This document shows, one piece after another, positions 1-53,384 of a stretch of 53,384 bases of DNA. The notes under the pieces are model-generated. The model did not search any database. It saw only the letters and a list, made by a program, of their open reading frames with translations, and was not told the DNA's origin. Every line of letters starts with the position of its first letter. Positions within the stretch are counted from its first letter, which is position 1. The stretch spans positions 1 through 53,384 of the forward strand of contig JAHBWF010000038.1 of NCBI GenBank assembly GCA_019637105.1, in the 5' to 3' direction. This stretch comes from Labilithrix sp. (lineage in GTDB: Bacteria > Myxococcota_A > Polyangia > Polyangiales > Polyangiaceae). The position numbers and the translations under genes were made by a program.

Positions 1-894
1 GCGCGCGGAGTTGGCGGCGTTGAGCGCGCCCTGGCTCTGATCGGCGAAGCGGGCCGAGTTGGCGGCGTTCGTCGCGTCCGAGGACGAGCCGGAGTTTCGC
101 GCGGAGTTGGCGGCGTTGAACGCGCTCTGGCTCTGATCGGCGAAGCGGGCCGAGTTGGCGGCGTTCGTCGCGTCCGAGGACGAGCCCGCGTTGCGCTCGG
201 CGCTCGCCGCGTTGCGCGAGCCCTGCATCTGGTCGGCGAACCGCGCGGAGCTCGACCAGTTCTGCGCGTCGGACTGCGCCGCGGTGAACTGGCCCGCGTT
301 CGCGTTGTTGTACGAGCTCTGCTCGTTCGCGCGGTTGGTCCACGAGTTCGAGTCGGTCGAGCTCGTCCGGTTGTCCCAGCCCGACGCGCTGTTCTGCGTG
401 AACCGCCGGCTCGTCGCGTCACGCTGGCTGTCCGACGTGGTCGCGACGCTCGCGACCTCCGTGCTCTGGAGCGTGTTCGTCGAGCGCGAGTTGTTGTACG
501 AAGACGCGCGCTGCGAGGCGAGCTGGCTCGCGCGCTGCGACGCGCTCGTGTAGTTCGACGCCTTGTCGAACATCGACGCCATGTCCTCGTCGATCGAGCT
601 CACCGTCCGGCTGTCGGCGACGAGCGTCTCGACGTTGTCCTTGTCGAGCGCGTACAGCTGCGCGTTCGAGTCCTTGAACGAGCTGTTGTCGAGCGCGACG
701 TAGTTGATGAAGTCGTTCGACGTGATGTCGAAGATGCCAGTGCCGCTGCAGTCGCCGGTCACCTGGAAGCCACGGGCGGTGATCGCCGACTTCGTCTCTT
801 GCGGCGCCTTGGCCGCGCCCTCGTCCCCACACCCGGCAGCCGCCGCGGCAAGCATCCCGAGGATCACACCGCTCAACGAAGAACGATTTTTCAT
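1..894 (-). CDS. Repetitive Asn/Ser/Ala-rich lipoprotein (C-terminus beyond window)
   Basis: The ATG at 892-894 follows an AGGGAG Shine-Dalgarno sequence 7 nt upstream on the minus strand. The frame stays open for 298 codons to the window edge, so the protein is truncated here only by the window. The first 22 residues form a signal peptide ending in AAAGC, a lipobox-like site, so I infer a membrane-anchored lipoprotein (Cys22). Residues 35-100 look like a small globular part containing CSGTGIFDITSNDFINY. From about residue 105 the chain is almost only Asn, Ser, Ala, Gln, Thr, Asp and Arg. It ends in near-identical 32-residue repeats containing SSSDATNAANSARFADQSQ. I do not recognise the family. 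The composition suggests a surface-exposed fibrous or disordered protein, but that is inference. The gene lies alone, next to a long gene-free stretch. Confidence 0.85.
   Translation of the reverse strand, partial: MKNRSSLSGVILGMLAAAAAGCGDEGAAKAPQETKSAITARGFQVTGDCSGTGIFDITSNDFINYVALDNSSFKDSNAQLYALDKDNVETLVADSRTVSSIDEDMASMFDKASNYTSASQRASQLASQRASSYNNSRSTNTLQSTEVASVATTSDSQRDATSRRFTQNSASGWDNRTSSTDSNSWTNRANEQSSYNNANAGQFTAAQSDAQNWSSSARFADQMQGSRNAASAERNAGSSSDATNAANSARFADQSQSAFNAANSARNSGSSSDATNAANSARFADQSQGALNAANSAR
3..194 (-). repeat. 96-bp coding tandem repeat (two near-identical units)
   Basis: Positions 3-98 and 99-194 are near-identical 96-bp units, each 32 codons of the lipoprotein gene, with an eroded third copy to about 255. 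The length is an exact multiple of three, so copy number can change without breaking the frame. Further copies probably continue beyond position 1. Confidence 0.85.
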
Positions 895-1762
895 GACACA
901 ACTCCCTGATGAAGTTCGAAGAAGGAACGCTTCACCTGCGTCGATCGCAGGCGAGCTCGCGTCCTCGCGCTGGGCGAGTCGCGACGGGGGCCCCGAGCAA
1001 CGCACGTGCCCTCGGCGCGACGTCGCGCGAGCGCGGAGCCGACGTCGTCTCGCGAGAAATTGACGCGCGGCGCGCGCGGACGAGCGAAGCGACGCGCGTG
1101 TCCGCGAGCGCTCGCGTTCGACGTCGCGCACGGCGTGGAGCGCAGCGCGAGACGCGTGTCTGCACGCTCGCGGAAGCAGACGGCCGCCGCGAGTGCCAGC
1201 GGGGCCGTCGCGTGTAGAGCGCAAGCGAGACGTCGTGGCGGTTTAGGCAGTCCATTCCCGCTCGACCATGACTTCGGTGGGCGCATGGAGGTGCACGCTC
1301 GGGTTCTCCCGCGGCCGCGCTCTTCACGACGCGCCCGTTTTCTCGCGTGTTCGCTCGGACGAGCCCGCGATCGAGCGCGGGCGTCACGCGAACGTTCAGC
1401 TACGAAAGGACGCGCGAGCGCGGAGCTTCGCGCGCTCGACCGTTCGGAGAGCGACGAGCTTTGCGCGCTCGACCGTACGCGAGCGACGAGCTTTGCGTCG
1501 CTCGACCGTACGCGAGCGTGGAGCTTCGCGCGCTCGACCGTTCGGAGAGCGACGAGCTTCGCGCGCTCGACCGTTCGGAGAGCGACGAGCTTCGCGCGCT
1601 CGACCGTTCGGAGAGCGACGAGCTTCGCGCGCTCGACCGTACGCGAGCGTGGAGCTTTGCGCGCTCGACCGTACGCGAGCGATGAGCTTCGCGCGCTCGA
1701 CCGTTCGGAGAGCGACGAGCTTCACGCGCTCGACCGTGGAGCGCGCGCGGCGCGTGCGACGA
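895..1762. other. Gene-free 868-bp stretch
   Basis: This lies between the divergently oriented start of the repetitive lipoprotein gene and the 3' end of the ATPase gene. No frame gives a protein with believable composition; all frames are Arg/Ala/Ser runs typical of random GC-rich DNA. The 895-1422 part shows no recognisable element apart from the Shine-Dalgarno sequence of the lipoprotein gene. The 1423-1740 part is the short-repeat array described separately. Confidence 0.6.
1423..1740. repeat. Array of ten 32-33 bp hairpin repeats
   Basis: Units begin at 1423, 1456, 1488, 1521, 1554, 1587, 1620, 1652, 1684 and 1717, directly adjoining with no spacers. Each starts GAGCTT and carries the inverted pair CGCTC...GAGCG. 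There are two variants. One has a CGTACG core with a 6-bp stem (CGCTCG/CGAGCG): units 2, 3, 7 and 8. The other has a CGTTCGG core with a 5-bp stem: units 1, 4, 5, 6 and 9. Some units are 32 bp, which breaks any reading frame through the array, so I treat it as non-coding. It lies 3' of the ATPase gene at 1763-2599. Confidence 0.85.
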
Positions 1763-2599
1763 TCAGAGCTCCATCGGCCCGGTGGCTCGACCGTTGATGA
1801 ACTGCTGGACGATGCCGTTCGGCGTGCTCTTGAACTCGTCGCGGCTGCCGTAGAGCAGGACCTTGCCGCGGTAGAGCATGACGATGCGGTCGGCGATCGT
1901 GAAGATGCTCGAGAGGTCGTGGCTGACGACGATCGACGTGACGCCGAGCTTGTCCGACAGCTCACGGATGAGGACGTCGACCCGCCGCGCGCTCACGGGA
2001 TCGAGAGACGTCGTGGGTTCGTCGAACAGGACGTACGAAGGATCGAGCGTGAGGGCCCGCGCGATCGCGACGCGCTTCCGCATGCCGTCGCCGAGCTCGG
2101 GCGGGTACCGATCGCCGAACTCCTGCATGTGAACGAGCTCGAGCCGCCGGCGCGCCTCGGCGATCGCGTCCTTGAGGCTCAGGGCCTTGTGCTTGCGGAG
2201 CGGGAGCGCGACGTTCTCGGCGCACGTCATCGAGTCGAAGAGCGTCGAGTGCTGGAACACCATCGCGCACTTCATGCGCACCGGGCCCATCCGTTGCTCG
2301 TCGAACTTGGAGATCTCCTCGCCGTCGAGCCAGATCTCGCCCGAGTCGGGGTAGAGGAGGCCGACGAGGTGCTTGATGAGCACGCTCTTGCCGACGCCGG
2401 ACGCCCCGATGATGAAGAACACGGAGCCCGTGGGCACGTCGAACGAGACGTCGTTGAGGACCGTCTTGGGCCCGAACGACTTGACGATGTTTTTGAACTG
2501 GATCAAGGCTTCGCGCGTTGTCCTGGGGATCGCAGCGATCTCGCAGGAGCGGACGCTATCGTAGAACAAAACGTGCTTCCGTCCGTCCAATCGGATCAT
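1763..2599 (-). CDS. MlaF-like ABC ATPase with degenerate signature motif
   Basis: This is a cytoplasmic ATPase of the Mla/Mce-type lipid transport family, which drives phospholipid movement between inner membrane and periplasm. Counting from the first ATG, Walker A is GASGVGKS (65-72), Walker B ends VLFDEP with Glu194, and the H-loop His is intact (VVSHD, His227). The signature reads LGDGM (169-173) where the family has LSGGM or LSGGQ, so the conserved Ser and a Gly are lost. The D-loop is TTSLDP. Family proteins usually begin a few residues before IQFKNIVKSFG, so the TTG at 2504-2506 (247 aa) may be the true start; no clear Shine-Dalgarno sequence decides this. The second ATPase of the same type lies 5 kb away and has the complementary defect. 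Confidence 0.92.
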   Translation of the reverse strand: MIRLDGRKHVLFYDSVRSCEIAAIPRTTREALIQFKNIVKSFGPKTVLNDVSFDVPTGSVFFIIGASGVGKSVLIKHLVGLLYPDSGEIWLDGEEISKFDEQRMGPVRMKCAMVFQHSTLFDSMTCAENVALPLRKHKALSLKDAIAEARRRLELVHMQEFGDRYPPELGDGMRKRVAIARALTLDPSYVLFDEPTTSLDPVSARRVDVLIRELSDKLGVTSIVVSHDLSSIFTIADRIVMLYRGKVLLYGSRDEFKSTPNGIVQQFINGRATGPMEL

Positions 2600-2667
2600 C
2601 CGCCCGAGCGCCAGCTTCTTCGGGCGCGTGGCCCGCGGGCCGAAGGAAGAATCAGAGGAGACCCTGG

Positions 2668-3012
2668 ATGCGGACGAATCATCGATGGCTCGCCACCCTC
2701 ACGGCCGCGCTCGCCGTCGCGGCGGCGCTCGCCAGCGTCCCGGCCGCGGCCGCGCCGGATACGTCGGTCAAGGACACGATGAAGAAGATGCAGGCCCAGG
2801 TGCTCAACGGCGACGCGAAGCCGCTCGCCGCCATGTTCGACGCCACGAAGGCCAAGGGGAGGCCGGAGTTCGCCAACTGGGGCCCGATCTCGGACAAAGG
2901 CAAGGCCGCGGCCGTCAAGGGCGATCTCGACGGCGCGAAGGCGACCTGCAAGGAGTGCCACGACGCGTACCGGACGGATTTCAAGACGAAGTACGGCTCG
3001 AAGGCTCCGTGA
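2668..3012 (+). CDS. Periplasmic class II-like cytochrome c (small)
   Basis: A GAGGAG Shine-Dalgarno sequence lies 7 nt before the ATG. The 114-residue product has a Sec signal peptide of about 28 residues ending AAAA|PD. It carries one haem-attachment motif CKECH (Cys94, Cys97, His98) close to the C-terminus, followed by DAYR. A C-terminal CxxCH preceded by helical sequence is the layout of class II cytochromes (c', c556), although the mature part (about 86 aa) is shorter than usual for that class. It is probably a periplasmic electron carrier; the partner cannot be named from the neighbourhood. It is divergent from the ATPase gene and shares a 68-bp upstream region. The 3' end carries a 23-bp tandem duplication over the stop codon. 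Confidence 0.82.
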   Translation: MRTNHRWLATLTAALAVAAALASVPAAAAPDTSVKDTMKKMQAQVLNGDAKPLAAMFDATKAKGRPEFANWGPISDKGKAAAVKGDLDGAKATCKECHDAYRTDFKTKYGSKAP

Positions 3013-3033
3013 AGTACGGCTCGAAGGCTCCGT
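2988..3033 (+). repeat. 23-bp tandem duplication across the cytochrome stop codon
   Basis: Positions 2988-3010 and 3011-3033 are identical. The junction creates the TGA stop now used (3010-3012). The second copy ends at the TAA that presumably was the original stop, so the encoded protein is unchanged by the duplication. Confidence 0.9.
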
Positions 3034-3050
3034 AAGGATAGCTCGCGCGT

Positions 3051-3067
3051 GTCCGGCCGGGCCGGAC
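3051..3067 (+). terminator. Inverted repeat after the cytochrome gene
   Basis: GTCCGGCC and GGCCGGAC flank a single G, giving a GC-rich hairpin 38 nt after the stop codon. No T-tract follows, so it is only a candidate terminator. Confidence 0.35.
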
Positions 3068-3204
3068 GGGGCCGCCCCGTCAAGCTCGAGCGTAAAACGC
3101 GCGTGCGGCGGCCAGGAGCAGCCTCGATGCGGCGGCGCGGGACAGCGCCCGCGCGCCCTCGCGGCGGGCGGGATCCATTTTCTGGCTCAATCGGAGCGAG
3201 TCGT

Positions 3205-3210
3205 TAGACT
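3205..3210 (+). promoter_or_regulatory. Possible -10 element TAGACT ahead of the kinase gene
   Basis: TAGACT lies 31 nt before the ATG at 3242, with TGGCTC 16 nt upstream as a weak -35. It fits the TAnnCT hexamers seen before other genes in the window. No clear Shine-Dalgarno sequence precedes this ATG. Confidence 0.3.
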
Positions 3211-3241
3211 GCGGGCGAACGGCTCACGCCGCCTTTTCCCG

Positions 3242-4813
3242 ATGACGCATAGGCAGCTACAAGCGGGCGACTTTGTGACTCCGGCGGTGAGGCTCGTTCG
3301 CCCGCTCGCCGAGGGCGGCATGGGCCGCGTGTGGGTCGCCGAGCATCAGGGGCTGCACACCCAGGTCGTCGTGAAGCTGATGGCGCCGGAGATGGCGGAG
3401 CGACCGGATGGCGCGGAGCGCTTCGCGCGCGAGGCGGCCGCCTGCGCGGCGATCAAGAGCCCGCACGTCGTGCAGGTCTTCGATCACGGCGTGACCGACG
3501 ACGGGACGCCGTACATCGTGATGGAGCTGCTCGAGGGCGAGGACCTCGGCGCTCACCTCGTCGAGCAGGGCCGCATGGACCCGCTCGAGGTCGTCGCCTT
3601 CGTGAACCAGATCGGCAAGGCGCTCTCGAAGGCGCACAAGGCGTCGATCATCCATCGCGACATCAAGCCCGAGAACATCTTCCTCTGCGAGACCGAGGGC
3701 GGCGAGGTCTTCGCCAAGCTCCTCGACTTCGGCACCGCGCGGCGGGAGACCGAGACGAGCTCGCGGACCACCGTGCCCGGTCAGATCATGGGCACGCCGT
3801 ACTACATGAGCCCGGAGCAGAGCGTCGGCTCCGCGGACCTCGACGAGCGCTCCGACATCTGGTCGCTCGGCGTCGTCGCGTTCGAGGCGCTGACCGGGCA
3901 AAAGCCGTTCGACGGCGCGTCGGTCGGCGCGATCACCATCGCGATCCACGGGCCGCTCCCGAAGATGACGGACATCGCGCCGGAGCTGCCCGCGTCGCTC
4001 GACGCCTGGTTCGCCCGCGCCTGCGCTCAGCTCCCGGACGATCGCTTCGCCACCGTGCGCGAGGCCACGGCCGCGCTCGTTCACGCCGTCACCGGCGCGC
4101 ACCCGGTCGACCAGCCGACGGAGTCGGTGTTCTTCCCGTCGGTTCAGCCGAAGAAGGAGAGCACGCCCGTCCGCCCCGTCACGCGGCCGATCACCCCGCT
4201 GAGCGCGTCGCTCCCGGAGCGCGGCGCGGAGAAGCGCTTCACGACCATCGCGGCGGCCGCGGTGATGGGCGCCGCCGCGATCGCGATGGTGGCGATCGTG
4301 CTCGGCCGATCGCCCGCCGATCCCGCGCCGGCGGAGGCGCCGCCGACGACGCACGCCGCGGAGATGCCGCTGCCGCCGTCTCCGGATCCCGCGGCGGCGC
4401 CGAAGGGCGACGAGGCCCGCGGCGCTGCCGAGGCTGCGGAGGACGACGTCACCGGGAGCGCGGCCGGGGCGACCGCCGCGCGCGGCGAGCCGGCGAAGGC
4501 CGGCGCCGACGGCGCGGCAGGGAAGAGCGCGGCGAAGGTCGAGACGGCGAAGAGCGTCGCGGCCAAGCTCCCCGCGGCGGCGAAGCCCTCGGGCGGCGCG
4601 CGGCCAGCCGCGCCGGCGCCCAAGGCCGCGGCCGAAGACCGGGCGAGGGCGCGGACGACGATCTCGAGCGCCTCGCGAACGCGGCGTCGAAGCACGCGGC
4701 GCCGGAGCCCGCGCCGCCGGCGTCCGCGGCGCCGGCGTTCTGCCGAGGCCCGCGCCGGCGCCTCCGCCCGCGGGCGAGCTGAGCACGCGTCACCGCTGCC
4801 GCCGGCGCCCTGA
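3242..4813 (+). CDS. Membrane-anchored Ser/Thr protein kinase, 3' end probably frameshifted
   Basis: The N-terminal Hanks-type kinase domain (about residues 12-280) has a glycine-rich loop AEGGMGRVWVAE, the ATP-binding Lys in VVVKLM, a catalytic loop HRDIKPEN, LDFGTA and the MSPEQ segment, so it should be active. A transmembrane helix follows (about 330-350, IAAAAVMGAAAIAMVAIVLG), then an Ala/Pro-rich external tail. From about codon 465 (near 4640) the frame turns into an Arg-rich run. The next frame instead gives GEGADDDLERLANAASKHA, which looks like a natural kinase tail, and the third frame from 4737 gives LPRPAPAPPPAGEL. Two lost bases in GC runs would explain this. The gene is convergent with the permease genes. 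The substrate is unknown. Confidence 0.9.
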   Translation: MTHRQLQAGDFVTPAVRLVRPLAEGGMGRVWVAEHQGLHTQVVVKLMAPEMAERPDGAERFAREAAACAAIKSPHVVQVFDHGVTDDGTPYIVMELLEGEDLGAHLVEQGRMDPLEVVAFVNQIGKALSKAHKASIIHRDIKPENIFLCETEGGEVFAKLLDFGTARRETETSSRTTVPGQIMGTPYYMSPEQSVGSADLDERSDIWSLGVVAFEALTGQKPFDGASVGAITIAIHGPLPKMTDIAPELPASLDAWFARACAQLPDDRFATVREATAALVHAVTGAHPVDQPTESVFFPSVQPKKESTPVRPVTRPITPLSASLPERGAEKRFTTIAAAAVMGAAAIAMVAIVLGRSPADPAPAEAPPTTHAAEMPLPPSPDPAAAPKGDEARGAAEAAEDDVTGSAAGATAARGEPAKAGADGAAGKSAAKVETAKSVAAKLPAAAKPSGGARPAAPAPKAAAEDRARARTTISSASRTRRRSTRRRSPRRRRPRRRRSAEARAGASARGRAEHASPLPPAP

Positions 4814-4853
4814 CGCGATCCGGCACGGCGCCGGGTCGGCCGGGGAGGAGCCC

Positions 4854-5678
4854 TCAGCCGGGGAAGATGAGGAAGCCGGCGCCCGAGATGAAGAAGTTGA
4901 GGATGATGATCGCGAGCGACGTGTTGACCACGGCGCGCGTGGTGGCCCAGCCGACGCCCTCGGAGCCGCCGAAGGTCGACAGGCCGCAGTAGCCGCTCAC
5001 GATCGGGATCGCGGCGCCGTAGGCGAGGCACTTCGCCAGGCCGATCGAGAGGTCGCCGGCGTCGACGAGCGTGATGTTGAAGAAGGTCTGCAGCGGGACG
5101 TCGAAGGCGACGTAGGCGGTCACGCCGCCGGCGACGAAGGCCACGGTCCCCGCCCAGACGATGAGGCAGAGCGTCATCACCACGCTCGCGACGAAGCGCG
5201 GCACGATGAGAAAATCGATCGGATCGGCGGCGCACATCCGGAGGGCGTCGACCTGCTCCGTCACGACCATCGAGCCGATCTCCGCCGCGATGCCGGCGCC
5301 GACGCGCGTCGCCAGCATGAGCGCGCCGATGGAGGCGGCGAGATCCCGCACGAGGAGCTCGAGGTAGGTCGCGCCGAGCATCGTGAACTCCGGGACGACG
5401 CGCTTCGCCTGGAGGCCCGACTGGTAGACGAGGATCATCCCGATGAAGCCCATCGTCGTCGAGAGGAAGAAGAGCGAGCGGTTGCCCATCTCGTACATCT
5501 GCTGCACGAGCGCGCCCTTCTCGCGGCGCCCCCGGAACGTGTAGTAGAGGGTCCGGACGAAGACCGAGTAGAGCTCGCGTCCGCCGAGGAACAGATCGAC
5601 GGCCGCGGCGCCGAGGAGGCCCACCGGGCCAAGCTCCTCGTGCTCCTTCTTCTCGAGCGTGCCGACCTGGTTCGTCAT
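4854..5678 (-). CDS. MlaE-like ABC permease, second of a tandem pair
   Basis: The 274-residue inner-membrane protein of the MlaE/YrbE permease family has about five to six hydrophobic segments. It carries the family signature around residues 140-165, VVTEQVDALRM followed by ADPIDFLIVPRFVA, which contacts the ATPase. It forms the membrane channel of a lipid ABC transporter. Its ATG lies 6 nt after the stop of the permease gene upstream, so the two are co-transcribed and probably co-translated. It is similar in length to that neighbour but clearly different in sequence, so a heterodimeric permease is likely. The N-terminus (MTNQVGTLEKKEHEEL) is charged and cytoplasmic. No MCE-domain substrate-binding protein is present in the window. 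Confidence 0.92.
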   Translation of the reverse strand: MTNQVGTLEKKEHEELGPVGLLGAAAVDLFLGGRELYSVFVRTLYYTFRGRREKGALVQQMYEMGNRSLFFLSTTMGFIGMILVYQSGLQAKRVVPEFTMLGATYLELLVRDLAASIGALMLATRVGAGIAAEIGSMVVTEQVDALRMCAADPIDFLIVPRFVASVVMTLCLIVWAGTVAFVAGGVTAYVAFDVPLQTFFNITLVDAGDLSIGLAKCLAYGAAIPIVSGYCGLSTFGGSEGVGWATTRAVVNTSLAIIILNFFISGAGFLIFPG

Positions 5679-5684
5679 CCCGCC

Positions 5685-6509
5685 TCAGCCGCCGATGGCG
5701 AAGCTCACGAGGTAGTCGAGGACGAAGATCCCCGCGGCGCTCGTCACGACCGTCGAGTTGACGGCGCGGCCGACGCCCGGCGCGCCGCCCGTCGTCGCGA
5801 GGCCGAAGTGGCAGCTCGCGAGCGCCATGACGAGGCCGAAGACGAAGCTCTTGAAGAGGCCGTTCGCCACGTCGCCGAAGTCGAGGAGGCCCGCGGTGAG
5901 GCCGTTGAAGAACGTCGTGGGGCTCACGCCGAGCAGCGCCTGGCCGGTGTACGCGGCGCCGAAGAGCGCGAGCGCGTCGGCGAAGAGCGTCATCATGAAG
6001 AGCGTGCTGACGATCGCGACGAAGCGCGGCGCGATGAGGAAGCCGATCGGGTCGATCGCGAGGACGCGGAGGGCGTCGAGCTGCTCGGTGACGACCATCG
6101 TCCCGAGCTCGGCGGTGTTGTTCGCGCCGACGCGGCCCGAGATCATCAGGGCGGTGAGCAGCGGGGCGATCTCGCGGAGCGTGCCGAAGCCCGCGCCCCA
6201 CCCGAGCAAGCCCTCGGCGCCGTAGCGCTTCACGATCGTCGCGGCCTGGATGACCATGATCGCGCCGGTGAACAGCGCCGTCACGACGACGATGGGCAGC
6301 GATTTCACCGCCATCTTGTAGAGGTTCTTCCAGAGCTCGCGCCCGTCGAGGCGCAAGCGCGCCAGGCGCGCGAGGATCTTCACCAGGAGGATCGTCATGC
6401 CGCCGGCGGTGTGCGCCGCGGACAAGAACCCGCCGCCGAGCGCGGCGAGGAAGGTCGTGAGCGCCCCCGGTGCGGCGGCCTTCTCGGGTGTGGTCGTCTG
6501 CGCGGCCAT
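5685..6509 (-). CDS. mlaE: MlaE-like ABC permease, first of a tandem pair
   Basis: The 274-residue MlaE/YrbE-family permease has the conserved segment VVTEQLDALRVLAIDPIGF and PRFVA. It has five to six membrane segments, including LPIVVVTALFTGAIMVIQAA. I chose the ATG at 6507-6509, the first Met with a sensible cytoplasmic N-terminus (MAAQTTTPEKAAAPG). The frame is open further upstream, but that part is Arg-rich and non-family. No clear Shine-Dalgarno sequence is present; a TATAGT hexamer lies 15 nt before the ATG. The stop is 6 nt before the start of the second permease. It is expected to pair with that permease and with an MlaF-type ATPase to move phospholipids across or out of the inner membrane. 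Confidence 0.93.
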   Translation of the reverse strand: MAAQTTTPEKAAAPGALTTFLAALGGGFLSAAHTAGGMTILLVKILARLARLRLDGRELWKNLYKMAVKSLPIVVVTALFTGAIMVIQAATIVKRYGAEGLLGWGAGFGTLREIAPLLTALMISGRVGANNTAELGTMVVTEQLDALRVLAIDPIGFLIAPRFVAIVSTLFMMTLFADALALFGAAYTGQALLGVSPTTFFNGLTAGLLDFGDVANGLFKSFVFGLVMALASCHFGLATTGGAPGVGRAVNSTVVTSAAGIFVLDYLVSFAIGG

Positions 6510-6524
6510 GGTGGCGAGCGGCGA

Positions 6525-6530
6525 ACTATA
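6525..6530 (-). promoter_or_regulatory. Possible -10 element TATAGT for the permease pair
   Basis: TATAGT on the minus strand lies 15 nt upstream of the permease ATG in an otherwise GC-rich gap of 221 bp. No convincing -35 is visible. Confidence 0.35.
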
Positions 6531-6730
6531 CACGCGGATCACGGCCTCGCTCCATCGGTTCCGGGGCCGCTCGGCCGGGCGGGCGCGAGACGTCTCCTCC
6601 CGCCGACGGCCGCCGCGGGCCCGAGCTCCGCCGCGTCCGAGCGCCGGAGCTCCGCGACGCGGGGGGATCGCCTGCGGCGCGGCCGATCCCGCGCGACGCT
6701 CGGCGCCGCGCCCGAGCCGCGGAGGCCGCG

Positions 6731-7069
6731 TCACTCGATCTCGGGCAGCCCGATCGCCCAGGCGATCACGCCGATGAGGAAGGCGCTGGCGACCGCGACG
6801 ACGGCCGCGACGAGGACGCCGACCACGAAGCCGAGGACGCGTCCGCCCACGCCGCGCAAGGTCGTCCACGACCCGCGCGTCTTCGCGAAGTGGAACGGCA
6901 GCGCGAGCAGCCCGAACGCAACGATGGCCGCGTCGCGGCTCGCCGGAGGCCACGCGCGCTCCAGCCGCTCCTCGGTCAGCCGGCGCGTGTCGACGATCAC
7001 CACGGCGAACGTGAGCGCGTTCGTCACGACCCACGACACGACGATCTCGATGACCTGGGCGCCGGACAT
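6731..7069 (-). CDS. Small three-helix membrane protein of unknown function
   Basis: The 112-residue product has hydrophobic segments at about 5-25 (VIEIVVSWVVTNALTFAVVIV), 45-60 and 85-110. The middle holds a charged loop (DTRRLTEERLERAWPP). The ATG is preceded by GAGAGCGAG, a usable ribosome binding site. I do not recognise a family. It lies between the ATPase at 7187-7942 and the permease pair, on the same strand and with 117 bp and 221 bp gaps. It may therefore be an accessory membrane component of the transporter, but position is the only evidence. Confidence 0.65.
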   Translation of the reverse strand: MSGAQVIEIVVSWVVTNALTFAVVIVDTRRLTEERLERAWPPASRDAAIVAFGLLALPFHFAKTRGSWTTLRGVGGRVLGFVVGVLVAAVVAVASAFLIGVIAWAIGLPEIE

Positions 7070-7186
7070 CTCGCTCTCGACCGTCCGCGCGCGGCTAGCG
7101 TCCCTCGCCCGGCGGAGGCGGGATCTCGGCGCCCTCACGAGCCGCGGGGACGACGAGGTCCCTGGCCGGACGTCGGGCGGGCGGCA

Positions 7187-7942
7187 CTAGAGCGGCCCCT
7201 CGGTGAGGCCGTGCACGAACTGCCGCACGCGCGGCTCCTCGCTCGTCTGCGCCTCGTGCGTGGTGCCGTCGAAGATCAGACGACCGCGGTACATCATGCC
7301 GACGCGGTCGGTGACGGTGAGGAGCCGATCGAGATCGCTCGACACCATGACCACCGTCGCGCCGGACGCGCGCTGCTCCTCGCGGAGCAGCTCGAAGATC
7401 TTCTGCGAGGTCACGGGATCGAGCCCGGCGGCCGGCTCGTCGTACAGGACGATCGGCGCGCGCGTGATCGTCGCGCGCGCGACGCCGACGCGCTTCTTCT
7501 GCCCGCCGGAGAGCCCGGCCGGGAGGCGGCCCTCGAAGCCGGTCAGCGCGACGTGCGCGAGGCGCTCCATGACGCGGTCCTTGATCTGGTCCTCGCCGAG
7601 ATCGGTCAGGCGGCGGAGCGGGAACGCGATGTTGTCTCCGACGGTCATGTGATCGAAGAGCGCGTTGTTCTGGAAGAGCATCCCGAACTTGAGGCGCATC
7701 TTCTGGAGGTCGAGCTCGGACGCCTGGGTGACGTCGACGCCGTCGACGGTGATCGACCCGCTGTCCGGCTTCATCAGCCCGACGATCATCTTGAGCAGGA
7801 CGCTCTTGCCGGACGCTCCCGGTCCGATGAGCCCGTAGAGGCACGACGCGGGGACGTGCAGCGACACGCCCTCGAGGACCTGGTTCGGCGGTCCTCCGCC
7901 GGAGGGTCGGAACGCCTTCGATACGGACTGGATCGTGATCAT
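7187..7942 (-). CDS. mlaF: MlaF-like ABC ATPase lacking the H-loop histidine
   Basis: The 251-residue ATPase of the Mla/Mce lipid transporter family has Walker A GPGASGKS (40-47), a canonical signature LSGGQ (144-148) and Walker B IVLYDEP with the catalytic Glu169. The H-loop reads VSSD (Ser202) where the paralogue at 1763-2599 and the family have SHD. The His normally needed for hydrolysis at its own ATP site is thus missing. I chose the ATG at 7940-7942 because MITIQSVSKAF is the normal family N-terminus; upstream in-frame codons are Arg/Ala-rich. It follows the YscJ-like gene by 22 nt in the same operon. It is likely to power the permease pair downstream. Confidence 0.93.
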   Translation of the reverse strand: MITIQSVSKAFRPSGGGPPNQVLEGVSLHVPASCLYGLIGPGASGKSVLLKMIVGLMKPDSGSITVDGVDVTQASELDLQKMRLKFGMLFQNNALFDHMTVGDNIAFPLRRLTDLGEDQIKDRVMERLAHVALTGFEGRLPAGLSGGQKKRVGVARATITRAPIVLYDEPAAGLDPVTSQKIFELLREEQRASGATVVMVSSDLDRLLTVTDRVGMMYRGRLIFDGTTHEAQTSEEPRVRQFVHGLTEGPL

Positions 7943-7964
7943 GCGCGGTCGAGACGCGACAACC

Positions 7965-8816
7965 TTACATCGCCTGGCCGGGGCCGCGCGCGCTCGTCGC
8001 GACCGAGCGCGGGGCGGGCTGGGGCCGGGCCGCGGCGGCGGCGAGCTCGAGCTCACGGTCGCGGCGCATCCGCCCGACCTTCGCCCAGAGCGCGAGCGTC
8101 GCGGCCGCGAGCCCGAGGACGACGATCGCGAGGCCGGCGAACGCGAGCTTCAGGGTGTTCATCGAGCCGCGCGCGACGGTGATCGGGCCGACGTGCGCGA
8201 GGTCGGTCCGGCCGCCGCTCGCGCGCGAGGTCCGCGGGACGAACACGACCGCGACGTCCGCGACGGCGACGCCGGGAGCGCCGCCGGCGACGAGGCTCTG
8301 GATCGACTCCGGCGCGAGCGGCGGCGTCGCCCCGCGGTGCTCGACGAGGACGCTCGCGGTCGACTTCGGAGGCGGACCGTCGCGGAGCAGCTCGCGCGCG
8401 GGCACGTTGAGGTGGACGCGCGCGGCGAGGACGCCGTCGACGCCGCCCAGCGTCTTCTCCAGCTCCCCGGCGAGGCCCGCGACGAGCTGGGCGTGCTCGG
8501 CCGCCTGGCTCGGGACGAGCTGGCCGCGGCCTCCGGCCTCGAGGACGCCGCGCGGCTTCGGCCGCGGGAGCTCCTCCTCGCGCATCGTCGCGAGCGCGCG
8601 GCCGACGTCGTCGCGCGCGACCGTGACCCGGAACTTGCCCTCGCTCTGGGGGTCGGCCTCCTTCGAGGCGTCGATGCCCGACTGGTCGAGGGCGACGACG
8701 ACCCGGTTGGCGTCCGGCTCGTCGAGCGCGGCGGCGACCGGGACGGCGCAGCCCGCGCCGAGCGCGAGGAGCGCGATCGTCGAGAGCGCGGAGCGGAGGC
8801 TGCGAGCGACGGCCAT
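7965..8816 (-). CDS. sctJ: YscJ/SctJ-like (FliF-family) inner-membrane ring lipoprotein, orphan
   Basis: The 283-residue product has a lipoprotein signal peptide ending LGAGC (Cys23). A YscJ/FliF-type periplasmic part follows: RVVVALDQSGIDASK, FRVTVARDDVGRALATMRE, LEKTLGGVDGVLAARVHLNVP and ASVLVEH. A C-terminal transmembrane helix sits at about 222-246 (LKLAFAGLAIVVLGLAAATLALWA) before a basic cytoplasmic tail. This is the domain order of the type III secretion MS-ring lipoprotein SctJ. No other type III secretion gene is in the window. The ATG at 8814-8816 fits the signal peptide better than the in-frame ATG six codons upstream, and a TATACA hexamer lies 8 nt before it. It is first in the operon with the ATPase gene. 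Confidence 0.85.
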   Translation of the reverse strand: MAVARSLRSALSTIALLALGAGCAVPVAAALDEPDANRVVVALDQSGIDASKEADPQSEGKFRVTVARDDVGRALATMREEELPRPKPRGVLEAGGRGQLVPSQAAEHAQLVAGLAGELEKTLGGVDGVLAARVHLNVPARELLRDGPPPKSTASVLVEHRGATPPLAPESIQSLVAGGAPGVAVADVAVVFVPRTSRASGGRTDLAHVGPITVARGSMNTLKLAFAGLAIVVLGLAAATLALWAKVGRMRRDRELELAAAAARPQPAPRSVATSARGPGQAM

Positions 8817-8824
8817 GGGCCGGT

Positions 8825-8830
8825 TGTATA
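8825..8830 (-). promoter_or_regulatory. -10-like TATACA placed for a leaderless transcript
   Basis: TATACA on the minus strand lies 8 nt before the preferred ATG of the YscJ-like gene, a distance that would put transcription start at or next to the start codon. No Shine-Dalgarno sequence is present. Confidence 0.4.
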
Positions 8831-8876
8831 CCATCCGCGACGCGCTCGAAACGCCGGGGCCCGTGGCTCCGGGGAG

Positions 8877-8907
8877 CCGCGGCGGCGGCCGCGCGGGGCC
8901 GCCGCGG
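8877..8907 (-). terminator. GC-rich hairpin between ligase-like and YscJ-like genes
   Basis: CCGCGGCGGC (8877-8886) is an exact inverted match to GCCGCCGCGG (8898-8907) around an 11-nt loop. It lies directly after the stop codon of the ligase-like gene. It has no T-tract. It separates that gene from the transport operon. Confidence 0.45.
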
Positions 8908-8909
8908 GG

Positions 8910-10436
8910 TCAGGTCTCGCTGAGGAGGTGCTTGGCGATGCGCTCCATCGGCGTGCGCGGCAGCTCGCGCCGGACGTGGACGCGCGCGGGGACCTTGTGC
9001 TCCGACAGGCGCTCGCGGACGAACGCGCGCAGCACCTCGGGATCGACGGCGGCGCCGGGCCTCGGCACGACGAACGCGACGATCTCGTCCTCGCCGAAGG
9101 AGGTGGGGACGCCGACCACGGCGGCCTCGAGGAGCGAGCCGTGCGCCAGGAGCGCGATCTCGATCTCGCAGGCGGCGACGTTCTCTCCGCGCCGCCACAA
9201 GACGTCGAGCTTCCGCGACACGAACGTGAAGGTCCCCGCCGCGTCGCGCCTCACGAGGTCGCCGGTGCGGAACCACTGGCCCTCGAACGCGGCCTCGGTG
9301 CCGTCGGGATCGAAGAGGTAGCCGCGCATGGTCGCCGGGCTCGCCAGCCAGAGCTCGCCGGTCTCGCCGGCGCCCGCGTCGGTGCCGTCCTCGCGGACGA
9401 CGCGCCCGCGGTTGATCACGCCGAGCCGCGGGTGCTGCCGGAGCACCCCGATGGTGCCGTACGGAGGCGTGGAGCTCGCGCGGGGCCAGATCGTCCCGAA
9501 GGTCGTCTCCGGGAGGCCGTAGCCGACCGACATCGAGACGCCGAAGCGCTCCTCGAACGCGCGGTGGCGGTCCTCGGCCAGCGCGAGCGTCGCGTAGCAG
9601 ACGCGGAGGGGGTGCTCCCGATCGCTCGGTCGCGGCTCGCAGGCCAGGAGCATCTGGATCATCGCGCCGTCGGCGTTCACCTCCGTCGCGCCGTGCCTGC
9701 GGACGTCGTCCCAGAAGCGCGACGCGGAGAAGCGCTCGACGAGCACGAGCCCGGCGCCGCAGCCGAGCGCGCCCATGGTCGAGTACGCCTGCGCGTCGAC
9801 GTGGAAGAGCGGCGTCGCGCACAGGAGCCGGTCGCCCTCGTGGAGCCCGAGCCACCACGGGAAGGCCTCGGCCGTGAGCGTGTAGGTGCGGTGGGTCTGC
9901 ATCACGGCCCTCGGCGCGCCCGCCACCCTCGACGTCACGAGCAAGACCGCGACGTCGTTCGGACAGATCGGGGCGCGCGGCGCGTTCGATCCCGAGCGCC
10001 CGAGCTGGGCTGGGGAGACGACGTTCGTCGTCGGCGACGCGACGCTGGCCTCGTCGACGTACGCGCTCCGGAGCTCGTCGGCGACGACGAAGACCCGCGG
10101 GCTGGCGAGGCGCAAGACGCCGCCGAGCTCGTGCGCCTTGCAGGTCGGATCGAGGAGCATCGCGATCGCGCCGAGGCGGTTCGCCGCGAACCACGCGAAG
10201 AGCGCCTCGGGGCGGTTGCCGAGGAGGACGGCGATCGTGTCCCCCTGGACGACGCCGCGATCGGCGAGCCCGACGGCGAAGCGATCGACCTCGGAGAGGA
10301 CGTCGGCGAGCGTCCACGTGTCGTCCTCGAAGCGCAGCCACACCGCGCCCGGCGCGGCGCGGGCGGCGCGCCACTCGAGCAGGTGCGGGATGGTGTCGGG
10401 GACACGCTCTCCCGCCGCGGGCTCGTGGCTCGTCAC
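8910..10436 (-). CDS. Acyl-CoA-ligase-like (AMP-binding) protein with altered active site
   Basis: This is an ANL-superfamily adenylation enzyme of about 508 residues, the normal length for class I acyl-CoA ligases. Recognisable parts are GYGLPETT (motif A5), WFRTGDLV (A7) and RRGENVAACEIE (A8). The ATP phosphate loop reads TSRVAGAPR (168-176) instead of TSGTTGxPK. The C-terminal catalytic-lysine motif reads PMERIAK (496-502), with Arg499 where Lys is expected. It may be a pseudo-enzyme or use changed chemistry; the substrate cannot be inferred. I chose the GTG at 10434-10436 because the sequence further upstream is Arg/Ala-rich and not family-like. It is divergent from the mini-protein gene at 10575. 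Confidence 0.85.
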   Translation of the reverse strand: MTSHEPAAGERVPDTIPHLLEWRAARAAPGAVWLRFEDDTWTLADVLSEVDRFAVGLADRGVVQGDTIAVLLGNRPEALFAWFAANRLGAIAMLLDPTCKAHELGGVLRLASPRVFVVADELRSAYVDEASVASPTTNVVSPAQLGRSGSNAPRAPICPNDVAVLLVTSRVAGAPRAVMQTHRTYTLTAEAFPWWLGLHEGDRLLCATPLFHVDAQAYSTMGALGCGAGLVLVERFSASRFWDDVRRHGATEVNADGAMIQMLLACEPRPSDREHPLRVCYATLALAEDRHRAFEERFGVSMSVGYGLPETTFGTIWPRASSTPPYGTIGVLRQHPRLGVINRGRVVREDGTDAGAGETGELWLASPATMRGYLFDPDGTEAAFEGQWFRTGDLVRRDAAGTFTFVSRKLDVLWRRGENVAACEIEIALLAHGSLLEAAVVGVPTSFGEDEIVAFVVPRPGAAVDPEVLRAFVRERLSEHKVPARVHVRRELPRTPMERIAKHLLSET

Positions 10437-10531
10437 GCTCCACGCGGCGCGGACGGCCGTCCGCGGTGCGTCGAGGGGGAGTGGGATCGGGTCATGAGAG
10501 GTTGCCTCCTCGGTCGTCCTGCGGGAAAGGG

Positions 10532-10537
10532 TAAGCT
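10532..10537 (+). promoter_or_regulatory. Possible -10 element TAAGCT
   Basis: TAAGCT lies 37 nt before the ATG at 10575 in the divergent gap after the ligase-like gene. It matches the TAnnCT form seen elsewhere in the window. Confidence 0.25.
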
Positions 10538-10574
10538 CGGAGATCCGCGAGCGACAGGGGACCAGGAAGGCGTC

Positions 10575-10700
10575 ATGAGCACGATCACGAAGACACGGCG
10601 CGCGGCCGGCCCGGGCCGTCGCGCCGCGAGGACGCCGCTGGCGACGACGGCCGCCGCGGCCGCGCGCCGCGTCGCGCCGGCGATCGCCGAGCACGAGTAG
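10575..10700 (+). CDS. Basic 41-residue mini-protein
   Basis: The ATG is preceded by AGGAAGG at a 4-nt spacing. The 41-residue product starts MSTITKTRRAAGPGRRAART, continues with an Ala-rich helix-like run and ends IAEHE. It is rich in Arg and Ala, as in small nucleic-acid-binding or histone-tail-like peptides, but I do not recognise it. Its stop lies 11 nt before the GTG of the ASCH-domain gene, so the two are probably one operon. Random GC-rich DNA can give similar composition; the ribosome binding site and spacing are the main support. Confidence 0.45.
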   Translation: MSTITKTRRAAGPGRRAARTPLATTAAAAARRVAPAIAEHE

Positions 10701-10711
10701 AGGGGACGCGG

Positions 10712-11317
10712 GTGCTGCTCTTCCAGAAGCGCTTCCACGAGGGGCTCGTCTCGGGCGCCGTCACGCTCACGTTCCGGCGGTGGGACAAGCCTCACGTCCG
10801 CCCCGGCGGGCGGTACCGTTGCCATCCGATCGGCGTGCTCGAGGTCGACGGCGTCACCCGGGTGCGCGTGCGCGACATCACGGAGGAGGACGCGGCGCGC
10901 TCGGGGTTCGACTCGCGCGACGCGCTCGTCGACTACCTCCGCGGCGCTCGCGACGAGGCGCTCCGCGCGGACACGGCGCTCTTCCGGATCGAGCTGCGCT
11001 ACGGCGGCGACGGCGATCGCACGGCGCTCGCGCTCGAGACGGACCTGGCGCCGGCGGACGTCGAGGCGATCGCCGCGAAGCTCGCGAAGATGGACGCGAA
11101 GGGGCCCTGGACCGAGGCGACGCTCGAGCTGATCGGCGCGCGCCCTCGCGTCGCCGCCTCGCGGCTCGCGGCCGAGCTCGGGCGCGAGACGCCCCCGTTC
11201 AAGGTCGACGTGCGGAAGCTGAAGAAGCTCGGCCTCACGCAGAGCTTCGAGGTCGGCTACGAGATCTCCCCTCGCGGCCGGGCCTTCCTCGCCGCGCGGG
11301 CGCGGAGGAAGACATGA
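10712..11317 (+). CDS. ASCH-domain protein
   Basis: The 201-residue product starts with GTG after an AGAGGGG ribosome binding site. Residues 1-75 fit an ASCH (PUA-like) fold: LLFQKRFHEGLVSGAVTLTFR, PGGRYRCHPIG, VEVxxVxRVxVxDIT-type pattern and ARSGFDSRDALVDYL. ASCH domains bind RNA or nucleobases. The C-terminal half (about 120-195) looks like a winged-helix part ending YEISPRGRAFLAARA. The role is probably RNA- or translation-related, but is not established from sequence. It follows the basic mini-protein gene by 11 nt and precedes an unknown gene by 37 nt. Confidence 0.8.
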   Translation: MLLFQKRFHEGLVSGAVTLTFRRWDKPHVRPGGRYRCHPIGVLEVDGVTRVRVRDITEEDAARSGFDSRDALVDYLRGARDEALRADTALFRIELRYGGDGDRTALALETDLAPADVEAIAAKLAKMDAKGPWTEATLELIGARPRVAASRLAAELGRETPPFKVDVRKLKKLGLTQSFEVGYEISPRGRAFLAARARRKT

Positions 11318-11354
11318 CGGCGGGAGCGCGGCCGGCCCGGCGCGGAGCGTCCGC

Positions 11355-11720
11355 GTGCTGAAGGTCCACGAGACGACCCGGCCGGACGGCGCGCTCGCGC
11401 CCGTCTTCGTCTTCGTCGAGGACGGCGCGCTCGGCATCACGTCCGAGGCGGGCACGTTCGCGCTGCCGGACGGCGCGCTCGACGCGGTGATGGCCCGCTA
11501 CGGCAAGCCGCTCGAGACCTCGGAGCGGCTCACGTCGGTCGGCGCGCTCGACCTCGGCGACGGCCGCGTCCTCCGGCACGTGCGGCACCTCGCGCGCTAC
11601 GACGTGATCGCGCGCGACTTCCTCGTCTACGAGGTGGCCGGAGCGGAGCCGCTCTGCGCGCTCGCCACCACCGTGGCCGGGGCGCTCGACCACCTGGGCC
11701 GCGCGGCGAGCGCGCGCTGA
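11355..11720 (+). CDS. Hypothetical protein
   Basis: The 121-residue product starts with GTG after GGAG at a 6-nt spacing. The sequence looks globular and soluble (VFVFVEDGALGITSEAG, then ALPDGALDAVMARYGKPL, then HVRHLARYDVIARDFLVYE). It has no signal peptide, membrane segment or motif that I recognise. It is in the same orientation as the ASCH-domain gene and probably in its operon. Confidence 0.65.
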   Translation: MLKVHETTRPDGALAPVFVFVEDGALGITSEAGTFALPDGALDAVMARYGKPLETSERLTSVGALDLGDGRVLRHVRHLARYDVIARDFLVYEVAGAEPLCALATTVAGALDHLGRAASAR

Positions 11721-11767
11721 GGTCGAGCGCGGCGAACGCGCGAGACGACGCGCCGGCCAGGATTCAC

Positions 11768-11773
11768 TACACT
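11768..11773 (+). promoter_or_regulatory. -10-like TACACT before the ABC-F gene
   Basis: TACACT lies 12 nt before the ATG at 11786, so any transcript would have a leader of only a few bases. No Shine-Dalgarno sequence is visible in the gap. Confidence 0.35.
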
Positions 11774-11785
11774 CCCGGCGCTCGC

Positions 11786-13732
11786 ATGATCGGCGTCATC
11801 GACCTCGGCAAGGCCTACGGCGCGCGCACGCTCTTCGAGGGCGTGTCGCTCAAGCTCGTCTCGGGATCGCGCTACGGCCTCGTCGGCGCGAACGGATCGG
11901 GCAAGACGACCTTCCTCGAGATCGTCGCCGGCGACGAGCCGGCGTCGGAGGGGGCGGTCACGATCTCGAAGGGCGCGCGGGTCGGGGTCCTCCGCCAGGA
12001 CCGGTTCATGCGGGACGAGGACGCGATCCTCGACGTAGCGATGACCGGCGACGAGCTCGTCACGCGCGCCTTCGAGGAGCAGCGCCTCCTCGCGGCCAGC
12101 GAGGCGCCGGATCCGGCGCGCCTGGTCGAGCTCGAGGACGTCATCCGCGCGCACGACGGCTACACGCTGGAGGCCCGGGCGAGCGCGATCCTCGAGGGCC
12201 TCGGCATCCCGATCGCGTCGCACCGGCAGCCGCTCGCCACGCTCTCCGGCGGGTTCAAGCTCCGCGTCCTGCTCGCGCAGGTGCTGCTCGGCGGCCCGGA
12301 CGTCCTCTTGCTCGACGAGCCGACCAACCACCTCGACATCCTCTCGATCCGCTGGCTCGAGAAGTTCCTCGCCGCCTACCAGGGCTGCGCGCTCGTCATC
12401 TCCCACGACCAGCGCTTCCTCGACAACGTCGCCACGGACATCCTCGACGTCGACTACGGCACCATCACGCTCTACCCCGGTAACTACTCGGCGTTCGCGC
12501 GCGACAAGGTCGCGATCCGCGAGCGCAAGGAGGCGGAGATCGCGCGCGCGGAGACGACCATCGCCGAGAAGAAGGCGTGGGTCGAGCGCTTCGGGGCGAA
12601 GGCGACCAAGGCGCGGCAGGCGCAGAGCCGGCTCAAGCAGATCGAGAAGATCGAGGTCGAGGAGCTCGAGTCGTCGTCGCGGCGCGCCCCGCTCTTCTCG
12701 TTCGAGCCGGAGCGCAAGAGCGGGCGAGACGTCCTCGAGATCTCGAAGGTGTCGAAGGCCTACGGGCCGAAGCAGGTGCTCACCGACGTCTCCGTCACCG
12801 TCCGCCGCGGCGAGCGCGTCGCGATCATCGGACCGAACGGCCTCGGCAAGTCGACGCTCCTCAAGATCGCGACGGACAACCTCGCGGCCGACTCCGGCGC
12901 CGTGAAGTGGGGCCACGAGACCCGCGTGGGCTACTTCGCGCAGGACCACCACGAGACGCTCGTCGACCCGGACGCGACGCCGCTCGACGTCATCTGGAGC
13001 GCGGTCCCCAAGGCCGAGACGAGCTACGTGCGCGGTCAGCTCGGGCGCGTCCTCTTCTCGGGCGACGACGTGAAGAAGAGGGTGAGCGCGCTCTCCGGCG
13101 GCGAGGCCGCGCGGCTCGTGTTCTGCCGCATCATGGTCGAGAAGCCGAACGTGCTCGTGCTCGACGAGCCGACGAACCACCTCGACCTCGAGGCGATCGA
13201 GGCGCTGATCGAGGCGCTCCGGGCGTTCGACGACGGGACGCTCGTGTTCGTCTCGCACGACCGCGCGTTCGTCGCGGCGCTCGCGACGCGCATCCTCGAG
13301 GTCACGCCGCAGGGCTTCCGCGACTTCCCGGGGACGTACGACGAGTACCTCGAGCGCTGCGGCGACGACCACCTCGACGCCGACACCGTCGTCCTCAAGG
13401 CCAAGCGCGAGAAGGCGTCGGCCTCCGAGGCGAACGCCAAGGCGGGCGGGGCGCCGGCGGGCGCGCTCTCGTGGGAGGAGCAGAAGAAGCGCGCGAACCG
13501 CCTGAAGCAGCTCCCGGCGAAGCGGGACCAGGTGGTGGCCGCGATCGAGGCGGCGGAGGCGCGCAAGGCCGCGATCCACGCCGCGTGGTGCGAGCCGGGC
13601 TACTACGAGAAGACGCCGCCGGCCGAGGTGGCGAAGCTCGAGGACGAGGAGAAGGCGCTCGGTCCGAAGATCGACGCCCTCCTCGCCGAGTGGGAGGCGC
13701 TCGAAGCGGAGCTCGCCGAGGCGGCGCGCTGA
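11786..13732 (+). CDS. ABC-F translation factor (EttA/YbiT-type)
   Basis: This 648-residue soluble protein has two ATPase domains and no membrane part, the ABC-F layout. The first domain has GANGSGKTT, LSGGFKLR and LLLDEPTNHLD. The interdomain linker (about 250-300) has the helical FGAKATKARQAQSRLKQIEK region typical of YbiT-like members. The second domain has GPNGLGKST, LSGGEAAR and LVLDEPTNHLD. The C-terminal 110 residues form a Lys/Glu-rich coiled coil as in Uup or YheS. ABC-F proteins act in the ribosomal E-site during stalled translation or antibiotic protection; the exact subtype is not decided. The stop codon is directly followed by a perfect 28-bp palindrome. Confidence 0.95.
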   Translation: MIGVIDLGKAYGARTLFEGVSLKLVSGSRYGLVGANGSGKTTFLEIVAGDEPASEGAVTISKGARVGVLRQDRFMRDEDAILDVAMTGDELVTRAFEEQRLLAASEAPDPARLVELEDVIRAHDGYTLEARASAILEGLGIPIASHRQPLATLSGGFKLRVLLAQVLLGGPDVLLLDEPTNHLDILSIRWLEKFLAAYQGCALVISHDQRFLDNVATDILDVDYGTITLYPGNYSAFARDKVAIRERKEAEIARAETTIAEKKAWVERFGAKATKARQAQSRLKQIEKIEVEELESSSRRAPLFSFEPERKSGRDVLEISKVSKAYGPKQVLTDVSVTVRRGERVAIIGPNGLGKSTLLKIATDNLAADSGAVKWGHETRVGYFAQDHHETLVDPDATPLDVIWSAVPKAETSYVRGQLGRVLFSGDDVKKRVSALSGGEAARLVFCRIMVEKPNVLVLDEPTNHLDLEAIEALIEALRAFDDGTLVFVSHDRAFVAALATRILEVTPQGFRDFPGTYDEYLERCGDDHLDADTVVLKAKREKASASEANAKAGGAPAGALSWEEQKKRANRLKQLPAKRDQVVAAIEAAEARKAAIHAAWCEPGYYEKTPPAEVAKLEDEEKALGPKIDALLAEWEALEAELAEAAR

Positions 13733-13758
13733 GCGATCCGCCGCGCGGCGGATCGCTC
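13731..13758 (+). terminator. Perfect 28-bp palindrome at the ABC-F stop codon
   Basis: The 28 bp from 13731 are exactly self-complementary (GAGCGATCCGCCG / CGGCGGATCGCTC around CG). They begin inside the TGA stop codon (13730-13732). This would form a very stable hairpin. It has no T-tract. It is the strongest terminator-like structure in the window. Confidence 0.6.
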
Positions 13759-14076
13759 GCGCGCCGCGATCGCACGCGTCTCGGCGAGGTCGAGGCGCCG
13801 TCCGACCCCCGCGGCGGCCTCGGGCCCGTGGGCCGGCACGCTCGAGCTCCCGGCGCTCGCGCCGGGGCAGGGGACCCTGATCGCGACGATCATGGGCGAT
13901 CAGATGCAATCTGCACGCCGGCGGTCGAGCGACGCCGGCGAGACGCCGTCGGGCCGTCGAGGAGCCCGCGGCGATCCGCGGGCCGGGGCGCGACGTAGGC
14001 TCCATGGTAGGTCCAAGAGCCCCCTGAACCCGACTTCGGATGGTGCGTCGTCTCGACCACGGCCGAGGTGGGGCGC
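13759..14076 (+). other. Leader region of the second kinase gene
   Basis: This is a GC-rich gap (13733-14089 is gene-free) without a credible gene. A TAGGCT hexamer at 13996-14001 is followed by an ATG at 14004 that gives only seven codons before a TGA (14025-14027). I see no other structure. Confidence 0.4.
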
Positions 14077-14082
14077 TATCAT
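14077..14082 (+). promoter_or_regulatory. -10-like TATCAT placed for a leaderless transcript
   Basis: TATCAT lies 7 nt before the GTG at 14090 and there is no Shine-Dalgarno sequence. This supports that GTG as the kinase start. Confidence 0.4.
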
Positions 14083-14089
14083 CCACGAC

Positions 14090-15826
14090 GTGGCGGAGTC
14101 CGGAAAGAAGGCGGCGCCGACGGCGCTCGCCCCGAAGGCGCCCTTGCCGGCGGTCGCGTCGGTCGCGGCGCCGCCTCGCCCTCAGCCTCCGCCGCTGCCG
14201 TCGTCGAGGTCGTCGGCGTCGCGCGCCCCGTCGCGCCCGCAGGTGCCGGCCTCGGTCCTCCCGCCCACCGCGGCGGTCACCGCCGACACGGACGTCATCA
14301 ACGTCGGCGAGCCGGTGAACGCCGAGACGCGCGTGACGAACCTCGCGGCGATCCACGCCGTGCCGGCCGTGGGGGATCGCATCGGCAAGTACGTCGTCGA
14401 TCGCCTGATCGGCTCGGGCGGCATGGGCCTCGTCGTCGCCGCCCGCCACGAGGCCTTGGGCGAGCTCGTCGCGATCAAGCTGCTCCGCCCGAAGGCCGCG
14501 GGCGACAAGGTCCACTCCGAGCGGTTCGCCCGCGAGGCGCGCGCGATCATCAAGATCAAGAGCGAGCACGTCGTGCGCGTGCTCGACGCCGGCACGCTCG
14601 ACGACAGCGGCGCGCCGTACATCGTCATGGAGTACCTGATCGGCCGCGATCTCGCGGCGATCCTCCGCGAGGAGGGGCCGATGTACCCCTCGCGCGCGGC
14701 CGATCTCATGCTCCAGGTGTGCGAGGCGGTCGCGAGCGCGCACGCCGTCGGCGTCGTGCACCGCGACCTCAAGCCGTCGAACTTCTTCGTCACGCAGCGC
14801 GCGGACGGCACGACGCTCGTGAAGGTCCTCGACTTCGGCATCTCGAAGGCGATGGGGCAGGAGGGCGTCGTCGACCCCAACCTCACCGAGACGCAGGCGG
14901 TGTTCGGCTCGCCGACGTACATGTCTCCGGAGCAGATCCGCAGCGCGAAGCACGTCGATCACCGGAGCGACATCTGGTCGCTCGGCGTCGTGCTCTACGA
15001 GCTGCTCACGGGCAAGCTTCCGTTCGCCGCCGACAACGTCGCCGGGCTCCTCGCGTCGATCGTCGCCGATCCGCCGTTCTTCCCCCGGGGCTTCGCGCCG
15101 AACCTCCCGCAGGAGCTCGAGGGCCTCTTGCTCGCGTGCCTCCAGAAGGACCCGAAGCAGCGCGTGCAGTCCGTCGTCGAGCTGGCGTGCCGGCTCGCGC
15201 CGTTCGCCACGCCCAACGTCGAGACGCACAACCTCGTCGAGCGCATCCAGCGGCTGGCGACGAAGACGAGCGGGCAGCACGCGCCGAGCGGCGCGACGAC
15301 GACCGGGCCGAAGCTCCAGCAAGCGTCGCATCCGAACCTGTCGACGGCGCGGCCCGCGGTCGCGACGCCTCCGCCCGGCTGGCCCGCGCCGTACGACGCC
15401 CACGCGGCGGGCGCGCCCTTCGGCAGCACGGGGACGGACCTCTCGGCCGAAGCGCCGCCCCCGCAGGCCGGGCGCAGCGTGTACGCCGGGATCGGCATCG
15501 GGCTCGGGGTCGCCGCGCTGCTCATCGTCGGCGGGGTCGGGGCGTACTTCGGCACGCGGCCCGGCGCGAGCCTGACGGCCGGCTCGGCGTCGCCGATCGA
15601 GGGCGCGCCGGCCGCGACGGAGCTCGCGCCTCCGGAAGCGCCGCCGCCCTCGGCGCCGCCGCCGGCTTCGATCGCGTCGACCCCCGCGTCCGCCCCGGCG
15701 GTGACCGCCAAGCCCGCCGCGCCGGCGGCCGGGAAGAAGGGGGTGCGGCACGGCTCGAAGGGCCCCGCGAACGGCGGTGCGTCGTCGGCGTCCAAGGCGT
15801 CCGACCCGACGAACGATCGCTTCTGA
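14090..15826 (+). CDS. Membrane-anchored Ser/Thr protein kinase
   Basis: The product is about 578 residues from the GTG at 14090. The frame is open to an ATG at 13892, but that stretch is Arg-rich. After an Ala/Pro-rich 95-residue lead, the kinase domain (about 98-380) has IGSGGMGLVVAAR, the Lys in LVAIKLLRP, HRDLKPSN, LDFGISK and YMSPEQ. All catalytic residues are present. A transmembrane helix at about 465-485 (YAGIGIGLGVAALLIVGGVG) leads to an Ala/Pro-rich periplasmic tail. Such PknB-like kinases without PASTA domains are abundant in myxobacteria. It is followed by the TPR/PEGA-like gene on the same strand, a possible functional partner. Confidence 0.9.
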   Translation: MAESGKKAAPTALAPKAPLPAVASVAAPPRPQPPPLPSSRSSASRAPSRPQVPASVLPPTAAVTADTDVINVGEPVNAETRVTNLAAIHAVPAVGDRIGKYVVDRLIGSGGMGLVVAARHEALGELVAIKLLRPKAAGDKVHSERFAREARAIIKIKSEHVVRVLDAGTLDDSGAPYIVMEYLIGRDLAAILREEGPMYPSRAADLMLQVCEAVASAHAVGVVHRDLKPSNFFVTQRADGTTLVKVLDFGISKAMGQEGVVDPNLTETQAVFGSPTYMSPEQIRSAKHVDHRSDIWSLGVVLYELLTGKLPFAADNVAGLLASIVADPPFFPRGFAPNLPQELEGLLLACLQKDPKQRVQSVVELACRLAPFATPNVETHNLVERIQRLATKTSGQHAPSGATTTGPKLQQASHPNLSTARPAVATPPPGWPAPYDAHAAGAPFGSTGTDLSAEAPPPQAGRSVYAGIGIGLGVAALLIVGGVGAYFGTRPGASLTAGSASPIEGAPAATELAPPEAPPPSAPPPASIASTPASAPAVTAKPAAPAAGKKGVRHGSKGPANGGASSASKASDPTNDRF

Positions 15827-15858
15827 CGAAACTGCCCCCCGGTCGCGGCGGCTGTTGC

Positions 15859-15864
15859 TACGCT
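15859..15864 (+). promoter_or_regulatory. Possible -10 element TACGCT
   Basis: TACGCT lies 18 nt before the ATG at 15883, in the 56-bp gap after the kinase gene. No Shine-Dalgarno sequence is evident. Confidence 0.3.
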
Positions 15865-15882
15865 CCCAGGCGAGTATCGCGG

Positions 15883-17007
15883 ATGCACCTTCGCTACCGG
15901 AGGCCGGCCCCGCTGGACGATGTCCACGGAGCCCGACGAGGGGTCGGCGCGGGCCGGACCCCGACGACGAGGCGCGCGTCGCGCCTCGCCTGGGTGACGT
16001 GCGCCGCCTGGCTCGCCCTGGCGGGGCCGGCGCGCGCGGACAAGATGACCGACGCCGAGGAGCTTTTCCGTCGCGCCAAGGCGCTGATGGCGGAGAAGAA
16101 GGACGCGCAGGCCTGCCCGCTGCTCGAGGAGAGCCAGAAGCTCGATCCGCAGATGGGGACGCTGCTCAACCTCGCCATCTGCCACGAGAACGTCGGCAAG
16201 ACCGCCTCGGCCTGGGGGGAGTTTCGCGCGGTCGAGCAGCAGGCGCGCGCCGCCAACCGCGAGGATCGCGTGAAGCTCGCGCGCGAGCGGGCGGCCAAGC
16301 TCGAGCCCCGGCTCATGCGGATCCGCATCGTCGTCCCCGCGGACGCCAAGGTCGACGGGCTGGTCGTCAAGGTCGACGGCGAGCCGAAGGGCGAGGCCCT
16401 CTGGTCCGGCTTCGCGGCCGATCCCGGCACCCGGACGATCGAGGTGAGCGCGCCCGGCAAGCAGCCGAAGACCGTCACGGTGAGGCTCTCCGACGCGGGC
16501 GCCGTCGTCCCGGTGACCGTGCCGCCGCTCGACGACGAGGTCGCCGAGGCCCCGCGCGTCGTGACCGATCCCGACGCCGACCGCGCGAAGGACGACGAGT
16601 ACGCGGCCAACCAGTCGCGCAAGACGACGGGCATCGTCGTGGGCGGGATCGGCGTCGCCACGATGGCCGTCGGCGGCGTGTTCGGCGTGCTCGCCATCCT
16701 GAACGACGCCGACGCCGAGAAGGCCTGCCCGGCGCCGTGCGTCGCCGGGTCGGACGCGGCGAAGGCCGCCGACGACCGGACCGATCGCGCGCTGCTCTTC
16801 GCCAACGTCGCCAACGTCGCCCTCCCCGTCGGCTTCGTCGTGGCGGCGATCGGCGCGTACATGGCGCTCAGCGCCGGACCGACCGAGAGGCCGGCGGCGC
16901 GCGGCGCGAGCCCCGGCGGGCGGGACCGGGCGCGCGCGGGCGGCCTCGGCGGCCGCGCCCTGCTCTCCCCGCGCCCCGGCGGCGCGGCGTTCACGGTGAG
17001 CTGGTGA
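15883..17007 (+). CDS. Exported TPR/PEGA-like membrane protein
   Basis: The 374-residue product has a long N-terminal signal (Arg-rich, then VTCAAWLALAGPARA, predicted cleavage before DKM). A TPR-like helical part follows: DAEELFRRAKALMAEKKDAQACPLLEESQKLDP, with the family hallmark MGTLLNLAICHENVGKTASAW. Next comes a beta-rich PEGA-like part (KVDGLVVKVDGEPKGEAL through TIEVSAPGKQPKTVTV), then two membrane segments (about 247-268 and 300-325). This architecture recurs many times in Polyangia genomes; its molecular role is not known. The stop overlaps the start of the lipoprotein gene (TGATG), so the two are translationally coupled. The start is uncertain because the N-terminal 35 residues precede the hydrophobic core. 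Confidence 0.85.
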   Translation: MHLRYRRPAPLDDVHGARRGVGAGRTPTTRRASRLAWVTCAAWLALAGPARADKMTDAEELFRRAKALMAEKKDAQACPLLEESQKLDPQMGTLLNLAICHENVGKTASAWGEFRAVEQQARAANREDRVKLARERAAKLEPRLMRIRIVVPADAKVDGLVVKVDGEPKGEALWSGFAADPGTRTIEVSAPGKQPKTVTVRLSDAGAVVPVTVPPLDDEVAEAPRVVTDPDADRAKDDEYAANQSRKTTGIVVGGIGVATMAVGGVFGVLAILNDADAEKACPAPCVAGSDAAKAADDRTDRALLFANVANVALPVGFVVAAIGAYMALSAGPTERPAARGASPGGRDRARAGGLGGRALLSPRPGGAAFTVSW

Positions 17008-18170
17008 TGCGCGCGACGCGGGCCCTCGCGACGACGGCCGCGGCGACGCTCGCCGTCGTGGCCTGCCAGGTGGTCGCCGGGATCGAGCCCGTCGAGAAGG
17101 TGGACGCCGCCGCGCTCGACGGCGCGTCGCCGGACGCGTCCGGCGACGGCGGCGCCGACGCCGGCGTCGATCCGTGCCACCACGTGCTGCCCCCGCCCGA
17201 GCCCGACAAGGACGACGATCGCGACACCGAGCTGCCGCCGTTCTACCTCGCGCTCCGGACGCTCGACGTCATCGCGAAGGACGGCGACTCCTACCGCGGC
17301 TTCGACCTCGACGGCGTCTGCACCTGCGACAAGCGCCCGGGGACGGCGTCGAACGGCGCCTCGTCGTGCGCTCCGAAGCTGAAGGACTGCGACTTCGACG
17401 GCGGGATCGACAACCGGGGCGCGACGCTCTTCGAGCAGTTCTCGCCCACGGGGTTCTCCCCGAGCGACTCCGCGAACGACGGCATCGCCGCCGGCCGCCG
17501 CGGGCTCCTCCTCTACGTGAAGGGCTACAACGGCAAGCCGAACGACCGCCAGGTCTCGGTCGGCGTCATGATCACCTACGGGATCGTCGACGGCAGCGGT
17601 TGCGGCACGTCGAGCGGCCGCGACCGCTCTCCGCCGGGGTGGTGCGGCAACGACCTCTGGACGTACCCGCTCGAGTACGTCAAGCCCACCACCAAGGAGC
17701 CGCTCTTCCAGGGCAACGGCTACGTCAACGACGGGACGCTCGTGTTCCGGAGCGAGCTGCCGATCACGATGTTCTTCGGCGGGGCGACGCTCACGTTCGG
17801 CTCGCCGATCACCGCGGGGGTGCTCGCGAAGAACGGCGCCGGCCTCTGGACGTACGACGCCCTGCTGAGCGGGCGCATCCCCGTGACGGAGCTCTTGGGC
17901 GCGACGGGCAACTTCAGCGCGCCGGACGACGAGAGCTCGATGCTCTGCAATTCGCCCTTCTTCGCGACCGTGAAGAAGACGCTCTGCGACGCGGTGGACA
18001 TCAACCGCACGAGCGTCCTCGACTTCGAGGAGGGCGCCTGCGACGCGATCTCGACCGCCCTCGGCTTCACGGCCGAGCAGGCGTCGGTCGGCAACGAGCT
18101 CACGGAGGCCCAGGACGACAGCCCGTGCGCCAGGGACAACGTCCCGGCCGATCTCTACACCTGCCCGTGA
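17007..18170 (+). CDS. Secreted lipoprotein of unknown function
   Basis: The 387-residue product has a lipoprotein signal peptide (LAVVACQ, Cys20). An Asp/Gly/Ala linker follows (DASGDGGADAG), which is typical of myxobacterial lipoproteins. The globular part has several Cys residues (CTCDKRPG, CAPKLKDCDFDGG, WCGNDLW), probably disulphide-bonded. It ends CARDNVPADLYTCP. I do not recognise the family. The ATG overlaps the stop of the preceding gene by one base, so the two proteins are made together and may act together at the envelope. Confidence 0.85.
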   Translation: MRATRALATTAAATLAVVACQVVAGIEPVEKVDAAALDGASPDASGDGGADAGVDPCHHVLPPPEPDKDDDRDTELPPFYLALRTLDVIAKDGDSYRGFDLDGVCTCDKRPGTASNGASSCAPKLKDCDFDGGIDNRGATLFEQFSPTGFSPSDSANDGIAAGRRGLLLYVKGYNGKPNDRQVSVGVMITYGIVDGSGCGTSSGRDRSPPGWCGNDLWTYPLEYVKPTTKEPLFQGNGYVNDGTLVFRSELPITMFFGGATLTFGSPITAGVLAKNGAGLWTYDALLSGRIPVTELLGATGNFSAPDDESSMLCNSPFFATVKKTLCDAVDINRTSVLDFEEGACDAISTALGFTAEQASVGNELTEAQDDSPCARDNVPADLYTCP

Positions 18171-18176
18171 CCGTCG

Positions 18177-18194
18177 CGCCGGGGGCCCCCGGCG
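18177..18194 (+). terminator. Perfect 18-bp GC palindrome
   Basis: CGCCGGGGG followed by its exact complement CCCCCGGCG, six bases after the lipoprotein stop codon. TCCCTT follows but there is no real T-tract. Confidence 0.5.
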
Positions 18195-18405
18195 TCCCTT
18201 CGAAAGGCCGCTCCGGACGCTTGCGAACACCTGTTGCTCTCACCCCGGGGCGGTGGTAATCGGCCCTTATCGTCGGTGGGGCCGAGATCCTCGCAATGTC
18301 GCGCGACGCGACGTTACGGCGCGTACCTCCGCCCCGACCTCATCAGCCCTCGCCCCTGCCGGAAGGCAGAAGGAAAGGCGCGCCTCTCCGGCGTGACCCC
18401 CGCGA

Positions 18406-21400
18406 TTGTCGACCCCGTTCACGGAAGCGCTGAGCCAGCTCAACGACCGCGCCCTTCGTAGGCTCCTCGGGGCGCGCGCGTTCCTCCGCGGTTACGACTA
18501 CGTGCGGCGGCAGGCGGTTTCGGACGTCCAGATGGAGGAGATCTCCGCGCGCGGCGCCGTGCGGGGGACCGACCCCGATCCGTACGCCGTCAAGCTCCAG
18601 GTGACGCCGGCGGGGTTCACGTCCGAGTGCTCGTGCCCGGCCTTTCCCAAGATCAACGGCCACTGCAAGCACGTCGCCGCGCTCCTCATCGCGCTGCGTG
18701 ACCAGGTCCGGCCGAAGCAACCGCGCCCCGAGGCGCCGCAGAACGGCGCGGCGTCGACGCCCCATCCGACCCCGTCGGGCGCCGAGCTCGAGACGCTCTC
18801 CGGCGGAGGAGGCAGCCGCCGCGCGCGGCGCCGTGCGCGGAAGCTCGCCGCTCAGCGCGCTGGCGGGATCGCCGCGACGGGCGGCGGCCGGCCCGGCTTC
18901 ACCGTCGAGGGGACGGGCGGCGGCCGCGGAGCCACGGGCGTCGACGCGTGGATGGCCGAGCCGATGCCGCCGGCGCCGAAGACGATCGAGTACCGCATGC
19001 AGGTGCGCCCCTCGTCGCTGACGGTCTCGATCCTCGATCCCGACGCGCGCACGCCGCTCTCGGCGGCGACGCTCCTCGCGTTCCAGGCGCAGAAGCCCAC
19101 CGCCGACCGCGACGCGCTCCGCGTGCTCGCGCGCCACGAGTCCGACGGCCCGAGGCGCGTCGGCGTCGAGGTCCGGGGCGAGGACGCCGCGGAGCTCTTG
19201 CCCTTCCTGAAGGGGCGCCGGGTGATCCTCGAGCCGCAGATGATGGAGCTCCGCTTCGGCGACGAGCCGCTCCGGCCGCGGTTCGACCTCGAGCTGAGCC
19301 AGGACGGCCAGCAGGTGCTCGTCAAGGCGGCCTTCCAGCGCGCGGGCGACCCGCGCAAGTTCACGACGAACCAGGGCGGCTGGTTCGAGGGCAGCCCCGG
19401 CTGGCACGTCGACGCGCAGGAGGGCTGGGCTCGGCCGCTCGACCGCCGCGTCTCGCCCGGCGCGATCCGCCGCTTGATGCGCGCGCCGACGATCTCCGAG
19501 TCGATCGACAACCTGCCGTCGCTCATCGCGCAGGGGCTGCCGCGCGTCGCGCTCGAGGTCGGCGCCGAGCTCCCGGACCTGTCGCAGGTCGCCGACGTCG
19601 TCGACATCCCGCCCACCTTCCGCCTCCGCGCCGGCGGCACGCTCACCGAGGCGCGGGTCTCGCTGCGCGCCGCTTACGAGGACGTCGAGATCGACGTGCG
19701 CGCCGACGGGATGACCCCTCCGGTCATCGTCAAGCCGCCGAAGGTCACGGCGGCCGACGAGGAAGAAGAGCTCGGCCGCGGTCCGCGCCGCGTCCGCGCG
19801 GACAAGCGCGCCACCGTCATCCGTTGCGACATCGCCGCGCAGCAAGAGGCGACGAGCAAGCTCCGCGCGCTCGGCCTCAAGGCCGACGAGGACGGGCAGG
19901 TGTTCCTCGCCCGCGGGGACGACGCGCTCCAGTTCTGGACCGAGGCCGTCGGCGCGCTCCCGGAGGAGTGGGACCTCTTCATCCCCGACGACCTCGTCGA
20001 CGTGCAGGTCCGCTCGACGTCGCTCCAGGCGAACGCGCGCGTGTCGAGCGGCGTCGACTGGCTCTCGCTCCGCCTGACCTTCGAGTCCGACGGCATCGCG
20101 GTCACGCAGGACGAGCTCGCGCGCTGCCTCGCCGAGGGCCGGCGCTACGTCCGCCTCTCGGACGGCTCGTTCGCGAAGCTCGACCCCGAGAAGGTGAAGG
20201 CGGTGCTCCTCCGGCAGGCGGAGATCCTCGCCACCAGCGGCGCGCAGGGCGGCAAGCTCCCGCTCTCGCAGGCGGGGCGCATCCAGGAGCTGCTCGAGCA
20301 GGTCGGGAAGTCCCACGTCTCCGACGGCGCGAAGGACCTCTTCAAGAAGCTCCAGGACGTCGACGAGATCAAGGTCGTCAAGAAGCCGAGGAACCTCAAG
20401 GCGCAGCTCCGCCCGTACCAGGAGCAGGGCTTCCAGTGGCTCCACTTCCTCCACGACATCGCGTCGGGCGGCATCCTCGCCGACGACATGGGCCTCGGGA
20501 AGACGATCCAGACCATCGCGCTGCTCCTCTCGATCAAGAGCGCGGTCGAGAAGGAGGCGAAGGCCGACGGGAAGAAGCCCGACCACGAGCCGCGCAAGTT
20601 CAAGGCGCTCATCGTCGCGCCGACCAGCGTGGTGACGAACTGGGAGCGCGAGCTCGACAAGTTCGCGCCGTCCTTGAAGCACATGGTCTGGCACGGCAGC
20701 GAGCGGAAGGAGCGCACCGACGAGCTCGAGGACGCCGACGTCGTCATCACGAGCTACGCGCTGCTCCGCCGCGACGAGGAGCTCCTCGCGAAGCTCGATC
20801 TCACGTACGGGATCCTCGACGAGGCGCAGAACATCAAGAACCCGCTCAGCGCCACCGCGCGCGCGGCGAAGCGCCTGAAGGCGCAGCGGCGCCTCGCCTT
20901 GACCGGTACGCCGATCGAAAACCGCCTCTCCGAGATCTGGTCGATCTTCGACTTCGTGAGCCCCGGCCTCCTCGGCCCGCTCGACAAGTTCGAGGAGCGC
21001 TACGCGCGGCCGATCGACGGCGGCGACGCCAAGGCCGCCACGCGCCTCCGCGCGACGATCCACCCGTTCATCCTCCGCCGCACCAAGGCCGAGGTCGCGA
21101 AGGACCTCCCCGAGAAGATCGAGAGCGACCAGTTCTGCGAGCTCACCGGCGAGCAGGCGGCGCTCTACGGCGCCGTCCTCAAGGAGGTCCGCGCCCAGGT
21201 CATGGGCGAGGTCGAGCGCCAGGGCCTGGCGAGGAGCCACATCCAGATCCTCGCCGGCCTCACCCGGCTCCGGCAGGCCGCGTGCGATCCGCGCCTGCTC
21301 GGCCTCCCGCGCGAGTTCGGCGACGTCGACTCGGGCAAGCTCGTGGCGCTGCGCGAGCTCATCCAGACGTCGGTCGAAGGCGGACACCGCGTCCTCGTCT

Positions 21401-21843
21401 TCAGCCAGTTCGTGAGCATGCTCTCGATCATCCGGCGCGCGATGGAGGAGGACGGCGTCGGCTACGAGTACCTCGACGGCTCGACGAAGGACCGCCAGGC
21501 GCGCGTCGAGAACTTCCAGCGCGAGGACGGCCCGCCCGTCTTCCTCATCTCGCTCAAGGCGGGCGGCTCCGGCCTCAACCTGACGGCAGCCGACACGGTG
21601 ATCCACTTCGACCCGTGGTGGAACCCGGCCGTGGAGGACCAGGCGACCGACCGCGCCCACCGCATCGGTCAGACCAAGGTCGTCACGACGTACCGCCTCA
21701 TCGCGAAGGGCACCATCGAGGAGAAGATCCTCGAGCTCGGCGGCAAGAAGCGCGAGCTCGTGGGCGCCGTCCTCAGCGAGGACGCCGGCGGCGCGAAGAA
21801 GCTCACGAAGGGTGACCTCGAAGAGCTGTTCCGCTTCGAGTGA
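18406..21843 (+). CDS. SWIM zinc-finger / SNF2-family helicase
   Basis: The product is about 1,145 residues from a TTG start at 18406. No better start is visible and no ribosome binding site decides it. An N-terminal SWIM zinc finger has Cys75-x-Cys77 ... Cys87-x-His89. A basic linker and a SNF2_N-associated region follow (about 180-640). The SNF2 ATPase has Walker A DDMGLGKT (Lys699), DEAQ (Asp805), TGTPIENRLSEIWSIF, and the C-terminal helicase motifs LVFSQF, LISLKAGGSGLNLTAADTV and HRIGQ. The family translocates on double-stranded DNA and remodels bound protein; bacterial members are linked to transcription recycling (RapA-like) and DNA repair. A 235-bp gap precedes it. It contains a CTGCC-GGAA-GGCAG hairpin at 18356-18369. 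Confidence 0.93.
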   Translation: MSTPFTEALSQLNDRALRRLLGARAFLRGYDYVRRQAVSDVQMEEISARGAVRGTDPDPYAVKLQVTPAGFTSECSCPAFPKINGHCKHVAALLIALRDQVRPKQPRPEAPQNGAASTPHPTPSGAELETLSGGGGSRRARRRARKLAAQRAGGIAATGGGRPGFTVEGTGGGRGATGVDAWMAEPMPPAPKTIEYRMQVRPSSLTVSILDPDARTPLSAATLLAFQAQKPTADRDALRVLARHESDGPRRVGVEVRGEDAAELLPFLKGRRVILEPQMMELRFGDEPLRPRFDLELSQDGQQVLVKAAFQRAGDPRKFTTNQGGWFEGSPGWHVDAQEGWARPLDRRVSPGAIRRLMRAPTISESIDNLPSLIAQGLPRVALEVGAELPDLSQVADVVDIPPTFRLRAGGTLTEARVSLRAAYEDVEIDVRADGMTPPVIVKPPKVTAADEEEELGRGPRRVRADKRATVIRCDIAAQQEATSKLRALGLKADEDGQVFLARGDDALQFWTEAVGALPEEWDLFIPDDLVDVQVRSTSLQANARVSSGVDWLSLRLTFESDGIAVTQDELARCLAEGRRYVRLSDGSFAKLDPEKVKAVLLRQAEILATSGAQGGKLPLSQAGRIQELLEQVGKSHVSDGAKDLFKKLQDVDEIKVVKKPRNLKAQLRPYQEQGFQWLHFLHDIASGGILADDMGLGKTIQTIALLLSIKSAVEKEAKADGKKPDHEPRKFKALIVAPTSVVTNWERELDKFAPSLKHMVWHGSERKERTDELEDADVVITSYALLRRDEELLAKLDLTYGILDEAQNIKNPLSATARAAKRLKAQRRLALTGTPIENRLSEIWSIFDFVSPGLLGPLDKFEERYARPIDGGDAKAATRLRATIHPFILRRTKAEVAKDLPEKIESDQFCELTGEQAALYGAVLKEVRAQVMGEVERQGLARSHIQILAGLTRLRQAACDPRLLGLPREFGDVDSGKLVALRELIQTSVEGGHRVLVFSQFVSMLSIIRRAMEEDGVGYEYLDGSTKDRQARVENFQREDGPPVFLISLKAGGSGLNLTAADTVIHFDPWWNPAVEDQATDRAHRIGQTKVVTTYRLIAKGTIEEKILELGGKKRELVGAVLSEDAGGAKKLTKGDLEELFRFE

Positions 21844-21873
21844 GCCGCGCGCCGGCCGCGGCCCGATCGCGGG

Positions 21874-21890
21874 GACGCCGGCCCGGCGTC
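21874..21890 (+). terminator. GC-rich inverted repeat after the helicase gene
   Basis: GACGCCGG (21874-21881) and CCGGCGTC (21883-21890) are exact inverted repeats, 30 nt after the stop codon, flanked by GGGG and CCCC runs. Confidence 0.45.
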
Positions 21891-21929
21891 GGGTCCCCGG
21901 CGACTGTGGCGCGGATGAGCCGTCGCGGG

Positions 21930-21935
21930 TAGGCT
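21930..21935 (+). promoter_or_regulatory. -10-like TAGGCT placed for a leaderless transcript
   Basis: TAGGCT lies 7 nt before the ATG at 21943. There is no Shine-Dalgarno sequence. Confidence 0.45.
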
Positions 21936-21942
21936 CCGGCCG

Positions 21943-22485
21943 ATGATCTGGCTCTCCAACTCCACCCTCGGTCGTCTGCGTGATCAGCTCCAGCAGCGCG
22001 GGCAGCGCCCGTCGCTCGTCGCCTCGGATCCGAACATGTCGCCCGACGCCGTGGAGCTCATGAACATCCTCGCCGAGTACGGTCCGCTCTGCGAGGCGAT
22101 GTACCTCATGATGAGCGCCGACGGGAAGATCGGCAACGACGAGCGAGACGTCCTCAAGGGAGCGCTCCGGAACCTCTCGGGCGACTCGATCCGCACGGCG
22201 CACATGGAGGCCATGCTCGACGCCGCCGGAAAGAACGTGGTCGATGAAGGGCGCACCGCGCGCATGCAGGAGGTCGTCGCGCAGCTCCACGACGACCGCG
22301 CGCGCTCGGAGGTCGCCTTCGTGCTCGCCGCCGCGATCGCCTTCGCGGACAACGCGATCGCGGACGAGGAGAACGAGACGCTCAACGCGCTCGCCGAGGG
22401 GCTCGGCATCGACGAGGCCCGGGCGAACCAGCTGCTCGACGAGGTCGAGGCCGATCTCGGCGGCCAGCAGCAACAGCAGCAGTGA
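21943..22485 (+). CDS. TerB-like protein
   Basis: The 180-residue soluble, mostly helical product resembles the tellurite-resistance TerB/DjlA-N fold. It has two repeated acidic helix pairs, one with MMSADGKIGNDERDVLKGAL and one with AFADNAIADEENETLNAL, the usual metal-binding DGxIxxxE pattern. It ends in a short poly-Gln tail (GGQQQQQQ). TerB proteins are linked to envelope stress and chemical resistance, but no other ter genes are present, so the role here is unknown. It is an isolated gene behind its own likely leaderless promoter. Confidence 0.8.
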   Translation: MIWLSNSTLGRLRDQLQQRGQRPSLVASDPNMSPDAVELMNILAEYGPLCEAMYLMMSADGKIGNDERDVLKGALRNLSGDSIRTAHMEAMLDAAGKNVVDEGRTARMQEVVAQLHDDRARSEVAFVLAAAIAFADNAIADEENETLNALAEGLGIDEARANQLLDEVEADLGGQQQQQQ

Positions 22486-22602
22486 GCGCGCGCGGAGGGC
22501 TCGGGCTCGGTCCCCGGGTCGTCCGGCGGGCCCGGCGCTTCGATAAGCGCGTCGTCTATCTCGGTCGGGCTTAAGCGCTCCTCCTCCGCGCGCGTCTTGC
22601 GG

Positions 22603-22608
22603 TACGCT
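22603..22608 (+). promoter_or_regulatory. -10-like TACGCT before the third kinase
   Basis: TACGCT lies 12 nt before the GTG at 22621. It overlaps the upstream part of the open frame (a TTG at 22597), which argues against that earlier start. Confidence 0.3.
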
Positions 22609-22620
22609 GACGTGGGCGCC

Positions 22621-25620
22621 GTGACGAAAGCCGACACAACGGTCGAGCGCGTTGGGGGCTACCGGGTCGTCCGCAGGTTGGCGACGGGCGGCACCAGCGA
22701 CGTCTTGCTCGCGAAGGCGGAGGGGCCGCTCGGCTTCGAGCGCACGGTCGTCCTCAAGCTGCTCCTGTCGCAGTTTCGCGACGACGAGGACTTCGCGCGG
22801 ATGTTCGCGCGCGAGGCGTCCGCGTACGCGCGCCTGTCGCACCCGTCGATCGTCCGGCTCTTCGACTTCTTCGCGGTCCCCGCCTCGGAGCCGGGGGCGC
22901 CGCCGCGGCAGGGCGGGCGAGACGGGCAGCTCTGCATGGTCCTGGAGCACATCGACGGGCCGCCGCTGACGAGGCTCCGCACGATGTTGAAGGCGGCGGG
23001 GCGCGAGCTCGACGATCGCTCGGCGATCTACGTCGCGACGCGGATCTTCGACGCGCTCGCCGCGGCGCACGCGGCGGTGGACGAGGGCGGAGCGCTCGCG
23101 CCGGTCATCCACCGCGACGTCAACCCGTCCAACGTGCTGATGCCGTGGGACGGGCAGGTCAAGCTCGCCGACTTTGGCGTGGCCAAGGTCGCGGGGCTGA
23201 GCCACCAGAGCGTGGCCGGGATGATCAAGGGCACCTACGGGTACATGGCGCCCGAGCAGGTCACCGGCGAAGCCGTCACGCCGCGGGCGGACGTCTACGC
23301 GGCGGGGATCATCCTGTGGGAGCTCTTGACGAAGCGGCGGGCGTTCCAGCGCGGGGCGCTCCCCGAGATCGAGGCCCTCCGGGCGATGGCCGAGCCGCGG
23401 CTGATCTCGCTCGACACGATCCGACCGGACGTCGACCGCGCCGTCCGCGACGCCGTCCGGCGCGCGCTCGAGCCCCGCGCCGAGCAGCGGACCGTCACGG
23501 CCGAGGAGATGGTGGCGATCCTGTCGGCGGTCGTGCCCGCCGACGAGGGGCGCGAGCGGCTCGTGTCCGCGCTCGCCGTCGTGCGGCCGGCCTCGGATCC
23601 CGCGATGCCGGCGCCGGCGCCGTCCCATCCGCCGTCGACGAGCCCCGACGGGCCCCGGACCGTCCCGGCGGCCGTCGCGCCTCCGCCGACGCTCCTCCAG
23701 GGAAACGGGGTCGCGGGGCGCGGGCCGTCGGGGCGCGGCGTGCTGCCGAGGCCCTGCGCTCCCGGCGCGGCCGGAGAGCCGTGCCCCGATGCCGGCTGCC
23801 ACGCGCCGCCGCCTGCGCGCGCGAGCCAGGAGCTGCCGCGCGCGATTTCGAGAGCCCGGCGGCGCCGGAGGCTCCGCGTGGGGAGCCGCCTGGCGTTGCC
23901 TGCGGCGGGGCGGCGCGCACGGCGGCGGAGCTCTGCGGGCGGCGCAGCCGTCCGGCGCTCCGTCGGCGGGGGCCGCGCGTCCGGCGGCGGAGCCTGGGTG
24001 GGCGGCGAGCCGTCCGCGCTCCCGTCGGCGGGGGTCAGCGCGTCCGGCGGCGAGCCCGGAGGCTCCGCGCGTGGGGGAGCCGTCCGGCGTTGCCTGCGGC
24101 GGGGTCGCGCGTCCGGCGGCGAGCCGTCCGTCGCTCCCGTCGGCGGAGGCCGCGCGTCCGGCGGCGAGCCCGGAGGCTCCGCGCGTGGGGAGCCGTCCGG
24201 CGTTGCCCGCGGCGGGGGTCGCGCGTCCGGCGGCGCCGGAGCCTCCGCGCCGGCAGAGCGCGTCGATGCGGCTCGCGGGCGCCGTCCCGGAGTCGGCGAG
24301 GACGCTCGGGGCGCCGTCCTCCGCGACCGTGTCGATCTTCGACTCGCTCGTCGAGCCGCCCGAGCCGATCGACGCCGCGGAGGAGGGGCGTCCGAGCGCG
24401 TCGCTCGAAGGGATCGCGCCGGGGCTCGCGCTCGAGGACGCCATCGACGAGATCCTCCGCGGGCAGCCGAGCTCGATGCCGCCGTCGATCCTGCAGACGG
24501 ATCGACCGGCGCCGATCGACGCGTCGCCGCCGCCGACGCCGGAGGACGCGAGCGCCGGCGCGCGCGGGATCGGGCGGATCCCGGCGGCGCCCGCGCCGAT
24601 GGGCGGCGCGGCGCCGCTCGGAGACTTCCGCGCGACGGTGCGCGAGCTCGTCGAGAGGGCCGAGGCGCCGACGATCGCGCCGCTCGCGCCGACCCGCTGC
24701 GCCGCCCACGCGAATGCCCGGCGGGCCGCCGCCGCGACGCCCGCGCTTCGCGCCCACGCCGACGCCGCTCACGCAGACGCTGGCGATGCCCGACAGCCCG
24801 GTCAAGGCGAGTTACGCCGGCGCCGAGCCGCCGCCTGCCTCCCCGCGACGCCCGCACACGACGTCGACTGGGCGAAAGATGCCGCCGCACAAACCGGCGC
24901 GGTGAACGCCGCCGCCCGCTCCGGATCCGCCGGGCCATCCGCCGGGCCCGCTTCGGCGGCGCGCCGTCCACGTCGATCTCGCTGTCGGGCGAGGCGCGTC
25001 GCGGCCGACGGCGGAGGGCGCGCCAGCGCCGATCGTCGCCGGCGCCGCGGCCCTCGCGCGGAGGCGGCGTCGCGGCCGTCGCGTTCATCCTCGTCGTCGG
25101 CGTCGCGGCGAGCATCGCCGGCGTCGTCGCGTACGTGCGCGCTATCAGAAGAATCACGCCGTGGACGCGCGACCACGGCCTCGGCGACGCCGACCGGGGC
25201 AAGCCGTCCGCGCCGCCGTGGCGCCGGCCCGGGCGCCGCGCCGCCGGAGAGCGTGACGGCGCCCTGCGAGCGTCGCGCCGCCGGCGCCGGCCACGGCGCC
25301 GGCCTGGCGCCGCGCCGGAGAGCGCGACGACGTCCGCGAGCGGCGCGCGCCGCCGGCGAGCGCGACGGCGTCGGCGAGCGCGACGGCGTCGGCGAGCGGC
25401 GCGCCGCCGAGCCCGGCGATCGCCGAAGGCATGGGCGTCGACGACCTCGGGGACGTCTCCGGGGCGCCGGATCTTCGTCGACGACAAGACGCTCGGCCAG
25501 ACGCCGGAGAGCGTCACGGTCAAGTGCGGCCAGCACGTCGTCCGCCTCGGCAGCTGGGCAAAGCCTCAGACGATCGACGTCCCGTGCGGCGGTGAGATCG
25601 CCGTCGCCGACAAGTTCTGA
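22621..25620 (+). CDS. Ser/Thr protein kinase with PEGA-like tail; linker changes frame several times
   Basis: From the GTG at 22621 the kinase domain (about 10-300) has RLATGGTSDVLLAK, the Lys in VVLKLLLS, a catalytic loop HRDVNPSN (Asn where most kinases have Lys, a variant known in myxobacterial kinases), ADFGVAK and YMAPEQ. A transmembrane helix (VAAVAFILVVGVAASIAGVVA, near 25080-25140) and a PEGA-like tail (IFVDDKTLGQTPESVTVKC to the stop) are in this same frame. The 1.4-kb linker is not. Natural-looking sequence moves to the second frame at about 24270-24690 (SIFDSLVEPPEPIDAAEEG) and the third at about 24690-24900 (LTQTLAMPDSPVKASYAG). Single-base differences in G-runs of the internal repeat fit this. 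Either the assembly carries indels or the gene is decaying. Confidence 0.8.
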   Translation: MTKADTTVERVGGYRVVRRLATGGTSDVLLAKAEGPLGFERTVVLKLLLSQFRDDEDFARMFAREASAYARLSHPSIVRLFDFFAVPASEPGAPPRQGGRDGQLCMVLEHIDGPPLTRLRTMLKAAGRELDDRSAIYVATRIFDALAAAHAAVDEGGALAPVIHRDVNPSNVLMPWDGQVKLADFGVAKVAGLSHQSVAGMIKGTYGYMAPEQVTGEAVTPRADVYAAGIILWELLTKRRAFQRGALPEIEALRAMAEPRLISLDTIRPDVDRAVRDAVRRALEPRAEQRTVTAEEMVAILSAVVPADEGRERLVSALAVVRPASDPAMPAPAPSHPPSTSPDGPRTVPAAVAPPPTLLQGNGVAGRGPSGRGVLPRPCAPGAAGEPCPDAGCHAPPPARASQELPRAISRARRRRRLRVGSRLALPAAGRRARRRSSAGGAAVRRSVGGGRASGGGAWVGGEPSALPSAGVSASGGEPGGSARGGAVRRCLRRGRASGGEPSVAPVGGGRASGGEPGGSARGEPSGVARGGGRASGGAGASAPAERVDAARGRRPGVGEDARGAVLRDRVDLRLARRAARADRRRGGGASERVARRDRAGARARGRHRRDPPRAAELDAAVDPADGSTGADRRVAAADAGGRERRRARDRADPGGARADGRRGAARRLPRDGARARREGRGADDRAARADPLRRPRECPAGRRRDARASRPRRRRSRRRWRCPTARSRRVTPAPSRRLPPRDARTRRRLGERCRRTNRRGERRRPLRIRRAIRRARFGGAPSTSISLSGEARRGRRRRARQRRSSPAPRPSRGGGVAAVAFILVVGVAASIAGVVAYVRAIRRITPWTRDHGLGDADRGKPSAPPWRRPGRRAAGERDGALRASRRRRRPRRRPGAAPESATTSASGARRRRARRRRRARRRRRAARRRARRSPKAWASTTSGTSPGRRIFVDDKTLGQTPESVTVKCGQHVVRLGSWAKPQTIDVPCGGEIAVADKF
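23855..24245 (+). repeat. GC minisatellite in the kinase linker
   Basis: Three imperfect copies (near 23867, 24058 and 24171) share GGAGGCTCCGCG...GGGGAGCCG...GGCGTTGCC.GCGGCGGGG. The copies differ by single bases in G-runs: GTGGGGGAGC at 24071-24080 versus GTGGGGAGC at 24186-24194, and GCGGCGGGGTC versus GCGGCGGGGGTC. The two differences compensate each other over one copy. Confidence 0.75.
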
Positions 25621-25676
25621 CCGCGCGTCGCTCCGGTCGCGCGTCGCTCCGGTCCCGCTCCGCGTGACGCGGTCGC

Positions 25677-26417
25677 TCACGGCGGCGCGGGCGCGTGAAA
25701 CTCCTGCCAGAAGGCGTCGGCCCACTTCGCCGCGGCGCGATCGTTCGGGTGGATCCCGTCCGACGTGCGCTCGAGGTCGAGCTTGCTCGAGTCGAAGAAG
25801 CGGCAGCCGCCCGCGTGGTCGCGGAGGACGGCGACGAGCCCCATGTCCGCGCCGCTGGGCCCGGGGCCGGGGACGTTCTTGATGCTCGGCGGACCGATCC
25901 ACCAGCACTCGCGCGCGCCGACGCGCCGGACGATGTTGTCGACGTTGCGCGCGTACGCCTCGGGGTAGGGGACGTTGGCGTCGTTCGCGCCGAGCGTGAT
26001 CACGACGATGTCCGGATCGTGCGTCCGGAGAAGGTCCTTCAGGGTCGGCGTCTTGTCGAAGCTGACGAGCGACTCGCTCACCTTCGTGTGCCGGACGAGC
26101 GTGGCGCCCTCGGCGGAGAGCTTCGCCTCGAGCGCGCGCGTCAGGCCGAAGGCGCCGCCGACCATCGAGTCGCCGACGTGGAGCACTTTCTTGCCGGCGA
26201 GGCTGCGCGGGCCGGCCGGCGACGCGGGGGCCGCCGCGTCCTGGCTCGCGACCTCGCCGGGCGACGGCGCGGCCTCGCCGGTCGGCGGCGCGACGGCGCC
26301 GGAGAGGGTCGTGGCGCTCGAGGACTCCTTCGGAGCGGGCGGCGCCGGCTCGCCGCGCGAGCAGGCGGAGACCCACGCGAGCACGCCGAGCGAAGCGAAG
26401 GTCAGCGGACGAGCCAT
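25677..26417 (-). CDS. SGNH/GDSL-hydrolase lipoprotein
   Basis: The 246-residue product has a lipoprotein signal peptide (LAWVSAC, Cys19) and an Ala/Pro/Ser linker to about residue 70. The SGNH hydrolase domain follows with all catalytic blocks: HVGDSMVGG (Ser84), LGANDANV (Asn145) and DGIHPN (Asp220, His223). It should act in the periplasm or at the outer membrane as an esterase or O-acetyl hydrolase; the substrate is unknown, with peptidoglycan or glycan acetyl groups common in related proteins. The gene is convergent with the third kinase. A 16-bp sequence (GCGCGTCGCTCCGGTC) is repeated head-to-tail in the 56-bp gap at 25623-25654. Confidence 0.88.
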   Translation of the reverse strand: MARPLTFASLGVLAWVSACSRGEPAPPAPKESSSATTLSGAVAPPTGEAAPSPGEVASQDAAAPASPAGPRSLAGKKVLHVGDSMVGGAFGLTRALEAKLSAEGATLVRHTKVSESLVSFDKTPTLKDLLRTHDPDIVVITLGANDANVPYPEAYARNVDNIVRRVGARECWWIGPPSIKNVPGPGPSGADMGLVAVLRDHAGGCRFFDSSKLDLERTSDGIHPNDRAAAKWADAFWQEFHAPAPP

Positions 26418-26463
26418 CGAGGCGCGGTTATGGCAGAGCGGGCGCGATCGGTCGAGCCACGAA

Positions 26464-26481
26464 CCGGGCGCGGGCGCCCGG
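26464..26481 (-). terminator. Inverted repeat downstream of the FGE-domain gene
   Basis: CCGGGCGC and GCGCCCGG around GG form an exact 8-bp-stem hairpin, 35 nt after the stop codon of the gene at 26517-27464 and before the SGNH gene. Confidence 0.45.
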
Positions 26482-26516
26482 AGCGGCGGCGCCCCGGGCG
26501 CGGGCGGCCGCGCGGC

Positions 26517-27464
26517 TCACTGCGCGACGTCGGCGCAGCAGCGGAACCCGGTCGAGTAGTCGCGGTACCAGGTCTCGTGCGCGTCGGTGCGGTAGCCGCA
26601 GCCCTCGCCGTTCTTCTCGACGTCGAGGTAGTAGCCGCCCTGGAACGTCCCGGCCGGATCGTCGACCCACTCGTGGATGTTGCCGACCATGTCGTAGACG
26701 CCGTAGCCGTTCGAGCAGCCCTCGTGCGAGCCCGTCTCGGCGAGCGTCCCCGGAAGCTGGTTGAGCTGCGGATCGTTCATGATCTTCGGCGAGGAGAACG
26801 CGGTGCCGTTCTGGATGTTCGCCATGAAGTAGAAGCCGATCGGGCTCCGGCCGTGGTCGTTGCAGACCCCGACGGTTCGCTTGTTGTCGTAGCCGTACTG
26901 GAGCTTCTCCGGACCCTTGCAGGCGGTCTTCCACTCCTGCGGCTTGCAGAGGCGCTTGCCCGACGCCTTGCACGCCTTGGCCGCCTCGCGCCCGCTGATG
27001 TACCCCTGCGGGTAGACGCCCTTCTCGCTGACCGCGCGGACGCTGTGCCCCTCGACCGGGAGGTAGAACGGGTAGGGGCGCTCCTCGCCGTCCGGGAGGA
27101 TCTCGACCAGCGACGCCTCGTACATGTCGACGCAGAAGCGGTCGTCGATGCTCGCCATGTTGGCCGGACAGAGCCCGTTCATCGGGAGGGGCCGGTCGGC
27201 CTCGTCCAGATCGTCGACGACGGTGTCGATCGAGGCGAAGGCCACGCGGGGGTAGGCCGCGGAGGTAAGCTGGACGGAATCGCCCGTGGCGAGAGCGCGT
27301 TCGGAGGGAGCGGCGTCGCCGAGGACGCGGGCGGCCATCGGGCTGTGCTTGATCAGCTCCGAGCCCATCGCCCCGACACGCGTGCAGCCGGCCACGGCGA
27401 CGAACGCCGTCAGCCCTGCTCCCAATGCAGCCATAAGCCAAGCCGGGCGGTCGTCCTGCGTCAC
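26517..27464 (-). CDS. FGE/SUMF1-domain lipoprotein
   Basis: The 315-residue product starts with GTG right after GGAGGTGA, one of the best ribosome binding sites in the window. The N-terminus is a lipoprotein signal (FVAVAGC, Cys27). The C-terminal two thirds is a formylglycine-generating-enzyme-like (SUMF1) fold: FCVDMYEASL, YISGREAAKACKASGKRLCKPQEWKTAC, GVYDMVGNIHEWVDD and the closing GFRCCAD. Members include sulfatase activators and many non-catalytic or glycan-binding relatives. This one is anchored at the envelope and there is no sulfatase gene nearby, so I do not assign sulfatase activation. A long AT-richer intergenic region precedes it. Confidence 0.88.
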   Translation of the reverse strand: MTQDDRPAWLMAALGAGLTAFVAVAGCTRVGAMGSELIKHSPMAARVLGDAAPSERALATGDSVQLTSAAYPRVAFASIDTVVDDLDEADRPLPMNGLCPANMASIDDRFCVDMYEASLVEILPDGEERPYPFYLPVEGHSVRAVSEKGVYPQGYISGREAAKACKASGKRLCKPQEWKTACKGPEKLQYGYDNKRTVGVCNDHGRSPIGFYFMANIQNGTAFSSPKIMNDPQLNQLPGTLAETGSHEGCSNGYGVYDMVGNIHEWVDDPAGTFQGGYYLDVEKNGEGCGYRTDAHETWYRDYSTGFRCCADVAQ

Positions 27465-27504
27465 TTCTCACCTCCGGCACGTTATCCCCAGGGGACGAGA
27501 CCCT

Positions 27505-27540
27505 CCTGGGGGGCGCGTACTGAGCTACGCGCGCCCCAGG
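27505..27540. promoter_or_regulatory. Long imperfect hairpin, 15-bp stem
   Basis: 27505-27519 pairs with 27526-27540 (14 of 15 positions) around the 6-nt loop CTGAGC. It lies about 40 nt upstream of the FGE-domain start codon on that gene's leader side, so it could be an RNA leader structure or a protein-binding dyad. Confidence 0.5.
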
Positions 27541-27615
27541 GAATACGATGCACCAGGGCGGCGCGTCGACCCCAAACTGAACGGAGACGGAAAAAATGTG
27601 AGACGCTGTCTCTAG

Positions 27616-27625
27616 TTATCCACAA
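27616..27625 (+). promoter_or_regulatory. Perfect DnaA-box sequence
   Basis: TTATCCACAA is an exact match to the consensus DnaA box. It is in the AT-richer island. Only one further near-match is close by, so this is not an origin by itself. Confidence 0.5.
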
Positions 27626-27698
27626 CGGAAGCGCTCGAGCGCCTCGTGTAACTCGAATGATCCCAGCCGTTTATTGAACGCAGCTTAATGTAGGCTCT

Positions 27699-27719
27699 CA
27701 GGGACCCGTGAGATCCCTG
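27699..27719. terminator. Small hairpin 3' of the Rieske gene
   Basis: CAGGGA (27699-27704) pairs with TCCCTG (27714-27719) around a 9-nt loop, about 175 nt beyond the Rieske stop codon. It is a weak candidate only. Confidence 0.25.
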
Positions 27720-27894
27720 TAAGTGCTGGATCTGCGCCTGGATCTGGCCGAACGACGTCGCTCCGGCGACGTCGAAGGCGGATCGAGGCGGCGCGCGGTG
27801 CAGGACGCCGATGAGAAGCAGGGTTCGCTGTGCGCGACGCGGCGGACGCCGGGGCCGCGCGCCGGCGGGAACTCGGGACCGAACCGACGACGCG

Positions 27895-29001
27895 TCAGCG
27901 CGCGCCCGCCGTCGTGCCCGCCGTGAGGTACGCGTGCACCAGGGCCTGGAAGTGGTGGACGCCGTTCTCGCGCAGCGCCGAGAAGCGTCCGGCCTCGTAC
28001 GAGCCCGAGGCGAGGCCGCGCTGAACGGCCTCGCAGATCTCGATGTCCTCGAGCTGGATGCCGTCGCTGAAGCGGATCGTGCGCTCGATCTCGTCGGCCG
28101 TCGCGCCGTCGTGACGGAACCACTCGAACACCGTCAGCGTCCGGCCGACGCCGAGCGGGAGCACGACGTTGAGCGACATGTTGTCTGGATAGACGTTCAG
28201 CATCCAGTTGGGGAAGACCCAGTAGTAGAGCGCCTCGAGCTTGCCCTCGCCCGGCGGCGCGTACTGTCGTGCCCCGGCCTGCTCCTTCGGCGCGCGTCGG
28301 ATGGGCGCGATCTGCGCCGAATAGAGGCGGTGGGTCTCGACGCGGTAGGCGTCGTAGTCGAGCTCCTTGGAGAGCCCGGGGTGCACCGTCGGCAGGTGGT
28401 AGCCCTCGAGGAAGTTGTCCACGTAGGTCTTCCAGTTGCACGCGATCTCGTAGTCTTTGCGCGCGACGAGCTTCATGTCGCCCAGGCGCGCGCCCGCGGT
28501 CTCGTCCGGGATCGCGCCGAGCACGCCCTCGAGCGGCTCCGCGTCCGCGTCGAGGTTCGCGAAGACGAGCGGTCCCCACGCGCACGCGCGCACGGGCGAA
28601 AGCCCGTGGCAGCTCCGATCGAAGTCCCGGACGTCGCCGAGCTCCGGCGTGGTGACCAGGGCGCCGTCGAGCGCGTACGTCCAGCCGTGGTACTTGCAGG
28701 TGAGCGACTTGCGCGCGCCCTTGCCGAGCGCGACCGGACCGGCGCGGTGGCGGCACACGTTGTGGAAGCCGCGGAGGACGCCGCCCGCGTCGCGCGTGAC
28801 GACGACCGGCGCGCCGTCGATCTCGCCGGTCACGTACGAGCCGGGCGTCGCGACGTCGGCGGCGTGCGCGATCGGCTGCCACGTTCGGCGGAAGATGCGC
28901 TCGCGCTCCGCCGCGAGGATCGCCGCGTCGGTGTAAGCGAGCGCGGGCAGCGTCGACGCGCGCGCGAGGTCGGGCTCGAAGGGCGGGAGGCGTGACGGCA
29001 T
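27895..29001 (-). CDS. Rieske-type oxygenase alpha subunit
   Basis: The 368-residue product has a Rieske [2Fe-2S] centre with CRH (Cys83, His85) and CKYH (Cys102, His105). The mononuclear iron site is DNFLEGYHLPTVH (His202, His207, with Asp195 as the bridging acid). This is the layout of ring-hydroxylating and choline-monooxygenase/GbcA-like oxygenases. Length and the NWKTYVDNFLEGYH block fit the latter group best. It would hydroxylate or demethylate a small substrate using electrons from a reductase. No reductase or ferredoxin gene is in the window. The ATG at 28999-29001 is close to a weak TAGCAG hexamer. It is divergent from the hydrolase gene at 29197. Confidence 0.9.
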   Translation of the reverse strand: MPSRLPPFEPDLARASTLPALAYTDAAILAAERERIFRRTWQPIAHAADVATPGSYVTGEIDGAPVVVTRDAGGVLRGFHNVCRHRAGPVALGKGARKSLTCKYHGWTYALDGALVTTPELGDVRDFDRSCHGLSPVRACAWGPLVFANLDADAEPLEGVLGAIPDETAGARLGDMKLVARKDYEIACNWKTYVDNFLEGYHLPTVHPGLSKELDYDAYRVETHRLYSAQIAPIRRAPKEQAGARQYAPPGEGKLEALYYWVFPNWMLNVYPDNMSLNVVLPLGVGRTLTVFEWFRHDGATADEIERTIRFSDGIQLEDIEICEAVQRGLASGSYEAGRFSALRENGVHHFQALVHAYLTAGTTAGAR

Positions 29002-29196
29002 GCGGGGCTGCTACCGCGTCCGTCGCGCGCCGCCAACGCGCGCGCCCGGCGCCGCCGCGGGATCGCCGTCGCGCCGTCGCGGCCCGTGAGCGCGCGCCGA
29101 ACGGAGCGTTCGGCGGGAGGCGATCGGCGCGCGCGATCGCGGCGAGGGGCGTGGAGCGCTCGCGCTCGGGCGACCGACCGTGGTAGCGACGATCGT

Positions 29197-30540
29197 GTGC
29201 GTCACCGACTCTATCTGACCCCGGGCCTGTTCGGATTCGGCAAGCTCGTGAGCTACGACTACTTCGCGCACGTCGAGCGCGCGCTCGCCGAGCGCTTCGA
29301 GGCCGCCGGCGAGGAGCTCGAGGCGCACGTCGTCGACGTCGCGCCCACCGCGTCGATCCGCAGGCGCGCGGTCCGGCTCGCGGAGCTCGTCGCCGCGACC
29401 GCGCGTCACGAGCACGGAGAGGAGGGGCCGATCCACCTCCTCGGGCACTCGACCGGCGGGCTCGACGCGCGGCTCGCCGCCTCCCCGAGCGCCAGGCTGC
29501 CGATCGAGCCCGAGCGCCTCGCGTGGCTCGGGCGCCTGTGCAGCATCACCACGATGAGCACGCCGCACCGTGGCACCCCGCTCGCGGGCTTCTTCGCGAC
29601 CGTGAGCGGGCAGCGGATGCTCTACGCGGTCAGCGCGCTCACCTTCATCGCCCTGTCGCTCGGGGCGCCGCCGCTCGCGGCCGCGAGCGCGCTCGTCGTC
29701 GCGCTCGGGCAGCTCGATCGCTCCGTGCTGGGCGTGGAGCTCAAGGTGCTCGACCGCACCACCGACGCGCTGATGAAGGCGCTCGAGCCGGCGTCGAGCC
29801 GGGAGGTGCGCGACTACCTCGACGCGATCACCCAGGACCAGGGCGCCGTCATCCAGCTCACGCCGGAGGCGATGGACCTGTTCCTCTCGGGGGTCGAGGA
29901 CCGCCCCGGCGTCGCGTACCTCTCGACCTGCGCCATGGCGCCTCCCCCGTCGGCGCGCAAGCTCGCGCGCGCCTTGCTCAGCCCGTGGCGCGCGGTCTCC
30001 TCGGCGCTCTTCACGACGCTCTACGGGATCACCTCGCGCGTCGACGGCCGCTACCCGTGCTCGGCGACGGAGACGGGCGAGCTCGACGCGCTCGCACGCG
30101 CGTTCGGGGCGCTCCCGTCCGCGCGCGCCAACGACGGCGTCGTCCCGACGCGCTCGCAGGCGTGGGGCAAGATCGTCTGGGCCGGGACCGCCGATCACCT
30201 CGACGTCCTCGGCCACTACCCGTCGCCCGAGCGGTCGGGCCGGCGGCGCCTCTGGTCGGGCGTGCTGGACCGCCTGCGCGGAAGGCCGGCGCGCGACGCG
30301 CTCGGCTCCCCGGCGTGGGAGGCGGCGCGCCAGGGCGAGATCGCGGCCGAGGTCGAGGTCGAGGGGGCGGCGCGATCCGGCGGCGCAGCCCCCGCCCCGG
30401 GCGCCGACACCCGGCACGTCGACTGGCTGACGAGCGGGGCCAACTTCGACGACGCCGCGTTCGCCTCCTTGATGGACGCCGTGGCGGCGGGGATGCTCGA
30501 GGCCGCACGTGACTTCCGCCCGCGATCCGACGCGGGGTAA
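29197..30540 (+). CDS. Lipase-like alpha/beta hydrolase
   Basis: The product is about 447 residues from the GTG at 29197 (VRHRLYLTPGLFGFGKL); the open frame extends upstream but is Arg-rich. The nucleophile elbow is LLGHSTGGLDARL, the pattern of triacylglycerol lipases and related esterases. A likely lid/helical region with a hydrophobic stretch (YAVSALTFIALSLGAPPLAAA) follows. ANDGVVPTRSQAWGK and the closing GTADHLDVLGHY probably supply the acid and His. There is no signal peptide, so it is cytoplasmic or membrane-associated. The substrate is unknown. Confidence 0.82.
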   Translation: MRHRLYLTPGLFGFGKLVSYDYFAHVERALAERFEAAGEELEAHVVDVAPTASIRRRAVRLAELVAATARHEHGEEGPIHLLGHSTGGLDARLAASPSARLPIEPERLAWLGRLCSITTMSTPHRGTPLAGFFATVSGQRMLYAVSALTFIALSLGAPPLAAASALVVALGQLDRSVLGVELKVLDRTTDALMKALEPASSREVRDYLDAITQDQGAVIQLTPEAMDLFLSGVEDRPGVAYLSTCAMAPPPSARKLARALLSPWRAVSSALFTTLYGITSRVDGRYPCSATETGELDALARAFGALPSARANDGVVPTRSQAWGKIVWAGTADHLDVLGHYPSPERSGRRRLWSGVLDRLRGRPARDALGSPAWEAARQGEIAAEVEVEGAARSGGAAPAPGADTRHVDWLTSGANFDDAAFASLMDAVAAGMLEAARDFRPRSDAG

Positions 30541-30585
30541 CATCGAAGGACCGGGGAGACCCGATCGCTTCGCTGGAGGACACCC

Positions 30586-31728
30586 ATGTCGTCTCAACGC
30601 CGTCGTCTCGCTCTCGTCTTGGCCGCGCTTCCCCTGGTCTTCTACGCCTACGCGTGCAGCGACGACGCCACGCCGCCGGGGACCGACGAGGAAGACGGCG
30701 GCGCGGAGGACGGCGGATCCGCCGACGGCGGCGGCCAGGGGACCGACTCCGGGAAGGAAGACGGCGGCGCGAGCGACGCGGGGGACGCCGGCGACGGCGG
30801 CGACGAGGAGCCCGCGTGCGCCGGCAACCCGCTGACCGCCGACGGCGGTCCCGCCGACGGAGGCGTGGTCACCGTGCCGTTCGCCGCCCTCAAGGCGATC
30901 GGCACCGGGTTGTTCCTCGACGGCCCGCAGTTCATCGACGACGGCTCGGACGGCGGCGCGCTCGTCTACTCCGAGGTCAACTCGCAGCGGATCGTCCGCA
31001 CGGGGCCGGACGGCGGCGCGGCCGTCCCTTTCCGCGCGACCGAAAACGCGGCCGCGCTCCCCATCGGGAACGCCACGGCGGGGGGCTACCTCTACACCAC
31101 GCTCGCGCGGACGAGCGGCGGCGGCGGCGTCCTCCGCATGCTGCTCGACGGCGGCTCCCCGACCGGCTTCGACGGCGGGCCGGCGAACAGCCCGAACGAC
31201 GCCGTCGGGTCGTCGAAGGGCTTCGTCTACTTCACCGATCCGGCGTTCCAGTCGGGCGCCAGCACGGGGATCTATCGGCTCGCCCCGGACGGCGGCGTGA
31301 CGACCATCACCACCTTCGTCGGGGGCGATCAGAACCGAGCCGACGGCATCGCGCTGTCGCGCGACGAGTCGGCGCTCTACGTCGGGTTCTTCGACGCGAG
31401 GCGCGTCACGCGGTACACGGTCGACGCCGACGGCGTCGCGAAGAACCCGCAGCTCCTCGACTTCACGACGACCGACAACCCGACCGGCATCGCGATCGAC
31501 GTCGCGGGCAACCTCTGGATCGCGGAGAACGGCGACGGCGTGAACGGCCGCGTCGAGGTGATCAGCCCCGCCGGCAAGAAGTGGGGCGAGATCCCGTTCC
31601 CCGACGCGCGGCCCACCGGCGTCGCGTTCGGCGGCAAGGACAACACGACCGCGTACATCACGACCGAGCGCGGCGGCGATCCGGGGACGCTCTACGTGCT
31701 CCCGATCCGCTGCGCCGGCGTCCGCTGA
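30586..31728 (+). CDS. SMP-30/NHL-like beta-propeller lipoprotein
   Basis: GGAGGACACCC precedes the ATG, a good ribosome binding site. The 380-residue product has a lipoprotein signal (FYAYACSD, Cys24) and a 55-residue Asp/Gly-rich linker. A six-bladed propeller of SMP-30/gluconolactonase type follows: NDAVGSSKGFVYFTDPAF, ADGIALSRDESALYVG, NPTGIAIDVAGNLWIAENG and PTGVAFGGKDNTTAYITT. Such lipoproteins are common in Polyangia. Catalysis is uncertain; binding or structural roles are equally possible. The gene lies 45 nt after the lipase-like gene and ends near a convergent terminator-like hairpin. Confidence 0.88.
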   Translation: MSSQRRRLALVLAALPLVFYAYACSDDATPPGTDEEDGGAEDGGSADGGGQGTDSGKEDGGASDAGDAGDGGDEEPACAGNPLTADGGPADGGVVTVPFAALKAIGTGLFLDGPQFIDDGSDGGALVYSEVNSQRIVRTGPDGGAAVPFRATENAAALPIGNATAGGYLYTTLARTSGGGGVLRMLLDGGSPTGFDGGPANSPNDAVGSSKGFVYFTDPAFQSGASTGIYRLAPDGGVTTITTFVGGDQNRADGIALSRDESALYVGFFDARRVTRYTVDADGVAKNPQLLDFTTTDNPTGIAIDVAGNLWIAENGDGVNGRVEVISPAGKKWGEIPFPDARPTGVAFGGKDNTTAYITTERGGDPGTLYVLPIRCAGVR

Positions 31729-31802
31729 TCGCGCGCCTCCCCGCTCCACAGCTTTCACCGAGCCTGGGGAAAACTGAGGAAAACTCGTGGCGATCTGCCT
31801 CG

Positions 31803-31821
31803 CCGTGACCGACCGTCACGG
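31803..31821. terminator. Convergent-gene hairpin
   Basis: CCGTGAC (31803-31809) and GTCACGG (31815-31821) flank the loop CGACC. The site lies between the convergent propeller and glycosyltransferase genes, so it could serve both. An overlapping alternative pairing (CCGACCGT/ACGGTCGG) exists. Confidence 0.5.
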
Positions 31822-31844
31822 TCGGCGGGGCCCGAAACGGAGGC

Positions 31845-32993
31845 TCACGGCGGGCTCGACGCGCCCCGCTCGGCGACGAGACGCTCCAGGCGCGCGTAGA
31901 CCGCCTCGTAGCCGGCTCGCATCGCGTCGAGGGAGAACGTCTCCACGACGCGCGCGCGGGCCGCGCCGCCGCGGCGGCGCCGCTCGGCCGCGCCGGCGGC
32001 GATCGCGCTTCGCATCGCGCGCGCGAGCGCCTCGGGGCTCCGCTCGGCGGCGAGCCAGCCCGTCGCGCCGTCGCGGACGATCTCCGGGATCCCGCCCGTC
32101 GGCAGGGCGACCACCGCGCGCTCCATCGCCATGGCCTCGAGGAGCGCCACGCCGAGGCCCTCCTGGCGCGCGCTCGAGAGCGCGAGATCCGACGCCGCGA
32201 TCGCGTCGCGGACGTCGCCGGCGTGCCCGGCGAAGCGCACGCGCGTCGAGAGGCCGAGGCGCCCGGCGAGCGCCTCGAGCGAGGCGCGCTCGTCCCCGGC
32301 CCCGACCACGTCGAGCTCGGCGTCGGGGACCTCGGCGAGCGCCCGGAGCGCGAGATCGAGGCCCTTGCGCCGGTCGAGCCGCCCGAGCGCGACGAAGCGC
32401 ACCGGCCGTCGTTCGTCGGACGCCGGCGCGGGCCCGCGCGCGCGCGGCGCGAAGCGCGCGGTGTCGACGCCGTTGTAGACGAGCGACGTCTTCGCCCCCT
32501 CGGCGAGGAGCCGGCCCGCGCGCGCGGTCGCGACCGCGCGGACGTGCTCGCTGATGAAGACGACGGCGTCGGCGCGCCGGAGCGACCAGCGCGAGAAGGG
32601 CCAGCAGCTCGGATCGTCGTAGACCCGCGTCGAGTGCTCGGTGCGGACGACGCGGGCGCCGGCGCGCCGCGCGGCGCGCGTGCCGAGGACCTGCGAGGCG
32701 AAGGTGTGGAGGTGGACGACGGTCGCGCGCCGGCGCTCGAGCACGCCGGACAGCCACCGGACGTCGCCGGGCCCGAGCGCGCTCGCGAGGTACGGGAGCG
32801 GCCCCTCGCGGACGGGCCCGCGATCGTCGACGTCGAGGCCGGCGTCGCGGAAGAGCGCGCGGAGGGCGTCGCTCGGCGTGAACAGCGCGACCGAGTGGGC
32901 GCGCGTCGCCGTCGCGCGCGGCGCCGCGAGGTCGACGAGCATGCGCTCGGCGCCGCCGACCTCGCCGGCGGAGACGACGTGGACGACGCTCAC
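31845..32993 (-). CDS. GT4-type glycosyltransferase
   Basis: The product is 382 residues from the GTG at 32991-32993. Its GT-B fold starts SVVHVVSAGEVGGAERMLVDLA. The C-terminal donor-binding half contains LGRLDRRKGLDLALRAL, VGAGDERASLEALAGRLGL and SARQEGLGVALLEAMAMER with the GT4 E-x7-E pattern. The donor and acceptor sugars are not predictable. Its start overlaps the stop of the flippase gene (GTGA), so the two are coupled. Its likely job is extending a lipid-linked or surface glycan in the cytoplasm. Confidence 0.9.
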   Translation of the reverse strand: MSVVHVVSAGEVGGAERMLVDLAAPRATATRAHSVALFTPSDALRALFRDAGLDVDDRGPVREGPLPYLASALGPGDVRWLSGVLERRRATVVHLHTFASQVLGTRAARRAGARVVRTEHSTRVYDDPSCWPFSRWSLRRADAVVFISEHVRAVATARAGRLLAEGAKTSLVYNGVDTARFAPRARGPAPASDERRPVRFVALGRLDRRKGLDLALRALAEVPDAELDVVGAGDERASLEALAGRLGLSTRVRFAGHAGDVRDAIAASDLALSSARQEGLGVALLEAMAMERAVVALPTGGIPEIVRDGATGWLAAERSPEALARAMRSAIAAGAAERRRRGGAARARVVETFSLDAMRAGYEAVYARLERLVAERGASSPP

Positions 32994-34327
32994 GCCGCCT
33001 CCCCGCGCTTCGCCTCGGACGGCGCCGCCTCGAGCTCGGCGAGCCGCCTCCGGAAGCGGAACCAGAAGATGACCGCGACGACGAGCTGGACGAGGGACGT
33101 CGAGAGGGCGATGCCCTCGAGCCCGAAGACGCGGACGAGGACGAGGTTGCCGACGACGTTGGTGCCCGCGTTCAGGATCCCCATCGAGATCATGATCGCG
33201 CCGTTCTTCGTCGCGACGTGGGCCCGCGCGAGCACGAGGAGCGCGCCGAACGGCGCGAGCCCCACGAGGTGGTACGGGAGGAGCTCGGCCATCCGTTCGA
33301 CGCCGGCCTCGTCCATCTGGCCGTGGAGGAAGACGAAACGGAGCAACGGGCGCCGGACCGCGAAGAGGAGGACGGACGCGGCGAGGAGCAGCCCGCAGAC
33401 GCTCGCGAGCGCGCGGTGGACCGTGCGCCGGATCGTGACGAGGTCGCGCCGCGCGAAGTCGTCGGAGAGGTGGCTCATTAGGACGGGCAGGAGCGCGGCC
33501 TGCAGGAGCGACGTCGGCAGCGTCGCGACGTCGCCCGAGTAGCGCAGCATCGTGCCGCCGCCGACCACGGCCGTGAGCCCCGCCATGAGCTGATCGACGA
33601 CCGGGTTCACCCGGGTGACCGCGCCGCCGCCGACCTCGGAGGAGGCGAGGCGCGCGAAGGCCATCAGCGCGGGCGGCCGGTCGAAGCAGAGCGCGATCCG
33701 CAGGTCGAGCGCGCGCACCGCGAAGGCGGCGAGCACCGACGCGGCGACCACCTCGCCGGCGAGCGAGGCGACCGGCACGAAGGCGATCCCCGCGCTCGAG
33801 TGCGTGGAGGCGAGGATCCCCACGTTGACGAGCATGCCGACGAAGCTCGCGATCGGCTGGATGAAGAACTGCCGCTCCACGACGCACAGCGTGCTGAAGA
33901 ACGTGCGCGTGCTCATCGCGACGAGGTAGAGCGAGAACGGCGGCACCATGCGCGCGGCGACGCCGAACGCGGCGTCGTCGTAGCGGACGCGGAACCACAC
34001 GAGCGCGCCGACGCCGACGACGAGCGCGATGAGGCCGCCGACGAGCCACGTGTGCGCGAGGAGCGAGCCGCGGAGGCGCGCGAGCCCCTCGGGGCGCGCG
34101 AGGCGCTCCTCGGCGAGGATCGGCACGAGCGACGAGTCCTGGTGCATCGAGAAGACGAGCGACCCGGCGAACGCGAACACCGCCCACGCGAAGTAGTAGA
34201 CGTCGGTGGCGTCGCCGCGCCCGAACCAGTACGCGTAGAGCAGAGGGAGCGTCGCCTCGAGCGCGCGGAAGCCGACCTGCGCCGGCAGGACGAGCAGCGC
34301 GGTCCGCGCGATCCCTCGCTTCTTCAC
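32990..34327 (-). CDS. MurJ/Wzx-type lipid-linked glycan flippase
   Basis: The 445-residue product has about 12 hydrophobic segments and the MOP-superfamily (MviN/MurJ, Wzx) pattern. Visible segments include TDVYYFAWAVFAFAGSLVFSMHQDSSLVPIL near the N-terminus, VAMSTRTFFSTLCVVERQFF in the middle and ILNAGTNVVGNLVLVRVFG near the C-terminus. It starts with GTG after AGGAG at an 8-nt spacing. It should move an undecaprenyl-linked precursor across the inner membrane. Pairing with two glycosyltransferases suggests an exopolysaccharide or surface-glycan role rather than peptidoglycan, but this is inference. Confidence 0.88.
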   Translation of the reverse strand: MKKRGIARTALLVLPAQVGFRALEATLPLLYAYWFGRGDATDVYYFAWAVFAFAGSLVFSMHQDSSLVPILAEERLARPEGLARLRGSLLAHTWLVGGLIALVVGVGALVWFRVRYDDAAFGVAARMVPPFSLYLVAMSTRTFFSTLCVVERQFFIQPIASFVGMLVNVGILASTHSSAGIAFVPVASLAGEVVAASVLAAFAVRALDLRIALCFDRPPALMAFARLASSEVGGGAVTRVNPVVDQLMAGLTAVVGGGTMLRYSGDVATLPTSLLQAALLPVLMSHLSDDFARRDLVTIRRTVHRALASVCGLLLAASVLLFAVRRPLLRFVFLHGQMDEAGVERMAELLPYHLVGLAPFGALLVLARAHVATKNGAIMISMGILNAGTNVVGNLVLVRVFGLEGIALSTSLVQLVVAVIFWFRFRRRLAELEAAPSEAKRGEAA

Positions 34328-34527
34328 CGCCGGAGCTCCTGGTAAGGCTGAGCTCGCGCGTCTGCGGGGGGGCGGCGCATGGGCGACCGGGTTCTACAGG
34401 CTCCCGGGGCGGGGCGGTAGGTCTCGCTCGGCCTGCCCCGCGCCGGCGCTCGGCCTGCGCGCCGGGACGAGGGCGCGCGCCGCCGCCGTCGCGCCTGTGT
34501 TTGCCGGGGACCCGGGCCTGGTGTAAC

Positions 34528-34537
34528 GGAGGCCTCC
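34528..34537 (+). promoter_or_regulatory. Ribosome binding site inside a perfect palindrome
   Basis: GGAGGCCTCC is self-complementary and contains the GGAGG Shine-Dalgarno sequence of the glycosyltransferase ATG at 34539. Intermolecular pairing or protein binding could mask it. Confidence 0.4.
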
Positions 34538-34538
34538 C

Positions 34539-35870
34539 ATGTCGCTGGGGGTCCGCGAAAGTTCCCACTCCTCCGCGACGTCGCCCGCGCCCTCGGACGA
34601 CGGACGGATCCCGCTCGTCCGCGCCCGCCGCAAGGCGCGCGTCTTGTTCATCAACGACACCGCGCGCAACGGCGGTCCCGGCCGGAGCCTCTTCTACATC
34701 CTGCGCTTCCTCGATCCCGAGGTCGTCCACCGCTCGGTGGTCCTGCCGCGGCCCGGCGTGATCAGCGAGCTTTACGCGAGCCGCGGCGTCACCGACGACC
34801 TGCTCTTCGAGCCCGACCTCGTCGAGAACCCGATCGAGCCGCGCGACCGGCCGATGGCGCGCGAGGATTTCGACGCCCCCGCGCACGTCCGCGGCGCGCG
34901 CGGCGCCGTCAACGTGCTCCGCGCCGGGCGCGCGATGGCGCGCCTCACGACGTTGATCCGCCGCGGCGCCTACGATCTCGTCTACTGCAACGGGACCAAC
35001 GCCGATTTCGCGGGCGGGCTGCTCGCCTGGACGACGGGCGTCCCGGTCCTCTGGCACGTGCGCTACACCTCGCTGCCGAAGGCCGTGCGGGGCCTGCACG
35101 ACCGGCTCGCCGCGAGCCGAGGCGTCGCGCGGATCGTGTGCGTCTCGAAGGCGAGCGCGGGCCTCTTCCCGCACTGCCCGGAGAAGGTCCGCGTGATCCA
35201 CAACGCGCTCGACACCGACGAGTTCGACGTCGCGGGGATCGCGCCGCGCCTGAAGCAGGAGCTCGGCTTGCCGGCGGACGCGGTCGTCTTCGGGAGCCAG
35301 GGCCGCATCCTCCCGCGCAAGGGCTACGTCGAGATGATCCAGGCGGCCCGGATCGCGCTCGCGTCGATGAGCGAGGACGAGCGGCGCCGCGCGTTCTTCG
35401 CCGTGCTCGGCGACACGCCGGAGGACATCCGGCCCGATCACCTCGCCGAGTGCCGGGCGCTGGTCTCGTCGCTCGGGCTCGACGACAAGTTCCGCTTCCT
35501 CGGCTTCTGCGCGGACATCAAGCCCTACGCCGCCGACTTCGACGTCGCCGTCGTCCCGAGCGTCTACGCCGATCCGCTCCCGCGGGCGGTCATCGAGGCG
35601 ATGGCCCTGAGCAAGCCGGTGATCGCCTTCGACGTCGGCGGCGTCTCGGAGATGCTCCAGGGCGGGACGACGGGGACGCTCGTGCGCGCGGGCGACTCCG
35701 AGGCGCTCGCGCGCGAGATGGTCCGCTACCTCCGCGATCCGGAGCTCCGCGAGGCGCAGGGACGCGCGGGCCGGCTCCGGGTCGAGCGGGAGTTCGACGG
35801 GGCGATCCAGGCGCGCAGGATCCAGAACCAGATCCTCGAGGCGTCCGGCCTCGCGCTCGACCCGGGGTGA
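34539..35870 (+). CDS. GT4-type glycosyltransferase
   Basis: The 443-residue product has a GT-B fold: RVLFINDTARNGGPGRSLFY at about 33-52, YDLVYCNGTNADFAGG, and VSKASAGLFPHCPEKVRVIHNALDTDEF at the domain junction. The donor site contains GRILPRKGYVEMIQAARIAL and PSVYADPLPRAVIEAMALSKPVIAFDVGGV, with the E-x7-E type pattern of GT4 enzymes. It is divergent from the flippase gene over a 211-bp gap, and probably acts in the same glycan pathway. The acceptor is unknown. Confidence 0.9.
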   Translation: MSLGVRESSHSSATSPAPSDDGRIPLVRARRKARVLFINDTARNGGPGRSLFYILRFLDPEVVHRSVVLPRPGVISELYASRGVTDDLLFEPDLVENPIEPRDRPMAREDFDAPAHVRGARGAVNVLRAGRAMARLTTLIRRGAYDLVYCNGTNADFAGGLLAWTTGVPVLWHVRYTSLPKAVRGLHDRLAASRGVARIVCVSKASAGLFPHCPEKVRVIHNALDTDEFDVAGIAPRLKQELGLPADAVVFGSQGRILPRKGYVEMIQAARIALASMSEDERRRAFFAVLGDTPEDIRPDHLAECRALVSSLGLDDKFRFLGFCADIKPYAADFDVAVVPSVYADPLPRAVIEAMALSKPVIAFDVGGVSEMLQGGTTGTLVRAGDSEALAREMVRYLRDPELREAQGRAGRLRVEREFDGAIQARRIQNQILEASGLALDPG

Positions 35871-35918
35871 GGCGCCGGACAACGCGGGCTCGACCCGGGC
35901 TCGCTCCGATCGCGGCGT

Positions 35919-35938
35919 GCGGGGTCGAAGCGCCCCGC
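35919..35938. terminator. Hairpin between convergent genes
   Basis: GCGGGG (35919-35924) pairs with CCCCGC (35933-35938) around TCGAAGCG, between the glycosyltransferase stop and the Cys-rich lipoprotein stop at 35941. Confidence 0.4.
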
Positions 35939-35940
35939 GG

Positions 35941-36573
35941 TCACGGGCTCGGGGCGCAGGCGCTCGGCGCGGCCCAGGCGCACGTGTCGGCGCACGTGTA
36001 CGTTCGCTTCTCGCCGTCGTCGCAGTCCGCGAGCCGCCGCTCGACCGTCCCGGGCACGCAGCGATCCTCGGCGACGGTCTCGCCCTTGCATTTCGTCTCC
36101 GTCCACGTGCAGTCGTTGCGGCAGGCGCGGATCTTCGTCCCGCAGTAGCCGCACGTCTCCGTCGACGCGACGCCGGGGATGCAGTGATCGGGGCCGCGCT
36201 TCTCGTCGCGGCACGGGCCGTAGGGGCCGACCGCGCCGTCGAGGCAGACGGCGACTTGCCGCCCGCACTGACCGCACGTGTGCACGAACTCCTCGCCCGG
36301 CTTGGAGCAGGCCGAGCCGGTCGGCGGTCCGATCGGCCCCGGCGGCCCGTAGTCGACGCCGTCCTCGTCGCCCCCGCCGTCGCCGCGGCCGCCGTCGGAC
36401 GAGCCGCTCGGGCCGCCCTCGGGGACGGTGACGCCGTCGTTCGATCCTCCGTCGACGCCCGAGCGATCCCCCGCGGCCTCGCCGGTCTCGCCGACCGCGC
36501 AGGCGACGCCGAGCGCGCCGGCGACGACGACGCGCGGGGCGAGGCGGAGGAGGGAGCGACCGCGCCGCTTCAT
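35941..36573 (-). CDS. Cys-rich lipoprotein (shared module, short form)
   Basis: The 210-residue product has a lipoprotein signal (GALGVACAV, Cys25), an Asp/Gly linker of about 55 residues, and then a disulphide-type domain. This domain has CGQCGRQVAVC, CGYCGTKIRAC, NDCTWTETKCKGE, EDRCVPGT and CADTCAWAAPSAC. The spacing of Cys and Trp matches the protein encoded directly upstream. The family has no function I can name; it is probably an exposed envelope protein. It lies 52 bp after the longer paralogue, on the same strand, with no obvious ribosome binding site. Confidence 0.8.
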   Translation of the reverse strand: MKRRGRSLLRLAPRVVVAGALGVACAVGETGEAAGDRSGVDGGSNDGVTVPEGGPSGSSDGGRGDGGGDEDGVDYGPPGPIGPPTGSACSKPGEEFVHTCGQCGRQVAVCLDGAVGPYGPCRDEKRGPDHCIPGVASTETCGYCGTKIRACRNDCTWTETKCKGETVAEDRCVPGTVERRLADCDDGEKRTYTCADTCAWAAPSACAPSP

Positions 36574-36625
36574 GACCCCCGGCGGTCTCGCCGCGGCGGC
36601 CGCGCGTCGTGGATCGCGGCGGACG

Positions 36626-37732
36626 TCACAGCGACGTGACGGTGGCCGAGAGGTTGAACGTGACCGGCGCGTCGGCGCCCTGGAAGTTGCCGACGTAGAT
36701 CCACACCGAGCCGCCGGGGTCGACCGTCGGGCTCTTCGCGCCGAAGAGGCAGGCCGCGTACGCCAGGTTGCTGTTGCACGACAGCTCGGCGCCGCTCAGG
36801 CAAAGCCGCCGCGCGGCGGCGTCCGGGGGGACGCTCGCGTACGCCGCGACGAGCACGCTCGGCTTGGGCTGGCCCGCGACGGTGCTCACGCCGACGTCGA
36901 CCTTGGCCGCGGTCGCGTTCGGGTTTCGGAGCTCGACGTAGAGGTAGTGGGAGTCGGTGATGCTCGAGACGGTGCACGGCGCGCTGCCGGCCGTGAGCCG
37001 CTTGATCTTCTCGTCGAGCTGGGTGAAGTCCCGCGACGTCGTCGCGCCGACCGCGCCGCCGAGGGTGAGGATGCGCGAGGCCTCCTCGCAGGAGATCGCC
37101 GGCGGATCCCACGCGCAGCTCGCGTTGCACGTCCACGGCCGCGTCACGCCGCCGGTGCAGCCCTCGGTCCGCGCCTCGGTCGTGCCGGCGAGGCAGCGAT
37201 CGGGGGCGGTGACCTCGCCCTGGCACGGCTCCGCGACCCACGCGCACGCCGCGCTGCACGTCCGGCTGGTCGTCCCGCAGTAGCCGCACGCGGTGCTCGG
37301 CTCGGTCGCGCCGGGCACGCACGCGTCGTCCGGCTCGACGCACTGACCGAAGCCGGTCACGACCTTGCTCGGGCTGCAGGAGGCCGTCTCCTTCCCGCAC
37401 TTGTCGCCGCAGGGCCGCTCGTAGATCTCGCCGACGACCGCGCACGGCGCGCCGGGGACGGGCTCCCAGCCTCCGTCGCCGGCGTCGCTCGGGGTTTCCG
37501 CGTCGCCGCCGTCGCCCGTCGCCGCGTCGTCGTCGGTCGCGCCGCCGCCGCCGCCCTCGTCGCCGGCGCGGCCGTCGCGCGCGCGCGCGTCCGCCTGGCT
37601 CGACGCGTCCGGAGCGTCTCCGTCGACGCGCTCGGGATCCGCGCTGCACGCGACGAGGAGCGCGAGGGTCGCGGAGACCGACGAGGCCAGGAGACGGAGG
37701 GGCGATCGCGATGGAACCGAGGGCGAGGGCAT
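36626..37732 (-). CDS. Cys-rich lipoprotein (shared module, long form)
   Basis: The 368-residue product has a lipoprotein signal (TLALLVACSAD, Cys29) and an Asp/Gly-rich linker to about 90. The same Cys-rich module as the neighbour follows (CGYCGTTSRTC, AACAWVAEPCQGE, PDRCLAGT, CNASCAWDPP). A C-terminal beta-sandwich-like domain (about 215-368) contains HYLYVELRNPNATAAKVDVG and ends PVTFNLSATVTSL. GGAG lies 6 nt before the ATG. An AT-rich patch with a Fur-box-like sequence is 45 bp upstream of the start codon. The function is unknown. Confidence 0.85.
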   Translation of the reverse strand: MPSPSVPSRSPLRLLASSVSATLALLVACSADPERVDGDAPDASSQADARARDGRAGDEGGGGGATDDDAATGDGGDAETPSDAGDGGWEPVPGAPCAVVGEIYERPCGDKCGKETASCSPSKVVTGFGQCVEPDDACVPGATEPSTACGYCGTTSRTCSAACAWVAEPCQGEVTAPDRCLAGTTEARTEGCTGGVTRPWTCNASCAWDPPAISCEEASRILTLGGAVGATTSRDFTQLDEKIKRLTAGSAPCTVSSITDSHYLYVELRNPNATAAKVDVGVSTVAGQPKPSVLVAAYASVPPDAAARRLCLSGAELSCNSNLAYAACLFGAKSPTVDPGGSVWIYVGNFQGADAPVTFNLSATVTSL

Positions 37733-37776
37733 GGGCTGCTCCTTCGAGGGGCGCGGGGGGACGGCGGAGTCATCGT

Positions 37777-37795
37777 ATTAATGATAGTGAAAATC
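37777..37795. promoter_or_regulatory. Fur-box-like sequence in an AT-rich patch
   Basis: ATTAATGATAGTGAAAATC matches the 19-bp Fur consensus GATAATGATAATCATTATC at 13 positions. It lies 45 bp upstream of the Cys-rich lipoprotein start, where its promoter should be. The whole patch 37771-37810 is unusually AT-rich for this genome. Confidence 0.3.
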
Positions 37796-37840
37796 AAATT
37801 CATTTATTGGCTGAGGTAAAGATCGCCTGCCGCGGCGAGG

Positions 37841-37974
37841 GCGCCCCGATCGAGCGGCGCGCCGCGGCGAGTCCTCGTCGCCGGCGCGGATCGAGCCGGC
37901 GAGGGGCGCGCCCCGATCGAGCGGCGCGCCGCGGCGAGCCTCGTCGCCGGCGCGGATCCGGGCGGCGAGGGCTC
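37841..37974. repeat. 67-bp tandem duplication downstream of typA
   Basis: A unit starting GCGCCCCGATCGAGCGGCGC begins at 37841 and again at 37908. The copies differ slightly (for example GAGTCCTCG versus GAGCCTCG). Each copy holds a GC-rich dyad, so the pair may act as a double terminator for typA (minus strand, stop at 37991). Confidence 0.65.
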
Positions 37975-37990
37975 CCCGACGCGCGGCCGA

Positions 37991-39874
37991 TCACTCTTCG
38001 ATGGCGGCCGGGAAGCTCGAGATCCCGCGCGCGCCGGCCTCTTCGATCGCCTCGGAGCGCCGCGGGCGCTTGTTGATCGCGAGGATCTGCTTGCGGACGC
38101 GGACCGCGTCGGGGGTGACCTCGACGAGCTCGTCGGCGTCGATCCACTCCATCGCGGTCTCGATCGTGAGCGTGCGCGGCACGGCCAGCATGACGTTCTC
38201 GTCCTTGCCGTGGTTGCGCACGTTCGTCTGCTTCTTCTCCTTGACGAGGTTGCAGTCGGCGTCGCTCGGGCGGTTGTGCTCGCCCACGATCATGCCCTCG
38301 TAGACCTCGACGCCGGGGGAGATGAAGAACTCCCCGCGCGCCTGGAGATGGTTCATCGCGTACGGCGTGGCGACGCCCGGGCGGTCGGCGACGATCGCGC
38401 CGAGCTGCCGCTTCGCCATCGCGCCGCCCCACGGCTCCCAGCCGTCGAAGACGGTGGTGAGGAGGCCGGTGCCGCGCGTCGACGTGAGGAACTCTCCGCG
38501 GAAGCCGATGAGCGCCCGGCTCGGGACGCGGAACTCGAGGCGCGCGCGGCCGTGGCCGTGGTTCGTCATCTTGGTCATGCGCCCGCGGCGCTGGCCGAGG
38601 CGCTCGGTGACGACGCCGATGAACCCCTCGGGCACGTCGATGACGCAGAGCTCGTACGGCTCGTGAGGCACGCCGTCGATCTCCTTGGTGATGACCTCGG
38701 GGTTGCCGAGCTGCACCTCGTAGCCCTCGCGGCGCATCGTCTCGACGAGGATGCCGAGCTGCAGCTCGCCGCGGCCGAGGACGGTGAAGGTGTCGGGCGA
38801 GTCCGTGTCCTCGAACCTGAGCGCGAGGTTCTTCCGCGTCTCGCGGACGAGGCGCTCGCGGAGCTGCCGGCTCGTGAGGAACTTCGACTGCTTGCACTTG
38901 CCGGCGAGGGGCGACGTGTTCACGCCGACGCGCATCTTGATGGTCGGCTGCTCGACGACGATCCGGGGGAGCGCGCGGCCCTCCCAGCCCTCGGACAGAT
39001 CGGTGATCGTGTCGCCGACGTCGATGTCCTCGATCCCGGCGATGGCGATGATCTCGCCGGCCTGGGCCTCCGAGGTCACGGTGCGCTTCAGCCCCTCGAA
39101 CGTCGAGAGCACCTTGATGGCGGCCTTCGCCTTCGTGCCGTCCTTGAGGACGCCCACGGGCTGGTTGGCCTTGATCGTGCCCGCGGTGATGCGGCCGATG
39201 GCGAGGCGGCCGACGTACTCGTCGTGGTCGATGTTGTTGACGACGATCTGGAGAGGCGCCGCCGGATCGCCCTTCGGCGGCGGCACCTTCGCGAGGATCA
39301 TGTCGAACAGCGGCTGGAGGTTCGTCGACGGATCCTCGAGCGACGTCTTCGCGACGCCGTCGCGGCCGATCGCGTACAGGACCGGGAAATCGGTCTGGGC
39401 GTCCGACGCCTCGAGATCGATGAACAGATCGAAGATCTCGTTGAGGACCTCGTCGGGCCGGGCGTCCTGGCGGTCGATCTTGTTGATGACGACGATGACC
39501 GGGAAGCCGAGCTGGAGGCACTTCGTCAGGACGAAGCGCGTCTGGGGGAGGGGCCCCTCGGCGGCGTCGACCAGGAGGATGGCGGCGTCCGCCATCATCA
39601 GCGTGCGCTCGACCTCGCCGCCGAAGTCCGAGTGGCCCGGCGTGTCGACGACGTTGATCTTGATGACCTCGCCGTCCTTCGTCTTCCAGCGGACGCTCGT
39701 GTTCTTCGCGAGGATGGTGATGCCGCGCTCACGCTCGAGATCGTTCGAGTCCATGACGCGATCGGCGACGGCCTCGTTCTCGCGGAACGTACCGGCCTGC
39801 TTGAGCATGTGGTCGACGAGCGTTGTCTTGCCGTGGTCGACGTGCGCGACGATCGCCACGTTTCTTAGCTGCAT
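37991..39874 (-). CDS. typA: Ribosome-associated GTPase TypA/BipA
   Basis: The 627-residue product is full length for the family. G motifs: AHVDHGKTT (G1), RERGITI (G2), DTPGHSDF (G3) and NKIDRQDA (G4). The EF-G-like domains II, III and V follow, then the TypA-specific C-terminal domain with [17 protein letters not shown] and [13 protein letters not shown]. It binds 70S ribosomes in response to stress or low temperature and aids 50S assembly. There is no Shine-Dalgarno sequence; a TAGACG hexamer lies 7 nt before the ATG, which suggests a leaderless mRNA. Confidence 0.98.
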
Positions 39875-39881
39875 GGGGGCG

Positions 39882-39887
39882 CGTCTA
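39882..39887 (-). promoter_or_regulatory. -10-like TAGACG placed for a leaderless transcript
   Basis: TAGACG on the minus strand lies 7 nt before the typA ATG, in the short gap after the MFS gene. This suggests that typA has its own promoter. Confidence 0.45.
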
Positions 39888-39968
39888 ACTAGTCGCTGGG
39901 CGGTGCCGAGGCAAGCTCCTCCGCCCCGAGCGTGAGCATTCGGGCCCCTCGGCCCCGGAGCCCGCCCC

Positions 39969-41273
39969 TCACGGCGGAGCTCCCAGGCGCGCGCCGGCGT
40001 CCTTCGCGGCCGAGCGCGCGAGGGCCTCGGAGGCCTCGGCGGCGCCGAGGACGAGCGCGCGCGCCTTCGCGGTGAGGTCGGGCAGCTTGCGCCAGAAGCC
40101 GAGGCCGGCGAGCAGGCAGACGGCCCCCCCGGCGGTGAGGGTCGCGGGCGCGCCGATCTTCGCGGCGAGGGCGCCCGCCGCGAGCGCGCCGATCGGCGCG
40201 ACGCCCAGGAACATCATCGCGTAGACCGCCATGACGCGCCCGCGGAGCGCGTTCGGCGACATCGCCTGGATGAGCGTGTTCGTCGCCGCGATCTGCATCA
40301 TCATCGAGGCGCCCGTCGCCACGAGCAGCACGCACGAGAGCGGGAAGCTCCGCGACCAGGAGAACGCGATCAACGCCGTACCGAAGCTCACGCTGCCGGG
40401 CACGATCCAGCGCCGGAGCAGCCCCTGCAGCCGGCGCCGGCGCGCGAGCAGGAGCGCGGACGTGAGCGCGCCCATCCCGGACGCGCCCATCAAGAGCCCG
40501 AGCGTGCCCGCGCCGCCGCCGAGGACGCGGTCCGCGAAGATCGGCATGAGCACGATGTACGGCGTCCCGCACAGGCTCACCGTGGCGAGGAGGAGCATCG
40601 ACGCGCGGACGGGGGCGTTGCCGAGGACGAACCGGAACCCCTCGACGACGTGACGGAGCGGCGACTGCGCCGGGCGCGGCGGCGGCGGAGGCAGCGCGCG
40701 CATCGCGAGCAGGCCGCCGATGACCGCGATGAACGACACGCCGTTGAGGAAGAAGCAGAGGCCCTCGCCGACGGCCGCGACGAGCAGCCCGGCCAGCGCC
40801 GGCCCGACGACGCGGGCGGCGTTCATGATCGACGAGTTGAGCGCGATGGCGTTCATCTGGTGCTCCTCGTCGACGAGCTCGACGACGAACGACTGCCGCG
40901 TCGGGTGGTCGATCGCGTTGACGACCCCGAGGAGCGTCGCGAGCACGAAGAGGTGCCCCACCGCGATCCGGCCGGACAGCGTGAGCGCGGCCAGGATGAA
41001 CGCGAGGACCATGGCCGAGCTCTGCGTCGCGACGAGGATGCTCCGCCGCGGGTGGCGGTCGGCGAGCACGCCGCCGACCGACGCGAGGAAGAAGACCGGG
41101 ATCTGGTTGCAGAAGCCGATGAGCCCGAGCAGCGCGGCCGAGCCCGTGAGCCGATAGACGAGCCAGGACTCCGCGACCGACTGCATCCACGTACCGATGA
41201 GCGACACCACCTGGCCGCCGAAGAAGAGACGGTAGTTCGGCGAGCGGAGCGCCCGGGAGAAGAACGTCGTCAT
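39969..41273 (-). CDS. MFS exporter (MFS_3 / EntS-like)
   Basis: The 434-residue product has 11-12 hydrophobic segments. The family start is [38 protein letters not shown]. The motif-A-like loop is [14 protein letters not shown], and [17 protein letters not shown] is typical of the MFS_3 (transmembrane secretion effector, EntS-like) group, which exports siderophores or drugs. The substrate is not predictable. The Ala-rich C-terminal tail (about 390-434) is cytoplasmic. GAGG lies 6 nt before the ATG. typA follows downstream on the same strand behind its own likely promoter. Confidence 0.92.
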
Positions 41274-41328
41274 CGGGAGCCTCGAGGGGGCGACGCCGGT
41301 CGCCGCTTGGTCAACGTGAGGCCGCGCG

Positions 41329-41344
41329 CGCCTCGATCGAGGCG
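41329..41344. promoter_or_regulatory. Perfect 16-bp palindrome in a divergent promoter region
   Basis: CGCCTCGATCGAGGCG is exactly self-complementary. It lies 56 bp upstream of the MFS start codon in the 244-bp gap shared with the divergent gene at 41518, a typical operator position. A second hairpin (GGTCGGC/GCCGACC, 41382-41401) is 40 bp away. Confidence 0.4.
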
Positions 41345-41503
41345 GAGCGCGGACGTTCGCGTCGAGCGCGTCCGTCGCGCCGGTCGGCGGTCCGGCCGAC
41401 CCCGCCTCCGCCGGCCGACCCGCGCGCGCGGAGGGGGCGGGGCGATCGAGCCCGAGCCGACGAAATTCGGACCTCCACGCTCGTGCTCGATCGGTCTCTG
41501 CGG

Positions 41504-41509
41504 TAGAGC
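41504..41509 (+). promoter_or_regulatory. -10-like TAGAGC placed for a leaderless transcript
   Basis: TAGAGC lies 8 nt before the ATG at 41518. No Shine-Dalgarno sequence is present. Confidence 0.4.
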
Positions 41510-41517
41510 ACCCGGCG

Positions 41518-43728
41518 ATGCATCACGGTCCGCCGCGCCACCCGGGTCCTCCGCAGCATCACGCTTACGGCCCGCCTCCGCATCACGCTCACGGCCCGCC
41601 TCCGCCGCCTCACGGTCGAGGGCCGGAGCAGGACGAGTCGGCGAGCTTCGCGCCGACGCTCCTCGTCAACGCGGCGTGCATCGGCCTGGTCGTCGTCGCG
41701 CTGCTCATGTTCGTGCTCATGGCGCGCCTGCTCCTCGCGACGCGCGGCACGACCGGCGGTCTCCTCGCGGTCGGTCACGGTGTCTTGGGGCTGGCGGCCC
41801 TCTCCGGCGCCGTCGGCGTGCGCTCGGGCCGGCTCGCCCTCGCGATCCTCGGGATCGTCTCGTGCCCGCTCGCGGCGGCGGCGTCCGTCTTCGCGCTGCT
41901 CACCGGCTCGGTCGCCGGGATCGCCGGCGGCGCGCTCTCGTTCGTCGCGCTCGTCCTCGCCGTGATCTCGCTCGGGGACGTCGCGCGGATGGGGGCCGCG
42001 CGCGAGGCGCTCCGCGCGGGGGCGGCGATCTCGCCGGAGCTCGGTCCGCCGAGCGGCCCGCTCTCGGCCGACTTCGCCCGCGTCAAGCCGCGTCGCTGGC
42101 CCGTCGTCGTCGCGGTCCTCGGCGTGCTCGTCGTCGGCGCGGGCGGGACCGCGCTCGGCCTCCGCGTCGCCGCGTCCGCCGAGCGCGAGAAGGAGGCCGC
42201 CGCCTTCCGCGCGCTCGAGGAGTGCCTCCTCGGCGGGAGCCCCGCCGGCGTGGCGCCGAGCGTCGCCTATCGGCGGATGGAGCTGCGGCTCGCCGTGGCG
42301 CCGCCCTCGATGAACCCGTGGCCGGCGCGCTGCGCGACGCACGCCCACGCGCTGCACGAGTCCAAGCGCCGCTCCGGCGCCGCCGACGAGGACGTCCGCG
42401 ACGCGGCGTCCCTCGCCGAACGGCTGGGCCACGTCCTCGGAGACCCGCGCGGCGCGTCCGTGTACGCGGCGGTCGACGAGCTCTGGGCCGAGGCGGCGAA
42501 GGAGGGGTACGCGTCGAGCGCGGGCGAAGCCGGCGCCGCGGCGCCGGCGTGGCTGGACGTCGACGCGCTCGCGGGCGTCGCTCCGTTCTCGAGATCGCGG
42601 CTCCCGCTCGCGAGCCTGCGGACGGACCGCGTCTCCGGCCCGACGCTCCGCCTGCTCGTCGACGGCGCCAGGCAGCGCGGCGAGGGGCGGCTCTGCGCGC
42701 TCGACGGCGCCACGTTCCGTTGCGCGGCGCTCCCTCCGCCGCTCGACGAGAGCTCGCTCTCGCTGCTCGGCGGCGCCGAGCCCGGCGCCGCGCCCCTCCT
42801 CTTCGCCGGCGGCGGTCAAGCCGGGATCTTCCGCGCGACGGGCGAGCTCGTCGCCGAGATGCCGAGCTACGGCGCCTTCGCGCGCGCGGACGGATCGATC
42901 GGCCTCGCCGGCTACGATCGGCGCGCCTCGAAGTTCGTCCTGCTGCGCGCGGACCGCGGCGCCGCGCCCTCGCGCACGCCGTTCCCGCTCGAGGGCGTCG
43001 GCGACGATCGACAGGTGGCGCTGCTCGAGGACAACCTCGTCTGGGGCACGAACGCCGGCGCGCTCTCGGTCGCGCGGATCCTGCCGTCCGGCGCGCCGCT
43101 CGGGCCCGGCGTCGAGCTCGGCGCGATCGACAAGCTCGGCGCGCTCGAGTCGCTCGAGGGCTGCCGGACGCGCGAGGCGTTCTTCGTGCTCGCGTACGGC
43201 TCGATGGGATCCGCGATCGCGATCGACTCGGGGGATCGCTGGTCGCCGCTCGTCCCGGCCGGGGACGGCGCGTTCGGCTGCTCGGGCAAGGAGGCCTTCC
43301 TCCTCGACCAGCGGGTGCGCGCGGGCGGCACGGGATCGATCTCGCTCGAGCGCTGCACGGCCGCCGGCTGCGAGAAGCACGAGGTCGATCTCGACGACGT
43401 CTTCCAGCACAACGTCGAGCTCCTCCCCAAGTTCGCGCCGCTCGCCCTCCCGCTCGACGGGAAGCTCCTCCTCGTGTGGCGCGCCGGGCGGCGAGGCGGG
43501 CTGCGCATGCGCCTCGCGCCGATCGAGCACATCGCCTCGGCCGAGGACGTCGTGCTCTTCGACGATCGGATCCAGGACGGCCGGGTCTCGGAGCGCAGCA
43601 CCCTCCTCGAGATCCGGGGCTGGTCGCGCGAGGGACGGGCGGTGGTCCTCGTCGGCACGACCGCGGGCGTCTGGGCCCTCGGCGTCGACGGCGACGGGAA
43701 GGTCACGCCGATCGAGACGACGCGCTGA
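41518..43728 (+). CDS. Membrane protein with His/Pro-rich N-terminus and large C-terminal domain
   Basis: The 736-residue product begins with a 33-residue tail holding nine His and many Pro (MHHGPPRHPG, HHAYGPPPHHAHG), a possible metal-binding region. Four hydrophobic segments follow between about 50 and 155, the DUF4190-like 'small membrane domain' arrangement with LAILGIVSCPLAAAASVFALL. A further helix lies at about 192-212 (WPVVVAVLGVLVVGAGGTALG). The remaining 500 residues are exported and look beta-propeller-like (LRLLVDGARQRGEGRLCAL, LLFAGGGQAGIFRATGELVA, GVWALGVDGDGKV). I do not recognise a family or function. It is divergent from the MFS gene. Confidence 0.82.
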   Translation: MHHGPPRHPGPPQHHAYGPPPHHAHGPPPPPHGRGPEQDESASFAPTLLVNAACIGLVVVALLMFVLMARLLLATRGTTGGLLAVGHGVLGLAALSGAVGVRSGRLALAILGIVSCPLAAAASVFALLTGSVAGIAGGALSFVALVLAVISLGDVARMGAAREALRAGAAISPELGPPSGPLSADFARVKPRRWPVVVAVLGVLVVGAGGTALGLRVAASAEREKEAAAFRALEECLLGGSPAGVAPSVAYRRMELRLAVAPPSMNPWPARCATHAHALHESKRRSGAADEDVRDAASLAERLGHVLGDPRGASVYAAVDELWAEAAKEGYASSAGEAGAAAPAWLDVDALAGVAPFSRSRLPLASLRTDRVSGPTLRLLVDGARQRGEGRLCALDGATFRCAALPPPLDESSLSLLGGAEPGAAPLLFAGGGQAGIFRATGELVAEMPSYGAFARADGSIGLAGYDRRASKFVLLRADRGAAPSRTPFPLEGVGDDRQVALLEDNLVWGTNAGALSVARILPSGAPLGPGVELGAIDKLGALESLEGCRTREAFFVLAYGSMGSAIAIDSGDRWSPLVPAGDGAFGCSGKEAFLLDQRVRAGGTGSISLERCTAAGCEKHEVDLDDVFQHNVELLPKFAPLALPLDGKLLLVWRAGRRGGLRMRLAPIEHIASAEDVVLFDDRIQDGRVSERSTLLEIRGWSREGRAVVLVGTTAGVWALGVDGDGKVTPIETTR

Positions 43729-43761
43729 CGGCGCGCGCTCGTGGGGTCCTCGGGCCCATCG

Positions 43762-43965
43762 TCACCGGCGGCGGAGGCTCTCTCGCCGCAGCTCCCGCGC
43801 GCTCGCGGCCTCGTCCTCCGGGATCGTGATCGTGAAGACGTAGGCGAGCCCCTGGTGGTCGTCGCGCCTCCGCACGCGCATCGTGCCGTGAAGGTCGAGG
43901 AGCCTCAGCGCCTCGATCAGCAGCGTCCTCGCCTTCCGGATCCGCGGGGGCAGCGCTTCGCCCAT
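43762..43965 (-). CDS. Small hypothetical protein (67 aa)
   Basis: The product starts MGEALPPRIRKARTLLIEAL and has balanced composition with a beta-strand segment GLAYVFTITIP. Third codon positions are almost all G or C, as in true genes here. No ribosome binding site is obvious and the family is not recognised. It is convergent with the His/Pro-rich membrane protein gene. Confidence 0.5.
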   Translation of the reverse strand: MGEALPPRIRKARTLLIEALRLLDLHGTMRVRRRDDHQGLAYVFTITIPEDEAASARELRRESLRRR

Positions 43966-44145
43966 CGGCCCGGGACGATGGCGCGTCCGGCGTCACGAGG
44001 CGAGCGCGCCGTCCGCCTGGGTTTGCGCGCGCCGGACCGGCCGCGCTCGCGAGCGACGATCGACGCCCGTCGCCGCGCGCCCGAGCTCGAATTGAGGTCC
44101 AAGACGGCCGCGCCTGCGGCATAGTCGGGCTCGCCCTCCGAGCGG

Positions 44146-44174
44146 AAGGAGGAGCGCCGAATCGACGAAGGAGG
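44146..44174 (+). promoter_or_regulatory. Duplicated perfect Shine-Dalgarno sequence
   Basis: AAGGAGG occurs at 44146-44152 and again at 44168-44174 within a repeated GAAGGAGGAGCGC. The second is 7 nt before the ATG at 44182 and is the obvious ribosome binding site. The first has no usable start codon after it. Confidence 0.7.
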
Positions 44175-44181
44175 AGCGCGC

Positions 44182-45063
44182 ATGAAGAGGCTCGGTGTTT
44201 CGAAGGAGAACGTCGTCGCGCGCGGCGCCGCGCGCTACAAGGACCTGCTCTACCTCGCGCTCTACGACAAGAAGCTGCAGAAGAAGTCGGTGCCCCACAC
44301 CCGCCTGGGCAGCGTCGACGAGGGCGAGCTCGCCCGGGTGTGCGATCTGCGGTGGCGCGCCGCCGGCATGTGCGTGGTCAAGCAGCCGAGCGAGAAGCTG
44401 GTCGTGGTCTCCGCCGACGGGCGCGTGTTCACGTACGTCGGCGGCGCCGAAGGCGAGGAGCAGATCCCCGGCGTGCGCGATCTGCGCGGGTGCGCGAGCG
44501 TCGGCGGCTCCGCCTACGCGTACGGGATGAACCGAGAGGTCTTCCACCGCGCCGGCGAGGGGGCCTGGACCCCCATGCACGCGCCGGGGGCCCGGGCCGG
44601 CGAGATCGCGGGGTTCGAGGCCCTCGACGGCTTCGCCGCGGGCGATCTGTACGCCGCGGGCTGGGAGGGCGAGATCTGGCGATACGGCGACGGGGCGTGG
44701 TCGAAGTGCGCGAGCCCGGTCGGCGTGATCCTGTCGGCCGTGTGCTGCACGGGCGACGGGCAGGTGTACGCCTGCGGCCAGTCGGGCACGCTCGTGCGCG
44801 GGCGGGGGGAGAAGTGGCAGGCTCTCAAGACCGACGGGGTCCCGGAGGACTTGTGGGACGTGCGTTGGTTCGGAGGCGCGCTCTACGTGGCCAGCATGAG
44901 CGCCCTCTATCGGTGGGTCGAGGGCAAGCTCGTCGCCGTGGACTTCGGATCGGACCCTCCGACCACCTTCCACAAGCTCACGGACGCCGAGGGCGTCCTC
45001 TGGTCGATCGGAGAGCGGAGCGTCGCGTCCTTCGACGGGACGTCGTGGCGGCGCTGGGAGTAG
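44182..45063 (+). CDS. Beta-propeller protein of unknown function
   Basis: The 293-residue soluble product has no signal peptide. Repeating blades are visible, each with a Gly-Asp or Gly turn and an aromatic: VSADGRVFTYVGG, GGSAYAYGMNREVFHRAGEGAW, FAAGDLYAAGWEGEIWRYGDGAW, CCTGDGQVYACGQSGTLVRG and FGGALYVASMSALYRWVEG. It ends SVASFDGTSWRRWE. It is probably a six- or seven-bladed WD/BNR-like propeller for binding. The very strong ribosome binding site implies high expression. Similar stand-alone propellers sometimes act as immunity proteins, but no toxin gene is adjacent, so I assign nothing. Confidence 0.8.
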   Translation: MKRLGVSKENVVARGAARYKDLLYLALYDKKLQKKSVPHTRLGSVDEGELARVCDLRWRAAGMCVVKQPSEKLVVVSADGRVFTYVGGAEGEEQIPGVRDLRGCASVGGSAYAYGMNREVFHRAGEGAWTPMHAPGARAGEIAGFEALDGFAAGDLYAAGWEGEIWRYGDGAWSKCASPVGVILSAVCCTGDGQVYACGQSGTLVRGRGEKWQALKTDGVPEDLWDVRWFGGALYVASMSALYRWVEGKLVAVDFGSDPPTTFHKLTDAEGVLWSIGERSVASFDGTSWRRWE

Positions 45064-45246
45064 GGCCCGCGCGGCGAGGTGAAGCGGCCGGCGGCGCCGC
45101 CGTCGCGGCGGAGCGCGGCCTCGCGCGGTCGAGCCGAGCGCGGCCGCCGGCGCGGGCGCCCGGCGGCGTCCGCGCGCCCGCCGGCTGGGTGTTGCAGCCC
45201 GCGCGACGAGGCGCGCGCGCGGCGCGCGGTCGGAAGGAGAGCTCGC

Positions 45247-45657
45247 GTGAGGACTCCAGCGCTGTTGTTCGGTCTCTTCGTGCTCGTGATCGGCGTGCTC
45301 GGGTTCCTGTCGCCGGACACGTACCTCATCGTCGCGCGCGGCTCGGCGACGCCGGTCGGGCTCTACGTCGTCGCGCTCCTCCGCGTCGTGTTCGGGCTCG
45401 TGCTCGTGCTCGCCGCGCGAGGCTCGCGCTCGCCCCTCGGCCTCCGGATCCTCGGCGCGTTCAGCTTCCTCGCGGGGCTCGTCACGCCGGTCATCGGGGT
45501 GAGCCGGGCGCAGTCGTTCGTCGACTGGTGGTCGGCCCAGGGGTCGGGGGTGATGCGCGCGTGGGCGCTGGTGGCGATCGCCTACGGCGTCTTCGTCGTC
45601 TGGGCGGTCACCGGGACGGAGCGCGGCGCGACCCGCCGCGCGCGCCACGCGGTCTGA
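45247..45657 (+). CDS. Small four-helix membrane protein
   Basis: The 136-residue product starts with GTG after GGAAGGAG at a 7-nt spacing. Hydrophobic segments: 4-20 (ALLFGLFVLVIGVLGFL), 37-56, 64-82 and 102-122. Basic residues lie at the C-terminus (GATRRARHAV). It resembles small DoxX- or DUF4345-like membrane proteins in size and helix number, but I cannot assign it. It is the second gene of a plus-strand run and lies 183 bp after the propeller gene. Confidence 0.75.
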   Translation: MRTPALLFGLFVLVIGVLGFLSPDTYLIVARGSATPVGLYVVALLRVVFGLVLVLAARGSRSPLGLRILGAFSFLAGLVTPVIGVSRAQSFVDWWSAQGSGVMRAWALVAIAYGVFVVWAVTGTERGATRRARHAV

Positions 45658-45820
45658 GCCTCCCCGCCTCGGTCGCCCGCTCCCCGGCGGGGAGCGCCGG
45701 CGCGGCTGCGTCCCCCCGGACACGAGCGGTGTCGCGCCGGCCGCGTGAGCCGGGCGCGCGCCGCCCGAACCTCCGCTCGTTTCGCGTCGAATCGGTCGCG
45801 CCGCCGGGCACGGTCCTTGG

Positions 45821-45826
45821 TACTGC
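45821..45826 (+). promoter_or_regulatory. -10-like TACTGC placed for a leaderless transcript
   Basis: TACTGC lies 8 nt before the preferred ATG (45835) of the macroglobulin gene, with no Shine-Dalgarno sequence. It supports this start rather than the GTG 30 codons upstream. Confidence 0.35.
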
Positions 45827-45834
45827 CGCGTCCG

Positions 45835-48800
45835 ATGGACCGCCGTCTCCGCCCGACCCGCCGTTTCCTCTCGATGGTCGCCCTCGTGGGGGTCGCCGCG
45901 TGCCTGCCCGGCGCGCGGGCGCCGAACGTCGCGCCGCAGCGGACGCTCGGCCTCGGCGCCGCGGAGGCGTCGGGCCGGACGCCGAGCGCGGCGTTCGGCG
46001 TCGTCTTCGCCGGGCCGAAGGGCGAGACCGTGGATCCGAGCGAGGTCACGATCCTCTTCAACCGTCCGATGCGCCCGCTCGAGCTCGCGAGCGACGCCGA
46101 GGAGACCGCGCCGCCGGCCACGATCACGATCGAGGGCGGCGGGGGCGCCCCGGCGGGCAAGTGGCGGTGGCTCGGCACGAGCGCCCTCATGTTCGCCCCC
46201 GACGCCGCCTTGCCGCGCGCGACCCCGTACGTGGTGAGGGTGCCCGGGGCCACGAAGGCGCTCGACGGCTCGACGCTCGGCGAGGACTACGTCTTCTCCT
46301 TCACGACGGCGCGCCCGCGCGTCGTTCACTTCTCGCCGGACGACGGCGCGACCCACCTCGAGCCGAGACAGGCGTTCGAGCTCCGCTTCAACCAGCCCGT
46401 CGATCCGAAGGAGGTGGAGCGCGTGACGACCGTGAGCGCGTTCGCCGGCAAGACGAAGATCGCGTTCACGGCTTCGCGGCCGAAGCCCGACGTCCCGATG
46501 CTGGTCAAGCTCACGCCGAGGGCGCCGCTGCCGCTCGCCGCGCCGATCGTCGTCGAGGTCGGCGCCGCGCTGCGCGGCGAAGAGGGGCCGCTGCCGAGCG
46601 GCGTGTCGAGCGAGGCGCGCGTCGAGACCTACGGCCCGCTCACCGTGAGCGAGGTCTCGTGCTCGAGGGACGCGAGCGCGCTCTGCTCGCCGCACGGGGG
46701 CGTGAGCGTCGACCTGTCGAACCGCGTCTCGCTCGCCGACTTCAAGGCGCACGTCCGCGTCGAGCCGCCGGTGCCGATCCGCTGGAGCAGCGGCCGGGAC
46801 GGCTCGGACAAGGTCCAGTGGCTGTCGCTCCCGGTCGACCTCGGCCCGGCGCGGACGTTCCGCGTCGTCGTGACGCCGGGCCTCCGGGACGAGTACGGCC
46901 AGGTCCTCGCCCGCGAGCACGCCGTCACGCTGCGCACCGGCGACGAGGCCCCCGACGTCCGGATCGGCCTCGTGGGCGACGTCTTCGAGGCCGCGAAGGC
47001 CAAGGGCCGCGCGGTCCCGATCTCGTCGCTCAACGTCGACGCGTTCGAGCTCGTCACGGGGACGACCGACGAGCGCGGTCTCATGAGCATCCTCGGGCAG
47101 CCGTACCCGATGGAGGACGTCTACGCCCGCTTGCGGTCGCTCTCGGGCGCGAGGACCGAGGACGTCCGTCCCGGCGCGGCGCGCAACGCCGTGGCGATCA
47201 GGAACGTGAGCACGGACGCGCTCCTCGGCCCGAAGGGCAAGGGGCTCGCCTTCGTCGCGACGTCGCGGCCGAGCGCCCGCCGGAGGCCGATCGTCGACGT
47301 GCGCCACGTCACGGTCACGGACCTCGCGATCAGCGCGAAGCTCTCGCGCTTCGGGAGCCTCGTCCTCGTCACGCGGCTCTCCGACGGGAAGCCCGTCCCC
47401 GGCGCGACCGTGGCGATCCGCGACGAACGCGGGGACGAGGTCCTCGCCGTGCCGACCGACGGCCGCGGGATCGCGGCGTTGCCCGCGGATCGCTTCCAGC
47501 CGGTCAAGCCGGCGGGAGACATCGACGAGCGCCTCGTCATCTTCGCCCGCTCCGGCGACGACTGGACGTACCGCCGCGCGTCCGATCTGGTCTCGCGCGC
47601 GGAGACGCCGTACCTCGACATGGCCGCGCGGATGCCCGTCTTCGGCATGCTCTTCACCGACCGCGGGATCTACAAGGCCGGCGAGACGATCCGCGTCAAG
47701 GGCGTCTTCCGCAAGAACGAGGCGAAGGGCATGGTGACGCCGCGCGGTCGCGCGGTGACGGTGCGCGCGATCGATCCCGACGGCGCGACGATGTTCGAGC
47801 ACGAGGCGAAGCTCGGCGCGTTCGGCGAGCTCTCGGTCGACGTCCCGGTCCCGGCGACATCGCGGCTCGGCCGCGTGCAGCTCGAGGCGATCGTCGCCGA
47901 CGCGACGGAGAAGCACCCGTGGGAGCCGAACGCCGCCTCCGTGGGCGTCGAGATCGCCGCGTACCGCCCCGCCGAGTTCAAGGTCTCGGTCGAGCCGAGC
48001 CAGCCGGCGTTCGTCCGCGGCGACAAGGCCACCTTCGCGGTGCGCGGCGACTACCTCTTCGGCGCGCCGATGAGCGGCGGCAAGGTCCGCTACACGGCGA
48101 CGCGCAGCCGGACGCCGTTCTCGCCTCCGCGCACGGAGGGCTTCGAGGTCGACGACTCGGCCTACCGCTGGGCGCTCGCGGACTCGTCGCCGCGCGGCGG
48201 ACGGCTCGCGGGCGGCGACGGCGCGCTCAGCGACAAGGGCGCCTACGAGGCGCCGCTGGCCCTGGCGCTGCCGAACCAAGAGGGCGCCGAGAGCGTGACC
48301 TTCGAGGCGGAGGTCGAGGACCTCTCGCGCCAGACCATCGCGAGCCACGCGACGGCGCTCGTGCACCCGGCGGCGTTCTACGTCGCGCTCGAGCGGCCGA
48401 AGGACATCTTCGTCCCGGCGAACACCGCGCTCCGCGCCGTCGTCGCCGCCGTCGAGCCGTCGGGCGCCCGGCGCGCCGGCGTCACGGTGAACGTGGATCT
48501 CGTCGCGCGGACCTGGGCGACGGCGACCGAGGCGACCGGCGAGGACGGGGTTCACTACGAGTCGCGCGCCGTCGACAAGGTCGTCGGCGCGTGCTCGGCG
48601 AAGACGACGGCCGACGTCGCCGCCTGCGAGCTCAAGCCGCCCGAGGCCGGCTACTACGTCGTCCGCGCGCGGGCCGTCGACGAGCGTGGCAACGTGGTCG
48701 CGTCGAGCTACGGCGTGTACGTGAGCGGAGACGGCGCGAAGGTCGCCTGGCCGGTCACCGACGGCACGCGGCTCGAGCTCGTGACGGACAAGGCGTCGTA

Positions 48801-51645
48801 CGAGGTCGGCGACGTCGCCAAGGTCCTCGTCAAGAGCCCCTTCAAGGAGGCCGAGGCGCTCGTCACCGTCGAGCGTCAGGGGATCCACGACCAGCGCCGC
48901 GTCACGGTCCGCGGGTCGATGCCGACGTTCGACGTCCCCGTGACCGCGGAGACGTGGCCCAACGTCTTCGTCTCGGTCGAGCTCATCAAGGGGCGCACGA
49001 CGGACGCGAAGGCGGTCGCGGCGGCGAAGGGCGCCGACGTCGGCGCGCCGAGCTACCGCATCGGCTGGGCGGAGATCCACGTGAACCCGGAGGGGCGCCG
49101 CCTGAAGGTCGACGTGAAGCCGTCGAAGAAGGAGCTCCGCCCCGGGGACACCGTCGACGTCGACCTCACGGTGACGGATCGCGCGGGGAAGGGCGCCAAG
49201 GCCGACGTCGCGTTCTACGCCGTCGACGAGGGCGTCCTCATGCTCACCGGCTATCGGACGCCGGACCCGCTGCCGGTCTTCTCCGCGCGGAGGCCGCTCA
49301 GCGTGGCGCCGATCGAGTCGCGCGACAACCTCGCGCGCATCCTCCGCCTCTCGCGCGGGCCGGGCGAGGACAAGGGCGACGAGGGAGGCGGCGGCGGCGA
49401 AGGCGGGCTCACCACGCGGCAGGACTTCCGCACGACGGCGTTCTTCCAGCCCTCGGTCGTCACGGGGCCCGACGGCAAGGCCCGCGTGCGCTTCAAGCTG
49501 CCCGACTCGCTCACGACCTACCGGCTGATGGCGGTGGCGACCTCGGACACGGATCGCTTCGGCTTCGGTCAGGAGTCGATCGTCACGAGCCGGCCGCTCA
49601 TGGCGCGCCCGGCCCTGCCTCGGTTCCTCCGCGCCGGCGACGCGATGAACGCCGGCGTCATCCTGTCGTCGAAGGGGGTCCCCGCCCAGTCGGTCGTCGT
49701 GACGCTCGACGCCAAGGGCGTGGTCGTCTCCGGCGAGGCGTCGAAGCGGGTCGAGCTCCCCGCGAACGGATCGGTCGAGGTCACGTGGGCGATCGGCTCG
49801 CCGGCGGTGGGGAGGGCGGAGCTCGCGTTCCACGCGCGCGCCGGCGCCGAGCGCGACGACGTCACGGTGAAGCGCGACGTCGCCGCGCCGCTCAGCCTCG
49901 AGGCGGTGGCGCTCTACGGGGACACCGAGAAGGCCGCGGCCGAGCAGCTCGGCGATCTGAAGGGCATCCGCACCGACACGGGAGGCCTCGATCTGCGCGT
50001 CGCGTCGACCGCGCTCGTCGGCCTCGACAGCGGCGTCGACGCGCTCCTCGAGTACCCGTACGGCTGCGCGGAGCAGCTCACGAGCAAGATGGTCCCGCTC
50101 GTCGCGCTCGGGGACCTCGCGCGCGACTACGGCGTGAAGCTGCCCGCGGACACGAACGCCATCGTCGACGAGACCATCGTGAAGATCCTGAAGGCGCAGC
50201 GGCCCGACGGCGCGTTCGGCTACTGGGCCGACTCGCCGCGAGGCGACACGTGGCTCACCGCGTACGCCCTCTGGGGTCTCACGCTCGCCGAGCAGCGCGG
50301 GCGGCCCGTGCCGGCGGCGGCGACGGCGGGCGCGACCCGGTGGCTGCGCGAGCGGCTCGCGGCCTGCGGCCTCTCCGACCCGGCCGAGGCCCCGAAGCGC
50401 GGCCGCGCCGTCGCGGAGCGTTGGGAGTGCGGGGACGACGACGTCCTGCTCTCGTCGCAGGCGTTCGTCCTCGACGTCCTCGCGATGACCGGGAACCCCG
50501 ACGCCGGCTACGCGTCGCGCCTGTTCGCGCGCCGGGAGAAGATGCCGCTCTTCGCGCGGGCGCTGCTCGCGCACGCGATGACGCTGACCAGGATGCGCGC
50601 GGAGGACGCGAAGGAGCTCGTGCGCGACGCCGAGGCGCACGTGCGGATGACGCCGGCGGGCGCGACGATCGCGGAGAACCTCGGCGATCGCTACGCGCCG
50701 CTGCTCGACTCGGAGAACCGGACGACCGCGATCGTCCTGCGCTCGCTCGTCACCGTCGACCCGAAGCACCCGCTCGCCGCGCGGCTCGCGAAGGGCCTGC
50801 TCGCGGCGCGCCGCGGCGGCGCGTGGCGGTCGACCCAGGAGAACGCCTGGGCGCTGCTCGCGCTCGACGACTACCGGCGGGCGCAGGAGAAGGACGAGCC
50901 GGACTTCGACGCGGGCGTCTTCTTCGGCGAGCGGGAGGTCATGAGGGCGGCGTTCCACGGGCGCAGCGTGAAGGCGCGCTCGGAGAGCTTCGCCGCCGAC
51001 GCGATCTTCGGGCGGAGCGGGCAGAACCTCGCGTTCCAGGTGAACGGGCGCGGCAGGCTCTTCTACGAGGCGCGCCTCCGCTACGCCCGGACGGAGCTGC
51101 CGAAGGCGCCGATCGACCGGGGCTTCTTCGTGAAGAAGGTCGTGCGGTCGCTCGCGCCCGCGGAGCTCTCGGCGGCGATGCGCACGATCCCGGCGACGTC
51201 GGCCGCGAGCGCGACGGCGAGCGACCTGGTCCTCGTCGACCTGATGGTCGTCACGCCGGACCCGCGCGAGCAGGTCGTGATCGACGATCCCTTGCCCGCC
51301 GGCCTCGAGCCCGTCCAGGCGAAGCTCGCGACGACCGCCCGCGACCTCGCCGTGACCGAGCCCGGAGACGAGGGCGATCAGGAGGACGCCGAGGACGCCC
51401 GCGACGCCGACGCGCGCGCCGCCGGCCAGACCTTCCAGCGCTCCTGGTACCACCGCGAGTTCCACGACGACCGCGTCCTGACGTTCGTCGATCGCATGGC
51501 GGCGGGGATCTACCACTACCGCTACCTCGCGCGCGCGACGACGCCCGGCCGCTTCGTCGTCCCGCCGACCCGCGCCGAGTGCATGTACGAGCCGGAGACG
51601 TTCGGGCGCACGGCCGCGACGATCTTCGAGGTGAAGGCGAGATGA
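45835..51645 (+). CDS. Bacterial alpha-2-macroglobulin lipoprotein with intact thioester
   Basis: The product is about 1,936 residues. A lipoprotein signal ends VAAC. N-terminal Ig-like MG domains follow (VTILFNRPMRPLE, FELRFNQPVDPKEVE). The MG/bait region (about 600-1190) contains GMLFTDRGIYKAGETIRVKGVFR. The A2M domain has TTAFFQPSVVTGPDGKARVRFKLPDS-type sequence. The thioester motif is GCAEQ (Cys1411, Gln1414) in the helical TED domain, and a receptor-binding-like end follows. It is expected to trap proteases in the periplasm, protecting the cell wall and envelope. It overlaps pbpC by 4 bp (ATGA), the well-known pairing with a class A-type PBP1c that repairs peptidoglycan. The open frame starts 30 codons earlier, but that part is Arg-rich. 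Confidence 0.95.
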   Translation: MDRRLRPTRRFLSMVALVGVAACLPGARAPNVAPQRTLGLGAAEASGRTPSAAFGVVFAGPKGETVDPSEVTILFNRPMRPLELASDAEETAPPATITIEGGGGAPAGKWRWLGTSALMFAPDAALPRATPYVVRVPGATKALDGSTLGEDYVFSFTTARPRVVHFSPDDGATHLEPRQAFELRFNQPVDPKEVERVTTVSAFAGKTKIAFTASRPKPDVPMLVKLTPRAPLPLAAPIVVEVGAALRGEEGPLPSGVSSEARVETYGPLTVSEVSCSRDASALCSPHGGVSVDLSNRVSLADFKAHVRVEPPVPIRWSSGRDGSDKVQWLSLPVDLGPARTFRVVVTPGLRDEYGQVLAREHAVTLRTGDEAPDVRIGLVGDVFEAAKAKGRAVPISSLNVDAFELVTGTTDERGLMSILGQPYPMEDVYARLRSLSGARTEDVRPGAARNAVAIRNVSTDALLGPKGKGLAFVATSRPSARRRPIVDVRHVTVTDLAISAKLSRFGSLVLVTRLSDGKPVPGATVAIRDERGDEVLAVPTDGRGIAALPADRFQPVKPAGDIDERLVIFARSGDDWTYRRASDLVSRAETPYLDMAARMPVFGMLFTDRGIYKAGETIRVKGVFRKNEAKGMVTPRGRAVTVRAIDPDGATMFEHEAKLGAFGELSVDVPVPATSRLGRVQLEAIVADATEKHPWEPNAASVGVEIAAYRPAEFKVSVEPSQPAFVRGDKATFAVRGDYLFGAPMSGGKVRYTATRSRTPFSPPRTEGFEVDDSAYRWALADSSPRGGRLAGGDGALSDKGAYEAPLALALPNQEGAESVTFEAEVEDLSRQTIASHATALVHPAAFYVALERPKDIFVPANTALRAVVAAVEPSGARRAGVTVNVDLVARTWATATEATGEDGVHYESRAVDKVVGACSAKTTADVAACELKPPEAGYYVVRARAVDERGNVVASSYGVYVSGDGAKVAWPVTDGTRLELVTDKASYEVGDVAKVLVKSPFKEAEALVTVERQGIHDQRRVTVRGSMPTFDVPVTAETWPNVFVSVELIKGRTTDAKAVAAAKGADVGAPSYRIGWAEIHVNPEGRRLKVDVKPSKKELRPGDTVDVDLTVTDRAGKGAKADVAFYAVDEGVLMLTGYRTPDPLPVFSARRPLSVAPIESRDNLARILRLSRGPGEDKGDEGGGGGEGGLTTRQDFRTTAFFQPSVVTGPDGKARVRFKLPDSLTTYRLMAVATSDTDRFGFGQESIVTSRPLMARPALPRFLRAGDAMNAGVILSSKGVPAQSVVVTLDAKGVVVSGEASKRVELPANGSVEVTWAIGSPAVGRAELAFHARAGAERDDVTVKRDVAAPLSLEAVALYGDTEKAAAEQLGDLKGIRTDTGGLDLRVASTALVGLDSGVDALLEYPYGCAEQLTSKMVPLVALGDLARDYGVKLPADTNAIVDETIVKILKAQRPDGAFGYWADSPRGDTWLTAYALWGLTLAEQRGRPVPAAATAGATRWLRERLAACGLSDPAEAPKRGRAVAERWECGDDDVLLSSQAFVLDVLAMTGNPDAGYASRLFARREKMPLFARALLAHAMTLTRMRAEDAKELVRDAEAHVRMTPAGATIAENLGDRYAPLLDSENRTTAIVLRSLVTVDPKHPLAARLAKGLLAARRGGAWRSTQENAWALLALDDYRRAQEKDEPDFDAGVFFGEREVMRAAFHGRSVKARSESFAADAIFGRSGQNLAFQVNGRGRLFYEARLRYARTELPKAPIDRGFFVKKVVRSLAPAELSAAMRTIPATSAASATASDLVLVDLMVVTPDPREQVVIDDPLPAGLEPVQAKLATTARDLAVTEPGDEGDQEDAEDARDADARAAGQTFQRSWYHREFHDDRVLTFVDRMAAGIYHYRYLARATTPGRFVVPPTRAECMYEPETFGRTAATIFEVKAR

Positions 51646-53384
51646 GGCGCGCGGTCGACGCGCGGTTCGTCCGCGGCTGTCGCGCGCTCGGCGGCGCGAT
51701 GCTCGCGGCGCTCGCGTGGCTCTTCGTCGGGGCCGCGTTCACCCCGCTCCCGGAGGCGCTGTCGGCGGGCGGGACGTACGGCGCGTCCGTCCAGTTCCTC
51801 GATCGCGAGGGGGAGCTCTTGCGCGAGGTGCGCGCCGACGACGCCGCGCGCGCCGTCTGGGTGCCGCTCGACGACGTCGGCGACGACGTCGTCCGCGCGA
51901 TCCTCGCGGCGGAGGACCGCCGGTTCGACGAGCACGTCGGCGTCGATCCGGCGGCGGCGGCGCGCGCCCTCGCGACGTCCGTCCGCGCGCGCCGGATCGT
52001 CTCCGGCGCGTCGACGATCACGATGCAGCTCGCGCGCCTCGTGGCGCCTCACCCGCGGACCCTCCGGGGCAAGCTGGGCGAGGCGGCGATGGCGGTCCGG
52101 ATCGAGGCGTCGCTCTCGAAGCCGCAGATCCTCGAGCAGTACCTGAACCGCGCGCCGTTCGGCGCGGGCGTCCGCGGGATCGGCGCGGCGAGCCGCTATT
52201 TCTTCGACAAGCCGCCGCGCGAGCTGTCGACGGCCGAGGCGGCGACGCTCGCCGGGATCCCGCGCGGCCCGAGCCTCTACTCGCTCGTCCGTCACCCGGA
52301 CCGGGTGCTCGCGCGCCGCGACCGCGTGCTCGATCGCATGCTCGCCGCCGGGTCGATCGGCCCCGAGGAGCACGCGCGCGCGAAGGCGGAGCCGCTCACG
52401 CTCCAGCTCGGCAAGGGCGGCTTCGGCGCGCCGCACCTCGTCGACGCGCTCCTCGCCGGCGCGCTCGATCCGTCCGTCCCGGCCCTCCGCGGGCGGACCT
52501 CGCGCGTGGAGACGACGATCGACCGCGGGCTCCAGCGCGAGATCGAGCGCGCCGCCGGCGACGTCCTCCGGCCGCTCGCGGATCGTCACGTGACGGCGGC
52601 CAGCGTCCTCGTCGTCGACAACGCGACGGGCGAGGTGCTCGCGTACGTCGGCTCGCCGCGCTGGGAGGACGACGCGCACGGCGGGAAGAACGACGGCGTC
52701 CGCGCGCGCCGGCAGCCCGGCTCGACGCTGAAGCCGTTCGTCTACGGGCTCGCGATGGAGGACCTCGGGTGGACGCCCGCGACCGTGCTCCCCGACGTCG
52801 AGCTGCACCTCGCGACGCCCGGCGGCACCTACTCGCCGCGCAACTACGACGAGCGCTTCCACGGTCCGGTGCGCCTCCGCGAGGCGCTCGCGAGCTCGTA
52901 CAACGTGCCGGCGGTGTTCGCGGCGAACGAGGTCGGGGTCGCGCGCGTGCTCGACCGCCTGCGGGACGTCGGCCTCGGCACGCTCCGGGAGACGCCCGAG
53001 TTCTACGGGCCGGCGCTCGCGCTCGGGGACGGGGAGGTGCGCCTCTACGATCTCGTCGGCGCCTACGCGGCGCTCGCGCGCGGCGGCGTCCACCGCCCCC
53101 TCCGCGCGGTGCGCGCCGCGGAGGACGTCGCGCTCCCCCCGGCGGCCGAGGGGCGCCGGGTGATGCCGGAGGCGGAGGCGGCGATGCTCGCGGACATCCT
53201 CCGCGACAGGACCGCGCGCGTCGCGGCGTTCGGCGAGCACACCGCGCTCGACCTGCCGTTCGCGGTCGCCGCCAAGACCGGCACGTCGAAGGGGTACCGC
53301 GACAACTGGACCGTGGGCTTCACGCGCGAGCTGACCGTGGGCGTGTGGGTCGGCAATTTCGACGGCAGCCCGATGACGAAGGTG
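51642..53384 (+). CDS. pbpC: Penicillin-binding protein 1C (3' end beyond window)
   Basis: There are 581 codons in the window and the frame continues past the edge. After a short cytoplasmic part and a membrane helix (about 18-32), the GT51 glycosyltransferase domain has AAEDRRFDEHVG (Glu91) and GASTITMQLARLV. The transpeptidase has the three active-site motifs STLK (Ser361, Lys364), SYN (419-421) and KTG (545-547). The DNWTVGFT...VGVWVGNFDGSPM sequence near the end is typical of PBP1c. It polymerises and cross-links peptidoglycan from the inner membrane. Its ATG overlaps the macroglobulin stop codon, so both are made together. Confidence 0.96.
   Translation, partial: MRRAVDARFVRGCRALGGAMLAALAWLFVGAAFTPLPEALSAGGTYGASVQFLDREGELLREVRADDAARAVWVPLDDVGDDVVRAILAAEDRRFDEHVGVDPAAAARALATSVRARRIVSGASTITMQLARLVAPHPRTLRGKLGEAAMAVRIEASLSKPQILEQYLNRAPFGAGVRGIGAASRYFFDKPPRELSTAEAATLAGIPRGPSLYSLVRHPDRVLARRDRVLDRMLAAGSIGPEEHARAKAEPLTLQLGKGGFGAPHLVDALLAGALDPSVPALRGRTSRVETTIDRGLQREIERAAGDVLRPLADRHVTAASVLVVDNATGEVLAYVGSPRWEDDAHGGKNDGVRARRQPGSTLKPFVYGLAMEDLGWTPATVLPDVELHLATPGGTYSPRNYDERFHGPVRLREALASSYNVPAVFAANEVGVARVLDRLRDVGLGTLRETPEFYGPALALGDGEVRLYDLVGAYAALARGGVHRPLRAVRAAEDVALPPAAEGRRVMPEAEAAMLADILRDRTARVAAFGEHTALDLPFAVAAKTGTSKGYRDNWTVGFTRELTVGVWVGNFDGSPMTKV

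Follow-up and report, generated by a model that had tools for sequence, protein, structure and literature searches.

Two MlaF-like ATPases with complementary motif defects suggest an asymmetric MCE-type transporter in Labilithrix sp. and its relatives

The locus and its two ATPases

The window, the whole stretch of DNA analysed here, is 53,384 nucleotides long and comes from Labilithrix sp. (assembly GCA_019637105.1, contig JAHBWF010000038.1, positions 1–53,384). Two MlaF-like ATPases, here called A and B, flank a group of genes that includes two permeases:

1763..2599, minus strand: ATPase A (MlaF-like), 278 aa, with canonical Walker A, Walker B Glu and H-loop His and the signature LGDGM
2518–3012, plus strand: short ORF between A and B, without a Pfam match
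3242–4813, plus strand: Ser/Thr kinase between A and B
4854..5678, minus strand: MlaE-type permease E2 (PF02405, E 3.7e-52), in an orthologous position in the clusters
5685..6509, minus strand: MlaE-type permease E1 (PF02405, E 1.8e-65), with its ATG at 6509
6731..7138, minus strand: small membrane protein S, between B and E1
7187..7942, minus strand: ATPase B (MlaF-like), 251 aa, with LSGGQ intact, Ser202 in place of the H-loop His and the Walker A GPGASGKS

Both ATPase reading frames lie where an earlier, sequence-only reading of this DNA had placed them, and both are on the minus strand, which it had left unsaid. The two MlaE-type permeases that it saw between A and B are confirmed by PF02405 matches that both clear the cut-off by a wide margin; it passed over the kinase and the short ORF in the same interval, and these plus-strand genes separate A from B, E1 and E2. 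The start of A is uncertain because most orthologues align only from about residue 21–32 of the window ORF. E1 matches MlaE and YrbE1A/B in the PDB. S has neither a Pfam nor an NCBIfam match; S-like proteins lie between B and E1 in some relatives, and a place for S in the transporter complex would be a guess. In this genome the MCE gene is on a contig other than the window, the copy most like those adjacent to A being at C292, and further MlaF-like ATPases with canonical motifs are encoded at C57 and C1.

A combines the Walker A GASGVGKS, the Walker B YVLFDEP and the H-loop VVSHD (His227) with the signature LGDGM at residues 169–173. B carries the signature LSGGQ at residues 144–148, the Walker B IVLYDEP and the H-loop MVSSD with Ser202, and its Walker A, GPGASGKS, has Ala at the fourth Gly position. 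The complementary defects, their residue numbers and the Walker B Glu kept in both chains had all been read correctly at the outset, and alignments around both motifs rule out a misread motif or frame. PRK11831/MlaF is the best NCBIfam match of A and B, at 193 and 172 bits, respectively, far below the MlaF equivalog cut-off of 441 bits. The closest solved chains for both ATPases are MceG and MlaF, with MceG as the top PDB match.

Distribution and partition of the defects

Species genomes were scanned with six peptide patterns, none of which covers the signature or the H-loop and one of which covers Walker B (YVLFDEPT). All 80 A orthologues kept from the scan lacked SGG and carried SHD, and the B copies in those A loci kept SGG and carried SSD (34/34), a conservation that excludes chance. 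As it extends to the complete genomes of Sorangium cellulosum and Minicystis rosea, it also rules out decay in one genome or an assembly artefact. Because one pattern covers Walker B, retention of the Glu in the pattern-scan set alone is not independent; later retrieval was by whole-protein similarity to A or B. Of 235 phylum genomes, 100 gave A, which makes the A–B system far from universal. A search with B matched 178 of the 235 at 1e-50, the matches mixing B with canonical relatives and so giving no count of B itself, and the ten genomes reached via named records all hold B with LSGGQ, DEP and SSD.

Among 115 genomes of the window's order, 67 hold both ATPases, 6 only A, 2 only B and 40 neither (Fisher P 5e-22, uncorrected for kinship). 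For these counts, A matches below 55% identity (paralogues, 41–47%) were excluded, and a B match at 1e-60 (49–100% identity) sufficed to count a genome as B, which gave 69 genomes. The off-diagonal cells include partial copies of the missing gene in the A-only genomes G006 and G096 and the B-only genome G069 (L180, L177 and L179), and the other four A-only genomes (G034, G094, G102 and G112) gave no B at 1e-60.

We then compared the ATPases across the phylum. Removing copies that share the last 90 residues reduced 439 ABC matches above 150 bits to 338 sequences, and 333 remained after those shorter than 200 aa were dropped. A tree for which the columns of the signature, Walker B and H-loop were masked places A and B in separate clades, one bipartition holding exactly the 164 A-like sequences and another the 141 B-like sequences plus one, with moderate clade supports (0.858 and 0.899); clades were assigned by the best bipartition for each label. 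When the tree is rooted on E. coli MlaF, each of the two ATPases forms a monophyletic group. Retrieval by similarity and the masking of motif columns rule out a circular, motif-based choice of homologues. An origin of A and B as sister copies from a local duplication is unsupported, A and B together forming no clade on the tree; this comparison includes just 27 other sequences, a convenience sample, from which the origin of A and B cannot be placed.

The defects divide between the two clades. The signature is damaged in all 164 distinct A sequences, as GDG, SDG or GP[S/P/G], and none has lost the Walker B Glu or the H-loop His. Each of the 142 distinct B sequences lacks at least one of two residues, the H-loop His and the Walker B Glu, and a single one, L282 (LAGGL), also has an altered signature. 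No defect occurs in the 27 other MlaF-like ATPases, among them E. coli MlaF. The chemistry in B differs between classes, with His replaced by Ser in the window's class and Glu by Asp in the other classes read; the Glu, kept in the window, is lost in 55 of 142 B sequences, mostly outside the window's class. The fourth Walker A Gly is replaced by Ala in 89 of 142 B sequences (0/164 in A, 0/27 in the others). At the B Walker B position, Fitch reconstruction assigned Asp to the root, a result with uncertain root and sampling on which we do not rely. In 95 linked A–B pairs the degenerate composite site is damaged in every case, each catalytic defect being accompanied by a signature defect (95/95), and the consensus site is intact in 94.

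The sequence-only reading had asked whether the H-loop Ser and the signature GD are conserved in relatives: the partition between sites holds across the phylum, and the exact residues vary by class. It had also named homologues with only one of the two defects as evidence against pairing. Taken literally these exist, as 51 of 142 B sequences retain the His; in each of them Asp replaces the Walker B Glu, and since this change strikes the same composite site, we read them as strengthening the case.

The genes often recur across the phylum as a run of B–MlaE–MlaE–A–MCE. The B–E–E–A run holds 87 of the 164 distinct A genes, and for 141 of the 164 an MCE match lies no more than 2 kb away, in most cases a single MCE gene beside A (the MCE copy at L016 matches PF02470 at 2.9e-17). 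In the MCE protein, D, long predicted helices come after the MCE domain; its AlphaFold model (mean 63.1 overall) is fair in the MCE domain, with 10-residue means of about 65–87, and poor in the helical tail, and its fold matches include Mce1 chains with poor overall superposition. In the complete Sorangium and Minicystis chromosomes A and B lie hundreds of kb or more apart. In family f23 one stretch carries B and a single permease and another carries A and MCE, and in G060 A stands beside E2, with B and E1 about 25 kb apart on one contig. Orthologues of both E1 and E2 are present in all six genomes with rearranged genes, and E2 has no better match than one of 36–37% identity in two phylum genomes that lack A. 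The coordinate listing of loci contains no A–B fusion.

A proposed heterodimer and its alternatives

From these comparisons of sequences we infer that A pairs with B. They very probably form a heterodimer that has a consensus ATP site and a degenerate one, sits on E1 and E2 and works with the MCE protein. The earlier proposal of such a dimer is thus supported by the linkage and co-occurrence of A and B, by the paired permease and by the phylum-wide partition of defects between composite sites.

In the proposed arrangement, A and B would be two distinct ATPase subunits of a single MCE/Mla-type ABC transporter. Its membrane part would be a heterodimer of E1 and E2, and its periplasmic part would be D with its long helical tail; most of the relatives examined encode D close to A. 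The Walker A, Walker B and H-loop of A together with the LSGGQ of B would make a consensus site capable of normal hydrolysis, and the corresponding motifs of B with the LGDGM of A would make the degenerate site. By analogy with TM287/288, Pdr5 and an ABCB11-like mutant of ABCB1, the latter may bind ATP without normal hydrolysis and either hold the nucleotide-binding domains (NBDs) together or release the ATP. One ATP would then be hydrolysed per cycle, at the consensus site, and the motion of the NBDs would thereby be lopsided, matching a lopsided E1/E2 pore. With Asp at Walker B, or without the H-loop His, hydrolysis may be slower rather than abolished. Judging by family, the putative substrate is a lipid.

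The unlinked genomes could instead indicate two separate transporters, an A homodimer on E2 and a B homodimer on E1, in each of which both sites would be the same and partly impaired. The position of A by E2 in G060, where B shares its contig with E1 (about 25 kb), and the single permease standing with B in family f23 fit such an arrangement. We nevertheless regard it as very unlikely, since the signature would be broken at both sites of a dimer made of A alone, and His or Glu would be missing from both sites of a dimer made of B alone. It leaves unexplained why A never loses a residue acting in cis (0/164) and B is altered in its signature only once (1/142), why the catalytic loss in B varies by lineage against a constantly broken signature in A, and why the two genes co-occur.

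Less probable again is that the changes are silent, with LGDGM and SSD still allowing hydrolysis and both A–B sites active. The Walker B Glu kept by both window chains would agree with this; however, excerpts of published work report that ATP binding or hydrolysis involves the H-loop His, the Walker B Glu and the signature (PMC7544095, PMC7756269), and the defects are conserved, co-located and of differing chemistries that strike one site. The canonical MlaF-like ATPases at C57 and C1 could also supply a working dimer, leaving B (or A) as a non-hydrolysing regulator or scaffold. This is the least likely of the three, as the linkage is B–E–E–A–MCE and not with the canonical paralogues, and A and B each keep exactly the half that completes the other's good site.

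Relation to known transporters

TM287/288, TAP, MsRv1273c/72c, Pdr5, ABCB11 and ABCG5/G8 share one consensus and one degenerate composite site, and the present system resembles them in having two linked, co-occurring NBDs whose deviations fall on one composite site. The membrane folds of degenerate-site exporters differ from MlaE; here the permeases are MlaE-type and come with an MCE protein. Excerpts from papers on degenerate-site ABC transporters, which treat mainly exporters, describe one site that is altered in its Walker B Glu, H-loop, Walker A and/or signature (PMC5216877, PMC12038006, PMC7544095, PMC4242082, PMC7756269), and one names loss of the Walker B Glu as a hallmark (PMC7544095). 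In contrast, most of the window's order keeps the Glu, loses the H-loop His and replaces the Walker A Gly with Ala. In the literature consulted, the arrangement of one normal and one crippled ATP site is known from drug pumps, and we did not find it described for the MCE/Mla family.

It is probable that these loci represent a phylum-spread branch of MCE lipid transporters in which the ATPase is an obligate heterodimer, with one hydrolytic site and one dead site that has persisted as its chemistry was rewritten between lineages. If so, the asymmetry itself, rather than any given residue, would be under selection, and degenerate-site mechanics would have arisen independently in the MlaE-fold class. 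The reason for a degenerate site is still to be fully revealed, according to part of one paper (PMC5216877). A natural, phylum-wide MCE-type set in which a site is disabled by lineage-specific residues would make this question testable by comparison and by residue swaps. In ABCB1, loss of the catalytic residue alone inactivates the pump and extra changes that weaken ATP binding restore function, as excerpted from PMC7544095; the constant double defect of A and B fits that result.

The MlaE (PF02405) permeases, the MceG/MlaF-like ATPases and the MCE (PF02470) gene place the system in the MCE/Mla type. It shares with MlaFEDB of E. coli and relatives (an MCE/type VIII ABC transporter) an MlaE-type permease, an MlaF-like ATPase and an MlaD-type MCE protein. 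MlaFEDB proper has a single type of ATPase, MlaF, as a homodimer with a handshake, whereas there are two ATPase clades here. MlaF is a homodimer in the portion of PMC7367683 consulted, compared with two ATPases, presumably heterodimeric, and two permeases here, and E. coli MlaF reads LSGGM/DEP/SHD, unlike A and B. In the alignments, A and B both stop close to residue 252 of the 269 in MlaF, and so are without most of the roughly 25-residue C-terminal handshake described in the same source (PMC7367683). Mycobacterial Mce1 (YrbE1A/YrbE1B, MceG, Mce1A–F; 8fed) likewise has a heterodimeric permease, but its MceG is a homodimer, thought in the excerpted account to be shared between systems (PMC9882608), as opposed to an ATPase pair with a predicted degenerate site. 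Mce1 has six MCE genes, against mostly one beside A. The A–B system would offer a second route to asymmetric MCE systems, besides the YrbE heterodimers.

The ATPase-permease locus and its putative MCE partner

The minus strand of the window carries two MlaF-like ATPases, A and B, and two MlaE-type permeases, E1 and E2, arranged as follows.

2599-1763, minus: ATPase A (Walker A GASGVGKS, signature LGDGM, Walker B YVLFDEP, H-loop VVSHD)
2518-3012, plus: short ORF, between A and the B-E1-E2 block
3242-4813, plus: kinase, between A and the B-E1-E2 block
5678-4854, minus: MlaE permease E2, between B and A
6509-5685, minus: MlaE permease E1, between B and A
6731-7138, minus: small membrane protein with no family match, between B and E1
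7942-7187, minus: ATPase B (Walker A GPGASGKS, signature LSGGQ, Walker B IVLYDEP, H-loop MVSSD)

The sequence-only reading had identified both ATPase ORFs and their motifs correctly, including the Walker B Glu retained in each chain, but had left the strand unstated; it had also placed two permeases between A and B, but had not mentioned the kinase and short ORF there. The small membrane protein may serve as an accessory subunit.

The source genome comprises 8.45 Mb in 334 contigs, of which the window is C267, and Labilithrix MAGs are the nearest named relatives in a similarity scan of species genomes. In a PF02470 search of this genome the window yielded no MCE protein; contig C292 carries the MCE copy most similar to the relatives' MCE protein, D. 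In relatives' loci, an MCE match lies within 2 kb of A for 141 of 164 distinct A proteins, and the complete set is thus B-E1-E2-A-D, in which two permeases and two ATPases make up an MCE transporter together with D. B, E1, E2 and A are frequently contiguous and co-directional in these loci, and a full B-E-E-A run was found for 87 of the 164 A, many others being on short stretches. D from one such locus (L016) matches PF02470 (E 2.9e-17), and its AlphaFold model (mean pLDDT 63.1) has one helix at the N-terminus, followed by an MCE barrel and a helical stretch of ~190 residues predicted at low confidence. A fold search with D placed E. coli MlaD best; Mce1 chains were also matched, with poor superposition.

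Several minor features accompany the locus. Proteins resembling the 6731-7138 product (36-81%) occur near the equivalent place in a number of relatives. Loci L012 and L013 have a gap of ~2.2-2.4 kb, similar in size to the kinase and short-ORF insertion between A and B-E1-E2. Just downstream of A, a 33-base unit is repeated in tandem (1416-1737, ~9.8 copies), on the side where many relatives have the MCE gene. Directly upstream of B lies a YscJ/SctJ-type secretion-ring lipoprotein (7965-8834, minus; PF01514 above cut-off, TIGR02544 at 1.1e-35 under its cut-off), and no further secretion genes were recognised among the ORFs scanned, which cover part of the window. The source genome has another MlaE-like permease (G000:C266:32906-33456; loci L006 and L007), seen as two partial matches with one internal TGA each.

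Complementary defects in two ATPase lineages

A was scanned against 84,980 species genomes. In all, 317 stretches were confirmed, and the comparison uses the 80 best, whose records are titled Myxococcales, Polyangiaceae, Sorangium, Labilithrix, uncultured delta-proteobacteria and similar. Among these 80 the A signature is always broken (78 LGDGM, 1 MGDGM, 1 LGDGV), while SHD and DEP are always retained, one search pattern having covered Walker B; B was found in 34 of the loci, with SGGQ and SSD in every copy.

We then pooled every MlaF-like ATPase in the fetched loci (439, reduced to 338 by removing duplicates and to 333 by removing short pieces) and built a tree with the signature, Walker B and H-loop columns masked. 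One bipartition contains exactly the 164 proteins with a signature defect only (A; support 0.858), and another the 141 with Walker B/H-loop defects only plus one with both kinds (B; 0.899); each is monophyletic with E. coli MlaF as outgroup. The remaining 27 proteins, E. coli MlaF among them, are defect-free. The A signatures comprise 150 GDG, 9 GP[S/P/G], 3 SDG, 1 GEG and 1 GAG, with Walker B Glu and H-loop His in 164/164. In B, the Walker B/H-loop residues are Glu/Ser (86), Asp/His (50) and Asp/Ser (2), with single cases of Glu/Thr, Asp/Gln, Asp/Ser with the preceding Walker B Asp also lost, and Asp/His with LAGGL, the only altered signature among the 142. Counted singly, the His is missing from 91 proteins and the Glu from 55; none of the 142 retains both. 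Homologues with one defect only, which the earlier reading would have counted against a pairing, literally exist, as 51 B keep the His; in all 51, Walker B Glu is replaced by Asp. Walker A Gly4 is Ala in 89/142 B and 0/164 A, an additional change on the same composite site.

Proposed asymmetric pairing and known transporters

Both chains of an ABC dimer contribute to each ATP site: one supplies Walker A, Walker B and the H-loop, the other its signature (PMC7544095, PMC7756269). In 95 distinct A-B pairs from a shared locus (90 with both genes on one strand, 84 no more than 3.5 kb apart), the site joining B's catalytic motifs to A's signature is damaged every time and the reciprocal site, with A's catalytic motifs and B's signature, is intact in 94, in line with the predicted split into one doubly affected and one intact site. 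These sequences are related and the counts are not independent events; the weight lies in one site being hit by changes of several kinds, from the side of B as well as that of A. Were A and B to form homodimers, each would have two crippled sites, and nothing would keep A from losing its cis residues or B its signature. An A-B heterodimer, with one perfect and one crippled site, would best account for the partition of defects. From the joint loss of B catalytic residues and A signature in all 95 linked pairs, we propose a lopsided MCE transporter that would hydrolyse one ATP per cycle, the pairing, stoichiometry and cycle being part of the same proposal.

Degenerate sites of Pdr5, ABCG5/G8 and ABCB11 show a varying mixture of Glu, His, Walker A and signature losses (PMC7756269), and in TM287/288 nucleotide at the degenerate site, which has a Walker B Asp, stabilises the NBD-NBD contact (PMC5216877). 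The ABCB1 pump is inactivated when it loses just the catalytic Glu, and adding ABCB11-like changes that weaken ATP binding brings function back (PMC7544095); similarly, catalytic loss in B is here accompanied by signature loss in A. Two ATPases of known MCE systems are homodimers, in line with the sequence-only reading: MlaF, whose assembly needs a C-terminal handshake (PMC7367683), and MceG, which serves the YrbE1A/B permease heterodimer of Mce1 (PMC9882608). Mce1 thus resembles the present system in its two permeases but differs in its single kind of ATPase, and A and B, unlike MlaF, lack most of the handshake extension. Titles and abstract openings among the matches listed from a 5.39-million-paper open library, with few subscription journals, named no heterodimeric ATPase in an MCE system, and as far as could be seen such a transporter appears new.

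Co-inheritance and spread

With A counted from 55% identity upwards and B from any match reaching 1e-60, 67 of 115 genomes of the order Polyangiales have both, 6 A only, 2 B only and 40 neither (Fisher P 5e-22, uncorrected for kinship). Of the eight single-gene genomes, three (G006, G096, G069) have a truncated copy of the missing partner, in G065 the contig breaks off within E1, and four (G034, G094, G102, G112) have A alone, giving no B at 1e-60. B was present in 10/10 genomes reached via named loci, all ten copies with LSGGQ/DEP/SSD.

The system's parts are shuffled yet retained as a set. On complete Sorangium and Minicystis chromosomes A and B lie ~0.3 to 2.8 Mb apart, and the A flanks examined in two Polyangium genomes contain no B; in six genomes with rearranged genes, G086, G111 and G042 among them, E1 and E2 orthologues are both present in 6/6. 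B abuts or overlaps A at a permease-free junction in G086 (L104), G111 (L120, L176) and locus L065, and the two are ~0.8 kb apart in G042; the neighbouring E1-E2 pair of G086 and G111 is on a separate contig from B-A. In G060, A lies beside E2 and B is on the same contig as E1, a single case that hints at a possible docking partner for each ATPase.

A is found (E 1e-70) in 100/235 genomes sampled from the phylum Myxococcota_A, and motifs were read in loci from many, not all, of these 100; the top E2 matches of two phylum genomes lacking A reach only 36-37% identity. The B-E-E-A-MCE set also occurs in loci read outside the class Polyangia, where B nearly always has the H-loop His and Walker B DDP and the A signature is mostly [F/I/L/V]GDG[M/L]. 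Families f27 and f43 have VGP[S/P/G][E/Q] in A, and three deep families within the class (f13, f14, f15) have LSDGM. One family (f23) has the set split over separate stretches, B with one permease and A with MCE. Another (f35; L290, L296, L298, L301, weaker in L294) has an ABC ATPase with LSGGQ/DEP/THE lying ~2-3 kb upstream of B-E-E-A, on the opposite strand.
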